NCBI GenBank assembly: GCA_016744755.1
Contig: JADGDT010000013.1
Location: 1 to 48,320 of the forward strand
Length of the DNA: 48,320 nucleotides
Source: Ichthyobacteriaceae bacterium
GTDB taxonomy: Bacteria; Bacteroidota; Bacteroidia; Flavobacteriales; JADGDT01
Direction: 5' to 3'
Shown here piece after piece: positions 1-48,320 of the stretch. Every line of letters starts with the position of its first letter. The stretch's first letter is position 1. The notes beneath the pieces are model-generated. The model saw only the letters and a program-made list of their open reading frames with translations. It made no database searches and was not told the origin of the DNA. The position numbers and the translations under genes were made by a program.

Positions 1-106
1 TATTGATATTCGTCAGGCATTGTACCATTTAGGGGAGATTACTGGGCAAGTATCTACTGATGATCTTTTGGGACATATATTTTCTAGTTTTTGTATTGGG
101 AAGTAG
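1..106 (+). CDS. mnmE: tRNA modification GTPase MnmE, C-terminal end (truncated by window start)
   Basis: Frame from base 2 reads [34 protein letters not shown], the conserved MnmE C-terminus ending FCIGK. Confidence 0.93.
89..106 (+). repeat. Putative attL (mnmE codons FCIGK-stop)
   Basis: ttt tgt att ggg aag tag; 14/18 identical to 24017-24034, all four differences at third codon positions. Confidence 0.78.
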
Positions 107-175
107 TCATACTTTCTTTTATTATTACCTTTCTTTCTTTTATTAGTATTTACTATATCTAACAAGTATATATAT

Positions 176-257
176 TTGTTGCCTACTTTCATATTTTTGC
201 TTATTTTAGCTTAAAGTTGTTGCCTTATTGTTGCCTATGTAAGTCAATTTGTTGCCC
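176..257 (+). promoter_or_regulatory. Cluster of four TTGTTGCC direct repeats (putative integrase arm-binding sites, left)
   Basis: TTGTTGCC at 176, 217, 228, 249; spacings 41, 11, 21 nt. Confidence 0.6.
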
Positions 258-290
258 TGATAATAAATTGACTACATTTCAGTAATAAAT

Positions 291-338
291 GGCAGTCATT
301 GGCAGTACATGTCATTATATGGCAGTATATGACATGTA
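291..338. promoter_or_regulatory. Operator-like region: three GGCAGT repeats plus 10-bp inverted repeat
   Basis: GGCAGT at 291, 301, 321; TACATGTCAT (306-315) / ATGACATGTA (329-338), 20 nt upstream of ORF 358. Confidence 0.5.
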
Positions 339-357
339 TTAACTATAAACAAAGTAT

Positions 358-723
358 ATGAGTAGTAAAATTGAGACTATTAGAGTATGTGAATACTGTA
401 AGAACGAATTTGTTGCAAAAACAACAACTACTCGTTACTGTAGTCATAAGTGTAATTCACGTTCATACAAACTACGAGTTAAGGAACTAAAAGTTGAAAG
501 TTCAATAACAAAAACTAATCAGCAAAAGATTCTGAATGCTTCTGATTTAGCTCTTGAGATTATTAAGCAAAAAGAATTTCTTACTATCAAGGATGCATAC
601 AAACTTTTAGGAGTTTCTGAACGTACTTTTTACAGATTAATGAAAAATGGAACAATCCTATTTACAAAATTAGGAAGCAGAACTATTATTAAACGAACTG
701 AAATTGATAAACTATTCTCATAA
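358..723 (+). CDS. Zn-finger (CxxC...CxxxC) plus helix-turn-helix protein, excisionase-like
   Basis: CEYC...YCSHKC N-terminus and HTH_17-like C-terminus; overlaps start of integrase. Confidence 0.7.
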   Translation: MSSKIETIRVCEYCKNEFVAKTTTTRYCSHKCNSRSYKLRVKELKVESSITKTNQQKILNASDLALEIIKQKEFLTIKDAYKLLGVSERTFYRLMKNGTILFTKLGSRTIIKRTEIDKLFS

Positions 724-1817
724 TGAAAGTTACTCTAAGGCAACGTGAAAAAAGCGGAAAAATAAGTCTGTATATAGATTATTACCACGAAGGAAAGCGT
801 AAATACGAATACTTGCGTTTGTACCTAAAACCAAAACCAAGAACTCCAGAAGATAGAGAGATGAACAAACAAACTCTTCAACTTGCCGAAAACATAAGAT
901 CTAAGCGTCAATTAGAATTGCAAAATGGAATTTATGGATTCATTAATAGTGAGAGAATAAAAAGTAGTTTTCTAACATACTTTGAGGCTCTTGCTGAAAA
1001 ACGTAAAGAAAGTAATGGTAATTACGGTAATTGGATGAGTGCATTAAAGCACTTAAGAAAATTCAGTAAGGCAAATGTTAAATTCTCGGACATTAATAAA
1101 GAATGGTTAGAAGGCCTTAAAAACTACCTCATCCATGAAGCTAAAACAAAGCATAATCAAAATTTGTCCAAAAATTCTTGTGTCTCATATTATAATAAAA
1201 TTATTGCTGCATTAAATCAAGCTGTTAAAGATGATATTTTACCCAAAAATCCATCCTATAATGTTGATGGTATTAAGGAAGTAGAATCTAAGCGTGAGTT
1301 CCTTACTCTTGAAGAGGTAAAAAAGATAGTTAAAACTGAATGTGAAGTTCCTATAATGAAACAGGCATTTATTTTTAGCTGTCTTACAGGGTTACGTTTT
1401 TCAGACATTGAGAAACTAACATGGTCTGAAATTCAATATTCTAACGAAAATGGTAATTACATCCGTTTTAGACAAAAGAAAACCAAAGGACAAGAGACTC
1501 TTCCAATATCAGAAGATGCAATTTCCTTTTTAGAAGAACGTGCTACAGCCGATGAAAAAGTATTTACAGGGTTAGTATATAGTGATACTAATAACAATAA
1601 ATTAAGACATTGGATGATTCGTTCAGGTATAGAAAAAGATATCACTTTTCACTGTGCCAGACATACGTATGCCACTTTACAGCTTACATTAGGAACAGAT
1701 ATTTATACTGTTTCAAAATTATTAGGACATAAGAGTCTTCGTACTACCGAGGTTTACGCTAAAATTATAGATGAGAAGAAACGAAAAGCAGCAAATACAA
1801 TAAAACTAAATTTATAA
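723..1817 (+). CDS. int: Tyrosine site-specific integrase
   Basis: TGLRFSDI, K in KTKGQETLPI, HCARHTYATL (HxxR), GHKSLRTTEVYAKI (H...Y) catalytic signature. Confidence 0.95.
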   Translation: MKVTLRQREKSGKISLYIDYYHEGKRKYEYLRLYLKPKPRTPEDREMNKQTLQLAENIRSKRQLELQNGIYGFINSERIKSSFLTYFEALAEKRKESNGNYGNWMSALKHLRKFSKANVKFSDINKEWLEGLKNYLIHEAKTKHNQNLSKNSCVSYYNKIIAALNQAVKDDILPKNPSYNVDGIKEVESKREFLTLEEVKKIVKTECEVPIMKQAFIFSCLTGLRFSDIEKLTWSEIQYSNENGNYIRFRQKKTKGQETLPISEDAISFLEERATADEKVFTGLVYSDTNNNKLRHWMIRSGIEKDITFHCARHTYATLQLTLGTDIYTVSKLLGHKSLRTTEVYAKIIDEKKRKAANTIKLNL

Positions 1818-1838
1818 TAAAACTTACTATACAAAGAA

Positions 1839-2969
1839 ATGCTTAATGTAGATCAATATATAAAATCACCCGAAGAAACATACTTACTTATTAAAAATCA
1901 AAAACCATGTAAAATTGATAAAACTACCGTTGCATATATTTTTGAGTCATTTAAAAGATTATTAGTTATTCTAACTAAGGATGCTTTTGAAGATTTGTAC
2001 CCTAATGATAAAGATCAAATTAAATACATAGTTGATTGCTATCATATTAACTATTACTCTATAAGTTTTCTTTTAAAACATAGCAGGTATGAATTTGAAC
2101 AAGAAATGATTGATAAGCAGAACATGATCTCTCATTCAAAAAACAAGGAAATAGAAAGTATTAAATCTTTTTTATATGATGAATCAATACACGAATCCAT
2201 AAAGGATATAAGTAAAATATTGAATCGAAGTATTGTACATTACATATCATTAATTCCTGATGATAATGAAGACTTCAATGTAGGATTGGGATTAAGTATG
2301 GACATAGATGCATCTAAAGAATTAGATTATTCATCCATAAGAAATGATATTTATAAAGTATTTATTGATAATGATATTGCACTAGATATATACGACACAA
2401 AAAAATATCTTAAATATTACAATACTGCAACACCCATAAATGAAAAAGAGTATTTAGCATTTTATAAACCTATTTTTGAAGCATTGCATGAGTATCTAAA
2501 TTATTTAGAAAATAAAAAGGTAGAGGATGAAACTAATGAAGAAGTTTTTAGCAATGGGTTCATTGTAAAAGATGGAGATTTTAGAGCCGAGGAACATAGT
2601 TCCGTTTCATTCGACGATATTAAAGAAAAAGATAGACTAAAATATATAGAGGAACTTCTTTTTGAAGATAAAATTATAGATTCAAATTACAACTTCATCG
2701 AAAAGAAAGGAAATAAAATCACATTGGCTAAACTTGTAAAATTCATGATAAATGAAAAATATTTTAGACCTAATAATTTTAAGCATAGAGCAAACTTTAA
2801 AGACTATCATTATAGACAGTATTTTGACAATCGTTATAATGTAGATACGTCTCAACAATTCAAAAGAATTATAGACAATGAAGTAAAACAGTTTATAGAA
2901 TCTAAACAGTGGAAATATAATCTCAAGAAGTTAATTAATATTGACTATTTCTCAATCAACTCTTGGTAG
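1839..2969 (+). CDS. Hypothetical protein (376 aa)
   Basis: Long ORF immediately downstream of integrase; no recognised motif. Confidence 0.75.
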   Translation: MLNVDQYIKSPEETYLLIKNQKPCKIDKTTVAYIFESFKRLLVILTKDAFEDLYPNDKDQIKYIVDCYHINYYSISFLLKHSRYEFEQEMIDKQNMISHSKNKEIESIKSFLYDESIHESIKDISKILNRSIVHYISLIPDDNEDFNVGLGLSMDIDASKELDYSSIRNDIYKVFIDNDIALDIYDTKKYLKYYNTATPINEKEYLAFYKPIFEALHEYLNYLENKKVEDETNEEVFSNGFIVKDGDFRAEEHSSVSFDDIKEKDRLKYIEELLFEDKIIDSNYNFIEKKGNKITLAKLVKFMINEKYFRPNNFKHRANFKDYHYRQYFDNRYNVDTSQQFKRIIDNEVKQFIESKQWKYNLKKLINIDYFSINSW

Positions 2970-3027
2970 AAGAGATTAACTTTATATATAGAATTTACAT
3001 CTGTAAAAAATTAAATAATACAGACAA

Positions 3028-3061
3028 AAGGTATTACCCAATAACAAAAAGGCAATACCTT
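3028..3061. repeat. 8-bp inverted repeat AAGGTATT...AATACCTT
   Basis: 3028-3035 and 3054-3061, 18-nt loop, in the 2970-3268 intergenic gap. Confidence 0.45.
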
Positions 3062-3161
3062 ATATAATACCCGATACAAAACTTAAACCCCTTAAATTCA
3101 ATAGTTTCACAAAGGGTACAACTACCATTTCATACCTTTCTTCATTTTGTTATTCATATTT

Positions 3162-3198
3162 GCCCCGTTCTTGACAATCAAGAATGGGCTTTTTTTTG
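3162..3198 (+). terminator. Rho-independent terminator-like hairpin
   Basis: gccccgttcttga-caa-tcaagaatgggc followed by tttttttt. Confidence 0.75.
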
Positions 3199-3268
3199 GT
3201 CCTTCATCAAAATTCAATCCTAAAAATATGATAGTATTATTATAAACAAATTAGATAGCATATCTAGA

Positions 3269-3529
3269 ATGCTAAGAGAACATAACCTTTTAAGGAAGGA
3301 TGTTCTTACTTTCAATGAGACAACTGAATATTTATCTGTCTCTAGCTCCCACTTGTATAAACTTACAAGCAACAACGTAATTACTCACTACAAACCTAAT
3401 GGAAAGAAAATATTCTTCAAACGTAGTGAACTCGACAACTGGCTTACATCTCATAAAATTGAGACTAACTCAAAAATGGATGAAATGGCATCAGATTATC
3501 TAATCAAAAAAGGAAAATTCAACATATAA
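3269..3529 (+). CDS. Helix-turn-helix (excisionase/MerR-like) DNA-binding protein
   Basis: LTFNETTEYLSVSSSHLYKLTSNNVITHYKPNGKKIFFKRSELDNWL matches HTH_17 pattern. Confidence 0.8.
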   Translation: MLREHNLLRKDVLTFNETTEYLSVSSSHLYKLTSNNVITHYKPNGKKIFFKRSELDNWLTSHKIETNSKMDEMASDYLIKKGKFNI

Positions 3530-3539
3530 AAAAAATATT

Positions 3540-4172
3540 ATGGAATCAATTGAAAATAGTATAAAGCCGAATAAGGTAAATCAATCTAGAAATAACGTTA
3601 TAAGTATAAAAGTATCTAATAGTGAAAAAGAAAAACTGCAACAGATATCAGATGATGTTGATTTAACTGTCAGCGAATTTTTAAGATTAAAAGGACTTTC
3701 TACTAAAAGCTCTATAATTGACTACGAACAAGATTTAAACAACAAGGATGAGGAAATTAAAAACCTCAAAATTGATTTAGCTTTTTATGAAGGCAATAAA
3801 TTTGGCACCCCTGGTATAGCATTACCTTTTACTGAATTTCAAGCTTATCATTTGTTAGAAATCTTCCGCAATTACTATGATGATAATACTCCTCCAGAAC
3901 AACAATTAATTAGGTATTTAATTGAGGATTTAGTCACCCCTCATTATCAATTTGAAAAGGATTCAATCATAGATATGGAATTCAAGACACACTCTTTCAT
4001 AAAACCTGTGAAAGTTGAAATGCCATTAGATAACAGTAAGTACTCCAATGATTTTGTACAAGCTTTCCAAAATATTGTGCCTATTGATTTTAAAGATAAA
4101 GTGCTAAACCAAATAAAGTCACCTAATAATAATAGAATCATTAGTGAGCCATGGAAACAATCTCAAGAATAA
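3540..4172 (+). CDS. Ribbon-helix-helix / MobC-like N-terminus, otherwise unknown
   Basis: NVISIKVSNSEKEKLQQISDDVDLTVSEFLRLKGL resembles RHH/MobC proteins. Confidence 0.5.
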   Translation: MESIENSIKPNKVNQSRNNVISIKVSNSEKEKLQQISDDVDLTVSEFLRLKGLSTKSSIIDYEQDLNNKDEEIKNLKIDLAFYEGNKFGTPGIALPFTEFQAYHLLEIFRNYYDDNTPPEQQLIRYLIEDLVTPHYQFEKDSIIDMEFKTHSFIKPVKVEMPLDNSKYSNDFVQAFQNIVPIDFKDKVLNQIKSPNNNRIISEPWKQSQE

Positions 4173-6847
4173 AATTAATTAATATAAAAGAGCTTATAGA
4201 AAATGAGACAAGTCTAAAGTTCTCTAATAGGAACTTATTAGAAGAATGTCCGTTTTGCGGGAGTGGTAAAGGTAACAACCACTCCCCTGCTTTTAGCATA
4301 AACATAAAAGGCAATTACTATAAATGCTTTTCATGTGGTTCGAAAGGTTCTACTATCGATTTCATGATGAACATAAATTCAGAATGGAAAGAATACCAGT
4401 CAATTAGTTATCTAAAAGAAAAATATTTAGGAATAATACACACACCATATATCTCAAAGGAAATGACACCTATAGAAAAAACAGCTTTTGCTATTAAAAA
4501 TAACCCCAAACAAAATGCAACTGAGTATTTACAAAGTAGAAAAATTAAAACATCTATACTACCAATTGACTGCTACTATTACGATTCACATACAAATGCA
4601 GTTGTATTTGTAGATGCAGAACACAAACTAATAAATAGAAGAATGATTAAGCCTGCAATGGGTTATCCAAAGGCAAAAAATCAAGGTAGTTTAAATGATA
4701 GTATCTACGACAAGTTGTTCAGACCTAATTCAGATACTGTGTATATACACGAAGGAGTAATAAATGCGTTATCGATGCCTGACTACTCTTCGGTAGCCTT
4801 GTTTTCAACAGAAAATAAAGTGCATAATACAACGGTATTACAAAGGTATGTTGAAGGCAAACACATAGTTTTGGCTATGGATAATGATAATGCAGGTAAT
4901 AAATGTGCAGAATATTATCACAACTTCTTACTAAATAATAGATTTAATATACTGTCTTTACGCAGGATCATTTTCCCTGAAGGCATTGACACCAACGATT
5001 TACTGAAAAATGGAGAAATGAAAGAATATATCAAAGACCAAAACAATTATAATTTGCTTTGGGAAGATATTGTTACTAAACCCATACCAACAAATAGTGA
5101 AGATATTGAAGCAGATAACGATGAGTACTCTTTCTTTACAGAAAATGGGTGTTATTATATGAAAGAGACTATTAAAGGAAAGCCAATAGTCAAGAAACTT
5201 ACTAATTTTTTAATGGAATCGGTATATCATTTAATGGATGGAACTAAGGAAAGTACTAGGCTTATAAAATTTCAGCGTAACACTGGTGAGGTTACTGTAA
5301 ATGAGATTATGAGTTCTGAATTAAACCTTGAACGTTTAAAAAAAGTCATTAGAAGTGTTTCAAGTAGAGGTTTAACATTCTTTGGCAGTACTCAATATCT
5401 AGACTACATTCTAACTTATATGTATGATAGGGAAAAAAATGCCATTGCCATAAATAAGTTAGGATATCAAAACGAATATAAATCATATTGCTTTGCTGAT
5501 GCACTTATAACAGAAGATAATACCTTAGTTTACCCAGATAAACTAGGAATAGTATCTCACGGAAACACATCGTTATACCTTCCTCCATTTGCTTATACAA
5601 ATCTAAAGGATAAAGGATATGATGTAGAGCGAAGATTTACTTATAAAGGAGGAAACTTAAACTTCAATACTTGGGCTGAACTAATCTACAAAGCCTACAA
5701 TATCAATGGAACAATAGGTATTTCGTTTGTAATACTTGCGTTGTACCGAGATATTATACAAGCAATTACTGGATTCTTCCCTTTTCTATTTCTATTTGGA
5801 GACCAAGGAGCAGGTAAATCTAATTTTGTAAACTTCTTTTTACACTTATTTGGAGAACCCAACCATGGTATATCATTGCTAAACTCAACGGATAAAGGAT
5901 TCTCTCGTTCATTAACACAACGTAGTAATGCTCTGTATTATCTAAAAGAATATTCCAATGCAATAGACAAGAAAACTGTTGATGTCTTTAAAACAGGTTA
6001 TGATGGGGAACTTTACACAATGGCACAGAAGAGTAATGATAATAAAACAACTACTCTTGAAATTAGCTCTGCTTGTATGGTAGATGGTAATGAGTTGCCA
6101 ACATCAGAAGCCGCATTATTTGCACGAATGATAGTTCTACATTTCGAAGACAATAAGTTTTCTGACGAATCTACTCAGGCCTATAAGACACTTTTAAAAG
6201 AAAAAGAATATGGCTTTGGTAATATTACTCGTGAACTTTTAAAATATCGTCGGTTGATTGAACAAAACTTCAAGCCCGTATTTGAAAAAATATTCCATGG
6301 AATTAAATCTCAATTAATAGGAGATACTGAGTTATCTGATAGGCAAATACGTCACATTGCTTTGTTACTGGCTCCTGTAAAGGTACTGGAGGACAAACTC
6401 ACGTTCCCCGTGTCTTTTGAAGTATTTAAAGAAGCAATTATTGAAAATGCAAAGAAGCAAAATGAAATGGCTAGTGACCTAAAAGATTCATCCATTTTCT
6501 GGAATGCTATAGCTTACAAAATTTCAAGTCAATACTCTGACTTTAGACCAGGAACACATTACATAAAAGACCAAATAAAGAAAATACTCTATATTAAGTT
6601 TAAACTACTCTACCCTATATATGTTGATTATGTAACTAAAAATAAATTACACTTTTTGGAAATGAATTCTTTACGTGAATTACTGACTGCAAAAGGAAAC
6701 AAATCTTTTGTACCCAACAATTCCCAAAAAAGTAGAAAAACAAAAAGTTACACTCATAAAACTCTAGGTAGTTGTTATATGTATAAATATGATGATACTG
6801 AAAACTCAAAAGGGATAATTGTAGACGGTGTAGAACTAAACATATAA
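4151..6847 (+). CDS. Primase-helicase: CHC2 zinc finger, Toprim and P-loop helicase domain
   Basis: CPFCGSG...YKCFSCGSKGSTIDFMM (CHC2); VYIHEGVINAL...HIVLAMDNDNAGNK (Toprim); FLFGDQGAGKSNFV (Walker A). Confidence 0.88.
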   Translation: METISRIKLINIKELIENETSLKFSNRNLLEECPFCGSGKGNNHSPAFSINIKGNYYKCFSCGSKGSTIDFMMNINSEWKEYQSISYLKEKYLGIIHTPYISKEMTPIEKTAFAIKNNPKQNATEYLQSRKIKTSILPIDCYYYDSHTNAVVFVDAEHKLINRRMIKPAMGYPKAKNQGSLNDSIYDKLFRPNSDTVYIHEGVINALSMPDYSSVALFSTENKVHNTTVLQRYVEGKHIVLAMDNDNAGNKCAEYYHNFLLNNRFNILSLRRIIFPEGIDTNDLLKNGEMKEYIKDQNNYNLLWEDIVTKPIPTNSEDIEADNDEYSFFTENGCYYMKETIKGKPIVKKLTNFLMESVYHLMDGTKESTRLIKFQRNTGEVTVNEIMSSELNLERLKKVIRSVSSRGLTFFGSTQYLDYILTYMYDREKNAIAINKLGYQNEYKSYCFADALITEDNTLVYPDKLGIVSHGNTSLYLPPFAYTNLKDKGYDVERRFTYKGGNLNFNTWAELIYKAYNINGTIGISFVILALYRDIIQAITGFFPFLFLFGDQGAGKSNFVNFFLHLFGEPNHGISLLNSTDKGFSRSLTQRSNALYYLKEYSNAIDKKTVDVFKTGYDGELYTMAQKSNDNKTTTLEISSACMVDGNELPTSEAALFARMIVLHFEDNKFSDESTQAYKTLLKEKEYGFGNITRELLKYRRLIEQNFKPVFEKIFHGIKSQLIGDTELSDRQIRHIALLLAPVKVLEDKLTFPVSFEVFKEAIIENAKKQNEMASDLKDSSIFWNAIAYKISSQYSDFRPGTHYIKDQIKKILYIKFKLLYPIYVDYVTKNKLHFLEMNSLRELLTAKGNKSFVPNNSQKSRKTKSYTHKTLGSCYMYKYDDTENSKGIIVDGVELNI

Positions 6848-6856
6848 TTAATTCTT

Positions 6857-7068
6857 GTAAACTAAGTAAACTTTGTAAAACACTTCTCTTATTGTATAAA
6901 AATTTAACTCAATACTAGTTTACTTCATATTTACTTGGTTTACTATTATCCAAATCATTAATAGCTTTTCTTCTTTATTATTACTTAACAGGAACTTTAA
7001 AGTAAACTAATAACTCTATCACTGATAGATATTTATCCATTTCAGGTTACTTAGTTTACATGGTTTAC
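6857..7068. repeat. Iteron-like cluster of GTAAAC/GTTTAC motifs (putative replication origin)
   Basis: Motif at 6857, 6866, 6918 (inv), 6938 (inv), 7002, 7054 (inv), 7063 (inv), directly after the primase-helicase, followed by very AT-rich stretch around 7108-7140. Confidence 0.55.
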
Positions 7069-7145
7069 ATAAATGATTATTCGGAATAATAATAAATGAA
7101 TCAGCGTTTTTATATAATATGATTATATAAAAAATTAAAAGAACA

Positions 7146-8243
7146 CTATATGATGCTAATTAACTCTTCAATTGCTTCATCAATTTCTTCAATAGTTGTG
7201 TATTTACTAATGCTAAATCTCAATGATGAGAATGATTCATCATCAGAATATCCCATATTTTTTAATACGTGTGAAGGTTCTACTATTCTTGAAGTACAAG
7301 CAGAACCAGAAGAAATCATTACAGTTTTTAGTTTGCTGATTACAATGTCAGCATCAATACCGTTAATTATAACATTTGTAATAAAAGAACTTCTTTTAAC
7401 CTTTTCTCCAATAATTATGCAGTCAAAATTAATCTTAAGTTTTTGCTCCAAATATCTATTTACTTTGATAGGTGTAAGGTTATCTAATTCAACAGAGGCA
7501 CAGGCCTTAGCAAGTCCTACTAGTCCTGGCACATTTGTAGTTCCAGATCTAAAACTATTTTCCTGTCCACCTCCATGCAGTAGAGGAGATACTGAAATCC
7601 CTTCTTTTATGTATAATGCACCAATACCTTTAGGACCATGAAATTTATGACCAGATAAGCATAACATGTCTATTTTTAACTCTTGCAGGTCAACTGGTAT
7701 TTTACCAATTGCCTGAGTAGCATCTACAAATAATTTAGACTTTGTATTTGATACAACCTCTGCAATTGAGTCAATATCTTGAATTATTCCAGTTTCATTA
7801 TTTACCCAAAGAATTGATACTAAGATGGTTTCTTCCTTTATTGCTGGTTTTAATTCTTCAATATTTATTAATCCATTTTTATCTACATCCAAAAATGTTA
7901 CATCAACACCTATATTTTCTAGATATTTACATGTTTCCAAAACAGCTTTGTGTTCTACTTTAGTTGTGATTATATGATTGCCTTTATCAATATTAGATTC
8001 TATATATCCACGAAGTATTGTATTTATACCTTCTGTAGACCCTGCATTAAAGAAGATTTCAGAGCTTTTACAATTAATTAATTCAGAGATTATTTGTCTT
8101 GATTCCTTAACTTTTTTGTTGATTTCATTGCCGAAATAATGCTTACTAGAAGGATTTCCATAAAAACTATTTTGTATGTCATTCATCTCATTTATAACTT
8201 CTTTCGAAGGCTTGGTTGTAGAGGCATTGTCCAGATATATCAT
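7146..8243 (-). CDS. sspA: Cysteine desulfurase (SspA/DndA/IscS-like)
   Basis: MIYLDNASTTKPS, GHKFHGPKGIGALY (PLP lysine), SSGSACTS active-site Cys; divergent from sspB-like gene. Confidence 0.88.
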   Translation of the reverse strand: MIYLDNASTTKPSKEVINEMNDIQNSFYGNPSSKHYFGNEINKKVKESRQIISELINCKSSEIFFNAGSTEGINTILRGYIESNIDKGNHIITTKVEHKAVLETCKYLENIGVDVTFLDVDKNGLINIEELKPAIKEETILVSILWVNNETGIIQDIDSIAEVVSNTKSKLFVDATQAIGKIPVDLQELKIDMLCLSGHKFHGPKGIGALYIKEGISVSPLLHGGGQENSFRSGTTNVPGLVGLAKACASVELDNLTPIKVNRYLEQKLKINFDCIIIGEKVKRSSFITNVIINGIDADIVISKLKTVMISSGSACTSRIVEPSHVLKNMGYSDDESFSSLRFSISKYTTIEEIDEAIEELISII

Positions 8244-8352
8244 TGTTGAAAAAATATGTATAATAATTATGAGATGGTCTTAGATTAAGAGACAAACTTA
8301 CTTATATTTATGAACTTTTTAGCTAAAGTGAATCGTAATAAAACAGAAACTA

Positions 8353-9240
8353 ATGAACAACAATATAAATTATAAATTTTCAGGGCACGAAACCTTTCAT
8401 TGCCGGCCTATTTGGTTAAAGAAAGGCTATGATTATGCTTTTGAAAACAAGGATATTCCTGGTAATATTTTCAGCAATGATGATGCTGTAATAGAGTTAG
8501 GAGTTGGTAAAAACATGGTATCTTCCATTAAATTCTGGTTACGTGCTTTTGGGTTTTTCAACCTTCACACTAATAGATTAGAAGGATTATCTCATGATAT
8601 TTTAGATGATGATGGTTACGATCCATATTTAGAAAATGATGCTACACTTTACCTTCTACACTATCTACTAATCAAAAATGTGAAGACAGCTTCTATTTAT
8701 AATTTAGCTTTTATAAAACTAGCAAAGGAAAAATTAGAATTTACACCAAGTAACCTTCAAGCTTTTATTGAGAGAAAATGTATCAAAGCAGGAGTAGAAT
8801 ATAATGCTAAAACACTAAAAAATGATATTAATGTTTTCTTAAAAAACTATATTCCCTCTGATGAAAATAAAGGTGGATTAGAAGATAATTTTAACGGACT
8901 TTTTTATGATCTAAGGTTTCTGAATAAAGTTTCTGTAGATGGTGAAAAGAAATTCAGATTCAATATTAATGAAGGGAAGAATTTACCTGAAGTTGTTTTT
9001 CTATATGCATTACTCGATAAATTTGAAGGAGCTACTTCAATAAACCTTGAAGCTATCAGAGATAATGTATCTTCTATATTTTTGATGGAGAAACAAGGAA
9101 CCTATTCATTAATTAAAAGGATTGTTGAAAAATACCCCGATTTTATTACATTTAAAGATGATGGAGGTAGGCAAGAAGTACAGATACGTGAAGGAATTAA
9201 TAAGGACGAGATACTAGAAGAATATTATGCAAGATTTTAA
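8353..9240 (+). CDS. sspB: DUF4007 protein, SspB-like
   Basis: YKFSGHETFHCRPIWLKKGYD...DDAVIELGVGKNMVSSIKFWLRAFG is the DUF4007 signature; context. Confidence 0.8.
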   Translation: MNNNINYKFSGHETFHCRPIWLKKGYDYAFENKDIPGNIFSNDDAVIELGVGKNMVSSIKFWLRAFGFFNLHTNRLEGLSHDILDDDGYDPYLENDATLYLLHYLLIKNVKTASIYNLAFIKLAKEKLEFTPSNLQAFIERKCIKAGVEYNAKTLKNDINVFLKNYIPSDENKGGLEDNFNGLFYDLRFLNKVSVDGEKKFRFNINEGKNLPEVVFLYALLDKFEGATSINLEAIRDNVSSIFLMEKQGTYSLIKRIVEKYPDFITFKDDGGRQEVQIREGINKDEILEEYYARF

Positions 9241-12200
9241 TGTTTCTACAAATATTATAAGAGATGAGGATGCTAATCTAAACTACATTGTAACAAAAAA
9301 TGCTAGTGAAAATTTTAACCTTATTGCTTCAAATTACAGACAAAATAATAAGTTTCAAGCTATAATTGGATCTTATGGCACTGGTAAATCGTCTTTTTTA
9401 TGGGCATTTGAGAAGAACATAAAGGGTAAACGTAATTACTTTAGTTCTTTGGCAGAAAGTTATCCTGGAATCAAAACTGCCAAGTTTATTAAAATAATAG
9501 GAGAATATAAGTCTATCTCTCATTCCTTAGCTAAAGTTTTGCTTATTGATGAAGATAAGGAAAATATTGAGGAAAAAGTATTAGACAAATTATCTAAGGC
9601 TATAAAAGCAAACTGGAAAAAGAAAGCTGTCACTGTTTTAATAATTGATGAGTTTGGTAAATTTCTAGAGTATGCAGTGAAGAATAATCCTGATAAAGAA
9701 GTATATTTTATTCAGTTATTAGCTGAGTTCTTTAATAACTCAAAGCAAACAGCATTATCAATATCTAGTTTACATCAAAATTTTTCTTCTTACGGACAAT
9801 CTCTAAATGATGAGCAATTCAAAGAATGGGAAAAAGTAAAAGGTAGGTTAAAAGAAGTAGCCTTTAATGAACCGATAGATCAACTATTATTTTTTGCATC
9901 TAAAAAAAATAAATTTGAAAATATCAAATTAAAAGGGCAACAAAGAGAATTATTTAATACAATACTTGACCACAACGTTTCAGATAAAAAACAGACAATT
10001 GATTTAGAACTTGCAGAATCCTTGCTTCCAATGGATTATATATCTGCAGAAATAATTGCTAAATCTTTACAACGCTACGGACAAAATGAAAGATCCCTCT
10101 TTTCATTTCTAGATATAGATGAAAGCTACTCTTTCAAGAGGTTTTACAACAAAGCAGAAGAACCTGCAAATAATGATGTATACAACCTTAATATGGTTTT
10201 TGACTATATTCTAGAACACTACTATTTTGTAATATCGTCTAATACGAATTCCGACCTTACAATGTGGAATTCCATCAAATCAGCACTCGATCAAGTTGAT
10301 ACTAGATTAAATGATAATCACGTAATTGATGGCCGACAAATAGTAAAAACTATTGGACTATTAAATATATTCTCTAATGCTGGAGCAAACATTAATAAAG
10401 TGTTTATTGAGAAATATGCTAAACTAGCTTTAGGTATAAATAACGCTAATGAAATAATATCTGAACTAGTAAATCAGAAAATAATATCTTATAAAGATTT
10501 TAAGCATAAGTATGTTTTTGTTGATTGGACAGATATTAATATAGATCACGAATTACAGAATGCAGATGTTAGAGATGTTATAAATATAGCTGACCGTATT
10601 TCAGAAATAGAAGAGTTTAATCCAGTACTTGTAAAAAGTGAATATTTTAGAACAGGAACACCACGTTTGTTTGAATATAGTTTTACTGATAGTCCAATAA
10701 CTGAAGTTCCAGATTCGAAAGACGGTATAATAAATTATATATTATCTGAAGACAAAATTAAAATTGAAAACTATAATCAACCGATATTATATGCAGTTTT
10801 TAATAATACAACTGACATTATTGGAGCTTTCAATGATATAGACAGGGCCTTATATGTAAAAGGTAACAACTTGCAAGATAGATCTGCAGTAAAGGAACTT
10901 GAGGAACGAATTTTTTACAGCACCAAAAACCTTAAGAGTATTTTAGTTGATGATGTCTATTTTAATGATAACATTAAATGGCACTATGCTGGAAAAGAAC
11001 AAAAAATAGGTAATCGGCTGGAATTTAACAGGTTATTAAATAAGGTATTATCTGATAACTATAGACATTCACCTATTCTGAAAAGTGAATTAGTAAATAA
11101 AAGTAAAATTAGTACTCCTATTTCTACAGCACGTAAAAACCTAATTACACAATTAATAAATAATAGAGAAAAATATAATATTGGCTTTGATGCTGATAAG
11201 TTCCCTCCGGAGAAGACAATTTATCTATCGCTAATTAAAAAGACAGGTATTCACCGTTTCAATAAGAAAAATAATTCTTTTGAACTTGGAGAACCAAACT
11301 TCAAAGGGAATGACGAGATAATAAATAGCTTTAAATACCTATGGAATACTTCTACAGTTTTTTTAGAAAATTCTAAAAAAGGGAAGTTAAGTGTTAAATC
11401 ATTTGCAGAAACACTTGCAAAAGAACCTTTGAAATTAAAACAAGGTTTAATAGATTTCTGGATACCATTATTCCTTATTACAAAAAAAGACGAATATGCC
11501 CTTTTCAACGAGAATGGTTATATCCCAAATATAGATACACAAGTTTTTGATGTGATGTATAAGTCACCACAAAAATTCTTTGTGAAAGGTTTTGATGTAA
11601 GCGGTATTAAGCTCGAAGTATTTAATAAATATAAAAGTATTTTAGATCAGAGTAAATCAGAATTACCGTCGGAAAAAGATTTTATTAATACTATTAAACC
11701 ATTTATTTTATTTGTTAGAGCATTACCTGAATATTCACTAAGAACAAGTAATTTATCGCAACAATCTATAGATTTAAGAGAAGCCATAAAAAATGCTAAA
11801 GATCCTGAAAAAGCATTTTTTGAAGAGTTTCCTAAAGCTTTAAACTATTCTGAGGCATTACAATCTGGGGATTCAAAAATGCTTAAAGGGTTTGTAGAAA
11901 AAATGGAAACTTCTATAATGGAGATTCGTGGTAGCTATGATAATTTGATTGACAGGTTTGAAGATGTTGTTATCTCAACTCTAAAAACTAAGAAAAAGGA
12001 TTTTGAAAAATATCAATCATTATTAAATAAAAATTTAAAGACAATTGATTCAAGTATTCTTAATCCAAAATTAAGAAGCTTAAAAAATAACTGTGTAGCT
12101 CCCAAAACAGAAAGGAAAGCTTTTTTAGAAGGAATAGCATTTGCTGTACTGGGGAAAGCCATGAATAAAATTAATGACCATGAAGAATTAATGCTTCATA

Positions 12201-12460
12201 AAGAATTTTCAAAAAACTATAGCCACTTATTAGATCTAGTAAAAGTTCATGAATTAAAAGCGTCAAATAAAGACTCAGAGGTCTATGGAATTAATATATT
12301 CGATGCCGATGGTAAAGAAAAAAAACATCGAGTGGTTATTGCTAACGAAAAAATAGCAACTTTAAACGAAGAAGTTAAAAATATTAATTCTAGCTTTAAC
12401 GGAATAGATAAGGATTTGAGAAGAGCAGTGTTAATAGAATTGCTAAAGCAAGATATATAA
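9227..12460 (+). CDS. sspC: Large P-loop ATPase, SspC-like
   Basis: IIGSYGTGKSSFLWAFEKNI Walker A, VTVLIIDEFGKFLEYA Walker B; overlaps sspB-like ORF by 14 nt. Confidence 0.78.
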   Translation: MQDFNVSTNIIRDEDANLNYIVTKNASENFNLIASNYRQNNKFQAIIGSYGTGKSSFLWAFEKNIKGKRNYFSSLAESYPGIKTAKFIKIIGEYKSISHSLAKVLLIDEDKENIEEKVLDKLSKAIKANWKKKAVTVLIIDEFGKFLEYAVKNNPDKEVYFIQLLAEFFNNSKQTALSISSLHQNFSSYGQSLNDEQFKEWEKVKGRLKEVAFNEPIDQLLFFASKKNKFENIKLKGQQRELFNTILDHNVSDKKQTIDLELAESLLPMDYISAEIIAKSLQRYGQNERSLFSFLDIDESYSFKRFYNKAEEPANNDVYNLNMVFDYILEHYYFVISSNTNSDLTMWNSIKSALDQVDTRLNDNHVIDGRQIVKTIGLLNIFSNAGANINKVFIEKYAKLALGINNANEIISELVNQKIISYKDFKHKYVFVDWTDINIDHELQNADVRDVINIADRISEIEEFNPVLVKSEYFRTGTPRLFEYSFTDSPITEVPDSKDGIINYILSEDKIKIENYNQPILYAVFNNTTDIIGAFNDIDRALYVKGNNLQDRSAVKELEERIFYSTKNLKSILVDDVYFNDNIKWHYAGKEQKIGNRLEFNRLLNKVLSDNYRHSPILKSELVNKSKISTPISTARKNLITQLINNREKYNIGFDADKFPPEKTIYLSLIKKTGIHRFNKKNNSFELGEPNFKGNDEIINSFKYLWNTSTVFLENSKKGKLSVKSFAETLAKEPLKLKQGLIDFWIPLFLITKKDEYALFNENGYIPNIDTQVFDVMYKSPQKFFVKGFDVSGIKLEVFNKYKSILDQSKSELPSEKDFINTIKPFILFVRALPEYSLRTSNLSQQSIDLREAIKNAKDPEKAFFEEFPKALNYSEALQSGDSKMLKGFVEKMETSIMEIRGSYDNLIDRFEDVVISTLKTKKKDFEKYQSLLNKNLKTIDSSILNPKLRSLKNNCVAPKTERKAFLEGIAFAVLGKAMNKINDHEELMLHKEFSKNYSHLLDLVKVHELKASNKDSEVYGINIFDADGKEKKHRVVIANEKIATLNEEVKNINSSFNGIDKDLRRAVLIELLKQDI

Positions 12461-12462
12461 TA

Positions 12463-13632
12463 ATGTCAGACGTAAAACATGTAATAGGAATTTCAGGAGG
12501 TAAAGATAGTTGTGCATTGGCAATATATCTTAATAAGTTGTATCCAGAAATGGATTTCACTTATTATTCTGCGGATACTGGTAGAGAGCTTTCAGAAACT
12601 TATACTCTTATAGAGCAGTTAGAAATTGAACTTGGAGTAAAGGTTGATACATTAGAACCTATTGATTTTAAAAATCAGAACTTAGAAAGTGTTTTCGATT
12701 TCTACCTACAGCAATACGACAATTACTTACCTTCTACTAATGCTAGGTGGTGCACTAAAAGAATGAAGTTAGATCCATTCGAAAAATGGATAAAAGATAC
12801 TCCTACTATCTCTTATGTAGGTATTAGAGGAGATGAAGATAGAGAAGGATACATCTCTACAAAACCACATATACAATCTATATTTCCTTTCCGAAAAAAC
12901 ATATGGAGTGTTGATGTAATTAAACTTTTATTTAATGCTGAGTTTGAATTTGTAAAGGAATTATACACTAAGCATTTATCAGGAGATAAACTTGAGAATG
13001 TACTTACTCTACTTGATAGAAGGTTGAATTTTGCCTTTAATAGAGATAAAAAAGTTGATGCTTTATTAAATATAGATATAAAAGCATTCAATAAAGTAGT
13101 ATTTGACTTTCTAAAAACAACAGAATTACCAGTGGGAAAATTAGATTATTTTCCATTGATAGAGAATGATGATATTGTTATTAGACAAGATGTATTCGAT
13201 ATTATTGAAGATAGTGCTGTTGATTTACCCGCATACTATAAACCTTTACCATACGAAGTAGATGGAGAGAAAGGACAGTATAACCGTAGTCGTTCAGGCT
13301 GTTTCTTCTGTTTCTATCAGCAGAAAATTGAATGGGTATGGTTGCTAGAACAACATCCAGTCCTTTTCAAAAAAGCAATGGAATACGAGAAGGAAGGTTA
13401 TAACTGGGTAGAGACAGAAAGTCTTGCTGAACTTTCAAATCCAGAGAGAGTAGAGTCTATAAAACGAGAGCATCTTAAGAGGATGAAACGTAAATATAAA
13501 AACTTGAAAAAGGATACCGACTGGCAAGACGATATCCTTGGTGTAAATAAAGTTAAAGACACAAACAACCCACAATGGCTCAACGAACTTGAAGATGCCG
13601 AAGGTGATGGTTGTGCTAGTTGTTTTATATGA
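12463..13632 (+). CDS. sspD: PP-loop ATP pyrophosphatase / PAPS reductase-like (DndC/SspD-like)
   Basis: VIGISGGKDSCALAIYL PP-loop; RWCTKRMK; SGCFFCFYQQKIEWVWLLEQHP Cys motif. Confidence 0.85.
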   Translation: MSDVKHVIGISGGKDSCALAIYLNKLYPEMDFTYYSADTGRELSETYTLIEQLEIELGVKVDTLEPIDFKNQNLESVFDFYLQQYDNYLPSTNARWCTKRMKLDPFEKWIKDTPTISYVGIRGDEDREGYISTKPHIQSIFPFRKNIWSVDVIKLLFNAEFEFVKELYTKHLSGDKLENVLTLLDRRLNFAFNRDKKVDALLNIDIKAFNKVVFDFLKTTELPVGKLDYFPLIENDDIVIRQDVFDIIEDSAVDLPAYYKPLPYEVDGEKGQYNRSRSGCFFCFYQQKIEWVWLLEQHPVLFKKAMEYEKEGYNWVETESLAELSNPERVESIKREHLKRMKRKYKNLKKDTDWQDDILGVNKVKDTNNPQWLNELEDAEGDGCASCFI

Positions 13633-13636
13633 GAAA

Positions 13637-15835
13637 CTAGATTAATGATCCTAATTCTCCATTAATAGCATTTCTTAAATTATCAAACCTTGTACTGATT
13701 ATTCTGCTATAAACATCATCCCATTCTTCTCCAGTTTGGATAGAATAATCAGTGGGATTGGGTAAGAAATAATTATGAATAATTGCACCTTCATTAAATT
13801 CACCTCCAATTTGTTCTAAGTATCTATTAGGTGACATATCACTTATTATCATATTTGCACCTTCTGAAATTAATGCCCTATTTAAAGCACAGTTTAAAAT
13901 ATGACCTTTTTCTCCTCTTAAATCTCTTGATGTTTGTCCTATAAGTGTAGCTTGCCCTAAGGGAAATATATGGTGATCATTTATCTTGTTTTTATAACTT
14001 ATATCGCCAATAATCCTATTAGTGCTAGAGTCAGCTAAAGCCCAGGCTCTTAATCTAAAATTATCGCTACTAAAATCTATAGGTATTGTAGATAATACGT
14101 ATTGTAAAATGGCATCATAAGTAGAACTTTCGTTTCTCCTAATTATAGATTCATACGAAGTGTATTCTGTATGATTAAAAATTTCATTACGCCTTTCGTT
14201 TATATTTCCAATATCATTATTATTAACTATAAATGAATACAAATTTTTGATTTCATTTATGGATTTTTGATTTTGGTTATTATGAAAATATCCACTAAAA
14301 AATGAAGACCAATACCAAAATTCAATTCTATTTAGAACTTCTTCATCGTTCCAGCTATCATCATCTTTCAATATATAGGCAATTGGCAGTAAAAATAATT
14401 TATATGGAAAATCTTTTGCTTTAATAACACCTAAACGTACTTGTGCAAATGTTAATGCTCTATGTACAGATTTAACAGCATCTTCTAGATTTTCCTCAAT
14501 ATCTTCCGCTGATAGTTCAAATAATCGGGATGTTTTTTCAATGCCAGGTGTTATTTGTTCAATACTTCGATAATCTGAATGAGCAAAAATAGATAGCATT
14601 TTTAATGTTTCGGTCTTAAAAGTACCTACAGGATAATCGTTTTCATTAATAATATCCATATTAAACAGATTAATAGTACTTGGTCTGATATTGACTGGAA
14701 TTTGTGAAACAAGAGTATTAGGAAGAAGATCATCATTAAAGTTATTGACAAACTCTTTAATCGTTAAAGATAAGTTTTTAGGTAGATTATTGTCATCGTG
14801 ATTTTGGGCATACTTTGCAACAATTAAATCGTAATCATCCAATTTTACACCTCCCATATTCAGTTCTTGAAAAATAGGTATAGCTCTTCTTAAATCATCT
14901 GTTTCAAAAGAATATATTGTGAAATTTTCTATTACCTCCCTTAAGAAGTCTAATACATCTCTTACCCATGTAGTTTTTAATCTCTCCCATAATTCATTTA
15001 TTATATTATTGTCAATGTTTTCATCTAACAATACCTGATCATAATCTACAGTACTTAACAAAGCTATTAAATCTTCATTGTCAGTATATTCTTCTTTCAA
15101 ATATTCTATTTGTTGTCCAGCAAGAAGACGTATAGTTCTACCTAGTATCCCATTGTGGTTAACTCCGTCAAATAAATCAGTTTTTATCCTATATAATGGG
15201 ATTAACTTATTAGCTTTAAAATACTCAGCTGAATTAGTTTCAAAATTGTTGTCATTTATAAGATCATGATTAAACCTATAGTAGGGAGAATATGCATGAT
15301 CTGATCTATGTAAATTAGTGTTAAAATTATAGTTTGTAAAAACATCTTTAATATCTTCAGGTTCCTTTTCATTTAGAATTTCTCTATTGAAATGCAACTT
15401 TTTATATCCAAAAAAATCATATATAGAGCTATCATCCCTTTCAGGTAGTTTAATAAACCACCTATGCTTTAAAGCTTTACTTGTTTCTCCTAATGTTTGA
15501 GTTATTGATGTTACATCATCAGAATCTTCATACATATCATTGAAAGCATAATAGAGTGTCGTTAAACGTTGCTGTCCATCTAATAAAAACTTACACGATT
15601 CATCTGTATTTGCTATAATTTGTCTATTTCGGCCAGCTTCCTTACTTGCAAAGTTTCTCTTTATTCCGTTTAAGAATAAAATAGAACCTATTGGGAAATC
15701 TAAAAAAGCTGATGCTAGTAATTTTCCTTGCCTCTTGTAGTCCCAAATAAAGTTTCTTTGGAAATTTGGAAGAAGTATATTCTGTTGATTAAAACTCTCA
15801 AAAACATTTAAAAGTCTATTTTCTTCTGGTCTCAT
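13637..15835 (-). CDS. sspE: DUF262-DUF1524 (GmrSD/SspE-like) nuclease
   Basis: LLPNFQRNFIW, FLLDGQQRLTTLY (DGQQR motif), C-terminal NDHHIFPLG...LNCALNRALIS HNH/DUF1524. Confidence 0.8.
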   Translation of the reverse strand: MRPEENRLLNVFESFNQQNILLPNFQRNFIWDYKRQGKLLASAFLDFPIGSILFLNGIKRNFASKEAGRNRQIIANTDESCKFLLDGQQRLTTLYYAFNDMYEDSDDVTSITQTLGETSKALKHRWFIKLPERDDSSIYDFFGYKKLHFNREILNEKEPEDIKDVFTNYNFNTNLHRSDHAYSPYYRFNHDLINDNNFETNSAEYFKANKLIPLYRIKTDLFDGVNHNGILGRTIRLLAGQQIEYLKEEYTDNEDLIALLSTVDYDQVLLDENIDNNIINELWERLKTTWVRDVLDFLREVIENFTIYSFETDDLRRAIPIFQELNMGGVKLDDYDLIVAKYAQNHDDNNLPKNLSLTIKEFVNNFNDDLLPNTLVSQIPVNIRPSTINLFNMDIINENDYPVGTFKTETLKMLSIFAHSDYRSIEQITPGIEKTSRLFELSAEDIEENLEDAVKSVHRALTFAQVRLGVIKAKDFPYKLFLLPIAYILKDDDSWNDEEVLNRIEFWYWSSFFSGYFHNNQNQKSINEIKNLYSFIVNNNDIGNINERRNEIFNHTEYTSYESIIRRNESSTYDAILQYVLSTIPIDFSSDNFRLRAWALADSSTNRIIGDISYKNKINDHHIFPLGQATLIGQTSRDLRGEKGHILNCALNRALISEGANMIISDMSPNRYLEQIGGEFNEGAIIHNYFLPNPTDYSIQTGEEWDDVYSRIISTRFDNLRNAINGELGSLI

Positions 15836-15879
15836 ATTATTATAATTATTATTATGTATCTATTCAGCTAGGTAAATAG

Positions 15880-16392
15880 TTACCCAACAACAAAATCCAT
15901 AAACCCAGTCGGATTTAAGAAATAGTTTGGTTTGTCTTCTATTTGTTCCTGAATCATCGTGAGCCCACCGTTTGTATAAGACTCCATTGTTAGCATAAGT
16001 TTACTTACTGCTTCTTTTTCTGTCAATTCTCCTTTATCAAGAGCAATTAAGTCTAGGTCTGTTTTAGCTACTAAAGCCATAAAAATATATTCTTGTATTT
16101 TAGTAAAGTCTTGACGGTTCAGAGATCTACCTTTACTTCCCCAATTCATAATTTCATGACTAAAATTTACTCTCTTTTGACCTTCCTTTATTGGTAGTAG
16201 CTCATTATTATATAATCCTAAGAAGAAAGCATAAATATATAGCTCATAATTACTTGCAAAGTGCTTACCAAAGTTTATTCTTTTTGTTTCCGAGCCTCCA
16301 AATTTTTGAGATAATGAATCAAATAATGGTTTCCTAAATTCTTCACTGTAGTTAGGAATTTTTGTCTTCCAGGTATCAAATAATCTTTTCAT
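15880..16392 (-). CDS. Hypothetical protein (170 aa) in SspFGH-like operon
   Basis: Tightly packed with upstream ATPase gene (2-nt gap). Confidence 0.75.
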   Translation of the reverse strand: MKRLFDTWKTKIPNYSEEFRKPLFDSLSQKFGGSETKRINFGKHFASNYELYIYAFFLGLYNNELLPIKEGQKRVNFSHEIMNWGSKGRSLNRQDFTKIQEYIFMALVAKTDLDLIALDKGELTEKEAVSKLMLTMESYTNGGLTMIQEQIEDKPNYFLNPTGFMDFVVG

Positions 16393-16394
16393 AA

Positions 16395-18536
16395 TTATAG
16401 TTGCATTACTTTAGAGTTAATTGTACTAAGCTTTTTACTATCAAAAGGTCTTTCTAGTTTTACCCACATCGCCTTACTTCGTTTTACCTTATCAAATTCT
16501 GGTTTTATAAATAAATTGCTATTAGCATCAGTCCCAATAAAGTCTTTGGTTAGTAATATTATTTGCTTCTTTGTACTTGAAATAATATTTAAAAATTCAC
16601 CTGTTTTCGTTTCTCCAAATGATGAAGTTGGAGCATCAAATATTAATGGATAACTCTCATCATGACTTCCCTCAGCAAGTTTTGAAATAGCAAATAAAAT
16701 TGAAATGTGCATAGATGTGAGTAGGGATTGATTAGGGTTATGAAATTTATTATCACCCTCATATAAATCTACGCTCAATCTTATTTTTGAGCTTGAAATA
16801 TTTCTTTTTGCAAACTCTATACGCCCAGTAAATGCCCCTTTGTTAATACTAACAAAAAACTCATTAGATTTATCTTGTAAAATCTTGATAAACTGATCAA
16901 ATTTATACTCCTTAGTATCTTTAAAAATACTCTCAAGATCCTTAACAATATCACGCGATTTTATTAAAAATGAGTTTGCAGACTTTAGATCAATATTCTT
17001 CTTCTCTACAGTATACTTAGATAAATTTTGTTTTTCCAAGTTAAGATCTGCTAACAGATGGCCTTTATTCTTATTAATTTTAGTAATATCCCCCTGCCAA
17101 TTATTATAATTATCTAGTACATCACCAAGTTTATCCTTACCTATAGATGAAGAACCAATGATCTTATTTATCTCGTCTTTTTCTTTTTCAATTTTCACCC
17201 TAATTAGTTCAACCTCACTTTTACGTTTGTTATTGAATTCTAATTGCTCTTTAATTGTCTTTTCAACACTTCTAAGGCCTTTTAAATTATCATTATTTTG
17301 ATTCGCTAGATTCGTTAATTCCGAAATATAATCTTTAATAAAGAGTACTTCTTCTATTTCATCTATAGGTTCCTGCTTTTCTATATATTCATTTAACCTA
17401 TCTACCATGTACTTATATGCCTTAGACCCTTCCTTTGCAGGCCTGCCACAAACTTTACAGAATTCTTCTTTAATTAACTCCTGCATAGTGCTTTTATCAG
17501 GTACATTAAAAGGTAATGGAATGGTATCGCTTAACAATTCTGAAACGGCACTTAATGCTCCCTGCTTTCTTCCTATTTCTTTATCAAACTCAGACTGAAT
17601 AATTCTTTTTTCAAATCCATAATTTTGAATTTTAGCTTGAAATTGATTAAATATTGTTTCAAAATCTTTCAATATCCAACTTCTATCAAATAGATATGTG
17701 GTGTATTCATCTTTAACAACACTTATTTCCCTCCTTTCATCCTCTTCAAGTTTACTAATTCTAGTATTGACTACTTCTAAAGCTGTTGCATTGTCAACAT
17801 ACTTCTTAGCGTTTTCGATTAGACCTTCAGTTTTATCAATTTCTTCATCAAAATCAGACAGGTCTTTTTCAAATCCATTTATTCTACGATTAGTTGATGA
17901 AATTTGACTTTCTAGAATCTTATTTTTTTGTTGATTTTTTTTATCAGATGAATAGGACTTTGAAACAGCATCATCTGCTTTCTTAAATAAGAACTCCCCT
18001 GTTGTACTATATTTATCATAATGCTTAGCATCAGAAAAGAGATTAATTAAGTTTATTAACGCATCCTCATTGTTGAAAATATCTAACTCTGATTCTCCTT
18101 TAAAAATCGAGTATTTTCTTATCTCACTTGGAAATATTTGTTTAATCAGTAAATCACCATCAACTCTTGATCTTTCCCCCTTAGAATTTTCTTCAATGCC
18201 TTCAAATCTATTTTCAGTAACTTGAGTTGCTCCAATATTTCTTTTTTGAGCAATGAATGATCTTGACAGTAGTTTGGTATCCCCAAATTGTTCTACCTCT
18301 ATTGAAACACTTACTTTCAACCTTTCTCCAGTATCTATTTCTGATAGTTTTTTAGCTGAGATTAGTTGTTCTAAGTTACGAGAACCTCCGTTTAAAAGCC
18401 ACTCAATAGCTTCTATCAACTTGGTCTTACCTTCTCCATTCTCTCCTAGAACAATATTTAGACCATCACTAAAATTAAATGTGTTACTATCATAATAACA
18501 CATGTAGTTTTCAATTTTAACACTCTTTATTATCAT
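16395..18536 (-). CDS. SMC/DndD-like AAA ATPase with Zn-hook motif (SspFGH-like component)
   Basis: IENYMCYYDSNTFNFSDGLNIVLGENGEGKTKLIEAIEWLL; CKVCGRP hook; YPLIFDAPTSSFGETKTGEFL Walker B. Confidence 0.85.
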   Translation of the reverse strand: MIIKSVKIENYMCYYDSNTFNFSDGLNIVLGENGEGKTKLIEAIEWLLNGGSRNLEQLISAKKLSEIDTGERLKVSVSIEVEQFGDTKLLSRSFIAQKRNIGATQVTENRFEGIEENSKGERSRVDGDLLIKQIFPSEIRKYSIFKGESELDIFNNEDALINLINLFSDAKHYDKYSTTGEFLFKKADDAVSKSYSSDKKNQQKNKILESQISSTNRRINGFEKDLSDFDEEIDKTEGLIENAKKYVDNATALEVVNTRISKLEEDERREISVVKDEYTTYLFDRSWILKDFETIFNQFQAKIQNYGFEKRIIQSEFDKEIGRKQGALSAVSELLSDTIPLPFNVPDKSTMQELIKEEFCKVCGRPAKEGSKAYKYMVDRLNEYIEKQEPIDEIEEVLFIKDYISELTNLANQNNDNLKGLRSVEKTIKEQLEFNNKRKSEVELIRVKIEKEKDEINKIIGSSSIGKDKLGDVLDNYNNWQGDITKINKNKGHLLADLNLEKQNLSKYTVEKKNIDLKSANSFLIKSRDIVKDLESIFKDTKEYKFDQFIKILQDKSNEFFVSINKGAFTGRIEFAKRNISSSKIRLSVDLYEGDNKFHNPNQSLLTSMHISILFAISKLAEGSHDESYPLIFDAPTSSFGETKTGEFLNIISSTKKQIILLTKDFIGTDANSNLFIKPEFDKVKRSKAMWVKLERPFDSKKLSTINSKVMQL

Positions 18537-18793
18537 TATGCAGTTGTATTTAAGTGTTGCGTAATTAATCTATGTATTGTTTGATCAGAGTCTCTCTTCT
18601 CTTTTTCAGAGGCATCAACAATTAATCCAATAGCTTTAATTATTGGGATGTTTGAACTTAAGGACTGCCTTAATGTAATATTTAAGTCATCATCTGATAA
18701 TTTGTATTTGCTTTTCAGTACATCATGTTCTAAAAAACTTTTAAATATGTCATCTTTCCTTGCCATAATCTTTATTCTAGTTATCTTTTTCAA
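18536..18793 (-). CDS. Small hypothetical protein; start may be internal Met at 18766
   Basis: Sits between and overlaps flanking operon genes; MARKDDIFKSFLEHD... alternative start. Confidence 0.65.
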   Translation of the reverse strand: MKKITRIKIMARKDDIFKSFLEHDVLKSKYKLSDDDLNITLRQSLSSNIPIIKAIGLIVDASEKEKRDSDQTIHRLITQHLNTTA

Positions 18794-21005
18794 GGTTTAA
18801 ATTATAGTAATCTAATACTTCTTCTAATTCAATATATGTATCTATTTTATTGATTGCCAAAGCTGAAAAATCAACAACACGCTCTAATTCTCTTTTTACA
18901 ATATTTCTTTCCATATCGTAATATCCTTCATCTTTATCAGCTTTAGGCACTACAACTAAATCATGAATTATTGCAATCCTTTTATCTGGATGAAGACGTA
19001 ATACTCTGCCTCTTCTCTGAATAAACTGTCGTGGATTTCCTGTGCTAGCACAAAAAATAGCTAATTCAGATCTTGGTACATCAACACCCTCATCAAGACA
19101 TTTCATAGATGTAAGAACATCTATATTTCCAATGCCAAAATCTGAAAGTATCTTATCTCTATCTTTTGATTTAGCTGTAAACTGCTTAACCATTATAGAG
19201 AAATCTACATTACTAACTTCTTTAGTATATTTATTAATTAAATCTGCATCTTCTTCATCTTTTGCAGAGTTATCATCATCTATATCAAAGTCAGGATATT
19301 TACCCTCAGGAACATATATCAATGAATATTTTAAGCTTCCTCTTTTTTTGTATTCGCTTAAGAGTATCTCTTTAAACTTTGGCAATTTGCTTTTAGCCTT
19401 ATGAATTATTCTTTTACGTTTTAATAGTAGAATTTCAACAACTGGATCTTTTTTATATGTTCCAGTATTCGAATCGAAAAATTTCATTAACACTTGTGAG
19501 ATTTCATAATAAGCTCTTAATTCTTCTGAATCTAATTCGACTAGATGTGGGTAATACTTAAACTTAGATAACCATCCCATATCTAAAGCTTTCTTCATAC
19601 TAAAACTATAAACATAAGGTGGCTTATCATCAAAAAAAGCTTCTATACTCTTATTTCCTATCTCGTCATATTTTCTATTTGGTGTTGCAGATAAACCAAT
19701 TCTGTTTTTCAAATGGATTGTTGGTAGAACTTCTGAAACTTTCCCTGCTCCCATATTATGAGTTTCATCGGCAATAAGTATTGTATCATTACTTAGTTCT
19801 CTAAAATAATCTTGAAACTTTTTTCTATGAAATGAAGCATACGTGACAACTACAATAAATGATGTATCAATGTATTTACTTGCAGTATTAAAAAAGGATA
19901 AACTGTCACTCCACTTTGTTTTAGAGCTAACTGTGATAATGTTTCTATAATTAAACCTATTACATTCCTCCTTCCATTGGTCAATTAGTTCTATCGTGGG
20001 AACAATAATCACAGCCTTATAAACCCCTTTCTCTTTATATCCCTCTAATACACAATTTAGAGCTGTAATAGTCTTACCCGTTCCAGTTGCCATGGCAAAA
20101 ATACCTTTATAATCATTTTTAACCCATGCTTGGTAAGCTTCTTTTTGATATTCTCGTGGTCCAGATGGAAAAGGGAATCTAGGTGTTGATTTTATTTTCT
20201 CAATTTTTTCCTCGAACTCATCATTCTTTGCTTTGAACTCTTTACTCAGGTTTTTAGAATAAAATTGTTCTCTACTTGTAAGTTCTAAATCAAGGCTATC
20301 AGATATTAATTCATCTAAGTTCTTAGTTATTCCTTTATCTTTAATATAGTTAGTAAGCTCATCTTTTTCAAGGTAGGTGTAGTTTTTATGTTCTTTATTA
20401 ATAAGTTTTTCGAAACGTTCACTAAAATCTCTAATCTTATTATTTGTTGTGTCAATACCTTCATTCCAATCAAGGGAAACATCAATATTCTCGGCATTAT
20501 TTAATAACGCGTTACCAGTAAAATTTGCACTACCACTATAATATATTTTGTTTTCACCATCATAAGCCAATCCTATTTTATTGTGTGCAATGCCACTTCC
20601 TTTAGGTTTAACAGGCTGTATAATTAATCTATCATTTTGTTTTAAGAACGAAAGACAATTGTAGAAATGATTTTCTCTCTGCTCCAGAACTCTTTTTAAC
20701 TCATCCAGTTTAGTGTTGTCGGTAATGTAATCAGGCTTTTTTTCTGATACATGTGTATCATCAAATATTAGATCTGCATCCTTTTCAGATATTGACTCAT
20801 TTGTAACTATACGTAACACACCATCATTCTGTATAAACTGAGCCATACCAATAGCCAATACACTTATGGCTCCAGAGCTAAAATAACCTAACTCAAGATC
20901 AAGTGTTTTAATCTCTGGCAGTATATCTAAGTAAAACTTCAGAATAGGATATTCTGAATCAGAATGATATGTTTTTGTTGGCGGGTATTTTATATATTTA
21001 AGCAT
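18777..21005 (-). CDS. PLD-like nuclease domain fused to DEAD/DEAH helicase (SspFGH-like component)
   Basis: AHNKIGLAYDGENKIYYSGSANFTGNAL (HKD/PLD); FAMATGTGKTITAL Walker A; LIADETHNMGAG; RQFIQRRGRVLR motif VI. Confidence 0.9.
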   Translation of the reverse strand: MLKYIKYPPTKTYHSDSEYPILKFYLDILPEIKTLDLELGYFSSGAISVLAIGMAQFIQNDGVLRIVTNESISEKDADLIFDDTHVSEKKPDYITDNTKLDELKRVLEQRENHFYNCLSFLKQNDRLIIQPVKPKGSGIAHNKIGLAYDGENKIYYSGSANFTGNALLNNAENIDVSLDWNEGIDTTNNKIRDFSERFEKLINKEHKNYTYLEKDELTNYIKDKGITKNLDELISDSLDLELTSREQFYSKNLSKEFKAKNDEFEEKIEKIKSTPRFPFPSGPREYQKEAYQAWVKNDYKGIFAMATGTGKTITALNCVLEGYKEKGVYKAVIIVPTIELIDQWKEECNRFNYRNIITVSSKTKWSDSLSFFNTASKYIDTSFIVVVTYASFHRKKFQDYFRELSNDTILIADETHNMGAGKVSEVLPTIHLKNRIGLSATPNRKYDEIGNKSIEAFFDDKPPYVYSFSMKKALDMGWLSKFKYYPHLVELDSEELRAYYEISQVLMKFFDSNTGTYKKDPVVEILLLKRKRIIHKAKSKLPKFKEILLSEYKKRGSLKYSLIYVPEGKYPDFDIDDDNSAKDEEDADLINKYTKEVSNVDFSIMVKQFTAKSKDRDKILSDFGIGNIDVLTSMKCLDEGVDVPRSELAIFCASTGNPRQFIQRRGRVLRLHPDKRIAIIHDLVVVPKADKDEGYYDMERNIVKRELERVVDFSALAINKIDTYIELEEVLDYYNLNLEKDN

Positions 21006-21036
21006 TTATGGTTCATGGTATTCGTTAATTTGGGGT

Positions 21037-21270
21037 TCAAAAACCATCAGAAAAAAACTCTTCTAAACTTACATTTAGCTTATCTAAGATTCTTTTTAAC
21101 GTATAAATATTTAAATTGGTTTTACCCAATTCATACTTACGGTATTGGGAACGCCCCATACTAAGTTCATCGGCAAAAACTTCATGATTAGAATACTTAT
21201 TTTCTTTTCTAATCTTTTCAAGTTTCTCACCTACTTTAAGTAAATACTTTTCTTTTTCCGATAATTGCAT
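21037..21270 (-). CDS. XRE-family HTH regulator heading the SspFGH/E operon
   Basis: IRKENKYSNHEVFADELSMGRSQYRKYELGKTNLNIYTLKRIL HTH_3; ORF track starts at a TTG (21300), ATG at 21270 more likely. Confidence 0.8.
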   Translation of the reverse strand: MQLSEKEKYLLKVGEKLEKIRKENKYSNHEVFADELSMGRSQYRKYELGKTNLNIYTLKRILDKLNVSLEEFFSDGF

Positions 21271-21274
21271 ATAA

Positions 21275-21327
21275 TTGTTAAAACTCGTGATTTTTAACAA
21301 ATTATTACTCCTGTTAAAACAGGAGTA
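21275..21327 (-). promoter_or_regulatory. Two perfect inverted repeats upstream of XRE gene (putative operators)
   Basis: TTGTTAAAA-N8-TTTTAACAA (21275-21300) and TACTCCTGTT-AA-AACAGGAGTA (21306-21327). Confidence 0.65.
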
Positions 21328-21545
21328 TAGACATGATGTTTATCACATGCTAAAATATGTCCTATCCATATAATACATAATAACTTGGTTAAATATAACA
21401 CTGATTTCAAGTATAAATTTATTGATATATCCTTGCTCTGAAATTATTTATAAAACCTACTATAAAACTATAATTCATCATTGCCATAAACTGAATTGAA
21501 AATAAGTTATTTACTATTTCATAAAAATAATGAAAACACAATAAT

Positions 21546-21588
21546 TGTAACGTTTGTACCTGTAATTACGTTACATTAACTATATTTG
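21546..21588 (+). promoter_or_regulatory. AbiEi promoter with 8-bp inverted repeat and Bacteroidota -7 box
   Basis: TGTAACGT (21546-21553) / ACGTTACA (21568-21575), then TATATTTG (21581-21588, TAnnTTTG). Confidence 0.6.
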
Positions 21589-21608
21589 CATAAACAGTAA
21601 ATAGATAA

Positions 21609-22334
21609 ATGAGTTTCACAGGTACAATAAAGGAAAATATAGCACAGTTCAAAGATGGATATGTATTCACGTACAGTGATTTTAACATAGATCCTAAAAA
21701 TGAGAGTGCTTTAAAAGTTTCTTTATACCGATTAGTTAAATCAGGTAAAATAGTTAGATTCTCAAAAGGTCGTTTCTACAAACCTAAAAAAGGAATAATC
21801 GGCAACTTAAAACCAGATGAGTACGAAATTGTAAAAGATTTGCTCAACGATGAAAATAAAACAATTGGGTATGTTACTGGCTATTCAATTTTCAATGCTC
21901 TAAAATTAACTACACAAGTTCCTAACGTAATTCAAATAGGCGCTAACTTTGATAAAAAAGGAATAAAAAGGAATATATACACAATTAAGTTTGTACGTCA
22001 GTGGAATGAAATTACAGCTGAGAACACTCCCTTACTACAGCTTTTGGATTGCATAAGATTCATTAAAAATATACCAGATACAACAATAGAAGTCTCTATT
22101 AAACGTATCCAAAGTTTATTAAATGATCTTTCTGATGAAGAAATTAAATCACTTACTCGTTTAGTTTTAAACTACCCTCCTTCTACAAAAGCTCTTACAG
22201 GTGCAATGCTAGAACTATTAGATTATGATAAAGAGTCTGATGAAATATACAAATCACTGAAATTAACAAGTTGGTATAAATTCAATATTGATGAATCCTT
22301 CCTACCCAACAAACTAAAATGGAAAATACAATGA
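21609..22334 (+). CDS. AbiEi-family (type IV TA) antitoxin
   Basis: N-terminal wHTH then GRFYKPKKG...EYEIVKDLL...GYVTGYSIFNALKLTTQVPN typical of AbiEi/DUF6088. Confidence 0.8.
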   Translation: MSFTGTIKENIAQFKDGYVFTYSDFNIDPKNESALKVSLYRLVKSGKIVRFSKGRFYKPKKGIIGNLKPDEYEIVKDLLNDENKTIGYVTGYSIFNALKLTTQVPNVIQIGANFDKKGIKRNIYTIKFVRQWNEITAENTPLLQLLDCIRFIKNIPDTTIEVSIKRIQSLLNDLSDEEIKSLTRLVLNYPPSTKALTGAMLELLDYDKESDEIYKSLKLTSWYKFNIDESFLPNKLKWKIQ

Positions 22335-22426
22335 TATTACATACAGATAAAGGCCTTCTTGAAATAGCAATTTATATTGATTTAGGTGAAACTAATATTA
22401 GAAGATACATTAATAGACTATTTTAG
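22331..22426 (+). pseudogene. Collapsed AbiEii toxin remnant (31 codons)
   Basis: ATGA overlap with antitoxin stop; MILHTDKGLLEIAIYIDLGETNIRRYINRLF* starts like AbiEii then ends. Confidence 0.55.
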
Positions 22427-22443
22427 CAAAAAAATATACTTAT

Positions 22444-23808
22444 ATGCCCGAACAACAGAATATAGAATATAAACAAAGTTGGCATAACGATTATCTAAAA
22501 TGGATTTGTGGTTTTGCCAATGCTATTGGTGGAATAATATACATTGGTAAAGATGACGATGGCAATGTTGTACATTTGAAAGATTACACCAAATTAATGG
22601 AAGATATCCCCAACAAGGTTCGTAATGCAATGGGAATAATTTGCGATGTACAGCTACAAAAAGAAGATGAAAAGAAATTTATATCTATAAAAGTAAATCC
22701 TTATACAGTTCCAGTTTCATTACGTGGTAGATACTATTACCGTACTGGTAGTGCCAAAATGGAATTAACAGGAGTAGAATTAAATGAATTTTTACTCAAA
22801 AAAGCTGGAAAGACTTGGGATGATGTTATCGAAGAAGGTGCCACAATTGAGGATATTGACGACGCAAGCCTTAATAAAATTATAAGTGATAGTAAAGAAA
22901 AAGGAAGAATGCCAGATACTTCTGGTTTAAGTACATTTCAAATATTAGATAAACTTAGATTAACAGAAGGTGACAAATTAAAAAGGGCTGCTCTTATTTT
23001 ATTCGCTAAAGACCCAAATAGATTTTACCCTAATATTCAAGTTAAGATTGGACGTTTCGGTAAAGATGCTTCCGATTTAAAATTTCAGGAAATTATTGAA
23101 GGTAACTTGGTGCATATTATTGATGAAGTACAAGTCCAACTTAATTATAAATTTTTAACACGATCAGTTAATTTTGAAGGGTTACAGCGTATAGAAAAAG
23201 GAGAATACCCTATTGCTGCACTTCGTGAGATATTACTAAATGCACTTGTTCACCGAAACTATATGGGAGCGTCAGTTCAAATACGTGTATTTGATAATAA
23301 ACTTACTGTATGGAACGAAGGTACTTTGCCTTTTGGTTTGACTTTAGCCGAATTAAAAGAAGAACATAATTCACGTCCTAGAAATCCGAAAATAGCCGAA
23401 GCTTGTTTTAAAGCTGGTTATATTGATACGTGGGGAAGAGGAATATTGAAAATACTTAACTCTTGCAAAGAAGCAGAATTACCTGAACCTGAAATTAATG
23501 AAAAAGAAGGTGGCTTACAGGTGGTACTATATAAAGAAAATAGAACAATTGATGTAGGTGATAAGTTGGGTGATAAGTTGGGTGATAAGTTGGGTGATAA
23601 GTTGGGTGATAAGTTGGGTGATAATCAGCTAAAGATACTAGCAGAAATAAATAAAAACAATACAGCAAGTATTACCTCTCTATCAAAAATAATAGGAGTT
23701 AGCACCACAACTATTGAAAACAATATATCAAAACTAAAAAAATCAGAGTACCTAAAAAGAATTGGATCAGCAAAAGGAGGATATTGGCAAATAATTAATA
23801 TTAATTAA
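22444..23808 (+). CDS. AlbA_2 (Schlafen-like)/RecG-C-like ATP-binding transcriptional regulator-type protein
   Basis: EYKQSWHNDYLKWICGFANAIGGIIYIGKDDDG; ALREILLNALVHRNYMGASVQIRVFDNKLTVWNEG; C-terminal wHTH. Confidence 0.88.
   Translation: MPEQQNIEYKQSWHNDYLKWICGFANAIGGIIYIGKDDDGNVVHLKDYTKLMEDIPNKVRNAMGIICDVQLQKEDEKKFISIKVNPYTVPVSLRGRYYYRTGSAKMELTGVELNEFLLKKAGKTWDDVIEEGATIEDIDDASLNKIISDSKEKGRMPDTSGLSTFQILDKLRLTEGDKLKRAALILFAKDPNRFYPNIQVKIGRFGKDASDLKFQEIIEGNLVHIIDEVQVQLNYKFLTRSVNFEGLQRIEKGEYPIAALREILLNALVHRNYMGASVQIRVFDNKLTVWNEGTLPFGLTLAELKEEHNSRPRNPKIAEACFKAGYIDTWGRGILKILNSCKEAELPEPEINEKEGGLQVVLYKENRTIDVGDKLGDKLGDKLGDKLGDKLGDNQLKILAEINKNNTASITSLSKIIGVSTTTIENNISKLKKSEYLKRIGSAKGGYWQIININ
23557..23624 (+). 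repeat. 12-bp in-frame tandem repeat GGTGATAAGTTG x5 plus partial copy
   Basis: Encodes (GDKL)5-GDN; identical copies 23557-23616 then GGTGATAA. Confidence 0.97.
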
Positions 23809-23959
23809 GTATAATAAACGATTATTAGTACAATCGCCATCGTGTATAAAAACGATAATATATGTAAACACCAAGTGACCTTTTAAAATAATTTGAACCA
23901 TCTTAAATTAAATAGTAATTATCCTCTTTTACCATTAGATAGCAGTTATTAGCCACTTA

Positions 23960-23979
23960 TTGTTGCCTAGTTGTTGTCC
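23960..23979 (+). promoter_or_regulatory. Two TTGTTGCC-like repeats (putative integrase arm-binding sites, right)
   Basis: TTGTTGCCT at 23960 and TTGTTGTCC at 23971, same orientation, 11 nt apart, 38-57 nt left of attR. Confidence 0.55.
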
Positions 23980-24016
23980 AAACATCGTAAGGCACTATAA
24001 ACACTATTAAGAGTAC

Positions 24017-24034
24017 TTTCTGTATTGGCAAATA
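24017..24034 (+). repeat. Putative attR (duplicate FCIGK-stop coding sequence)
   Basis: ttc tgt att ggc aaa taa = F C I G K stop, outside any mnmE gene. Confidence 0.78.
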
Positions 24035-24078
24035 AGCCATGATTATAAAAGCATAAAAAAGCTAAGAAAAGCCAATGA

Positions 24079-24104
24079 AACCTCGCAATAGCGAGGTTTT
24101 TTTT
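24079..24104 (+). terminator. Rho-independent terminator
   Basis: AACCTCGC-AATA-GCGAGGTT followed by T-run. Confidence 0.88.
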
Positions 24105-24270
24105 ATGCCTAACAATTTTTTTAGTTTTCCGATTTTTTCCCATTTTTATCACTGTTTCGTACCCTTACATACCTCGAAGCTCTATAAGAAAAAAAGTAGA
24201 TTTTCAAGGGAGAGGTAAGTTTACAAAATTAAACACTTTTATACACTTTTAACTTAGGAGTTACAAAATA

Positions 24271-24657
24271 ATGGCAAAATTAAAGATACAAAAGGTATGC
24301 GAAAATTGTAGTAAAGTATTCGATGCACAGAGGACTACAACAAGGTATTGTTCTCACAAATGCAACAGTGTCCATTACAAGTTAAAAGCTCGTGATTCTA
24401 AGATTAATAAAGCTAATGCAGACACAATCAAAGTTGTTAATAAACCTATTGAAGATATTAAAACAAAAGAATTTCTATCAGTTAGTCAAACGGCTAAACT
24501 AATTGGATGCTCAAGACAAGCTATTTATAAAATGATTAATTCAGGAAGGTTAAAAGCAAGTATAATAATGGTGAAGAAAACCATAATAAAAAGATCAGAT
24601 ATTGAACTTATGCTCGAACAGGCTATTACTGAAAAACAACCCAGAATGTATTTATAG
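24271..24657 (+). CDS. Second Zn-finger/HTH excisionase-like protein, paralogue of 358..723
   Basis: CENCSKVFDAQRTTTRYCSHKCNS...YKLKARD aligns to CEYCKNEFVAKTTTTRYCSHKCNS...YKLRVKE. Confidence 0.72.
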   Translation: MAKLKIQKVCENCSKVFDAQRTTTRYCSHKCNSVHYKLKARDSKINKANADTIKVVNKPIEDIKTKEFLSVSQTAKLIGCSRQAIYKMINSGRLKASIIMVKKTIIKRSDIELMLEQAITEKQPRMYL

Positions 24658-24674
24658 TTAATAACTATTATTAC

Positions 24675-24833
24675 ATGGAAGAAATAGTTGTATTATTTGG
24701 AGTTTCTCCAAAAGCACTGTATGATATATTAAAACGAAATAACATAAAAAAAGATCCTCTTCCAATAAGCTTACTTTTATTACCTGTAATTATAAGTTTG
24801 AAGCTGGTGGTGAAAGTTTTATACGATAACTAA
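24675..24833 (+). pseudogene. HTH (excisionase-like) remnant
   Basis: MEEIVVLFGVSPKALYDILKRNNIKKD then unrelated sequence to stop. Confidence 0.4.
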
Positions 24834-24937
24834 TTGCATGTAAAGGCAAGCATGCCATTAGAAAAATCTGATCATGTATTATATTAAATACAAAAAGCTT
24901 ATATTTGTACTGAATAAAATACAATTTATATAATATA

Positions 24938-25231
24938 ATGAAAAATAAAAATCAAATATTGTTCCCTAAACACCAGAGAATACTTGATAAAGTAGGTGAG
25001 AATATTAAAGTTGCACGTATGAGAAGGAAACTTACTACTACCCAAGTGTCAGAACGTGCCAACATTAGTAGAAATACTTTGTATTTATTAGAAAAAGGAA
25101 CACCTAGTGTATCGTTAGGAGCATTGTTTAATGTTTTAAGGGTTCTAGGATTACAAGACGATTTTTTAAAATTAGCATCGGATGATGAATACGGTCGTAA
25201 ATTACAAGATTTAGACTTATTGAATAAATAA
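24938..25231 (+). CDS. hipB: HipB-like XRE antitoxin
   Basis: XRE HTH, 1-nt gap from hipA-like gene. Confidence 0.85.
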   Translation: MKNKNQILFPKHQRILDKVGENIKVARMRRKLTTTQVSERANISRNTLYLLEKGTPSVSLGALFNVLRVLGLQDDFLKLASDDEYGRKLQDLDLLNK

Positions 25232-25232
25232 T

Positions 25233-26489
25233 ATGGCAAAGAATAAAACAGGCATATTTGTATATGCAGATTGGCTTGGAATGGCAGAACCAAAGCTTTT
25301 AGGCACACTTACGGCTCAACATGGTAAAGATAGAAAATCGTTTAGCTTCAAATATAACAAGGAGTGGTTAAATACTAATGAACAATTAATATTAGCCCCT
25401 GATATTAGTTTCTACTCAGGGCATCAATTTCCAAATAGTAAAGATAATTTTGGAGTGTTGTTAGACTCTATGCCTGATACTTGGGGTAGAACGTTGATGA
25501 AACGCAGATCGGCTATTATAGCCAAAGAAAATGAGACTAAATCACCTGTATTATACGATATTGATTTCTTGCTAGGTGTTTATGACGAAAGTAGAATGGG
25601 AGCATTGCGTTTTAAGCTTGATGAAGATGGTGCATTTTTAGATGATAATAAATACCAGCCTACACCACCTTGGTCGTCTATTAGAGAATTGCAATACAGT
25701 GCCAAGATGTTGGAGAGTGATTCAAAAAGTGATGAAATTAATAAATGGATAAATATATTGATGGCACCAGGCTCTTCTCTTGGAGGAGCTCGTCCTAAAG
25801 CTAATATTCTTGATAATGATAATCATCCATGGATAGCTAAATTCCCATCGAAAAATGATGTGATAGATAAAGCTAAATGGGAATACTTAGCATACTTACT
25901 GTCATTAAAGGCAGGAATAGATATGTCTAACTCTAAAATTGAAAAGATTGCTGGAAACTACCATACTTTCTTTACTAAACGTTTTGACAGACTCAATGGC
26001 GAACGTGTACATTTCGCATCGGCAATGACCATGACAGGTAATAACGAAGATACCATTAGAGATAATACTGCAAGCTATTTAGATATTGCAGAGTTTATAC
26101 AATACAACGGAGCTCAGCCTACAAAAGATTTACATCAATTATGGAGAAGGATAATATTCAATATTGCAATTTCTAATACCGATGATCATTTAAGAAATCA
26201 CGGTTTCATTCTTACTAATAAGGGATGGATATTATCTCCTGCCTATGACGTAAACCCTTCTATTGACAAAGATGGTTTAGCATTGAATATAGATATGGAT
26301 AACAGTGTATTGGATATTCATTTAGCTCGTAGTGTAGGGGAGTATTTTCAATTAGACAACAACGGTATGGATTTGATAATTAAAGAGGTTAATGAAGCTG
26401 TTATTAGTACGTGGAATGAAACAGCTATACAAATAGGTATTTCACGTGCAGATATTCAGTTAATGGAACATGCTTTTAGAAAGTTGTAA
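25233..26489 (+). CDS. hipA: HipA-family serine/threonine kinase toxin
   Basis: SSLGGARPKANI, FNIAISNTDDHLRNHGFIL, LSPAYDVNPS motifs. Confidence 0.92.
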   Translation: MAKNKTGIFVYADWLGMAEPKLLGTLTAQHGKDRKSFSFKYNKEWLNTNEQLILAPDISFYSGHQFPNSKDNFGVLLDSMPDTWGRTLMKRRSAIIAKENETKSPVLYDIDFLLGVYDESRMGALRFKLDEDGAFLDDNKYQPTPPWSSIRELQYSAKMLESDSKSDEINKWINILMAPGSSLGGARPKANILDNDNHPWIAKFPSKNDVIDKAKWEYLAYLLSLKAGIDMSNSKIEKIAGNYHTFFTKRFDRLNGERVHFASAMTMTGNNEDTIRDNTASYLDIAEFIQYNGAQPTKDLHQLWRRIIFNIAISNTDDHLRNHGFILTNKGWILSPAYDVNPSIDKDGLALNIDMDNSVLDIHLARSVGEYFQLDNNGMDLIIKEVNEAVISTWNETAIQIGISRADIQLMEHAFRKL

Positions 26490-26607
26490 AGTCTTACTAT
26501 TTCAATTTAATTATTCCTTATACCTATGTATTAGTGCGATAATAAAATTCTTTCCAAATTTTGGTAATTCTTTACAATACCACTATACCTGTAGTATTAC
26601 AACACTT

Positions 26608-26645
26608 TTACTAATATTTGGTAATCTTATTAGTAAGGGTTTTTA
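26608..26645 (+). terminator. Possible terminator of first hipBA operon
   Basis: TTACTAAT (26608-26615)/ATTAGTAA (26629-26636) followed by gggttttt. Confidence 0.4.
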
Positions 26646-26791
26646 ATCTACTTTAAAGTCTACCCAATCAATTACAGTTCCATCACATTTAGGAGCATTT
26701 ATACAATATATATGTTTTAATCAATACAGATTATATGCAATAACATATAAGTTATTAAAATAAAAGCATTCTATATGTTTTTACATATAAT

Positions 26792-28027
26792 CTAAAATCT
26801 TGAACGAATAGTCTTCAAACTAGTCTCTATAGTTTTAATTGAAGTTTCGGAAACTCCAGACAGTTCAGCATATTCTCTCCAACGATCGATGATGCCTTTT
26901 ATCTCATCTATGGTTACCTTTGCTTTGTTGATAGATAATGCATCCGCCAATTCTAGTAACTCTTTTCTTCCTGGATCTACATAATTTCTAGCGCAAGCTG
27001 TACTATGATATCCCTGAGAAGATGAGGAGAATGTTAAGTCATAAGCTGGTGCAAGTGACCATACCCCTTCAGCATCCATTAGGAACGCAAAGTTTTTAGA
27101 ATGGTCATCACGGTTATGTGCCAGAACATTGAAAACAGTTCTACGGAACATTTGTTCAGCAGATTGTGCGTTATTTGTTAGCTTCTTTGCTTGGTATATT
27201 AAGTTCCCATAGTCAAGAGTACTGTGCTCATAGTCATCATGAAGAAGTCCTGCAGCTGAGAGCATATGAAGCTTATCATTTCCAACACGGTCGAATCTCT
27301 TGGTTCCAAAATAGCTATTCCCACTGTCACTGCTAAACACTCTACACTCAGACATTTCAACCCCTGCATCCAAGGCCATTTTATAATAGGCTAGCTCTAT
27401 ATTGGCAATATCTTTCGAATCTACATCTGCTGCAAATTTGATAATCCAATGTTCATATCCTTCTGGAAGATTAGCGATGCCACTAATGAGTGAATCTGTC
27501 TTAGGGTTATATCCTGCATAAATTTTTGGTCGTGCTCCACCGGGGCTCCCTCCTATTCCGAACATATCATCAATTACAGCACTACTCTCACCCCTGATTA
27601 CTTCAGAAATATTGTCGTTTAGTTTATCTAGATTAATTTCTATAGCCTCCTGCTCTAAATCTACACTCGGTCTGTAATGAAGTGCTCCCATACTATTATT
27701 CCCTGCAAAGGTCAAATGATCCAATGCATTGAGAGATTCTATAGCAATACTATCAGCACTAAGGCGTTTCTTTATTAGTAAGTATCCCCAAGCATCTGGC
27801 AAAGAATCAGCAAACACGCCAAAGAGGCCATTGAATGGTTTTTCTTTAGTAGTTTGAGGATTATTATCAAACTCCAATTGACTAGGAGAAAAGTTTTTTC
27901 CTGCTTCTAAATAAGCATCACTATATTTAAATAATATAGTCCTACCATCTAAAATAAGCTGACCTATTAGTTCTTCTTGTTTAGAAAATTGTATAAATAC
28001 ATCGAGTTTAGTTGTCTCCATAATCAA
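26792..28027 (-). CDS. hipA: HipA-family kinase toxin (second module)
   Basis: GGSPGGARPKIY, FNVLAHNRDDHSKNFAFLMD, LAPAYDLTFS motifs. Confidence 0.92.
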   Translation of the reverse strand: MIMETTKLDVFIQFSKQEELIGQLILDGRTILFKYSDAYLEAGKNFSPSQLEFDNNPQTTKEKPFNGLFGVFADSLPDAWGYLLIKKRLSADSIAIESLNALDHLTFAGNNSMGALHYRPSVDLEQEAIEINLDKLNDNISEVIRGESSAVIDDMFGIGGSPGGARPKIYAGYNPKTDSLISGIANLPEGYEHWIIKFAADVDSKDIANIELAYYKMALDAGVEMSECRVFSSDSGNSYFGTKRFDRVGNDKLHMLSAAGLLHDDYEHSTLDYGNLIYQAKKLTNNAQSAEQMFRRTVFNVLAHNRDDHSKNFAFLMDAEGVWSLAPAYDLTFSSSSQGYHSTACARNYVDPGRKELLELADALSINKAKVTIDEIKGIIDRWREYAELSGVSETSIKTIETSLKTIRSRF

Positions 28028-28299
28028 TAATCAAATAAATCCTTTTTACGTTTAATATCAATTGGAAGCAATATTAATTCAAAGTCTGTAAGACGCTTCA
28101 GAGCTTCACTGATCTTTAGAAGTGATTCAAGAGAAATAATACCTGTTGACTCAAATTTCCGAATACTAGCGTAAGCTACTCCAGATCTCTCCGACAATTC
28201 CTTCTGAGACATCTTCTTCTCTTTTCTTAAATCTCTGATGTTTTTTGATAAAAGAATCATTATCTCTTTAGGTGATTTTTCATCTCCGTACTCTCCCAT
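28024..28299 (-). CDS. hipB: XRE antitoxin (HipB-like, second module)
   Basis: LRKEKKMSQKELSERSGVAYASIRKFES; 4-nt overlap with hipA-like gene. Confidence 0.85.
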   Translation of the reverse strand: MGEYGDEKSPKEIMILLSKNIRDLRKEKKMSQKELSERSGVAYASIRKFESTGIISLESLLKISEALKRLTDFELILLPIDIKRKKDLFDY

Positions 28300-28310
28300 A
28301 ACAACTATTA

Positions 28311-28401
28311 GTATTAGAATACAAATATAATAATTTTAAACCACAAACAGACACTATAGTGCCAATTTACGATTCATTATCGCCATTATAGCTACTATAA
28401 T
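28311..28401 (-). promoter_or_regulatory. Candidate promoter/operator region of second hipBA
   Basis: GTATT-AG-AATAC (28311-28322), CACTATAGTG palindrome near 28352, ATTATAG-CTA-CTATAAT (28385-28401). Confidence 0.4.
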
Positions 28402-28986
28402 AGCTTTAAATATTAATTTACATCCATTAAATACTAGAATATTAGTCAACTGTTAATAAATAGATATCTGAGTATCTCGAAGCTACTGTTTGTTTTTGTT
28501 GTTGAGTAAAGGTGATATAACTCTGAAACATAACGGACAGTAAAATGAGCTGAGTGGTAGTTTCAGGTCTATTAATTGAGACTTTTTATTGTGGTAAGAA
28601 CTAAATAATGCTTCAATGTTTAGAAATCTAAATTTGCGTTCTAAAACCTCATTTTTCCATCAAAACTTACTTTCTACTAAAAAAGCCCTTTTTTTCATTT
28701 TCGTACCTCCACGGAAAGTGACAAAAACAACGGTTTTATTATATAGTTTGGAGAGTATTTACTAAAACACTATATTTGAGAATAATTTGAATTTTTTTGA
28801 CAAAATATGAGACTTCACATAGTCTTTCTCTTTCTTTTATTCCTATATATTTTTGTGAGCACTTGTAAAAACAGAGAAAAAAATAATGGTTTTTACTTGT
28901 GGAAAATCCGTGCCTCTGCGTACTGCCACTTGCGAGCCCCAGTAAATACTGAGGGTGTAAATATCTGTATTGGAATAGAAATTATG

Positions 28987-29219
28987 AACCTATATCAAAG
29001 TTATACATCAACGATAGTTTAGGAAATTACAGTTTAAATGATACTCCTTTTGAGGGTGTTAAATATAGTTCAACAGATTTTTCTGATATTGATAATGATG
29101 GGGATGATAATCTACTTATAATAGGGGAAAATGAGATAAACAAAGCTATATCTAAATTAGATAGGAATATAACAGAAAAAACATTGTCAATACAATATTT
29201 TAAATTTCTTAAACAATAA
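28987..29219 (+). pseudogene. FG-GAP/VCBS-repeat protein C-terminal remnant
   Basis: Frame reads EPISKLYINDSLGNYSLNDTPFEGVKYSSTDFSDIDNDGDDNLLIIGENEINKAISKLDRNITEKTLSIQYFKFLKQ* with stop upstream. Confidence 0.6.
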
Positions 29220-29466
29220 GAATACAATTGCATTTGCGGAGTTTTTCAATTCTAAATTAAATTATTTAGAGCCAATCCAAGAGGAGTTGCGGACTTGGAC
29301 TTTCTCTTATTTATAATGTGCAAACTTTTTGCTTAGTCCCCATAAAATTAATATGACCCGAAATCTATTCTATTGATGAAAAGATCTCTCCACTCCTATC
29401 ATAGGCAGAGATGATGTAAATTTACATTATCAAATTAGTGGTAAAACCAAAAAAAAATGAGTCTTA

Positions 29467-32400
29467 CTACTTTACAACTTCTACACTTTTTCCTTTTATC
29501 CCTGCTTTAAAGCTATCGTCATACATTGCTTCTACAACAACTCCTGGTAAATAGTACTCTCCAGTATAGGCTGCAATCAGTGATATTTCAAATGTCTTTG
29601 TTTGTGAGGCTCTAAGATCAAAATACTGATAAACTCTATCGTCTCTAATATCAATAAAATCAGGTTGATCGGCATTTTTATTTACAGTACCTAAAAGACG
29701 ATTATTAACTATCTCCCAACCAGATGGGAATATTTGGCTAAGTGCTACATCCTTAATACCGTCGATATTATTAGTGTTTTTAACCACAACCACTGCTTTA
29801 AACTCTGTACCTTGTTTTAAATCATCTATCCTTATAGTACTCCCTTTTGTATCGGTATATCTTACATTTAATGATAAATTTTCTGCAAACTCAATTTCAT
29901 TCTTCACTAATGGAATACCTCTTCTTACAACTCTTACATACAAGCTACCTGACTTATTATTTTCTATTTCAATATTCTGCTTATTATCTGTGTTTAATAT
30001 TGTAATGGTAAATACTGGCATTTTAGTTTCTATCTCTCCAGCTTCTCCATTTATTTTGTAATCTACATCTATCTCTGTACTAGGATTGAAAACAGTTATG
30101 TATTTTGAAACTGCCATTAATGAAAATGCTGTAGTTTGTGTACTCATATATCTGCTAGACGATAGAGATTCTGCCACTTTCTCTAAAGCTATCATTGCTC
30201 GTGTTTGATTCTTAACATTAGCATAAGTCATCAATCTTACAGCTTCATCTCTTTGTCTAGATCCATAACTATAATAGTAGTATGAGTTTTTTGGTTGTAT
30301 ATACTCTGAATTTTCGTTTGTGATTAACTGTTTTGCTATTTCCTCTTGTCCTATTACAGCATAAGCACTTGCGAGCATTTCTCTAGCTTCTATTCTAAGT
30401 GGAATTTCTTTAAGTCTATTCATTGCTCCAACAACGGCATTACCCGATAAAGCCAAAGTATATAATCTATAAGCTTGAACCATCTCATTAGGAGTATTTG
30501 TAGTCCATGTATTAGCCTTAGAAATTTGATATTTCACCCATTTTTCTTTAAAAGAAGAAGGAAGAGAATATCCTAACTTTTCTGCTTCAAACATATAGTG
30601 ACCTGCATAAGAAGTACCCCATTGATTTGAATAACGCCCTCCTATCCAATAACTCATACCTCCATCGGCCAATTGAAACTTATACAAACGGCTAATTCCT
30701 GCCTTTATATTATTTTCTATTTCTATTGTTTTTTTCTTACTTAAATTAGTAATCTTGCCCAAAAATAATTGAGGCAATACACTAGATGTTGTTTGTTCTA
30801 TACAACCATGAGGGTATCTAATAAGATAATTTAATCTCTCATCCATATTTATACTTGGCATAGCTGAAATTTCTATACTCATCTCATTTGTACCTTTTAT
30901 ACCTAGAGGAGAAATATCGAAATTCAAATCTTCTTTTTCCATTAAGTATTGTTTAGATACCGATATAGGAACATTAGGATTTCTTACATCTAATTCTATT
31001 TCTTGATATGCTTTAGAACCATTTCCTTCTACTGTTACTTTAACTCTAGCAATTCCTGTATTACTTGTAGTTTTAAGCTTAAAGTAAACCATTTTTTCGC
31101 CATTTTTATTAAACTTGACGTTTGATGTACTAGAACCAACAATTGTTAACTTATCATTTGATTCTACTTTTACTTTTACATTCTTAATTTTTTTGTCCAT
31201 TACAAATACCGTAACAGGTAAATCGCAAGTTTCATCAGTTCCTAAAACTCTAGGCAATGTTGCAAGCACCATTACAGGTTTCTTTACAGGTACAGCTTGT
31301 TCTGTTTTCCCATAAGCACCGTTATTTCCGGCTACAACCATAACTCTTACTGAGCCTATATAATTAGACATTTTAAGTTTATGAACATCTGTTTTTCCTT
31401 TATCCAAAGAAAAAGGCCCAAGTACTTTTACAACTGGAACAAACCTATTTGCTTTTTTCTCACTCTTCTTCTCTGTTTCGCTATCGCCACCTATAGCATA
31501 CATTTTATCTAATCTAGCTCCAAATGCTCCCATAACATAGTCATACATATCCCATGTTTTTGTTCGTAACGCCTCACGCTGATAGAAGAAACTCCATAAC
31601 TTAGGTGTTTTATAATTTGTAATATCTAGTAATCCTTCATCTACAATGGCTAATGAATATGTCATTTCATTACCGTTTTTCTCACTTACACTAATATTAT
31701 ATTTTTCTTCAGATTCAATTGATTTAGGTGCAGTTATTTGAGGATAAAGGTGTGTGTTAGGATCCTCTATAGATATAGGTGTAGTACCATACATTCTAAT
31801 AGGCAAATCATTTGATGTTTGTGAATGTTTCTGTATATAAGTGATATTTGCATAAACGTTTGGAGCCATATCGCTAGTTGCCTTAAAGGTAACTTCAGAA
31901 ACACCTTTTTTTGTTTCTGCCCAAAACATATTTAGTACTTTACCTCCTTTTTCAATACTTATTAAAGCTCTTCCATCGGCAGCAGTAGGTATAATTAGTT
32001 TAACATCATCTCCAACACTATATTTTGATTTTTCGCTACTAAAAGTAAGCATTGAGGCGGCATCGGTATTTGAATTACCTCTACTATTCCAGTTAGGCCA
32101 ATCTATGTAAATCTTTTTTCCTGTAACATGTCCACTCTTTGTATCTGTTACCTGAATATAATATCTACCCCAACTTTTGTTTGGCATAGTAAATTTATAT
32201 GAAGCCTTCCCATTTTTTGTTCTAATGTTTCCACTTTTTTGTATAAGATAATCTGTATTCTTAATATAGTTTGCAATATTTTCATTTGATGAGCTCCACC
32301 ACCAGCTCCACCTCAATTTATATATTTTTACCGAAAGGTTACTATTTACCTTTTTACCATTAGCATCTAGCGATACTAGATTAAGAGTATGATCTTTTCC

Positions 32401-34992
32401 TGTGTAAATTAAATTATGGTTTTCATCATCAAGCTTAATATTCATTCCTGCATAGCTATTGTAATTAGACAGCAAATAATCTTGTGTATTAAGACTATAA
32501 TCTCCTCCTTTTTCGTAAACATATGAAGTAAATCGTGCTTTCAACATACCAGGAACCTCATCATTACTTTCTGGTTTATAGTAGAAAGTCTTTTTGCCTT
32601 GTGAATTTAATTTTCCATTAAATATTTCTTTTTCATTAGACCTAAAAGTCTTAGTAGGATCATCAAAACTATATTGACCATATCCATTAAAGGTTGTTTT
32701 CAGAGGAATTAGTTTTACCTTAACTGTAGATTTTAATGCCCCTGCATTAGCTCCTGTTAGCCATTTAGATGAAAGATTTATTGTATTACTTCTTCCACTC
32801 TTTAGTAATTCTGTTTTAGAATTTAACTCAACTTTTAAACGGTTAGGTTTAACCATTTCTATTTTTAATCTTTTACTAAAACTCTGTCCTCCAACATAGG
32901 CGTTGACTCTCCAGTTACCAGTAACCGCATCAGGAGAAGTTAAAGCTGTAAATCTATAGAATCCGTTTAATCCTTTTTTTATGGTTCTCTTTGTAACCAA
33001 CTGATTATCTGGATTAAATAATTTAAATGTAACAGGATAATCATTTGGCAATTTTCGTACTTTATCTTCTAATACAAAGAAAATATGTAAGCTATCTCCT
33101 GGTCTCCAAACACCTCTTTCTCCATACATATATCCTTTTACTCCTTTTGGAGAAGTTTTTCCTGAAATATCGAACATACTGTACGATAATGTATTTTCAT
33201 TTTGAAGCTTCAAATAGCCAACATTACCTTCTTTACTTACTTTTATATAAAACCCTTTCTTCTTTGTAAGAAATGCAGCAAAACCATCATTATTTGTTTT
33301 ACTGCTAAGTATAACTTGATTCTGGTAATTGTAAAGCTCTACTAATACATCTGAAACTGGAAGTGTAGATAATAAATCACTTACAATTATGTTATAATTA
33401 CCGTTTTCGTTCTGCTTTGCAATTATACCAAAGTTGGACGAAATAAGATTCTTAGAAATTTTGGTTGTGTGGTATCTATAAAAGTATGAATGACATGGAT
33501 TATCCCTTTCTTGATAGTTGTATTCATAATTATAATTATTTCTACTGTAAGAATCTCCATTCCAATACTCTTTATCCTCTTCTGTACTAGAAAGCTCACT
33601 AATATCTGATTCATCTCCACAAGAAAAGGATATATTTCTTTTTCTGAAACTTAGTTCTACATTGTAAATTTCTCCCTTTTTTACATCTATAAGCTTATTA
33701 ATATTTATGAAATATCTTTTATTTTTTTTATAATCATCTTGATTTTCTAAGTTTAATGGTACAATGCTATTGTAAATAGGTCTTCCTACTTTACGAAGAG
33801 AAGAGGAAGATGAAAAGTTGTTTTCTTGTAAAAATTGACCCATATTATTTTTGAAAATTCTTACAATTGTAACTTTTACTTCTTTTAGCCCCATGGCATC
33901 AAATGGAAAGATTAAACCTAATGAATCAGGTAATATATTTCCTTTACCTACAAGAGATATAGATGGTATTATTTGTTTGAATTCTAATGTTTTATAAAAA
34001 TTGCTTTCAATTTTACTTCCTTTAATATCTTTAAGACCTCTAAAAACACGAGCGGTGTATTGTTCTCTATTACCTTTAGGATAAATTTTAACAACAGTTC
34101 CATCTATTGTATAGTTGTACTTTATTAGGTTGTCGTTAGAATCAAATAATCCTAATAATCCTTTAATATCTTGTTTTTCGGAAATTGGTGAAGAAAAAAT
34201 TATTTCTATAAATCTTTTTGGAAAAAAGCCTGTTCTAAAATCAATAACTTTAAAATTATTTATTGAAGGTATATTTACTTTTAACACATCTTCATTATCT
34301 ATCTCTGCCTTATCTCCATCAAACTCTAAAACTACATAAGACTCTGAGTTTTTTCTGAATACACTATCTATAATAATAGATACTTCTGTATTAGATTTAC
34401 GAATAAACTTGATTGGTAAACTTCTATTATCCTGCTCTGCAGTAAGTATTTTTGGTAAATCGCTATCGGCAATATAATCAACAGATTTAATTTTTGCTTC
34501 TAAGAAATTTTTAGATAAGTCGGATGTTGTATATGATTTGTATTGCAAGTATTCAAGATTTGCATTTTGTTTCAATGTTTGTACATGAAAAGGAAATGAT
34601 GCAAATTTCTTTTCTGCCTTTATTAATTTTTTAAGATTAAGCTTACCCCTATAAACAGTTGAAGATTTCAATAATTCTTTTGGTTTAAATACTACGGTGT
34701 ATTTACCTTCTAAAACCAAATACCCATCAACACTTGGTGTTATTTCAAATAAGTCTGATGGTAATTTTTCACCAACAACATATGGGTATTCTACTGGCTT
34801 ATTCAAAATAAACTTAATATCAGAGTTTTTTCTTACTACTCCCGAAGTATATTCCGATATATAGTTAATATAGCCTTCGCTAATTTTAATAGGATTTTCT
34901 TTCTTCTGAATTTTACTTTCATTGTTGCAAGAAGTAAAAAACAGCATTATTATTGCAAGTACAGTAATAATAGTTGGGCTAATTTGTTTCAT
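29467..34992 (-). CDS. Bacterial alpha-2-macroglobulin family lipoprotein (YfhM-like)
   Basis: Lipobox FFTSCNN; PKGVKGYMYGERGVWRPGDSLHI; thioester YPHGCIEQTTSS. Confidence 0.93.
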   Translation of the reverse strand: MKQISPTIITVLAIIMLFFTSCNNESKIQKKENPIKISEGYINYISEYTSGVVRKNSDIKFILNKPVEYPYVVGEKLPSDLFEITPSVDGYLVLEGKYTVVFKPKELLKSSTVYRGKLNLKKLIKAEKKFASFPFHVQTLKQNANLEYLQYKSYTTSDLSKNFLEAKIKSVDYIADSDLPKILTAEQDNRSLPIKFIRKSNTEVSIIIDSVFRKNSESYVVLEFDGDKAEIDNEDVLKVNIPSINNFKVIDFRTGFFPKRFIEIIFSSPISEKQDIKGLLGLFDSNDNLIKYNYTIDGTVVKIYPKGNREQYTARVFRGLKDIKGSKIESNFYKTLEFKQIIPSISLVGKGNILPDSLGLIFPFDAMGLKEVKVTIVRIFKNNMGQFLQENNFSSSSSLRKVGRPIYNSIVPLNLENQDDYKKNKRYFININKLIDVKKGEIYNVELSFRKRNISFSCGDESDISELSSTEEDKEYWNGDSYSRNNYNYEYNYQERDNPCHSYFYRYHTTKISKNLISSNFGIIAKQNENGNYNIIVSDLLSTLPVSDVLVELYNYQNQVILSSKTNNDGFAAFLTKKKGFYIKVSKEGNVGYLKLQNENTLSYSMFDISGKTSPKGVKGYMYGERGVWRPGDSLHIFFVLEDKVRKLPNDYPVTFKLFNPDNQLVTKRTIKKGLNGFYRFTALTSPDAVTGNWRVNAYVGGQSFSKRLKIEMVKPNRLKVELNSKTELLKSGRSNTINLSSKWLTGANAGALKSTVKVKLIPLKTTFNGYGQYSFDDPTKTFRSNEKEIFNGKLNSQGKKTFYYKPESNDEVPGMLKARFTSYVYEKGGDYSLNTQDYLLSNYNSYAGMNIKLDDENHNLIYTGKDHTLNLVSLDANGKKVNSNLSVKIYKLRWSWWWSSSNENIANYIKNTDYLIQKSGNIRTKNGKASYKFTMPNKSWGRYYIQVTDTKSGHVTGKKIYIDWPNWNSRGNSNTDAASMLTFSSEKSKYSVGDDVKLIIPTAADGRALISIEKGGKVLNMFWAETKKGVSEVTFKATSDMAPNVYANITYIQKHSQTSNDLPIRMYGTTPISIEDPNTHLYPQITAPKSIESEEKYNISVSEKNGNEMTYSLAIVDEGLLDITNYKTPKLWSFFYQREALRTKTWDMYDYVMGAFGARLDKMYAIGGDSETEKKSEKKANRFVPVVKVLGPFSLDKGKTDVHKLKMSNYIGSVRVMVVAGNNGAYGKTEQAVPVKKPVMVLATLPRVLGTDETCDLPVTVFVMDKKIKNVKVKVESNDKLTIVGSSTSNVKFNKNGEKMVYFKLKTTSNTGIARVKVTVEGNGSKAYQEIELDVRNPNVPISVSKQYLMEKEDLNFDISPLGIKGTNEMSIEISAMPSINMDERLNYLIRYPHGCIEQTTSSVLPQLFLGKITNLSKKKTIEIENNIKAGISRLYKFQLADGGMSYWIGGRYSNQWGTSYAGHYMFEAEKLGYSLPSSFKEKWVKYQISKANTWTTNTPNEMVQAYRLYTLALSGNAVVGAMNRLKEIPLRIEAREMLASAYAVIGQEEIAKQLITNENSEYIQPKNSYYYYSYGSRQRDEAVRLMTYANVKNQTRAMIALEKVAESLSSSRYMSTQTTAFSLMAVSKYITVFNPSTEIDVDYKINGEAGEIETKMPVFTITILNTDNKQNIEIENNKSGSLYVRVVRRGIPLVKNEIEFAENLSLNVRYTDTKGSTIRIDDLKQGTEFKAVVVVKNTNNIDGIKDVALSQIFPSGWEIVNNRLLGTVNKNADQPDFIDIRDDRVYQYFDLRASQTKTFEISLIAAYTGEYYLPGVVVEAMYDDSFKAGIKGKSVEVVK

Positions 34993-35025
34993 AAATTTGG
35001 TTATTATATTTACATCAATATTAGT

Positions 35026-37374
35026 CTATTTATTTACAATTTTAAAGTATTTAGATAGTTGATTACCTTCACTATCAATACATTCAATTTTATGTTTCCC
35101 CATTGAGGCAATAAATGAAAAAGTGTGGTATTTAGAAGTCGTTATCTTATATATTTCATCAAGGTGCCAATGGATTACAGCATTACTTTTCTGATGAGCA
35201 AGTTCAAAAATAACCTTCGATTTTTTGCCATGTTTATTTATGGGAATAAAAATATTATTATCCTCGTTAGGATATATCCATTGCATAACTTTTTCATCTG
35301 AGGCAGAACATCCTTCCCTCCATGGGGGTAACTCTCTGTAATTAATATTTTTCTTTTTGTAATACCATGCCTGAACAGATGGTAAAATAAAATAGTTTGC
35401 TTTTTTCATTTCCGATACAGGGTAGCAATTACTATTTACTCTATATTGCTCCTCTTTATCGAGGTATATAGGTTTATGATACTTACAAATGTTAGTCTTT
35501 GCAGATTCAGGTGAAACAAGTATTGTATCTACATCAGTACAATATTCTCCTGCTTTCATTCCACTTACTCTACACGTATTCATTTCAATAAGCTCATCAT
35601 GTGGAGTAGGAAACCAATCTTTATTTGGGAATAATGAAAATATATCGAACATTATTGGAGCTGCAACTCCAACTCCTAATATTCCTGGTCGTCCTTCGCC
35701 ATCGGCATTACCTACCCAAACCCCAACAAGCTTACCTGTTGTCCATCCTATAGACCAAGCATCTTTAAAGCCGTGGCTTGTTCCTGTTTTCCATGCAATT
35801 TTACTAGAAGATCTAAAGCTTGTCCACCCTGATTCACCTTCTGGTCTAGAAACTTCTTTTAATTGCTCATACAATTCGTAAATAGCAGCTCTAGAATATA
35901 TTTTTTTGGAAGTAAGAACTTTAGATTTCTCATTTAAAACTATTTTCGGATTTACCATAGGTAAATATTGTTCATTGCCATACTCATATTTGTTCTGATT
36001 TTGAGCCAACCATGAATATGCACGACTTATATTCCAAAGAGAACACTCGGCTCCACCCAATATCAAAGATAATCCATAGTTATCTACTCCCCTATTAATA
36101 TGTTTTAATTGTAAATTTCTAAGGTCTTGATAAAATGGTTCTAAACCATATTCTCTGAGCAATCGTACCGAAGGTATATTAAGAGACCTAGCAAGACAAG
36201 CTCTTGCAGGTACAGCCCCGTAAAACTTCTTATCGTAGTTTAATGGGTTAAAACCATTGTAGTTTGTTGGTACATCTACAAGTAGTGTATTTGGTAAAAT
36301 TATTCCTTTATTGTAAGCAGATGCATAAAGAAAAGGTTTAAGAATACTTCCTGTACTTCTTGGTGCTTGAATAATATCTACATAATTTGAATGTGCAGAT
36401 TTATTGTCATAAGAATTACCAACATAACTAACAACTTCATTAGTTTTAAGATCTATTACCAAAATAGCTAGATTAAAGATTTTGTTTTGCGATAATTCGG
36501 TAATATGCCTTTTACTTATGTCGATCACTTTTTTTTGTAACCCGTAGTTTATTGTAGTGTTATTTATTGGACTTTTTGTATTCTTCTTTAAAAGTTGCAA
36601 TATATGAGGGGCAAAATTTGGTAATCGATAAGGTTTATTGGGTATAGATTCTAATAAAGAAAGCTCATAAGTACTCTTATCAATAATACCATTGCTATAT
36701 AATTTTTTTAATAAAAAGTTCCTTTTTGCTACAAGTTTATCTCTATTTCTATTAAGGTGAATTAGTCCAGGTGAATTTGGTAAAACTGCTAGTGTTGCCG
36801 ATTCTGCCCAACTTAGATTATCTGAACTACGATTAAAATATCTCCACGAAGCACTCTCTACACCTACCACATTACCCCCAAATGGTGCATTGTTTAAGTA
36901 TAAATTAAGTATCTCCTTTTTAGAAAATCTCAACTCCAAACCTATAACAAGAAAAAGTTCTTTAATCTTCTGTAAATAAGTACGTCGTGGATTTTCTAAC
37001 CATATTCTAACTGTTTGCATTGATATGGTACTACCACCACGTTTAATAAAACCACTTTTAAAATTGGAGTAAACAGCTTTTGATATACTAATTGGATTAA
37101 AGCCTGGGTGTAAATAAAAATACTCATCCTCAAAAGTGAGAATGCTTTTTTCTACTTTATATGAAATACTGTCACTTGCAGGGAAACGCCATTGACCATC
37201 ATCTGCAATTTTTGCCGATAACAGTTTTCCTTCTCTTGAGAATACTATATTAGATTTTGATTTAGAAAACGGAATAGTAGGTATAGTAAAATAAAGTATT
37301 GTTCCAAAAACGATGGTAGAAACAACAATTACATTTAGTAACCTAGATTTTGTTAATTTAGATAAAATATACAT
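35026..37374 (-). CDS. pbpC: Penicillin-binding protein 1C
   Basis: GT51 motif RGGSTISMQTVR...; transpeptidase STGSILKPFLY, KTGTSHGFKDAWSIGWT; BiPBP_C C-terminus. Confidence 0.93.
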   Translation of the reverse strand: MYILSKLTKSRLLNVIVVSTIVFGTILYFTIPTIPFSKSKSNIVFSREGKLLSAKIADDGQWRFPASDSISYKVEKSILTFEDEYFYLHPGFNPISISKAVYSNFKSGFIKRGGSTISMQTVRIWLENPRRTYLQKIKELFLVIGLELRFSKKEILNLYLNNAPFGGNVVGVESASWRYFNRSSDNLSWAESATLAVLPNSPGLIHLNRNRDKLVAKRNFLLKKLYSNGIIDKSTYELSLLESIPNKPYRLPNFAPHILQLLKKNTKSPINNTTINYGLQKKVIDISKRHITELSQNKIFNLAILVIDLKTNEVVSYVGNSYDNKSAHSNYVDIIQAPRSTGSILKPFLYASAYNKGIILPNTLLVDVPTNYNGFNPLNYDKKFYGAVPARACLARSLNIPSVRLLREYGLEPFYQDLRNLQLKHINRGVDNYGLSLILGGAECSLWNISRAYSWLAQNQNKYEYGNEQYLPMVNPKIVLNEKSKVLTSKKIYSRAAIYELYEQLKEVSRPEGESGWTSFRSSSKIAWKTGTSHGFKDAWSIGWTTGKLVGVWVGNADGEGRPGILGVGVAAPIMFDIFSLFPNKDWFPTPHDELIEMNTCRVSGMKAGEYCTDVDTILVSPESAKTNICKYHKPIYLDKEEQYRVNSNCYPVSEMKKANYFILPSVQAWYYKKKNINYRELPPWREGCSASDEKVMQWIYPNEDNNIFIPINKHGKKSKVIFELAHQKSNAVIHWHLDEIYKITTSKYHTFSFIASMGKHKIECIDSEGNQLSKYFKIVNK

Positions 37375-37709
37375 TTGATTTACTTAAACAACTGTATCTA
37401 TATCATTAACAGTGGTAATCACCTCTGTTCTTTTTGATATAGAACCGTAATTTTCAATATTATTACAACTAGATTTCAGATTAGTAATTAAAAACTAACT
37501 ATAAATATATGTGTTGAGTTATTATTAAGGTACTACCACTAATGTTGTGGAAATTTGAATAAATTACATTCTTAATAAAATAAAATATTAAGGGTTTAAA
37601 GGATTACTGTACCTATTGTCTTTACTATGTAATCTTATAATCTAATTTTCACTCTAATACTTTTTTGTTTTCCACACAAATAAGGGTAGAACCTAATTTA
37701 TTATCATCA

Positions 37710-38231
37710 TTAAAATCGACTCATTCCCCTAAAAATATCAGATTCTTCTAATGTAACTAACGAGCCCGAAAATGTAATTCTTCTTCCTCTCATTGAATCT
37801 ACCGATGCTGTGGCATATCCGCTCGCATTTACCGAAAGTCGTATTGTTGACCAACCTCGGTTTCCTACCATTTCAAATTTTATAGACGGTAATTTGTTAC
37901 CTTCTTTCTTTATGATTTCGTAATTTCTAACTCTACCAGATAGGGTTATTCCTCCAACACCATTCCAACCTGTAATATTATTGAATGCTAGTTGAACTAC
38001 TCCTTTACCTTTTTCTAATTTTATAAAATTAATTATTGGGTTCATCTGGAAACTTTCTCTTTTCTCGGAATAAACAGTGTTTGCCTCTAATACAAAAGAT
38101 TTTTTCTCGAACAAGTCTGTATAAAAATCTTTAGTAGCTTTAAGTTTTGCTTGTTCTTCGGGGCTAACCGTTTTGTTAGTACCACACGATATTGTAAATA
38201 ATAACATGAATAAAATAACAGTATTTTTCAT
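37710..38231 (-). CDS. DUF4251-like lipoprotein
   Basis: Lipobox LLFTISCGT; NPIINFIKLEKGKGVVQLAFNN...GGITLSGRVRNYEI. Confidence 0.75.
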   Translation of the reverse strand: MKNTVILFMLLFTISCGTNKTVSPEEQAKLKATKDFYTDLFEKKSFVLEANTVYSEKRESFQMNPIINFIKLEKGKGVVQLAFNNITGWNGVGGITLSGRVRNYEIIKKEGNKLPSIKFEMVGNRGWSTIRLSVNASGYATASVDSMRGRRITFSGSLVTLEESDIFRGMSRF

Positions 38232-38328
38232 TGGTATGTTTTTAGTTATATTTTCTTTTTATTTACGTTGTATATGCTTTACGTGAAATATATTGTGCTT
38301 TTATAACAAAGTTCGAAAAGGAATAAAA

Positions 38329-38346
38329 ACGCTAAGAACGCTAAGA
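38329..38346. repeat. Tandem 9-mer ACGCTAAGA x2
   Basis: acgctaagaacgctaaga. Confidence 0.7.
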
Positions 38347-38461
38347 AATATAGTCGAAATATCTATAGCAATAACGTGATATTAGATTTTTTATAATAGA
38401 CACATTCAACTAGCCTCTCGTCTATTTAGACTTGCTCAGCGCAGGCTTTTATAATTACTAA

Positions 38462-38494
38462 CTATCACCTAGATAGTAGTTATCGTGGTGATAG
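38462..38494. repeat. Inverted repeat CTATCACC-N17-GGTGATAG followed by T-rich tract
   Basis: Perfect 8-bp arms, aaccttttt after right arm. Confidence 0.5.
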
Positions 38495-38570
38495 AACCTT
38501 TTTATTCAAAAAACTTACATCTTTATATTTACGGGTAATCAAATATTTTATGCAAAAATAACCATAGAGT

Positions 38571-38819
38571 CTATTTTTTTATAACCCTCTTACTCTCAGA
38601 GAAAGAAGAATTATAAACTTTAAATACATAAACTCCATTATCTAAATTACTAATATTAATTGTTTCGGTATCATTTATTAGTTGTGTTGTTTTTAGTATT
38701 TGCCCAGAAGTGTTATATCTTTCTAATTTTAATTTCTCTGTTTGTTTAAAATTATCTATAACTATTTTTAACTCATCTCTTGTAATGTTAGGATGTATGT
38801 TAACTCTACTATTTTCCAA
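38571..38819 (-). pseudogene. T9SS type A C-terminal sorting domain fragment without a parent gene
   Basis: NIHPNITRDELKIVIDN...LERYNTSGQILKTTQL...ISNLDNGVYVFKVYNSSFSESKRVIKK. Confidence 0.65.
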
Positions 38820-38869
38820 ATCCCATTCGATTCGTTATTAGAGAGAATTAAACTTTCCGTTATTGTTAA

Positions 38870-39040
38870 ACATGCTGTGTAGAGTTTATCATCTTCACCT
38901 GTAAATTTAAAACCACGCTCAAATGAAAGATATATATGAAGTTCCTTTCCTCCTGATATACTTTCAAAATTTATTTTTTATACAAACCATGGTTGAATAA
39001 GACCTAAGGCTAAACTGAAAATTTCGTTACTATTATCCAT
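38870..39040 (-). pseudogene. ISL3-like transposase N-terminal remnant with in-frame stop
   Basis: Reads MDNSNEIFSLALGLIQPWFV*KINFESISGGKELHIYLSFERGFKF, typical ISL3 transposase start. Confidence 0.6.
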
Positions 39041-39173
39041 CAAGTGAATTTAAGGATTTTTATATTACCCACTACAAACGACATAGACCCAAAATAATAA
39101 TATATTATCTCAAAAAAAATACCGCAACTTCAGAAGAAGAGCGGTAATTATTTTAAGTATAAAAATTTATTTT

Positions 39174-40034
39174 TTATCCATTCAATGCTTCGGCACCACC
39201 AACAATCTCTAATATTTCGTTGGTAATAGAAGCTTGACGAGCTTTGTTGTAAGTCAACTTAAGTTCCGATATTAAATCTGTTGCATTATCAGTAGCTTTA
39301 TGCATACTTGTCATACGTGCTCCGTGCTCTGCGGCATTAGAGTCTAAAACAGATTTATGCAATTGTACTCTTAAAGAAGTAGGCATTAAATCAGTAATAA
39401 TACCTTCAACATCTGGCTCAAATATGTAATCAGTATTACTAGTTGAATCAGATTCAGTAGCAACAATAGGCAATAATTGCTCATCCATCAGAATTTGAGT
39501 GGCAGCATTTTTAAACTTATTGTAAACAACATCTATTCTGTCATACTCTCCTGTTGCAAAGTTATCCATAGCCCAATTAGCTATTTCAGAAGTATTATTA
39601 AAAGTAAGATCTTCAAATAAATCACTGTGGTTTGCTACAACGTTGTAGGTTTTAACAGCAATCTCATTAATTCTTTTACCAATAGTTAATATTTCAACAT
39701 CTACATCAGAATATCTTTCGCTTATAATGGCATTCACTTTTTTACCAACATTAGCGTTAAAAGCACCACACAATCCACGGTTAGATGAAATTGCAACAAT
39801 AAGTACTTTTTTTACTTCGCGCTGATCGGAATAAACAGATTGAGCATCACCATCTAAAGAAGCTGATACGTTTTGTAGTATTTCCTGTAATTTATCGGCA
39901 TACGGACGTAAAGCGAACGCAGCTTCTTGAGCCCTCTTAAGCTTAGAGGCCGAAACCATTTTCATGGCACTCGTAATCTGTCTCGTTGAAGATACAGATG
40001 TAATACGATTTCTAATTTCTTTTAAATTAGCCAT
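39174..40034 (-). CDS. atpG: ATP synthase F1 gamma subunit
   Basis: MANLKEIRNRITSVSSTRQITSAMKMVSASKLKRAQ. Confidence 0.97.
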   Translation of the reverse strand: MANLKEIRNRITSVSSTRQITSAMKMVSASKLKRAQEAAFALRPYADKLQEILQNVSASLDGDAQSVYSDQREVKKVLIVAISSNRGLCGAFNANVGKKVNAIISERYSDVDVEILTIGKRINEIAVKTYNVVANHSDLFEDLTFNNTSEIANWAMDNFATGEYDRIDVVYNKFKNAATQILMDEQLLPIVATESDSTSNTDYIFEPDVEGIITDLMPTSLRVQLHKSVLDSNAAEHGARMTSMHKATDNATDLISELKLTYNKARQASITNEILEIVGGAEALNG

Positions 40035-40099
40035 TTAATATATGATTTATAATGAAGGTTCTTAGATGTATATTACATCAAAGACCCTTCAATACTCAA

Positions 40100-41680
40100 T
40101 TAGTTTTTATATTTTGAAGATAATTCTTTAACTGTAGCACGAAGTACTTCTTCTACTTCGGCAGTTAATTTACCTTGTGCAAGCGTATCTAAAGTATCAG
40201 CGTGCTTATTGTTTAAATATTCTAAATATTCAACTTCAAATTCCTTCATTTTATCAACAGGAACATCCATTAACAAACCTTTAGACCCAGCATAAATAAT
40301 TGCTACTTGATCTTGTACTTTAAAAGGTGAAGCTTGTGCTTGTTTAAGGATTTCAACATTACGTCTTCCTTTGTTAATTACAGCTAAAGTAGCCGCATCT
40401 AAATCAGAACCAAACTTAGCAAATGCTTCTAGCTCTCTGTACTGAGCTTGATCGGTACGCAATGTACCTGCAACTTTCTTCATTGCTTTAATCTGTGCAT
40501 TACCCCCAACACGCGATACAGAAATACCAACGTTAATGGCAGGACGAATACCAGAGTTAAACAAATCAGACTCTAAGAAAATCTGCCCATCGGTAATAGA
40601 AATTACGTTTGTAGGAATATATGCTGATACGTCACCCGCTTGAGTTTCTATAATTGGTAGAGCAGTTAAAGAACCACCTCCTTTTACCTTACCTTTTAAT
40701 GAATCAGGTAAATCGTTCATTTGAGCAGCAATATCATCGCTATCGTTAATTTTTGCAGCACGTTCTAGTAAACGAGAGTGAAGATAAAATACATCTCCAG
40801 GATATGCCTCACGCCCTGGTGGACGACGAAGTAGTAAAGAAACCTCGCGGTATGCCACTGCTTGCTTAGATAAATCGTCAAATACAATTAATGCAGGACG
40901 ACCAGTATCACGGAAATACTCTCCGATAGCTGCTCCAGCAAATGGTGCGTAGTACTGCATTGCTGCAGGCTCCGATGCGTTTGATGCAACAATTACGGTA
41001 TAAGCTAATGCTCCTTTTTCCTCTAATTCGCGTACAATATTTGCGACTGTAGATCCTTTTTGTCCTATAGCTACATAAATACAATATACAGGCTCTCCTT
41101 TATCATAAAACTCTTTCTGGTTCATGATAGTGTCAAGTGCAACTGTTGATTTTCCAGTCTGACGGTCACCAATAATAAGTTCACGCTGTCCACGACCAAT
41201 AGGAATCATAGCATCAATTGCTTTTACTCCAGTTTGTAATGGCTCTGTAACTGGCTGACGATAAATTACTCCTGGAGCTCTACGCTCTAGAGGCATTTCG
41301 AACAACTCCCCACCGATAGGGCCTTTACCATCTATAGGGTTACCAAGAGTGTCAACAACACGTCCCAACATTTCTTCACCAACTTTTAGTGATGAGATAC
41401 GTTTTGTACGTTTAACAGTATCACCTTCTGAAATTTCAGATGATGGACCGAATAATACGATACCAACATTATCTTCTTCGAGGTTAAGCACCATTCCTTC
41501 CATACCGCTTTTGAACTCTACAAGTTCGCCATACTCGGCATTAAGAAGTCCATAAGCACGTGCAATACCATCTCCTACTTCTAGGATGGTACCCGTTTCG
41601 TTTAATTCACCTTCTACTTTGTGTTTAGAAAGTTGTTCTTTCAATATCGCTGAAACCTCAGCAGGTTTTACTTCTGCCAT
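40100..41680 (-). CDS. atpA: ATP synthase F1 alpha subunit
   Basis: [36 protein letters not shown]. Confidence 0.98.
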
Positions 41681-41714
41681 AACTGTATTTATTATGTACT
41701 AAAATTTTGGTCTA

Positions 41715-42272
41715 TTAAAACTTAGGATCGTACAAGTTTTCTTTAAACTCTCTCTGCAATTTCTGCACGTTGTTTAAAATACTTGCATCGTACTGGTAAT
41801 CGCCAATCTTAAGAATGTAACCACCAATAATATCTTCATTTATCTCCTCTACAATTTCTATTCCTTTACCAGTAAGCGCCGATACGTGTTTTTGTATGCG
41901 AGATAATAATTTCTTATTCAATTTTACTGCCGAAATAACCTTAGCTACTTCTACTCCTTTCACCTCATCGTAAAGATGGATAAAACGTTTTACTATTTGC
42001 AGATAAACATCTTCTCTCCCGTTGTTGGCAACAAGAATAAGAAAGTCTAAAGAAAGAGTTTCGATTTTTTTACCGAAAAGCTTTTTAGCAATTTCTATCT
42101 TATTTGCTGTTTTTACAACTGGACTAGAAACATACTCAGCAAAATCAGGGTTTTCTTTAAGTGTGTCACGAACGAGTATCATGTCGTTGTAAACCTTATC
42201 TAAGATTTTCTGATCCTGAGCAACATCAAGTAATGACTTGGCGTATCTGTATGCTACTTTACTTCCGTTCAT
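41715..42272 (-). CDS. atpH: ATP synthase F1 delta subunit
   Basis: VAYRYAKSLLDVAQD...; C-terminal GGYILKIGDYQYDASILNNVQKLQREF; operon position. Confidence 0.95.
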   Translation of the reverse strand: MNGSKVAYRYAKSLLDVAQDQKILDKVYNDMILVRDTLKENPDFAEYVSSPVVKTANKIEIAKKLFGKKIETLSLDFLILVANNGREDVYLQIVKRFIHLYDEVKGVEVAKVISAVKLNKKLLSRIQKHVSALTGKGIEIVEEINEDIIGGYILKIGDYQYDASILNNVQKLQREFKENLYDPKF

Positions 42273-42281
42273 AACTTGCTG

Positions 42282-42797
42282 TTATTGCTTAGTGCTGAAA
42301 TTACCTTCTGCCTCTTCTACTAGTTTTTCAACTAAAGACATTTGAGCTTTCTTGTCAGATAACTCGTTACGTAAAACTTTTTCAGCAATATCTATTGATA
42401 AATCAGCAATCTGATTTTTCAATTCTGTCATTGCCTTCAATGTTTCGTTTTCGATAGATGTTTTAGCTAAAGTAATTAATTTCTCTGCTTCAACTGAAGC
42501 TTCAGATTTAGCATCAGAAATCATCTTATCTTTCATGCTACGAGCATCTTTAAGAAGGTTGTCTCTTTCGATTCTAGCTTCTTTAAGAATTTTCTCGTTA
42601 TCAGCAACAATAGATGCCATTTCCTTTTTTGCTTCTTCTGCCGATTCTAGAGAGTTTTTAATTCCCTCTTCACGTTCGTTTACAGCATCAAGAATTGGTT
42701 TCCAAGCATATTTCTTTAACAAAAGAACTAATCCGATAAAGATTAATGTTTGAAAAACAAACAACCCTAATGAAAAATCTGCAAATAACTTTTCCAT
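42282..42797 (-). CDS. atpF: ATP synthase F0 subunit b
   Basis: FQTLIFIGLVLLLKKYAWKPILDAVNEREEGIKNSLESAEEAKKEM. Confidence 0.95.
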   Translation of the reverse strand: MEKLFADFSLGLFVFQTLIFIGLVLLLKKYAWKPILDAVNEREEGIKNSLESAEEAKKEMASIVADNEKILKEARIERDNLLKDARSMKDKMISDAKSEASVEAEKLITLAKTSIENETLKAMTELKNQIADLSIDIAEKVLRNELSDKKAQMSLVEKLVEEAEGNFSTKQ

Positions 42798-42884
42798 AAA
42801 AATATTTTTAAGCCTTCTATTTAATTTTAATTAACAACTAAGCTGCAACCAACCGTTGCAACAAAGTTGTTGATGTTTTTTGGA

Positions 42885-43076
42885 TTAAGATGCAAATAAT
42901 GCAGCAAATCCGATTCCTTCGATAAGTGCAGCAGCAATAAGCATAGCTGTTTGAATCTTACCAGAAGCTTCAGGCTGACGTGCAATAGCGTCCATAGCTG
43001 AACCACCAATTCTACCGATACCTAATCCAGCACCAATAACGATTAAACCTGCTCCTACAATGTTTGGAATTGTCAT
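42885..43076 (-). CDS. atpE: ATP synthase F0 subunit c
   Basis: GAGLIVIGAGLGIGRIGGSAMDAIARQPEASGKIQTAMLIAAALIEGIGFAALF. Confidence 0.97.
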   Translation of the reverse strand: MTIPNIVGAGLIVIGAGLGIGRIGGSAMDAIARQPEASGKIQTAMLIAAALIEGIGFAALFAS

Positions 43077-43107
43077 AATATATTTATTTTAAAATTAAAC
43101 ATTCAAT

Positions 43108-44217
43108 TTAGTGATCACTATGAGATTCTTCTACAGCCGAACCGAAGTACAAGGCAGAAAGCATAGTGAATATATAAGCTTGCAATAATGCAACTAATAA
43201 TTCAAGTATTGATAACCCGAAAGCTAGACCGAAAGTAAGTGTTCCTCCCATCCAGTTACCGAAAACAAAAATTAACCCTATAATACTCATAAGTACTACG
43301 TGGCCAGCAACCATGTTTGCATACAAACGTATCATCAATGCAAATGGCTTTATAAACATACCAAGCACTTCGATAGGTGCTAAAACTATTCGCATTAATT
43401 TTGGTACTCCTGGCATCCAGAAAATGTGAGACCAGTAATTTTTGTTTGCTGTAAAAGTAGTTATGAAGAAGGTAACTAAAGCCAAAGCCAATGTTACCGT
43501 AATATTTCCTGTTACATTTACTCCAAGTGGAGTAAGACCGAATAGGTTTACAAACCACACGAAGAAAAATATTGTCAGTAAATGACTCATATATCTTTTG
43601 TAGTGTTTCTCTCCTATATTTGGTATTGCAATTTCGTCTCTAATATATAATATTAATGGCTCAAAGAAACGACCTGCTCCTGTTGGAATACCATTGTTGG
43701 TTTTATACGATTTTGCTAAGTTTGTAAACAACCAAAACATTAATGCTGATACAATTAGTATCATTGCAACATTTTTAGTTACCGAAAAATCTAAAGGTTT
43801 GTAGTTTGTCGGGTGATGATGCTCATCGAAATCTAAAGATCCCGCTTCATCAGTTTTGTATATTTTGTTGTGATAAACTTTGTAGAAAACACCTCCTGTT
43901 TCTGCAATATCTTCGCCGTGATGAAACTTAGAAGACATAAACATTTTTATACCATCTTCTTTATCAAATAATATTATTGGCAAAGGCATACCTATGTGTA
44001 CAGCTTCCCCTTCGTCGTTTGTGTACGAAAACAAAGAAAAATCATAAGAATCTTTAAGGTGGTGATCTATAAATTCTTTTTGTTCTGCTTTTACATCTTT
44101 TTCTACAGGTGTACCATGTACATCTTCTGCGTTATTACTATGATCCTGACCTATCGCAAAAATAGATAGTACAAGTAATAAAAATGTTATTTTAATAGAT
44201 AATTTTTTATTTGTCAT
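43108..44217 (-). CDS. atpB: ATP synthase F0 subunit a
   Basis: GAGRFFEPLILYIRDEIAIPNIG...FALMIRLYANMVAGHVVL. Confidence 0.96.
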   Translation of the reverse strand: MTNKKLSIKITFLLLVLSIFAIGQDHSNNAEDVHGTPVEKDVKAEQKEFIDHHLKDSYDFSLFSYTNDEGEAVHIGMPLPIILFDKEDGIKMFMSSKFHHGEDIAETGGVFYKVYHNKIYKTDEAGSLDFDEHHHPTNYKPLDFSVTKNVAMILIVSALMFWLFTNLAKSYKTNNGIPTGAGRFFEPLILYIRDEIAIPNIGEKHYKRYMSHLLTIFFFVWFVNLFGLTPLGVNVTGNITVTLALALVTFFITTFTANKNYWSHIFWMPGVPKLMRIVLAPIEVLGMFIKPFALMIRLYANMVAGHVVLMSIIGLIFVFGNWMGGTLTFGLAFGLSILELLVALLQAYIFTMLSALYFGSAVEESHSDH

Positions 44218-44314
44218 CTTCTTCAGATATCGGTGTTTTAACGTGGCAAATATATTTTTTTTATTTAAGTATCAAAACGAAAAATATGATTTTTTTCATA
44301 TTTTTAAATGACTC

Positions 44315-44725
44315 TCAATTCTCTTTATTTTCTACTGAATTCAGGATTTTTATAAGATCCATTGTTTCAATCAACAAACTAATTAGATAAGGTATAAAGA
44401 ATATACTAAATTCAATTTTAGTTATCACTCCATCTTCTTTAAACTCAGGAGAGAATATCAAAAAGAAAGCTCCAAATTTAACAAAACTTCCTAGCATATA
44501 AAGAAACCCTAGCTGATCGTTGTATTTCTTCTTTAGAAATAATAAAGTTGAAAAAATGAATATTGCCAATAAACCATTTATTAAATACGAAAGTTGTAAA
44601 ATGTAACTTTCTACTGAAATTTCAAAAATTGAATAGATATAAAGTTGCAACCAATAGCTAGGAAATAGAAAAATAAAAACTCTACCCCAAAAATGTAGCA
44701 ATGTGCTTTGCAACTCTTTATTCAT
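44315..44725 (-). CDS. Conserved membrane protein of ATP synthase operon
   Basis: Hydrophobic segments, overlaps AtpZ-like gene. Confidence 0.65.
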   Translation of the reverse strand: MNKELQSTLLHFWGRVFIFLFPSYWLQLYIYSIFEISVESYILQLSYLINGLLAIFIFSTLLFLKKKYNDQLGFLYMLGSFVKFGAFFLIFSPEFKEDGVITKIEFSIFFIPYLISLLIETMDLIKILNSVENKEN

Positions 44726-44948
44726 TTTTATTCATTTTGTTTAATTGTGCAATTAGACTAACTAGCGACAACAAAAAACCTACTATCACCAAAATTAGTG
44801 TGTAGGTTTTTGATTCGGTTTGAAAATAGGAATCAAGCTCGCCCCCCAAATATGAGAATAAGTAAATAATTGCCCCCATTTGTATGCCTAGGCCAGATAG
44901 CTTAAAAAAACTATTTAACTGTTTTTTCTTTTTTTGTTGCTGTTTCAC
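44718..44948 (-). CDS. AtpZ/AtpI-like ATP synthase accessory membrane protein
   Basis: FKLSGLGIQMGAIIYLFSYLGGELDSYFQ; position upstream of atpB. Confidence 0.8.
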   Translation of the reverse strand: MKQQQKKKKQLNSFFKLSGLGIQMGAIIYLFSYLGGELDSYFQTESKTYTLILVIVGFLLSLVSLIAQLNKMNKNE

Positions 44949-45333
44949 TCTTTATCTCTTTTACACTTCCTTTCATTGCGCACGTTGCATCAAAAGTAGC
45001 TCCTGGCTCAATTGCAAGTTTACCAACAGTAACATCTCCAGTAATTTTTGCAGACTGTTTTAACGAAAGCAAATCATTAACTTGGATAGTGCCTGACAAA
45101 GTTCCTTCTACTTCGGCATTGGTACAAATCATAGTTCCAATAATTTTTCCTGATTGTCCTACAACTATTCTTCCTTTTATTTCTATAGTTCCTTCAACAG
45201 TACCATCAACTCTAAAATCACCATCAGATTTTATATCGCCAGTAATTAAAGTTCCAGCAGCTAATACATTTCTTTGGCTACCTCCTACTACTTGTGTTTG
45301 TTCTTTTTTCACTTCTTTATTTTTTGAAAACAT
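44911..45333 (-). CDS. Bactofilin (polymer-forming cytoskeletal protein)
   Basis: LAAGTLITGDIKSDGDFRVDGTVEGTIEIKGRIVVGQSGKIIGTMICTNAEVEGTLSG. Confidence 0.93.
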   Translation of the reverse strand: MFSKNKEVKKEQTQVVGGSQRNVLAAGTLITGDIKSDGDFRVDGTVEGTIEIKGRIVVGQSGKIIGTMICTNAEVEGTLSGTIQVNDLLSLKQSAKITGDVTVGKLAIEPGATFDATCAMKGSVKEIKSETATKKEKTVK

Positions 45334-45337
45334 AATG

Positions 45338-47932
45338 TTATTTATTAACTATTCTCATTTCTTCCGAAAGATATGAGTCTATATTTTTTTTCCGTTGCAA
45401 AATATTAAAATTATATTGAGATATGATAATTGTTTTTACATTTTTATCGGTAATACTGCTTTTAACTAACTTATCTGATATAAACTCTTCCTTGAAATCT
45501 TCTGCTTGTTTCCAATTCTTAAAATTAAAAATTACAAACACATCTTTACTGTGCGAAAAGCTACTTGTGCTTATCATTAACTTTTTTTGCCACACCTTAT
45601 AATCAATGCTACTTCTCAGTTTAGAGAAATCTGTATCTTCATCTGCATAAAGAACTATACGAGGCTTATCAGTATTATTAAAATCAAATTTTCTTTTATT
45701 ATCTCTAGCTAAATCACTCAAATAAGTTTTCGCCGATTCTGAAACATCATCGTTAGGATAATTATACATTACATACTCCAGAGCCACTTCATACTCCTGA
45801 GGAGTACCTAACTTCCCTATTGCAAGAGCTCTTATCAATTCTACCTTAGGTATTATTTCGTCTGATGGATAAATCTTAATTATCTTATCTGATATAATTA
45901 TAGCCTCTCTGAAATCTCTTTCACTGAATTTATTAACTAGACTTTCATATTGTAAATCTACGCCTTGTTTTCCATCTTTATTTACTTCCTCAGGATTATT
46001 AATAATACTAGCATACCTACTATCAGGATAATCATTTAAAATAATGGCTTTATATTCTTTCTCTTTTCTTTGATAACCTAGCTTTTTGTAATTCTTGTAA
46101 AGGTAGTAATATGTAGGTAATTTTATATCTTCCTCTGGGTTATAAGTTAGAAGTATTTCTAGTGTTTTTCCTGAAAGCTCATATTTCCCAAACTGCTCGT
46201 TGTAAATAAGTCCGAGTGCATAGTATGCAAAATTTCTATCAGTTCTCATCACAGCAATTGTATCTGTGTTTGTTGGAAGTTGTGTTGTATAATATTCTAC
46301 TGTGTACAATGGATTTAGTAGCTCTACTTCCTTTTCGGTTTCAATACCTAATTCTTCGTTATTAATTTCCTCTTCTCCTTCTACTTTAGCTGCTAATGTA
46401 TTTACTGGCTTAGATAATATCCTCCATTGATCTTGCAAAGGTCTATCTCCCCATCTTTTCTCGAATTCTAAGCGTCCATTCTGAATAGTAATAGGATTAT
46501 ATAAATAAAAACCACCTGCTTTACCTCCTACTAGGGCATTACCTTCTTCACTATTTTCTTCTGCTAATTTTGCTGCTTCTTCTGCTTCTGCAAGCTTTCT
46601 AGCATCATCTATCTTAAGCCATTCAATATAGTTTTCAAAGAACACTATTCTACTGTCTTTGTCCATATCTACAAGCTTAAGAATACTGTCGTTCCTTTCT
46701 ACTACGTTAATAAATTTAATAACATTATTTAATTGCTTCCTCTTTCTAGCTACATTTCTGTAGTTTTTGTAAGACTTAGACATTGTAGTTAAAGTACTGT
46801 CGTAATAAGCTGCTGCATATTTATACTCTGCCTGATCGAAATAAACATTTCCTAGTAACTCAAAAGATCTTCCTTTTTCATATTTTTTAGATTTTGCTTC
46901 AGCAATAGAAATTATAAGGTTCTCTTCTGCTTTTTCGTAGTACTGATCTTTGTAGTACACATTCCCTAACTCGTAATAAATTTTTTCTTTATCATTGAGA
47001 TTCTTTTTTTCTTCAAGCATTTCTTCTAGATAAGAAATGTATTTTTTTAGTTCGTAAATCTCTGGATCAAAATTCTCTGCTTTATCAAGTTTTGCGTGTA
47101 AAACATATTTATAAGGAGTTCCTATATCTATTACTTTTTCAAATACTTCTGTAGATTTCTTATTCCTACCATCTAATCTGTACATTTGAGCAAGTATGTA
47201 TGCATATCTGGTTTTAACTCGCATATCATCCTCTAACTCTATAGCCTTAACCATATTTTTAATTGCACTATTATATTTTTTCTGTTGCAACATTGCATCA
47301 GAATAATAAGCATAAAGCTGTGGTTTCAACTCTTTTGGCAAATTAGAATTGGCTAGCATCGCATTAATTTCGTTAGCTGCCATCGAATAATTTTGTAATT
47401 CTATCTGTGTTTTAGCCGACCAAAGAAGTGCTTGGTAATAAAATTTTCCTGATCTGAAATTTAATTTTATATAATTAAATGCTTCTAAGGCTGGTAAAAA
47501 TTTAGACTGATAATATCTAGATTTACCTAACAACAAATAAGCTTCATCAATATTTGAATTATACTCAACACCTCCAATATTCATAGAATGTTTTTGAATA
47601 GCTTTGGCTGATTTATCATCGACTTTTTTTAGATGACTACGAGCTTTCATAGCACTCATCCCCGTTTCGAATGGTGATACGGGTAATGTTTCAGTAAAAT
47701 CGTCATTGTAATTATCTACGATTAACTCTTCGGCTTTCTCTAGACTATTTCTACCATTAAAAAGCACATTGTATTTTGCAGATGTTTTATGAAAAGTTTT
47801 ATTTACAAACTTGTTTTTACTGTTAGAACAGGAGAAAAATAGCCATAACATTAAAAAGATCGAGGAGACCTTTATTAAAAGACTAAGGGCATTTCTATGA
47901 TTATATATTGTTAATTCTTTTCGATTCATCAA
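45338..47932 (-). CDS. TPR lipoprotein, PorW/SprE-like (T9SS/gliding associated)
   Basis: Lipobox LFFSCSN; TPR-like repeats; conserved neighbourhood with bactofilin and atp operon in Bacteroidota. Confidence 0.85.
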   Translation of the reverse strand: MMNRKELTIYNHRNALSLLIKVSSIFLMLWLFFSCSNSKNKFVNKTFHKTSAKYNVLFNGRNSLEKAEELIVDNYNDDFTETLPVSPFETGMSAMKARSHLKKVDDKSAKAIQKHSMNIGGVEYNSNIDEAYLLLGKSRYYQSKFLPALEAFNYIKLNFRSGKFYYQALLWSAKTQIELQNYSMAANEINAMLANSNLPKELKPQLYAYYSDAMLQQKKYNSAIKNMVKAIELEDDMRVKTRYAYILAQMYRLDGRNKKSTEVFEKVIDIGTPYKYVLHAKLDKAENFDPEIYELKKYISYLEEMLEEKKNLNDKEKIYYELGNVYYKDQYYEKAEENLIISIAEAKSKKYEKGRSFELLGNVYFDQAEYKYAAAYYDSTLTTMSKSYKNYRNVARKRKQLNNVIKFINVVERNDSILKLVDMDKDSRIVFFENYIEWLKIDDARKLAEAEEAAKLAEENSEEGNALVGGKAGGFYLYNPITIQNGRLEFEKRWGDRPLQDQWRILSKPVNTLAAKVEGEEEINNEELGIETEKEVELLNPLYTVEYYTTQLPTNTDTIAVMRTDRNFAYYALGLIYNEQFGKYELSGKTLEILLTYNPEEDIKLPTYYYLYKNYKKLGYQRKEKEYKAIILNDYPDSRYASIINNPEEVNKDGKQGVDLQYESLVNKFSERDFREAIIISDKIIKIYPSDEIIPKVELIRALAIGKLGTPQEYEVALEYVMYNYPNDDVSESAKTYLSDLARDNKRKFDFNNTDKPRIVLYADEDTDFSKLRSSIDYKVWQKKLMISTSSFSHSKDVFVIFNFKNWKQAEDFKEEFISDKLVKSSITDKNVKTIIISQYNFNILQRKKNIDSYLSEEMRIVNK

Positions 47933-48252
47933 CCGGTACTTATATTTTCCAAATAATTCGATAAAAATAGACTAATTACAACAACTATAACGAATAAAAT
48001 CAAAGCATATTTTCGGTTGTTAACAAATATTTATTGTGAAGTTGATATTTAGCCACATAAAACAAATTTCAATGTTCTGTAATGTTGTGTGAAAGTGCCT
48101 TTAATCAGATTATATATTTTGATACAGTTATGAATAATTCTAAAGAAAAAGTTGAAACAAAGGCAATCTTATAACAAATTAACTTGAGTTTTTAAAAGTA
48201 TATTTAATCAAAAAAAAATATACTACCTTAAATCCGCAAGTTAATTCATGAA

Positions 48253-48300
48253 AAAAATAAGCCAAAGCACAGTGTAAAAGACTTTACAAAGTGTTTGGCT
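48253..48300 (-). terminator. Nested hairpin, probable minus-strand terminator of an off-window gene
   Basis: AGCCAAAGCAC/GTGTTTGGCT outer stem and TGTAAA-AGAC-TTTACA inner stem; minus strand continues TATTTTTTT. Confidence 0.5.
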
Positions 48301-48320
48301 ATAGAAAAATCATCACCTAT

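Follow-up and report, generated by a model that had tools for sequence, protein, structure and literature searches.

A probable local control switch, an XRE gene with upstream palindromes, heads a phosphorothioate restriction operon

A small XRE regulator gene stands first in the effector operon of an SspABCD-PbeABCD phosphorothioate defence locus, directly behind two perfect palindromes. We propose, with a probability of roughly 0.68, that its product is a dedicated, autoregulated controller of the restriction side of this system, resembling C proteins in its logic. From the arrangement of the sequence, we infer that an XRE dimer would bind within its operon's own promoter region, at palindrome 1 and perhaps, at lower affinity, also at palindrome 2. 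The bound protein would determine how much XRE, PbeABCD, and DUF262 effector is made, all presumably from one transcript, and the modification genes would run from promoters other than that of the XRE-effector operon. Since the dyads fill the promoter-proximal region, negative feedback is the most likely sign of this control. Because the palindromes are real and relatives of the XRE gene lead restriction genes elsewhere, the arrangement is probably a local, self-regulating control switch.

The window (the whole 48,320-nucleotide stretch analysed here) contains sspABCD together with an effector operon that converges on sspBCD (Table 1). pbeA was identified by profile, and pbeB, pbeC, and pbeD by weaker matches combined with conserved position and identity. 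The DUF262/HNH protein had no PADLOC SspE match. The preliminary description had placed the XRE gene at the start of the restriction operon, and this holds: a gene of C-protein size lies 31 bp before pbeA, with the minus strand used throughout. As the contig also carries an integrase gene, excisionase-type HTH_17 genes, a NikA-like gene (below the cut-off), and a primase gene, a mobile element is likely. Thus, the mobile setting suggested earlier for the phosphorothioate system is likely correct, with integrase and mobilisation-type genes beside the locus. Downstream of the defence genes lie a HipA_C gene (window 25233-26489) and a second, similar gene (26792-28299) beside an HTH_3 gene.

Table 1. 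Genes and predicted sites of the locus, in window coordinates.
Feature	Position	Strand	Basis or remark
77-aa XRE (HTH_3) regulator, leading the effector operon	21037..21270	-	ATG 21270, stop 21037
Palindrome 1, predicted main operator	21306..21327	-	TACTCCTGTT-TT-AACAGGAGTA as read on the XRE strand; 36-57 nt upstream of the ATG
Palindrome 2, possible second, weaker site	21275..21300	-	5-30 nt upstream of the ATG
pbeA, PLD-like domain and SF2 helicase, 742 aa	18777..21005	-	PADLOC PbeA, E 3e-290; Pfam
Small pbeB-like protein, listed as 85 aa with a TTG start	18536..18793	-	Position; 46-47% identity to the small genes that other Pbe loci have there
pbeC, ABC/SMC-like ATPase, 713 aa	16395..18536	-	LmuB/PbeC profiles; Pfam; position matches relatives
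pbeD (DndE-type position), 170 aa	15880..16392	-	Weak dnd_assoc_4; 59-63% identity, same place in several loci
DUF262 (GmrSD_N) protein, C-terminal DHHIFP motif, SspE-like architecture, 732 aa	13637..15835	-	Pfam GmrSD_N; sequence
sspB (DUF4007), convergent with the effector operon	8353..9240	+	PADLOC, E 1e-84
sspC	9227..12460	+	PADLOC, E 0
sspD	12463..13632	+	PADLOC, E 2.5e-84
sspA/dndA cysteine desulfurase, divergent from sspB	7146..8243	-	PADLOC, E 5e-133

We characterized the XRE protein. Its ATG start is favoured because the N-termini of relatives support it; if translation instead began at a TTG at 21300, which has GGAG 8 nt ahead of it, the gene would include palindrome 2. The protein matches Pfam HTH_3 (45.5 bits, cut-off 23) and is small and single-domain, as C proteins are. 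Its best PADLOC profile is Control_protein (2.1e-7, 29.1 bits; the XRE protein that heads another Pbe operon, G530, reaches 69.7 bits). A PDB search recovered C.BclI with marginal similarity (E 0.038). With a structural model of modest confidence, the best Foldseek matches were C.BclI (TM 0.71) and C.Esp1396I (TM 0.60) at E about 0.07, and none reached E <= 0.001. A search for a toxin gene adjoining XRE, as in a toxin-antitoxin pair, found none; the neighbour is pbeA.

Both palindromes match exactly what had been described before, two inverted repeats within 60 nt upstream of the XRE ATG. Palindrome 1 (TACTCCTGTT-AA-AACAGGAGTA at 21306-21327) has perfect 10-bp arms and a 2-nt spacer; palindrome 2 (TTGTTAAAA-N8-TTTTAACAA at 21275-21300) is AT-rich, with perfect 9-bp arms and an 8-nt spacer. 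On the minus strand, the order is TACTCCTGTTTTAACAGGAGTA (21327-21306), 5 nt, TTGTTAAAAATCACGAGTTTTAACAA (21300-21275), 4 nt, and the XRE ATG at 21270. The two dyads differ in sequence, share the 9-mer TGTTAAAAC, and have centres 29 bp apart. Palindrome 1 was equalled in none of 200 shuffles of the 300 nt upstream of XRE (20.6, against 20.2 for the best shuffle), and the window holds 3 repeats with arms of >=10 and spacers of <=4, compared to 0.45 in shuffles. AT-rich palindromes are common here, with 10 perfect repeats having arms of >=9 and spacers of <=10 where shuffles have 5; since this is about twice as many 9-bp arms as in shuffles, palindrome 2 is statistically weak by itself. In the 3.6-Mb genome, palindrome 1 occurs exactly once, the next best site differing at 2 positions, and allowing 0-1 mismatch finds palindrome 2 nowhere else. 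Copies sought before sspA and sspB were absent. Because the palindromes are thus locus-specific, any control through them would affect the XRE-effector genes only. A scan for Bacteroidota-type promoters returned weak sites. Nearby, a further perfect 10-bp inverted repeat, TTGTACCTGT / ACAGGTACAA (window 21554-21563 and 21618-21627), flanks the start of a DUF6088/AbiEi-like gene (21609-22334).

Close relatives of the XRE protein are rare. Among 398 genomes of the order, a single-sequence search at E <= 1e-12 found them in 2 further genomes; a six-row profile (1e-14) reached 21 of 398, and a three-row profile (1e-10) detected relatives in 12 of 396 genomes across the phylum. In the tree, the window protein joins that of G082 with support of 96/94, and G726 is added at 82/53, on a long window branch and with a bootstrap that had not settled. 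Both of these relatives lead restriction genes: G726 (L034) heads a Dnd-Pbe operon, and G082 (L057) heads a DndF-DndG operon, lying between dndCDE and dndF-dndG (L057 3616-11135) and separated from dndE by an apparent terminator, AAAGGAGC...GCTCCTTTTTTT. HNH_4 genes adjoin both loci, the Dnd-Pbe locus (L034 10130-11191) and the Dnd-FGH locus (L057 11381-12469). In G268, an XRE gene lies 1.5 kb away from sspA-pbe. Linkage was considered and rejected; the placement is probably chance, since G649 has the same XRE gene and neighbours without Pbe in the stretch read. On plasmids there was a single relative (38% identity), surrounded by unrelated genes. We found no relatives in phage records and one in viral contigs (L088), with no phosphorothioate neighbours in the stretch read. 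In L036 and L056, XRE relatives adjoin serine recombinase genes and have inverted repeats upstream.

We also asked how often XRE genes of any lineage lead Pbe operons. An XRE gene lies directly before pbeA in 4 of approximately 19 distinct Pbe loci (the window, G726, G023, and G530); G654 is a fifth locus with an XRE gene, which there lies before sspA-pbeA. In most of the loci examined, pbeA is not directly preceded by an XRE gene; several of these carry sspA in that position and have no XRE gene. In six Pbe loci (L037, L038, L040, L041, L042, and L058), sspA is directly before pbeA in the same orientation, so that a modification gene sits with the effectors there. In G358, a small HTH-like gene (L065 4623-4955) is directly before dndC of a Dnd-Pbe locus. 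The G530 gene (L043 5389-5601) encodes a clear C-protein homologue, unrelated to the window XRE, that heads pbeABCD in a Dnd-type locus; it matches C.AhdI (2e-10) and PADLOC Control_protein (4.5e-20). Upstream of it (-46) is GACTATTGTCCGTTGTATATTGTC, a tandem C-box arrangement of the kind known for C.Esp1396I (PMC3758141). This pattern, which was written after the site was seen, occurred in 3 of 20000 shuffles. The G023 gene, likewise unrelated to the window XRE and heading a Pbe operon, has a spacerless, perfect 18-bp palindrome 45-62 nt upstream (P 0.003).

These comparisons bear on the idea that a generic orphan XRE regulator came to lie before pbeA by chance, with ordinary autoregulatory palindromes and no role in restriction. 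Such autoregulation from palindromes is common among XRE regulators (PMC12565409), and the other family members are mostly stand-alone or beside unrelated genes, as this idea would predict. Against it are the 31-bp gap and the strand shared with pbeA, the grouping of the three restriction-heading family members in the tree, and the unrelated XRE genes that hold the same place in other Pbe loci. We consider a chance placement unlikely.

If the palindromes are operators, repeats might recur upstream of other family members. Inverted repeats with P <= 0.05 were present in 11 of 26 family upstream regions; among controls, taken upstream of other genes of those loci, 25 of 140 had one (Fisher P 0.008). 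Between -85 and -30, repeats were present in 9 of 26 family regions and 8 of 140 controls (P 0.0002). Both P values are somewhat optimistic, since this band was chosen after seeing the positions and the 26 regions include near-duplicates. One of the 11, a strong repeat upstream of G082, was rejected as an operator because it looks like the dndE terminator. An unguided motif search of 20 de-duplicated family upstream regions gave 61.3 for w14, compared to 44.7 in shuffles (sd 2.9). Many of the motif sites lie at about -60 to -75; the window site coincides with palindrome 1 and scores low (4.9-5.9). The close relative G726 has no significant inverted repeat upstream of its XRE gene (P 0.93), and the half-site of palindrome 1 was not significantly conserved in the upstream regions of G726 and G082 (P 0.11 and 0.13). 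The left part of palindrome 2, TGTTAAAAATCAC, resembles TGTTAAAAACCAC upstream of the G726 gene (P 0.003, or about 0.07 after correction for the 25 loci tested).

The same repeats could act as RNA. The folding energy is -11.8 kcal/mol for palindrome 1 (z -4.65) and -17.9 for both palindromes together (z -5.4), and a terminator scan flagged palindrome 1, all of which would suit hairpins in the operon leader that serve as an attenuator, terminator, or stability element rather than as protein operators. However, ATAATTTGTT, the tail, makes a poor U tract, the family repeats include long-spacer dyads and dyads that are not hairpins, placed at a preferred distance, and the G023 palindrome is spacerless, as is typical of operators. 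Leader hairpins are therefore an improbable explanation, and we favour protein operators for an autoregulated XRE controller.

How closely this putative controller follows the C-protein paradigm is a separate matter. The preliminary description had likened the circuit to C-protein control. Gene size, gene order, locus-specific palindromes, and the C-protein homologue in G530 agree with that comparison; the absence of GAC/GTC boxes and the weak profile score do not. As in the Type II systems of C.AhdI, C.Esp1396I, C.BclI, and C.Csp231I, a small HTH_3 protein is encoded by the first gene of the restriction operon with palindromes just upstream, and the modification genes lie outside the operon, as they do in Type II C systems. 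Unlike Type II C proteins, the window XRE has no GAC/GTC C-boxes, its dyads are unlike one another and 29 bp apart, and the modification is phosphorothioation. A scan of the window for tandem C-boxes (GAC...GTC), one class of C-protein operator among others, found none.

In a true timing switch of the C-protein type, XRE would activate its own operon by positive feedback from the distal dyad and repress it from the proximal dyad, so that restriction would wait for sspBCD to modify the chromosome. The gene order resembles that of C-R operons, two dyads lie in tandem, the context is mobile, and the operon of the same kind in G530 is headed by a clear C protein with a tandem C-box. In addition, one XRE relative heads DndFGH, and both DndFGH and SspFGH have been reported as toxic when modification is missing (PMC8092258, PMC12707154). 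In contrast, the dissimilar window dyads, with their 29-bp centre-to-centre distance and no C-boxes, are not what such a switch predicts. The rationale for a delay is also weakened for these effectors, because archaeal PbeABCD caused no notable toxicity without modification (PMC6459918) and SspE acts only with phosphorothioate (PMC8092258). A delay would fit toxic modules such as DndFGH better than PbeABCD or SspE. We therefore regard a full timing switch at this locus as doubtful, although restriction could be delayed for a time once the locus reaches a new host.

The proposed XRE controller can be compared with other regulated defence systems. A multi-gene system headed by a C-type regulator shares the leading position of the regulator, but there the regulator appears to repress the whole operon, including the methylation genes, whereas the window sites are before the effector operon only. 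RptR, the repressor of a Type I restriction-modification island, is likewise small, encoded in the defence locus, and active on the locus promoter; it binds TAGCTA direct repeats (PMC12255303), and no such arrangement was identified at the window locus. DndB is likewise a local regulator within a phosphorothioate system, but it targets the modification operon dndBCDE and not the restriction genes (PMC6459918), whereas the window XRE sits on the restriction side. SspABCD-SspE/SspFGH and DndCDEA-PbeABCD have the same modification and effector modules as the window locus. The open-access papers searched cover C proteins in methylation systems and DndB in phosphorothioate modification; in them, we found no description of an XRE gene heading the effector operon of these systems, nor of an XRE controller heading phosphorothioate restriction operons in general.

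A broader proposal, for which we see the odds as about even, is that dedicated XRE controllers head phosphorothioate restriction modules (PbeABCD or DndFGH, with Ssp or Dnd modification) and that different XRE lineages supplied them on more than one occasion. If this is true, they would form an unreported layer of control in these systems, equivalent to the C proteins of methylation-based systems. Only a fraction of the sites is marked in phosphorothioate defence, and host DNA that lacks the modification is damaged by some restriction modules. How restriction keeps step with modification is the question that a restriction-side controller would address. A controller gene on the restriction side, together with a defined candidate operator, makes this coordination directly testable and would connect phosphorothioate systems with restriction-modification, whose control circuits are well understood.
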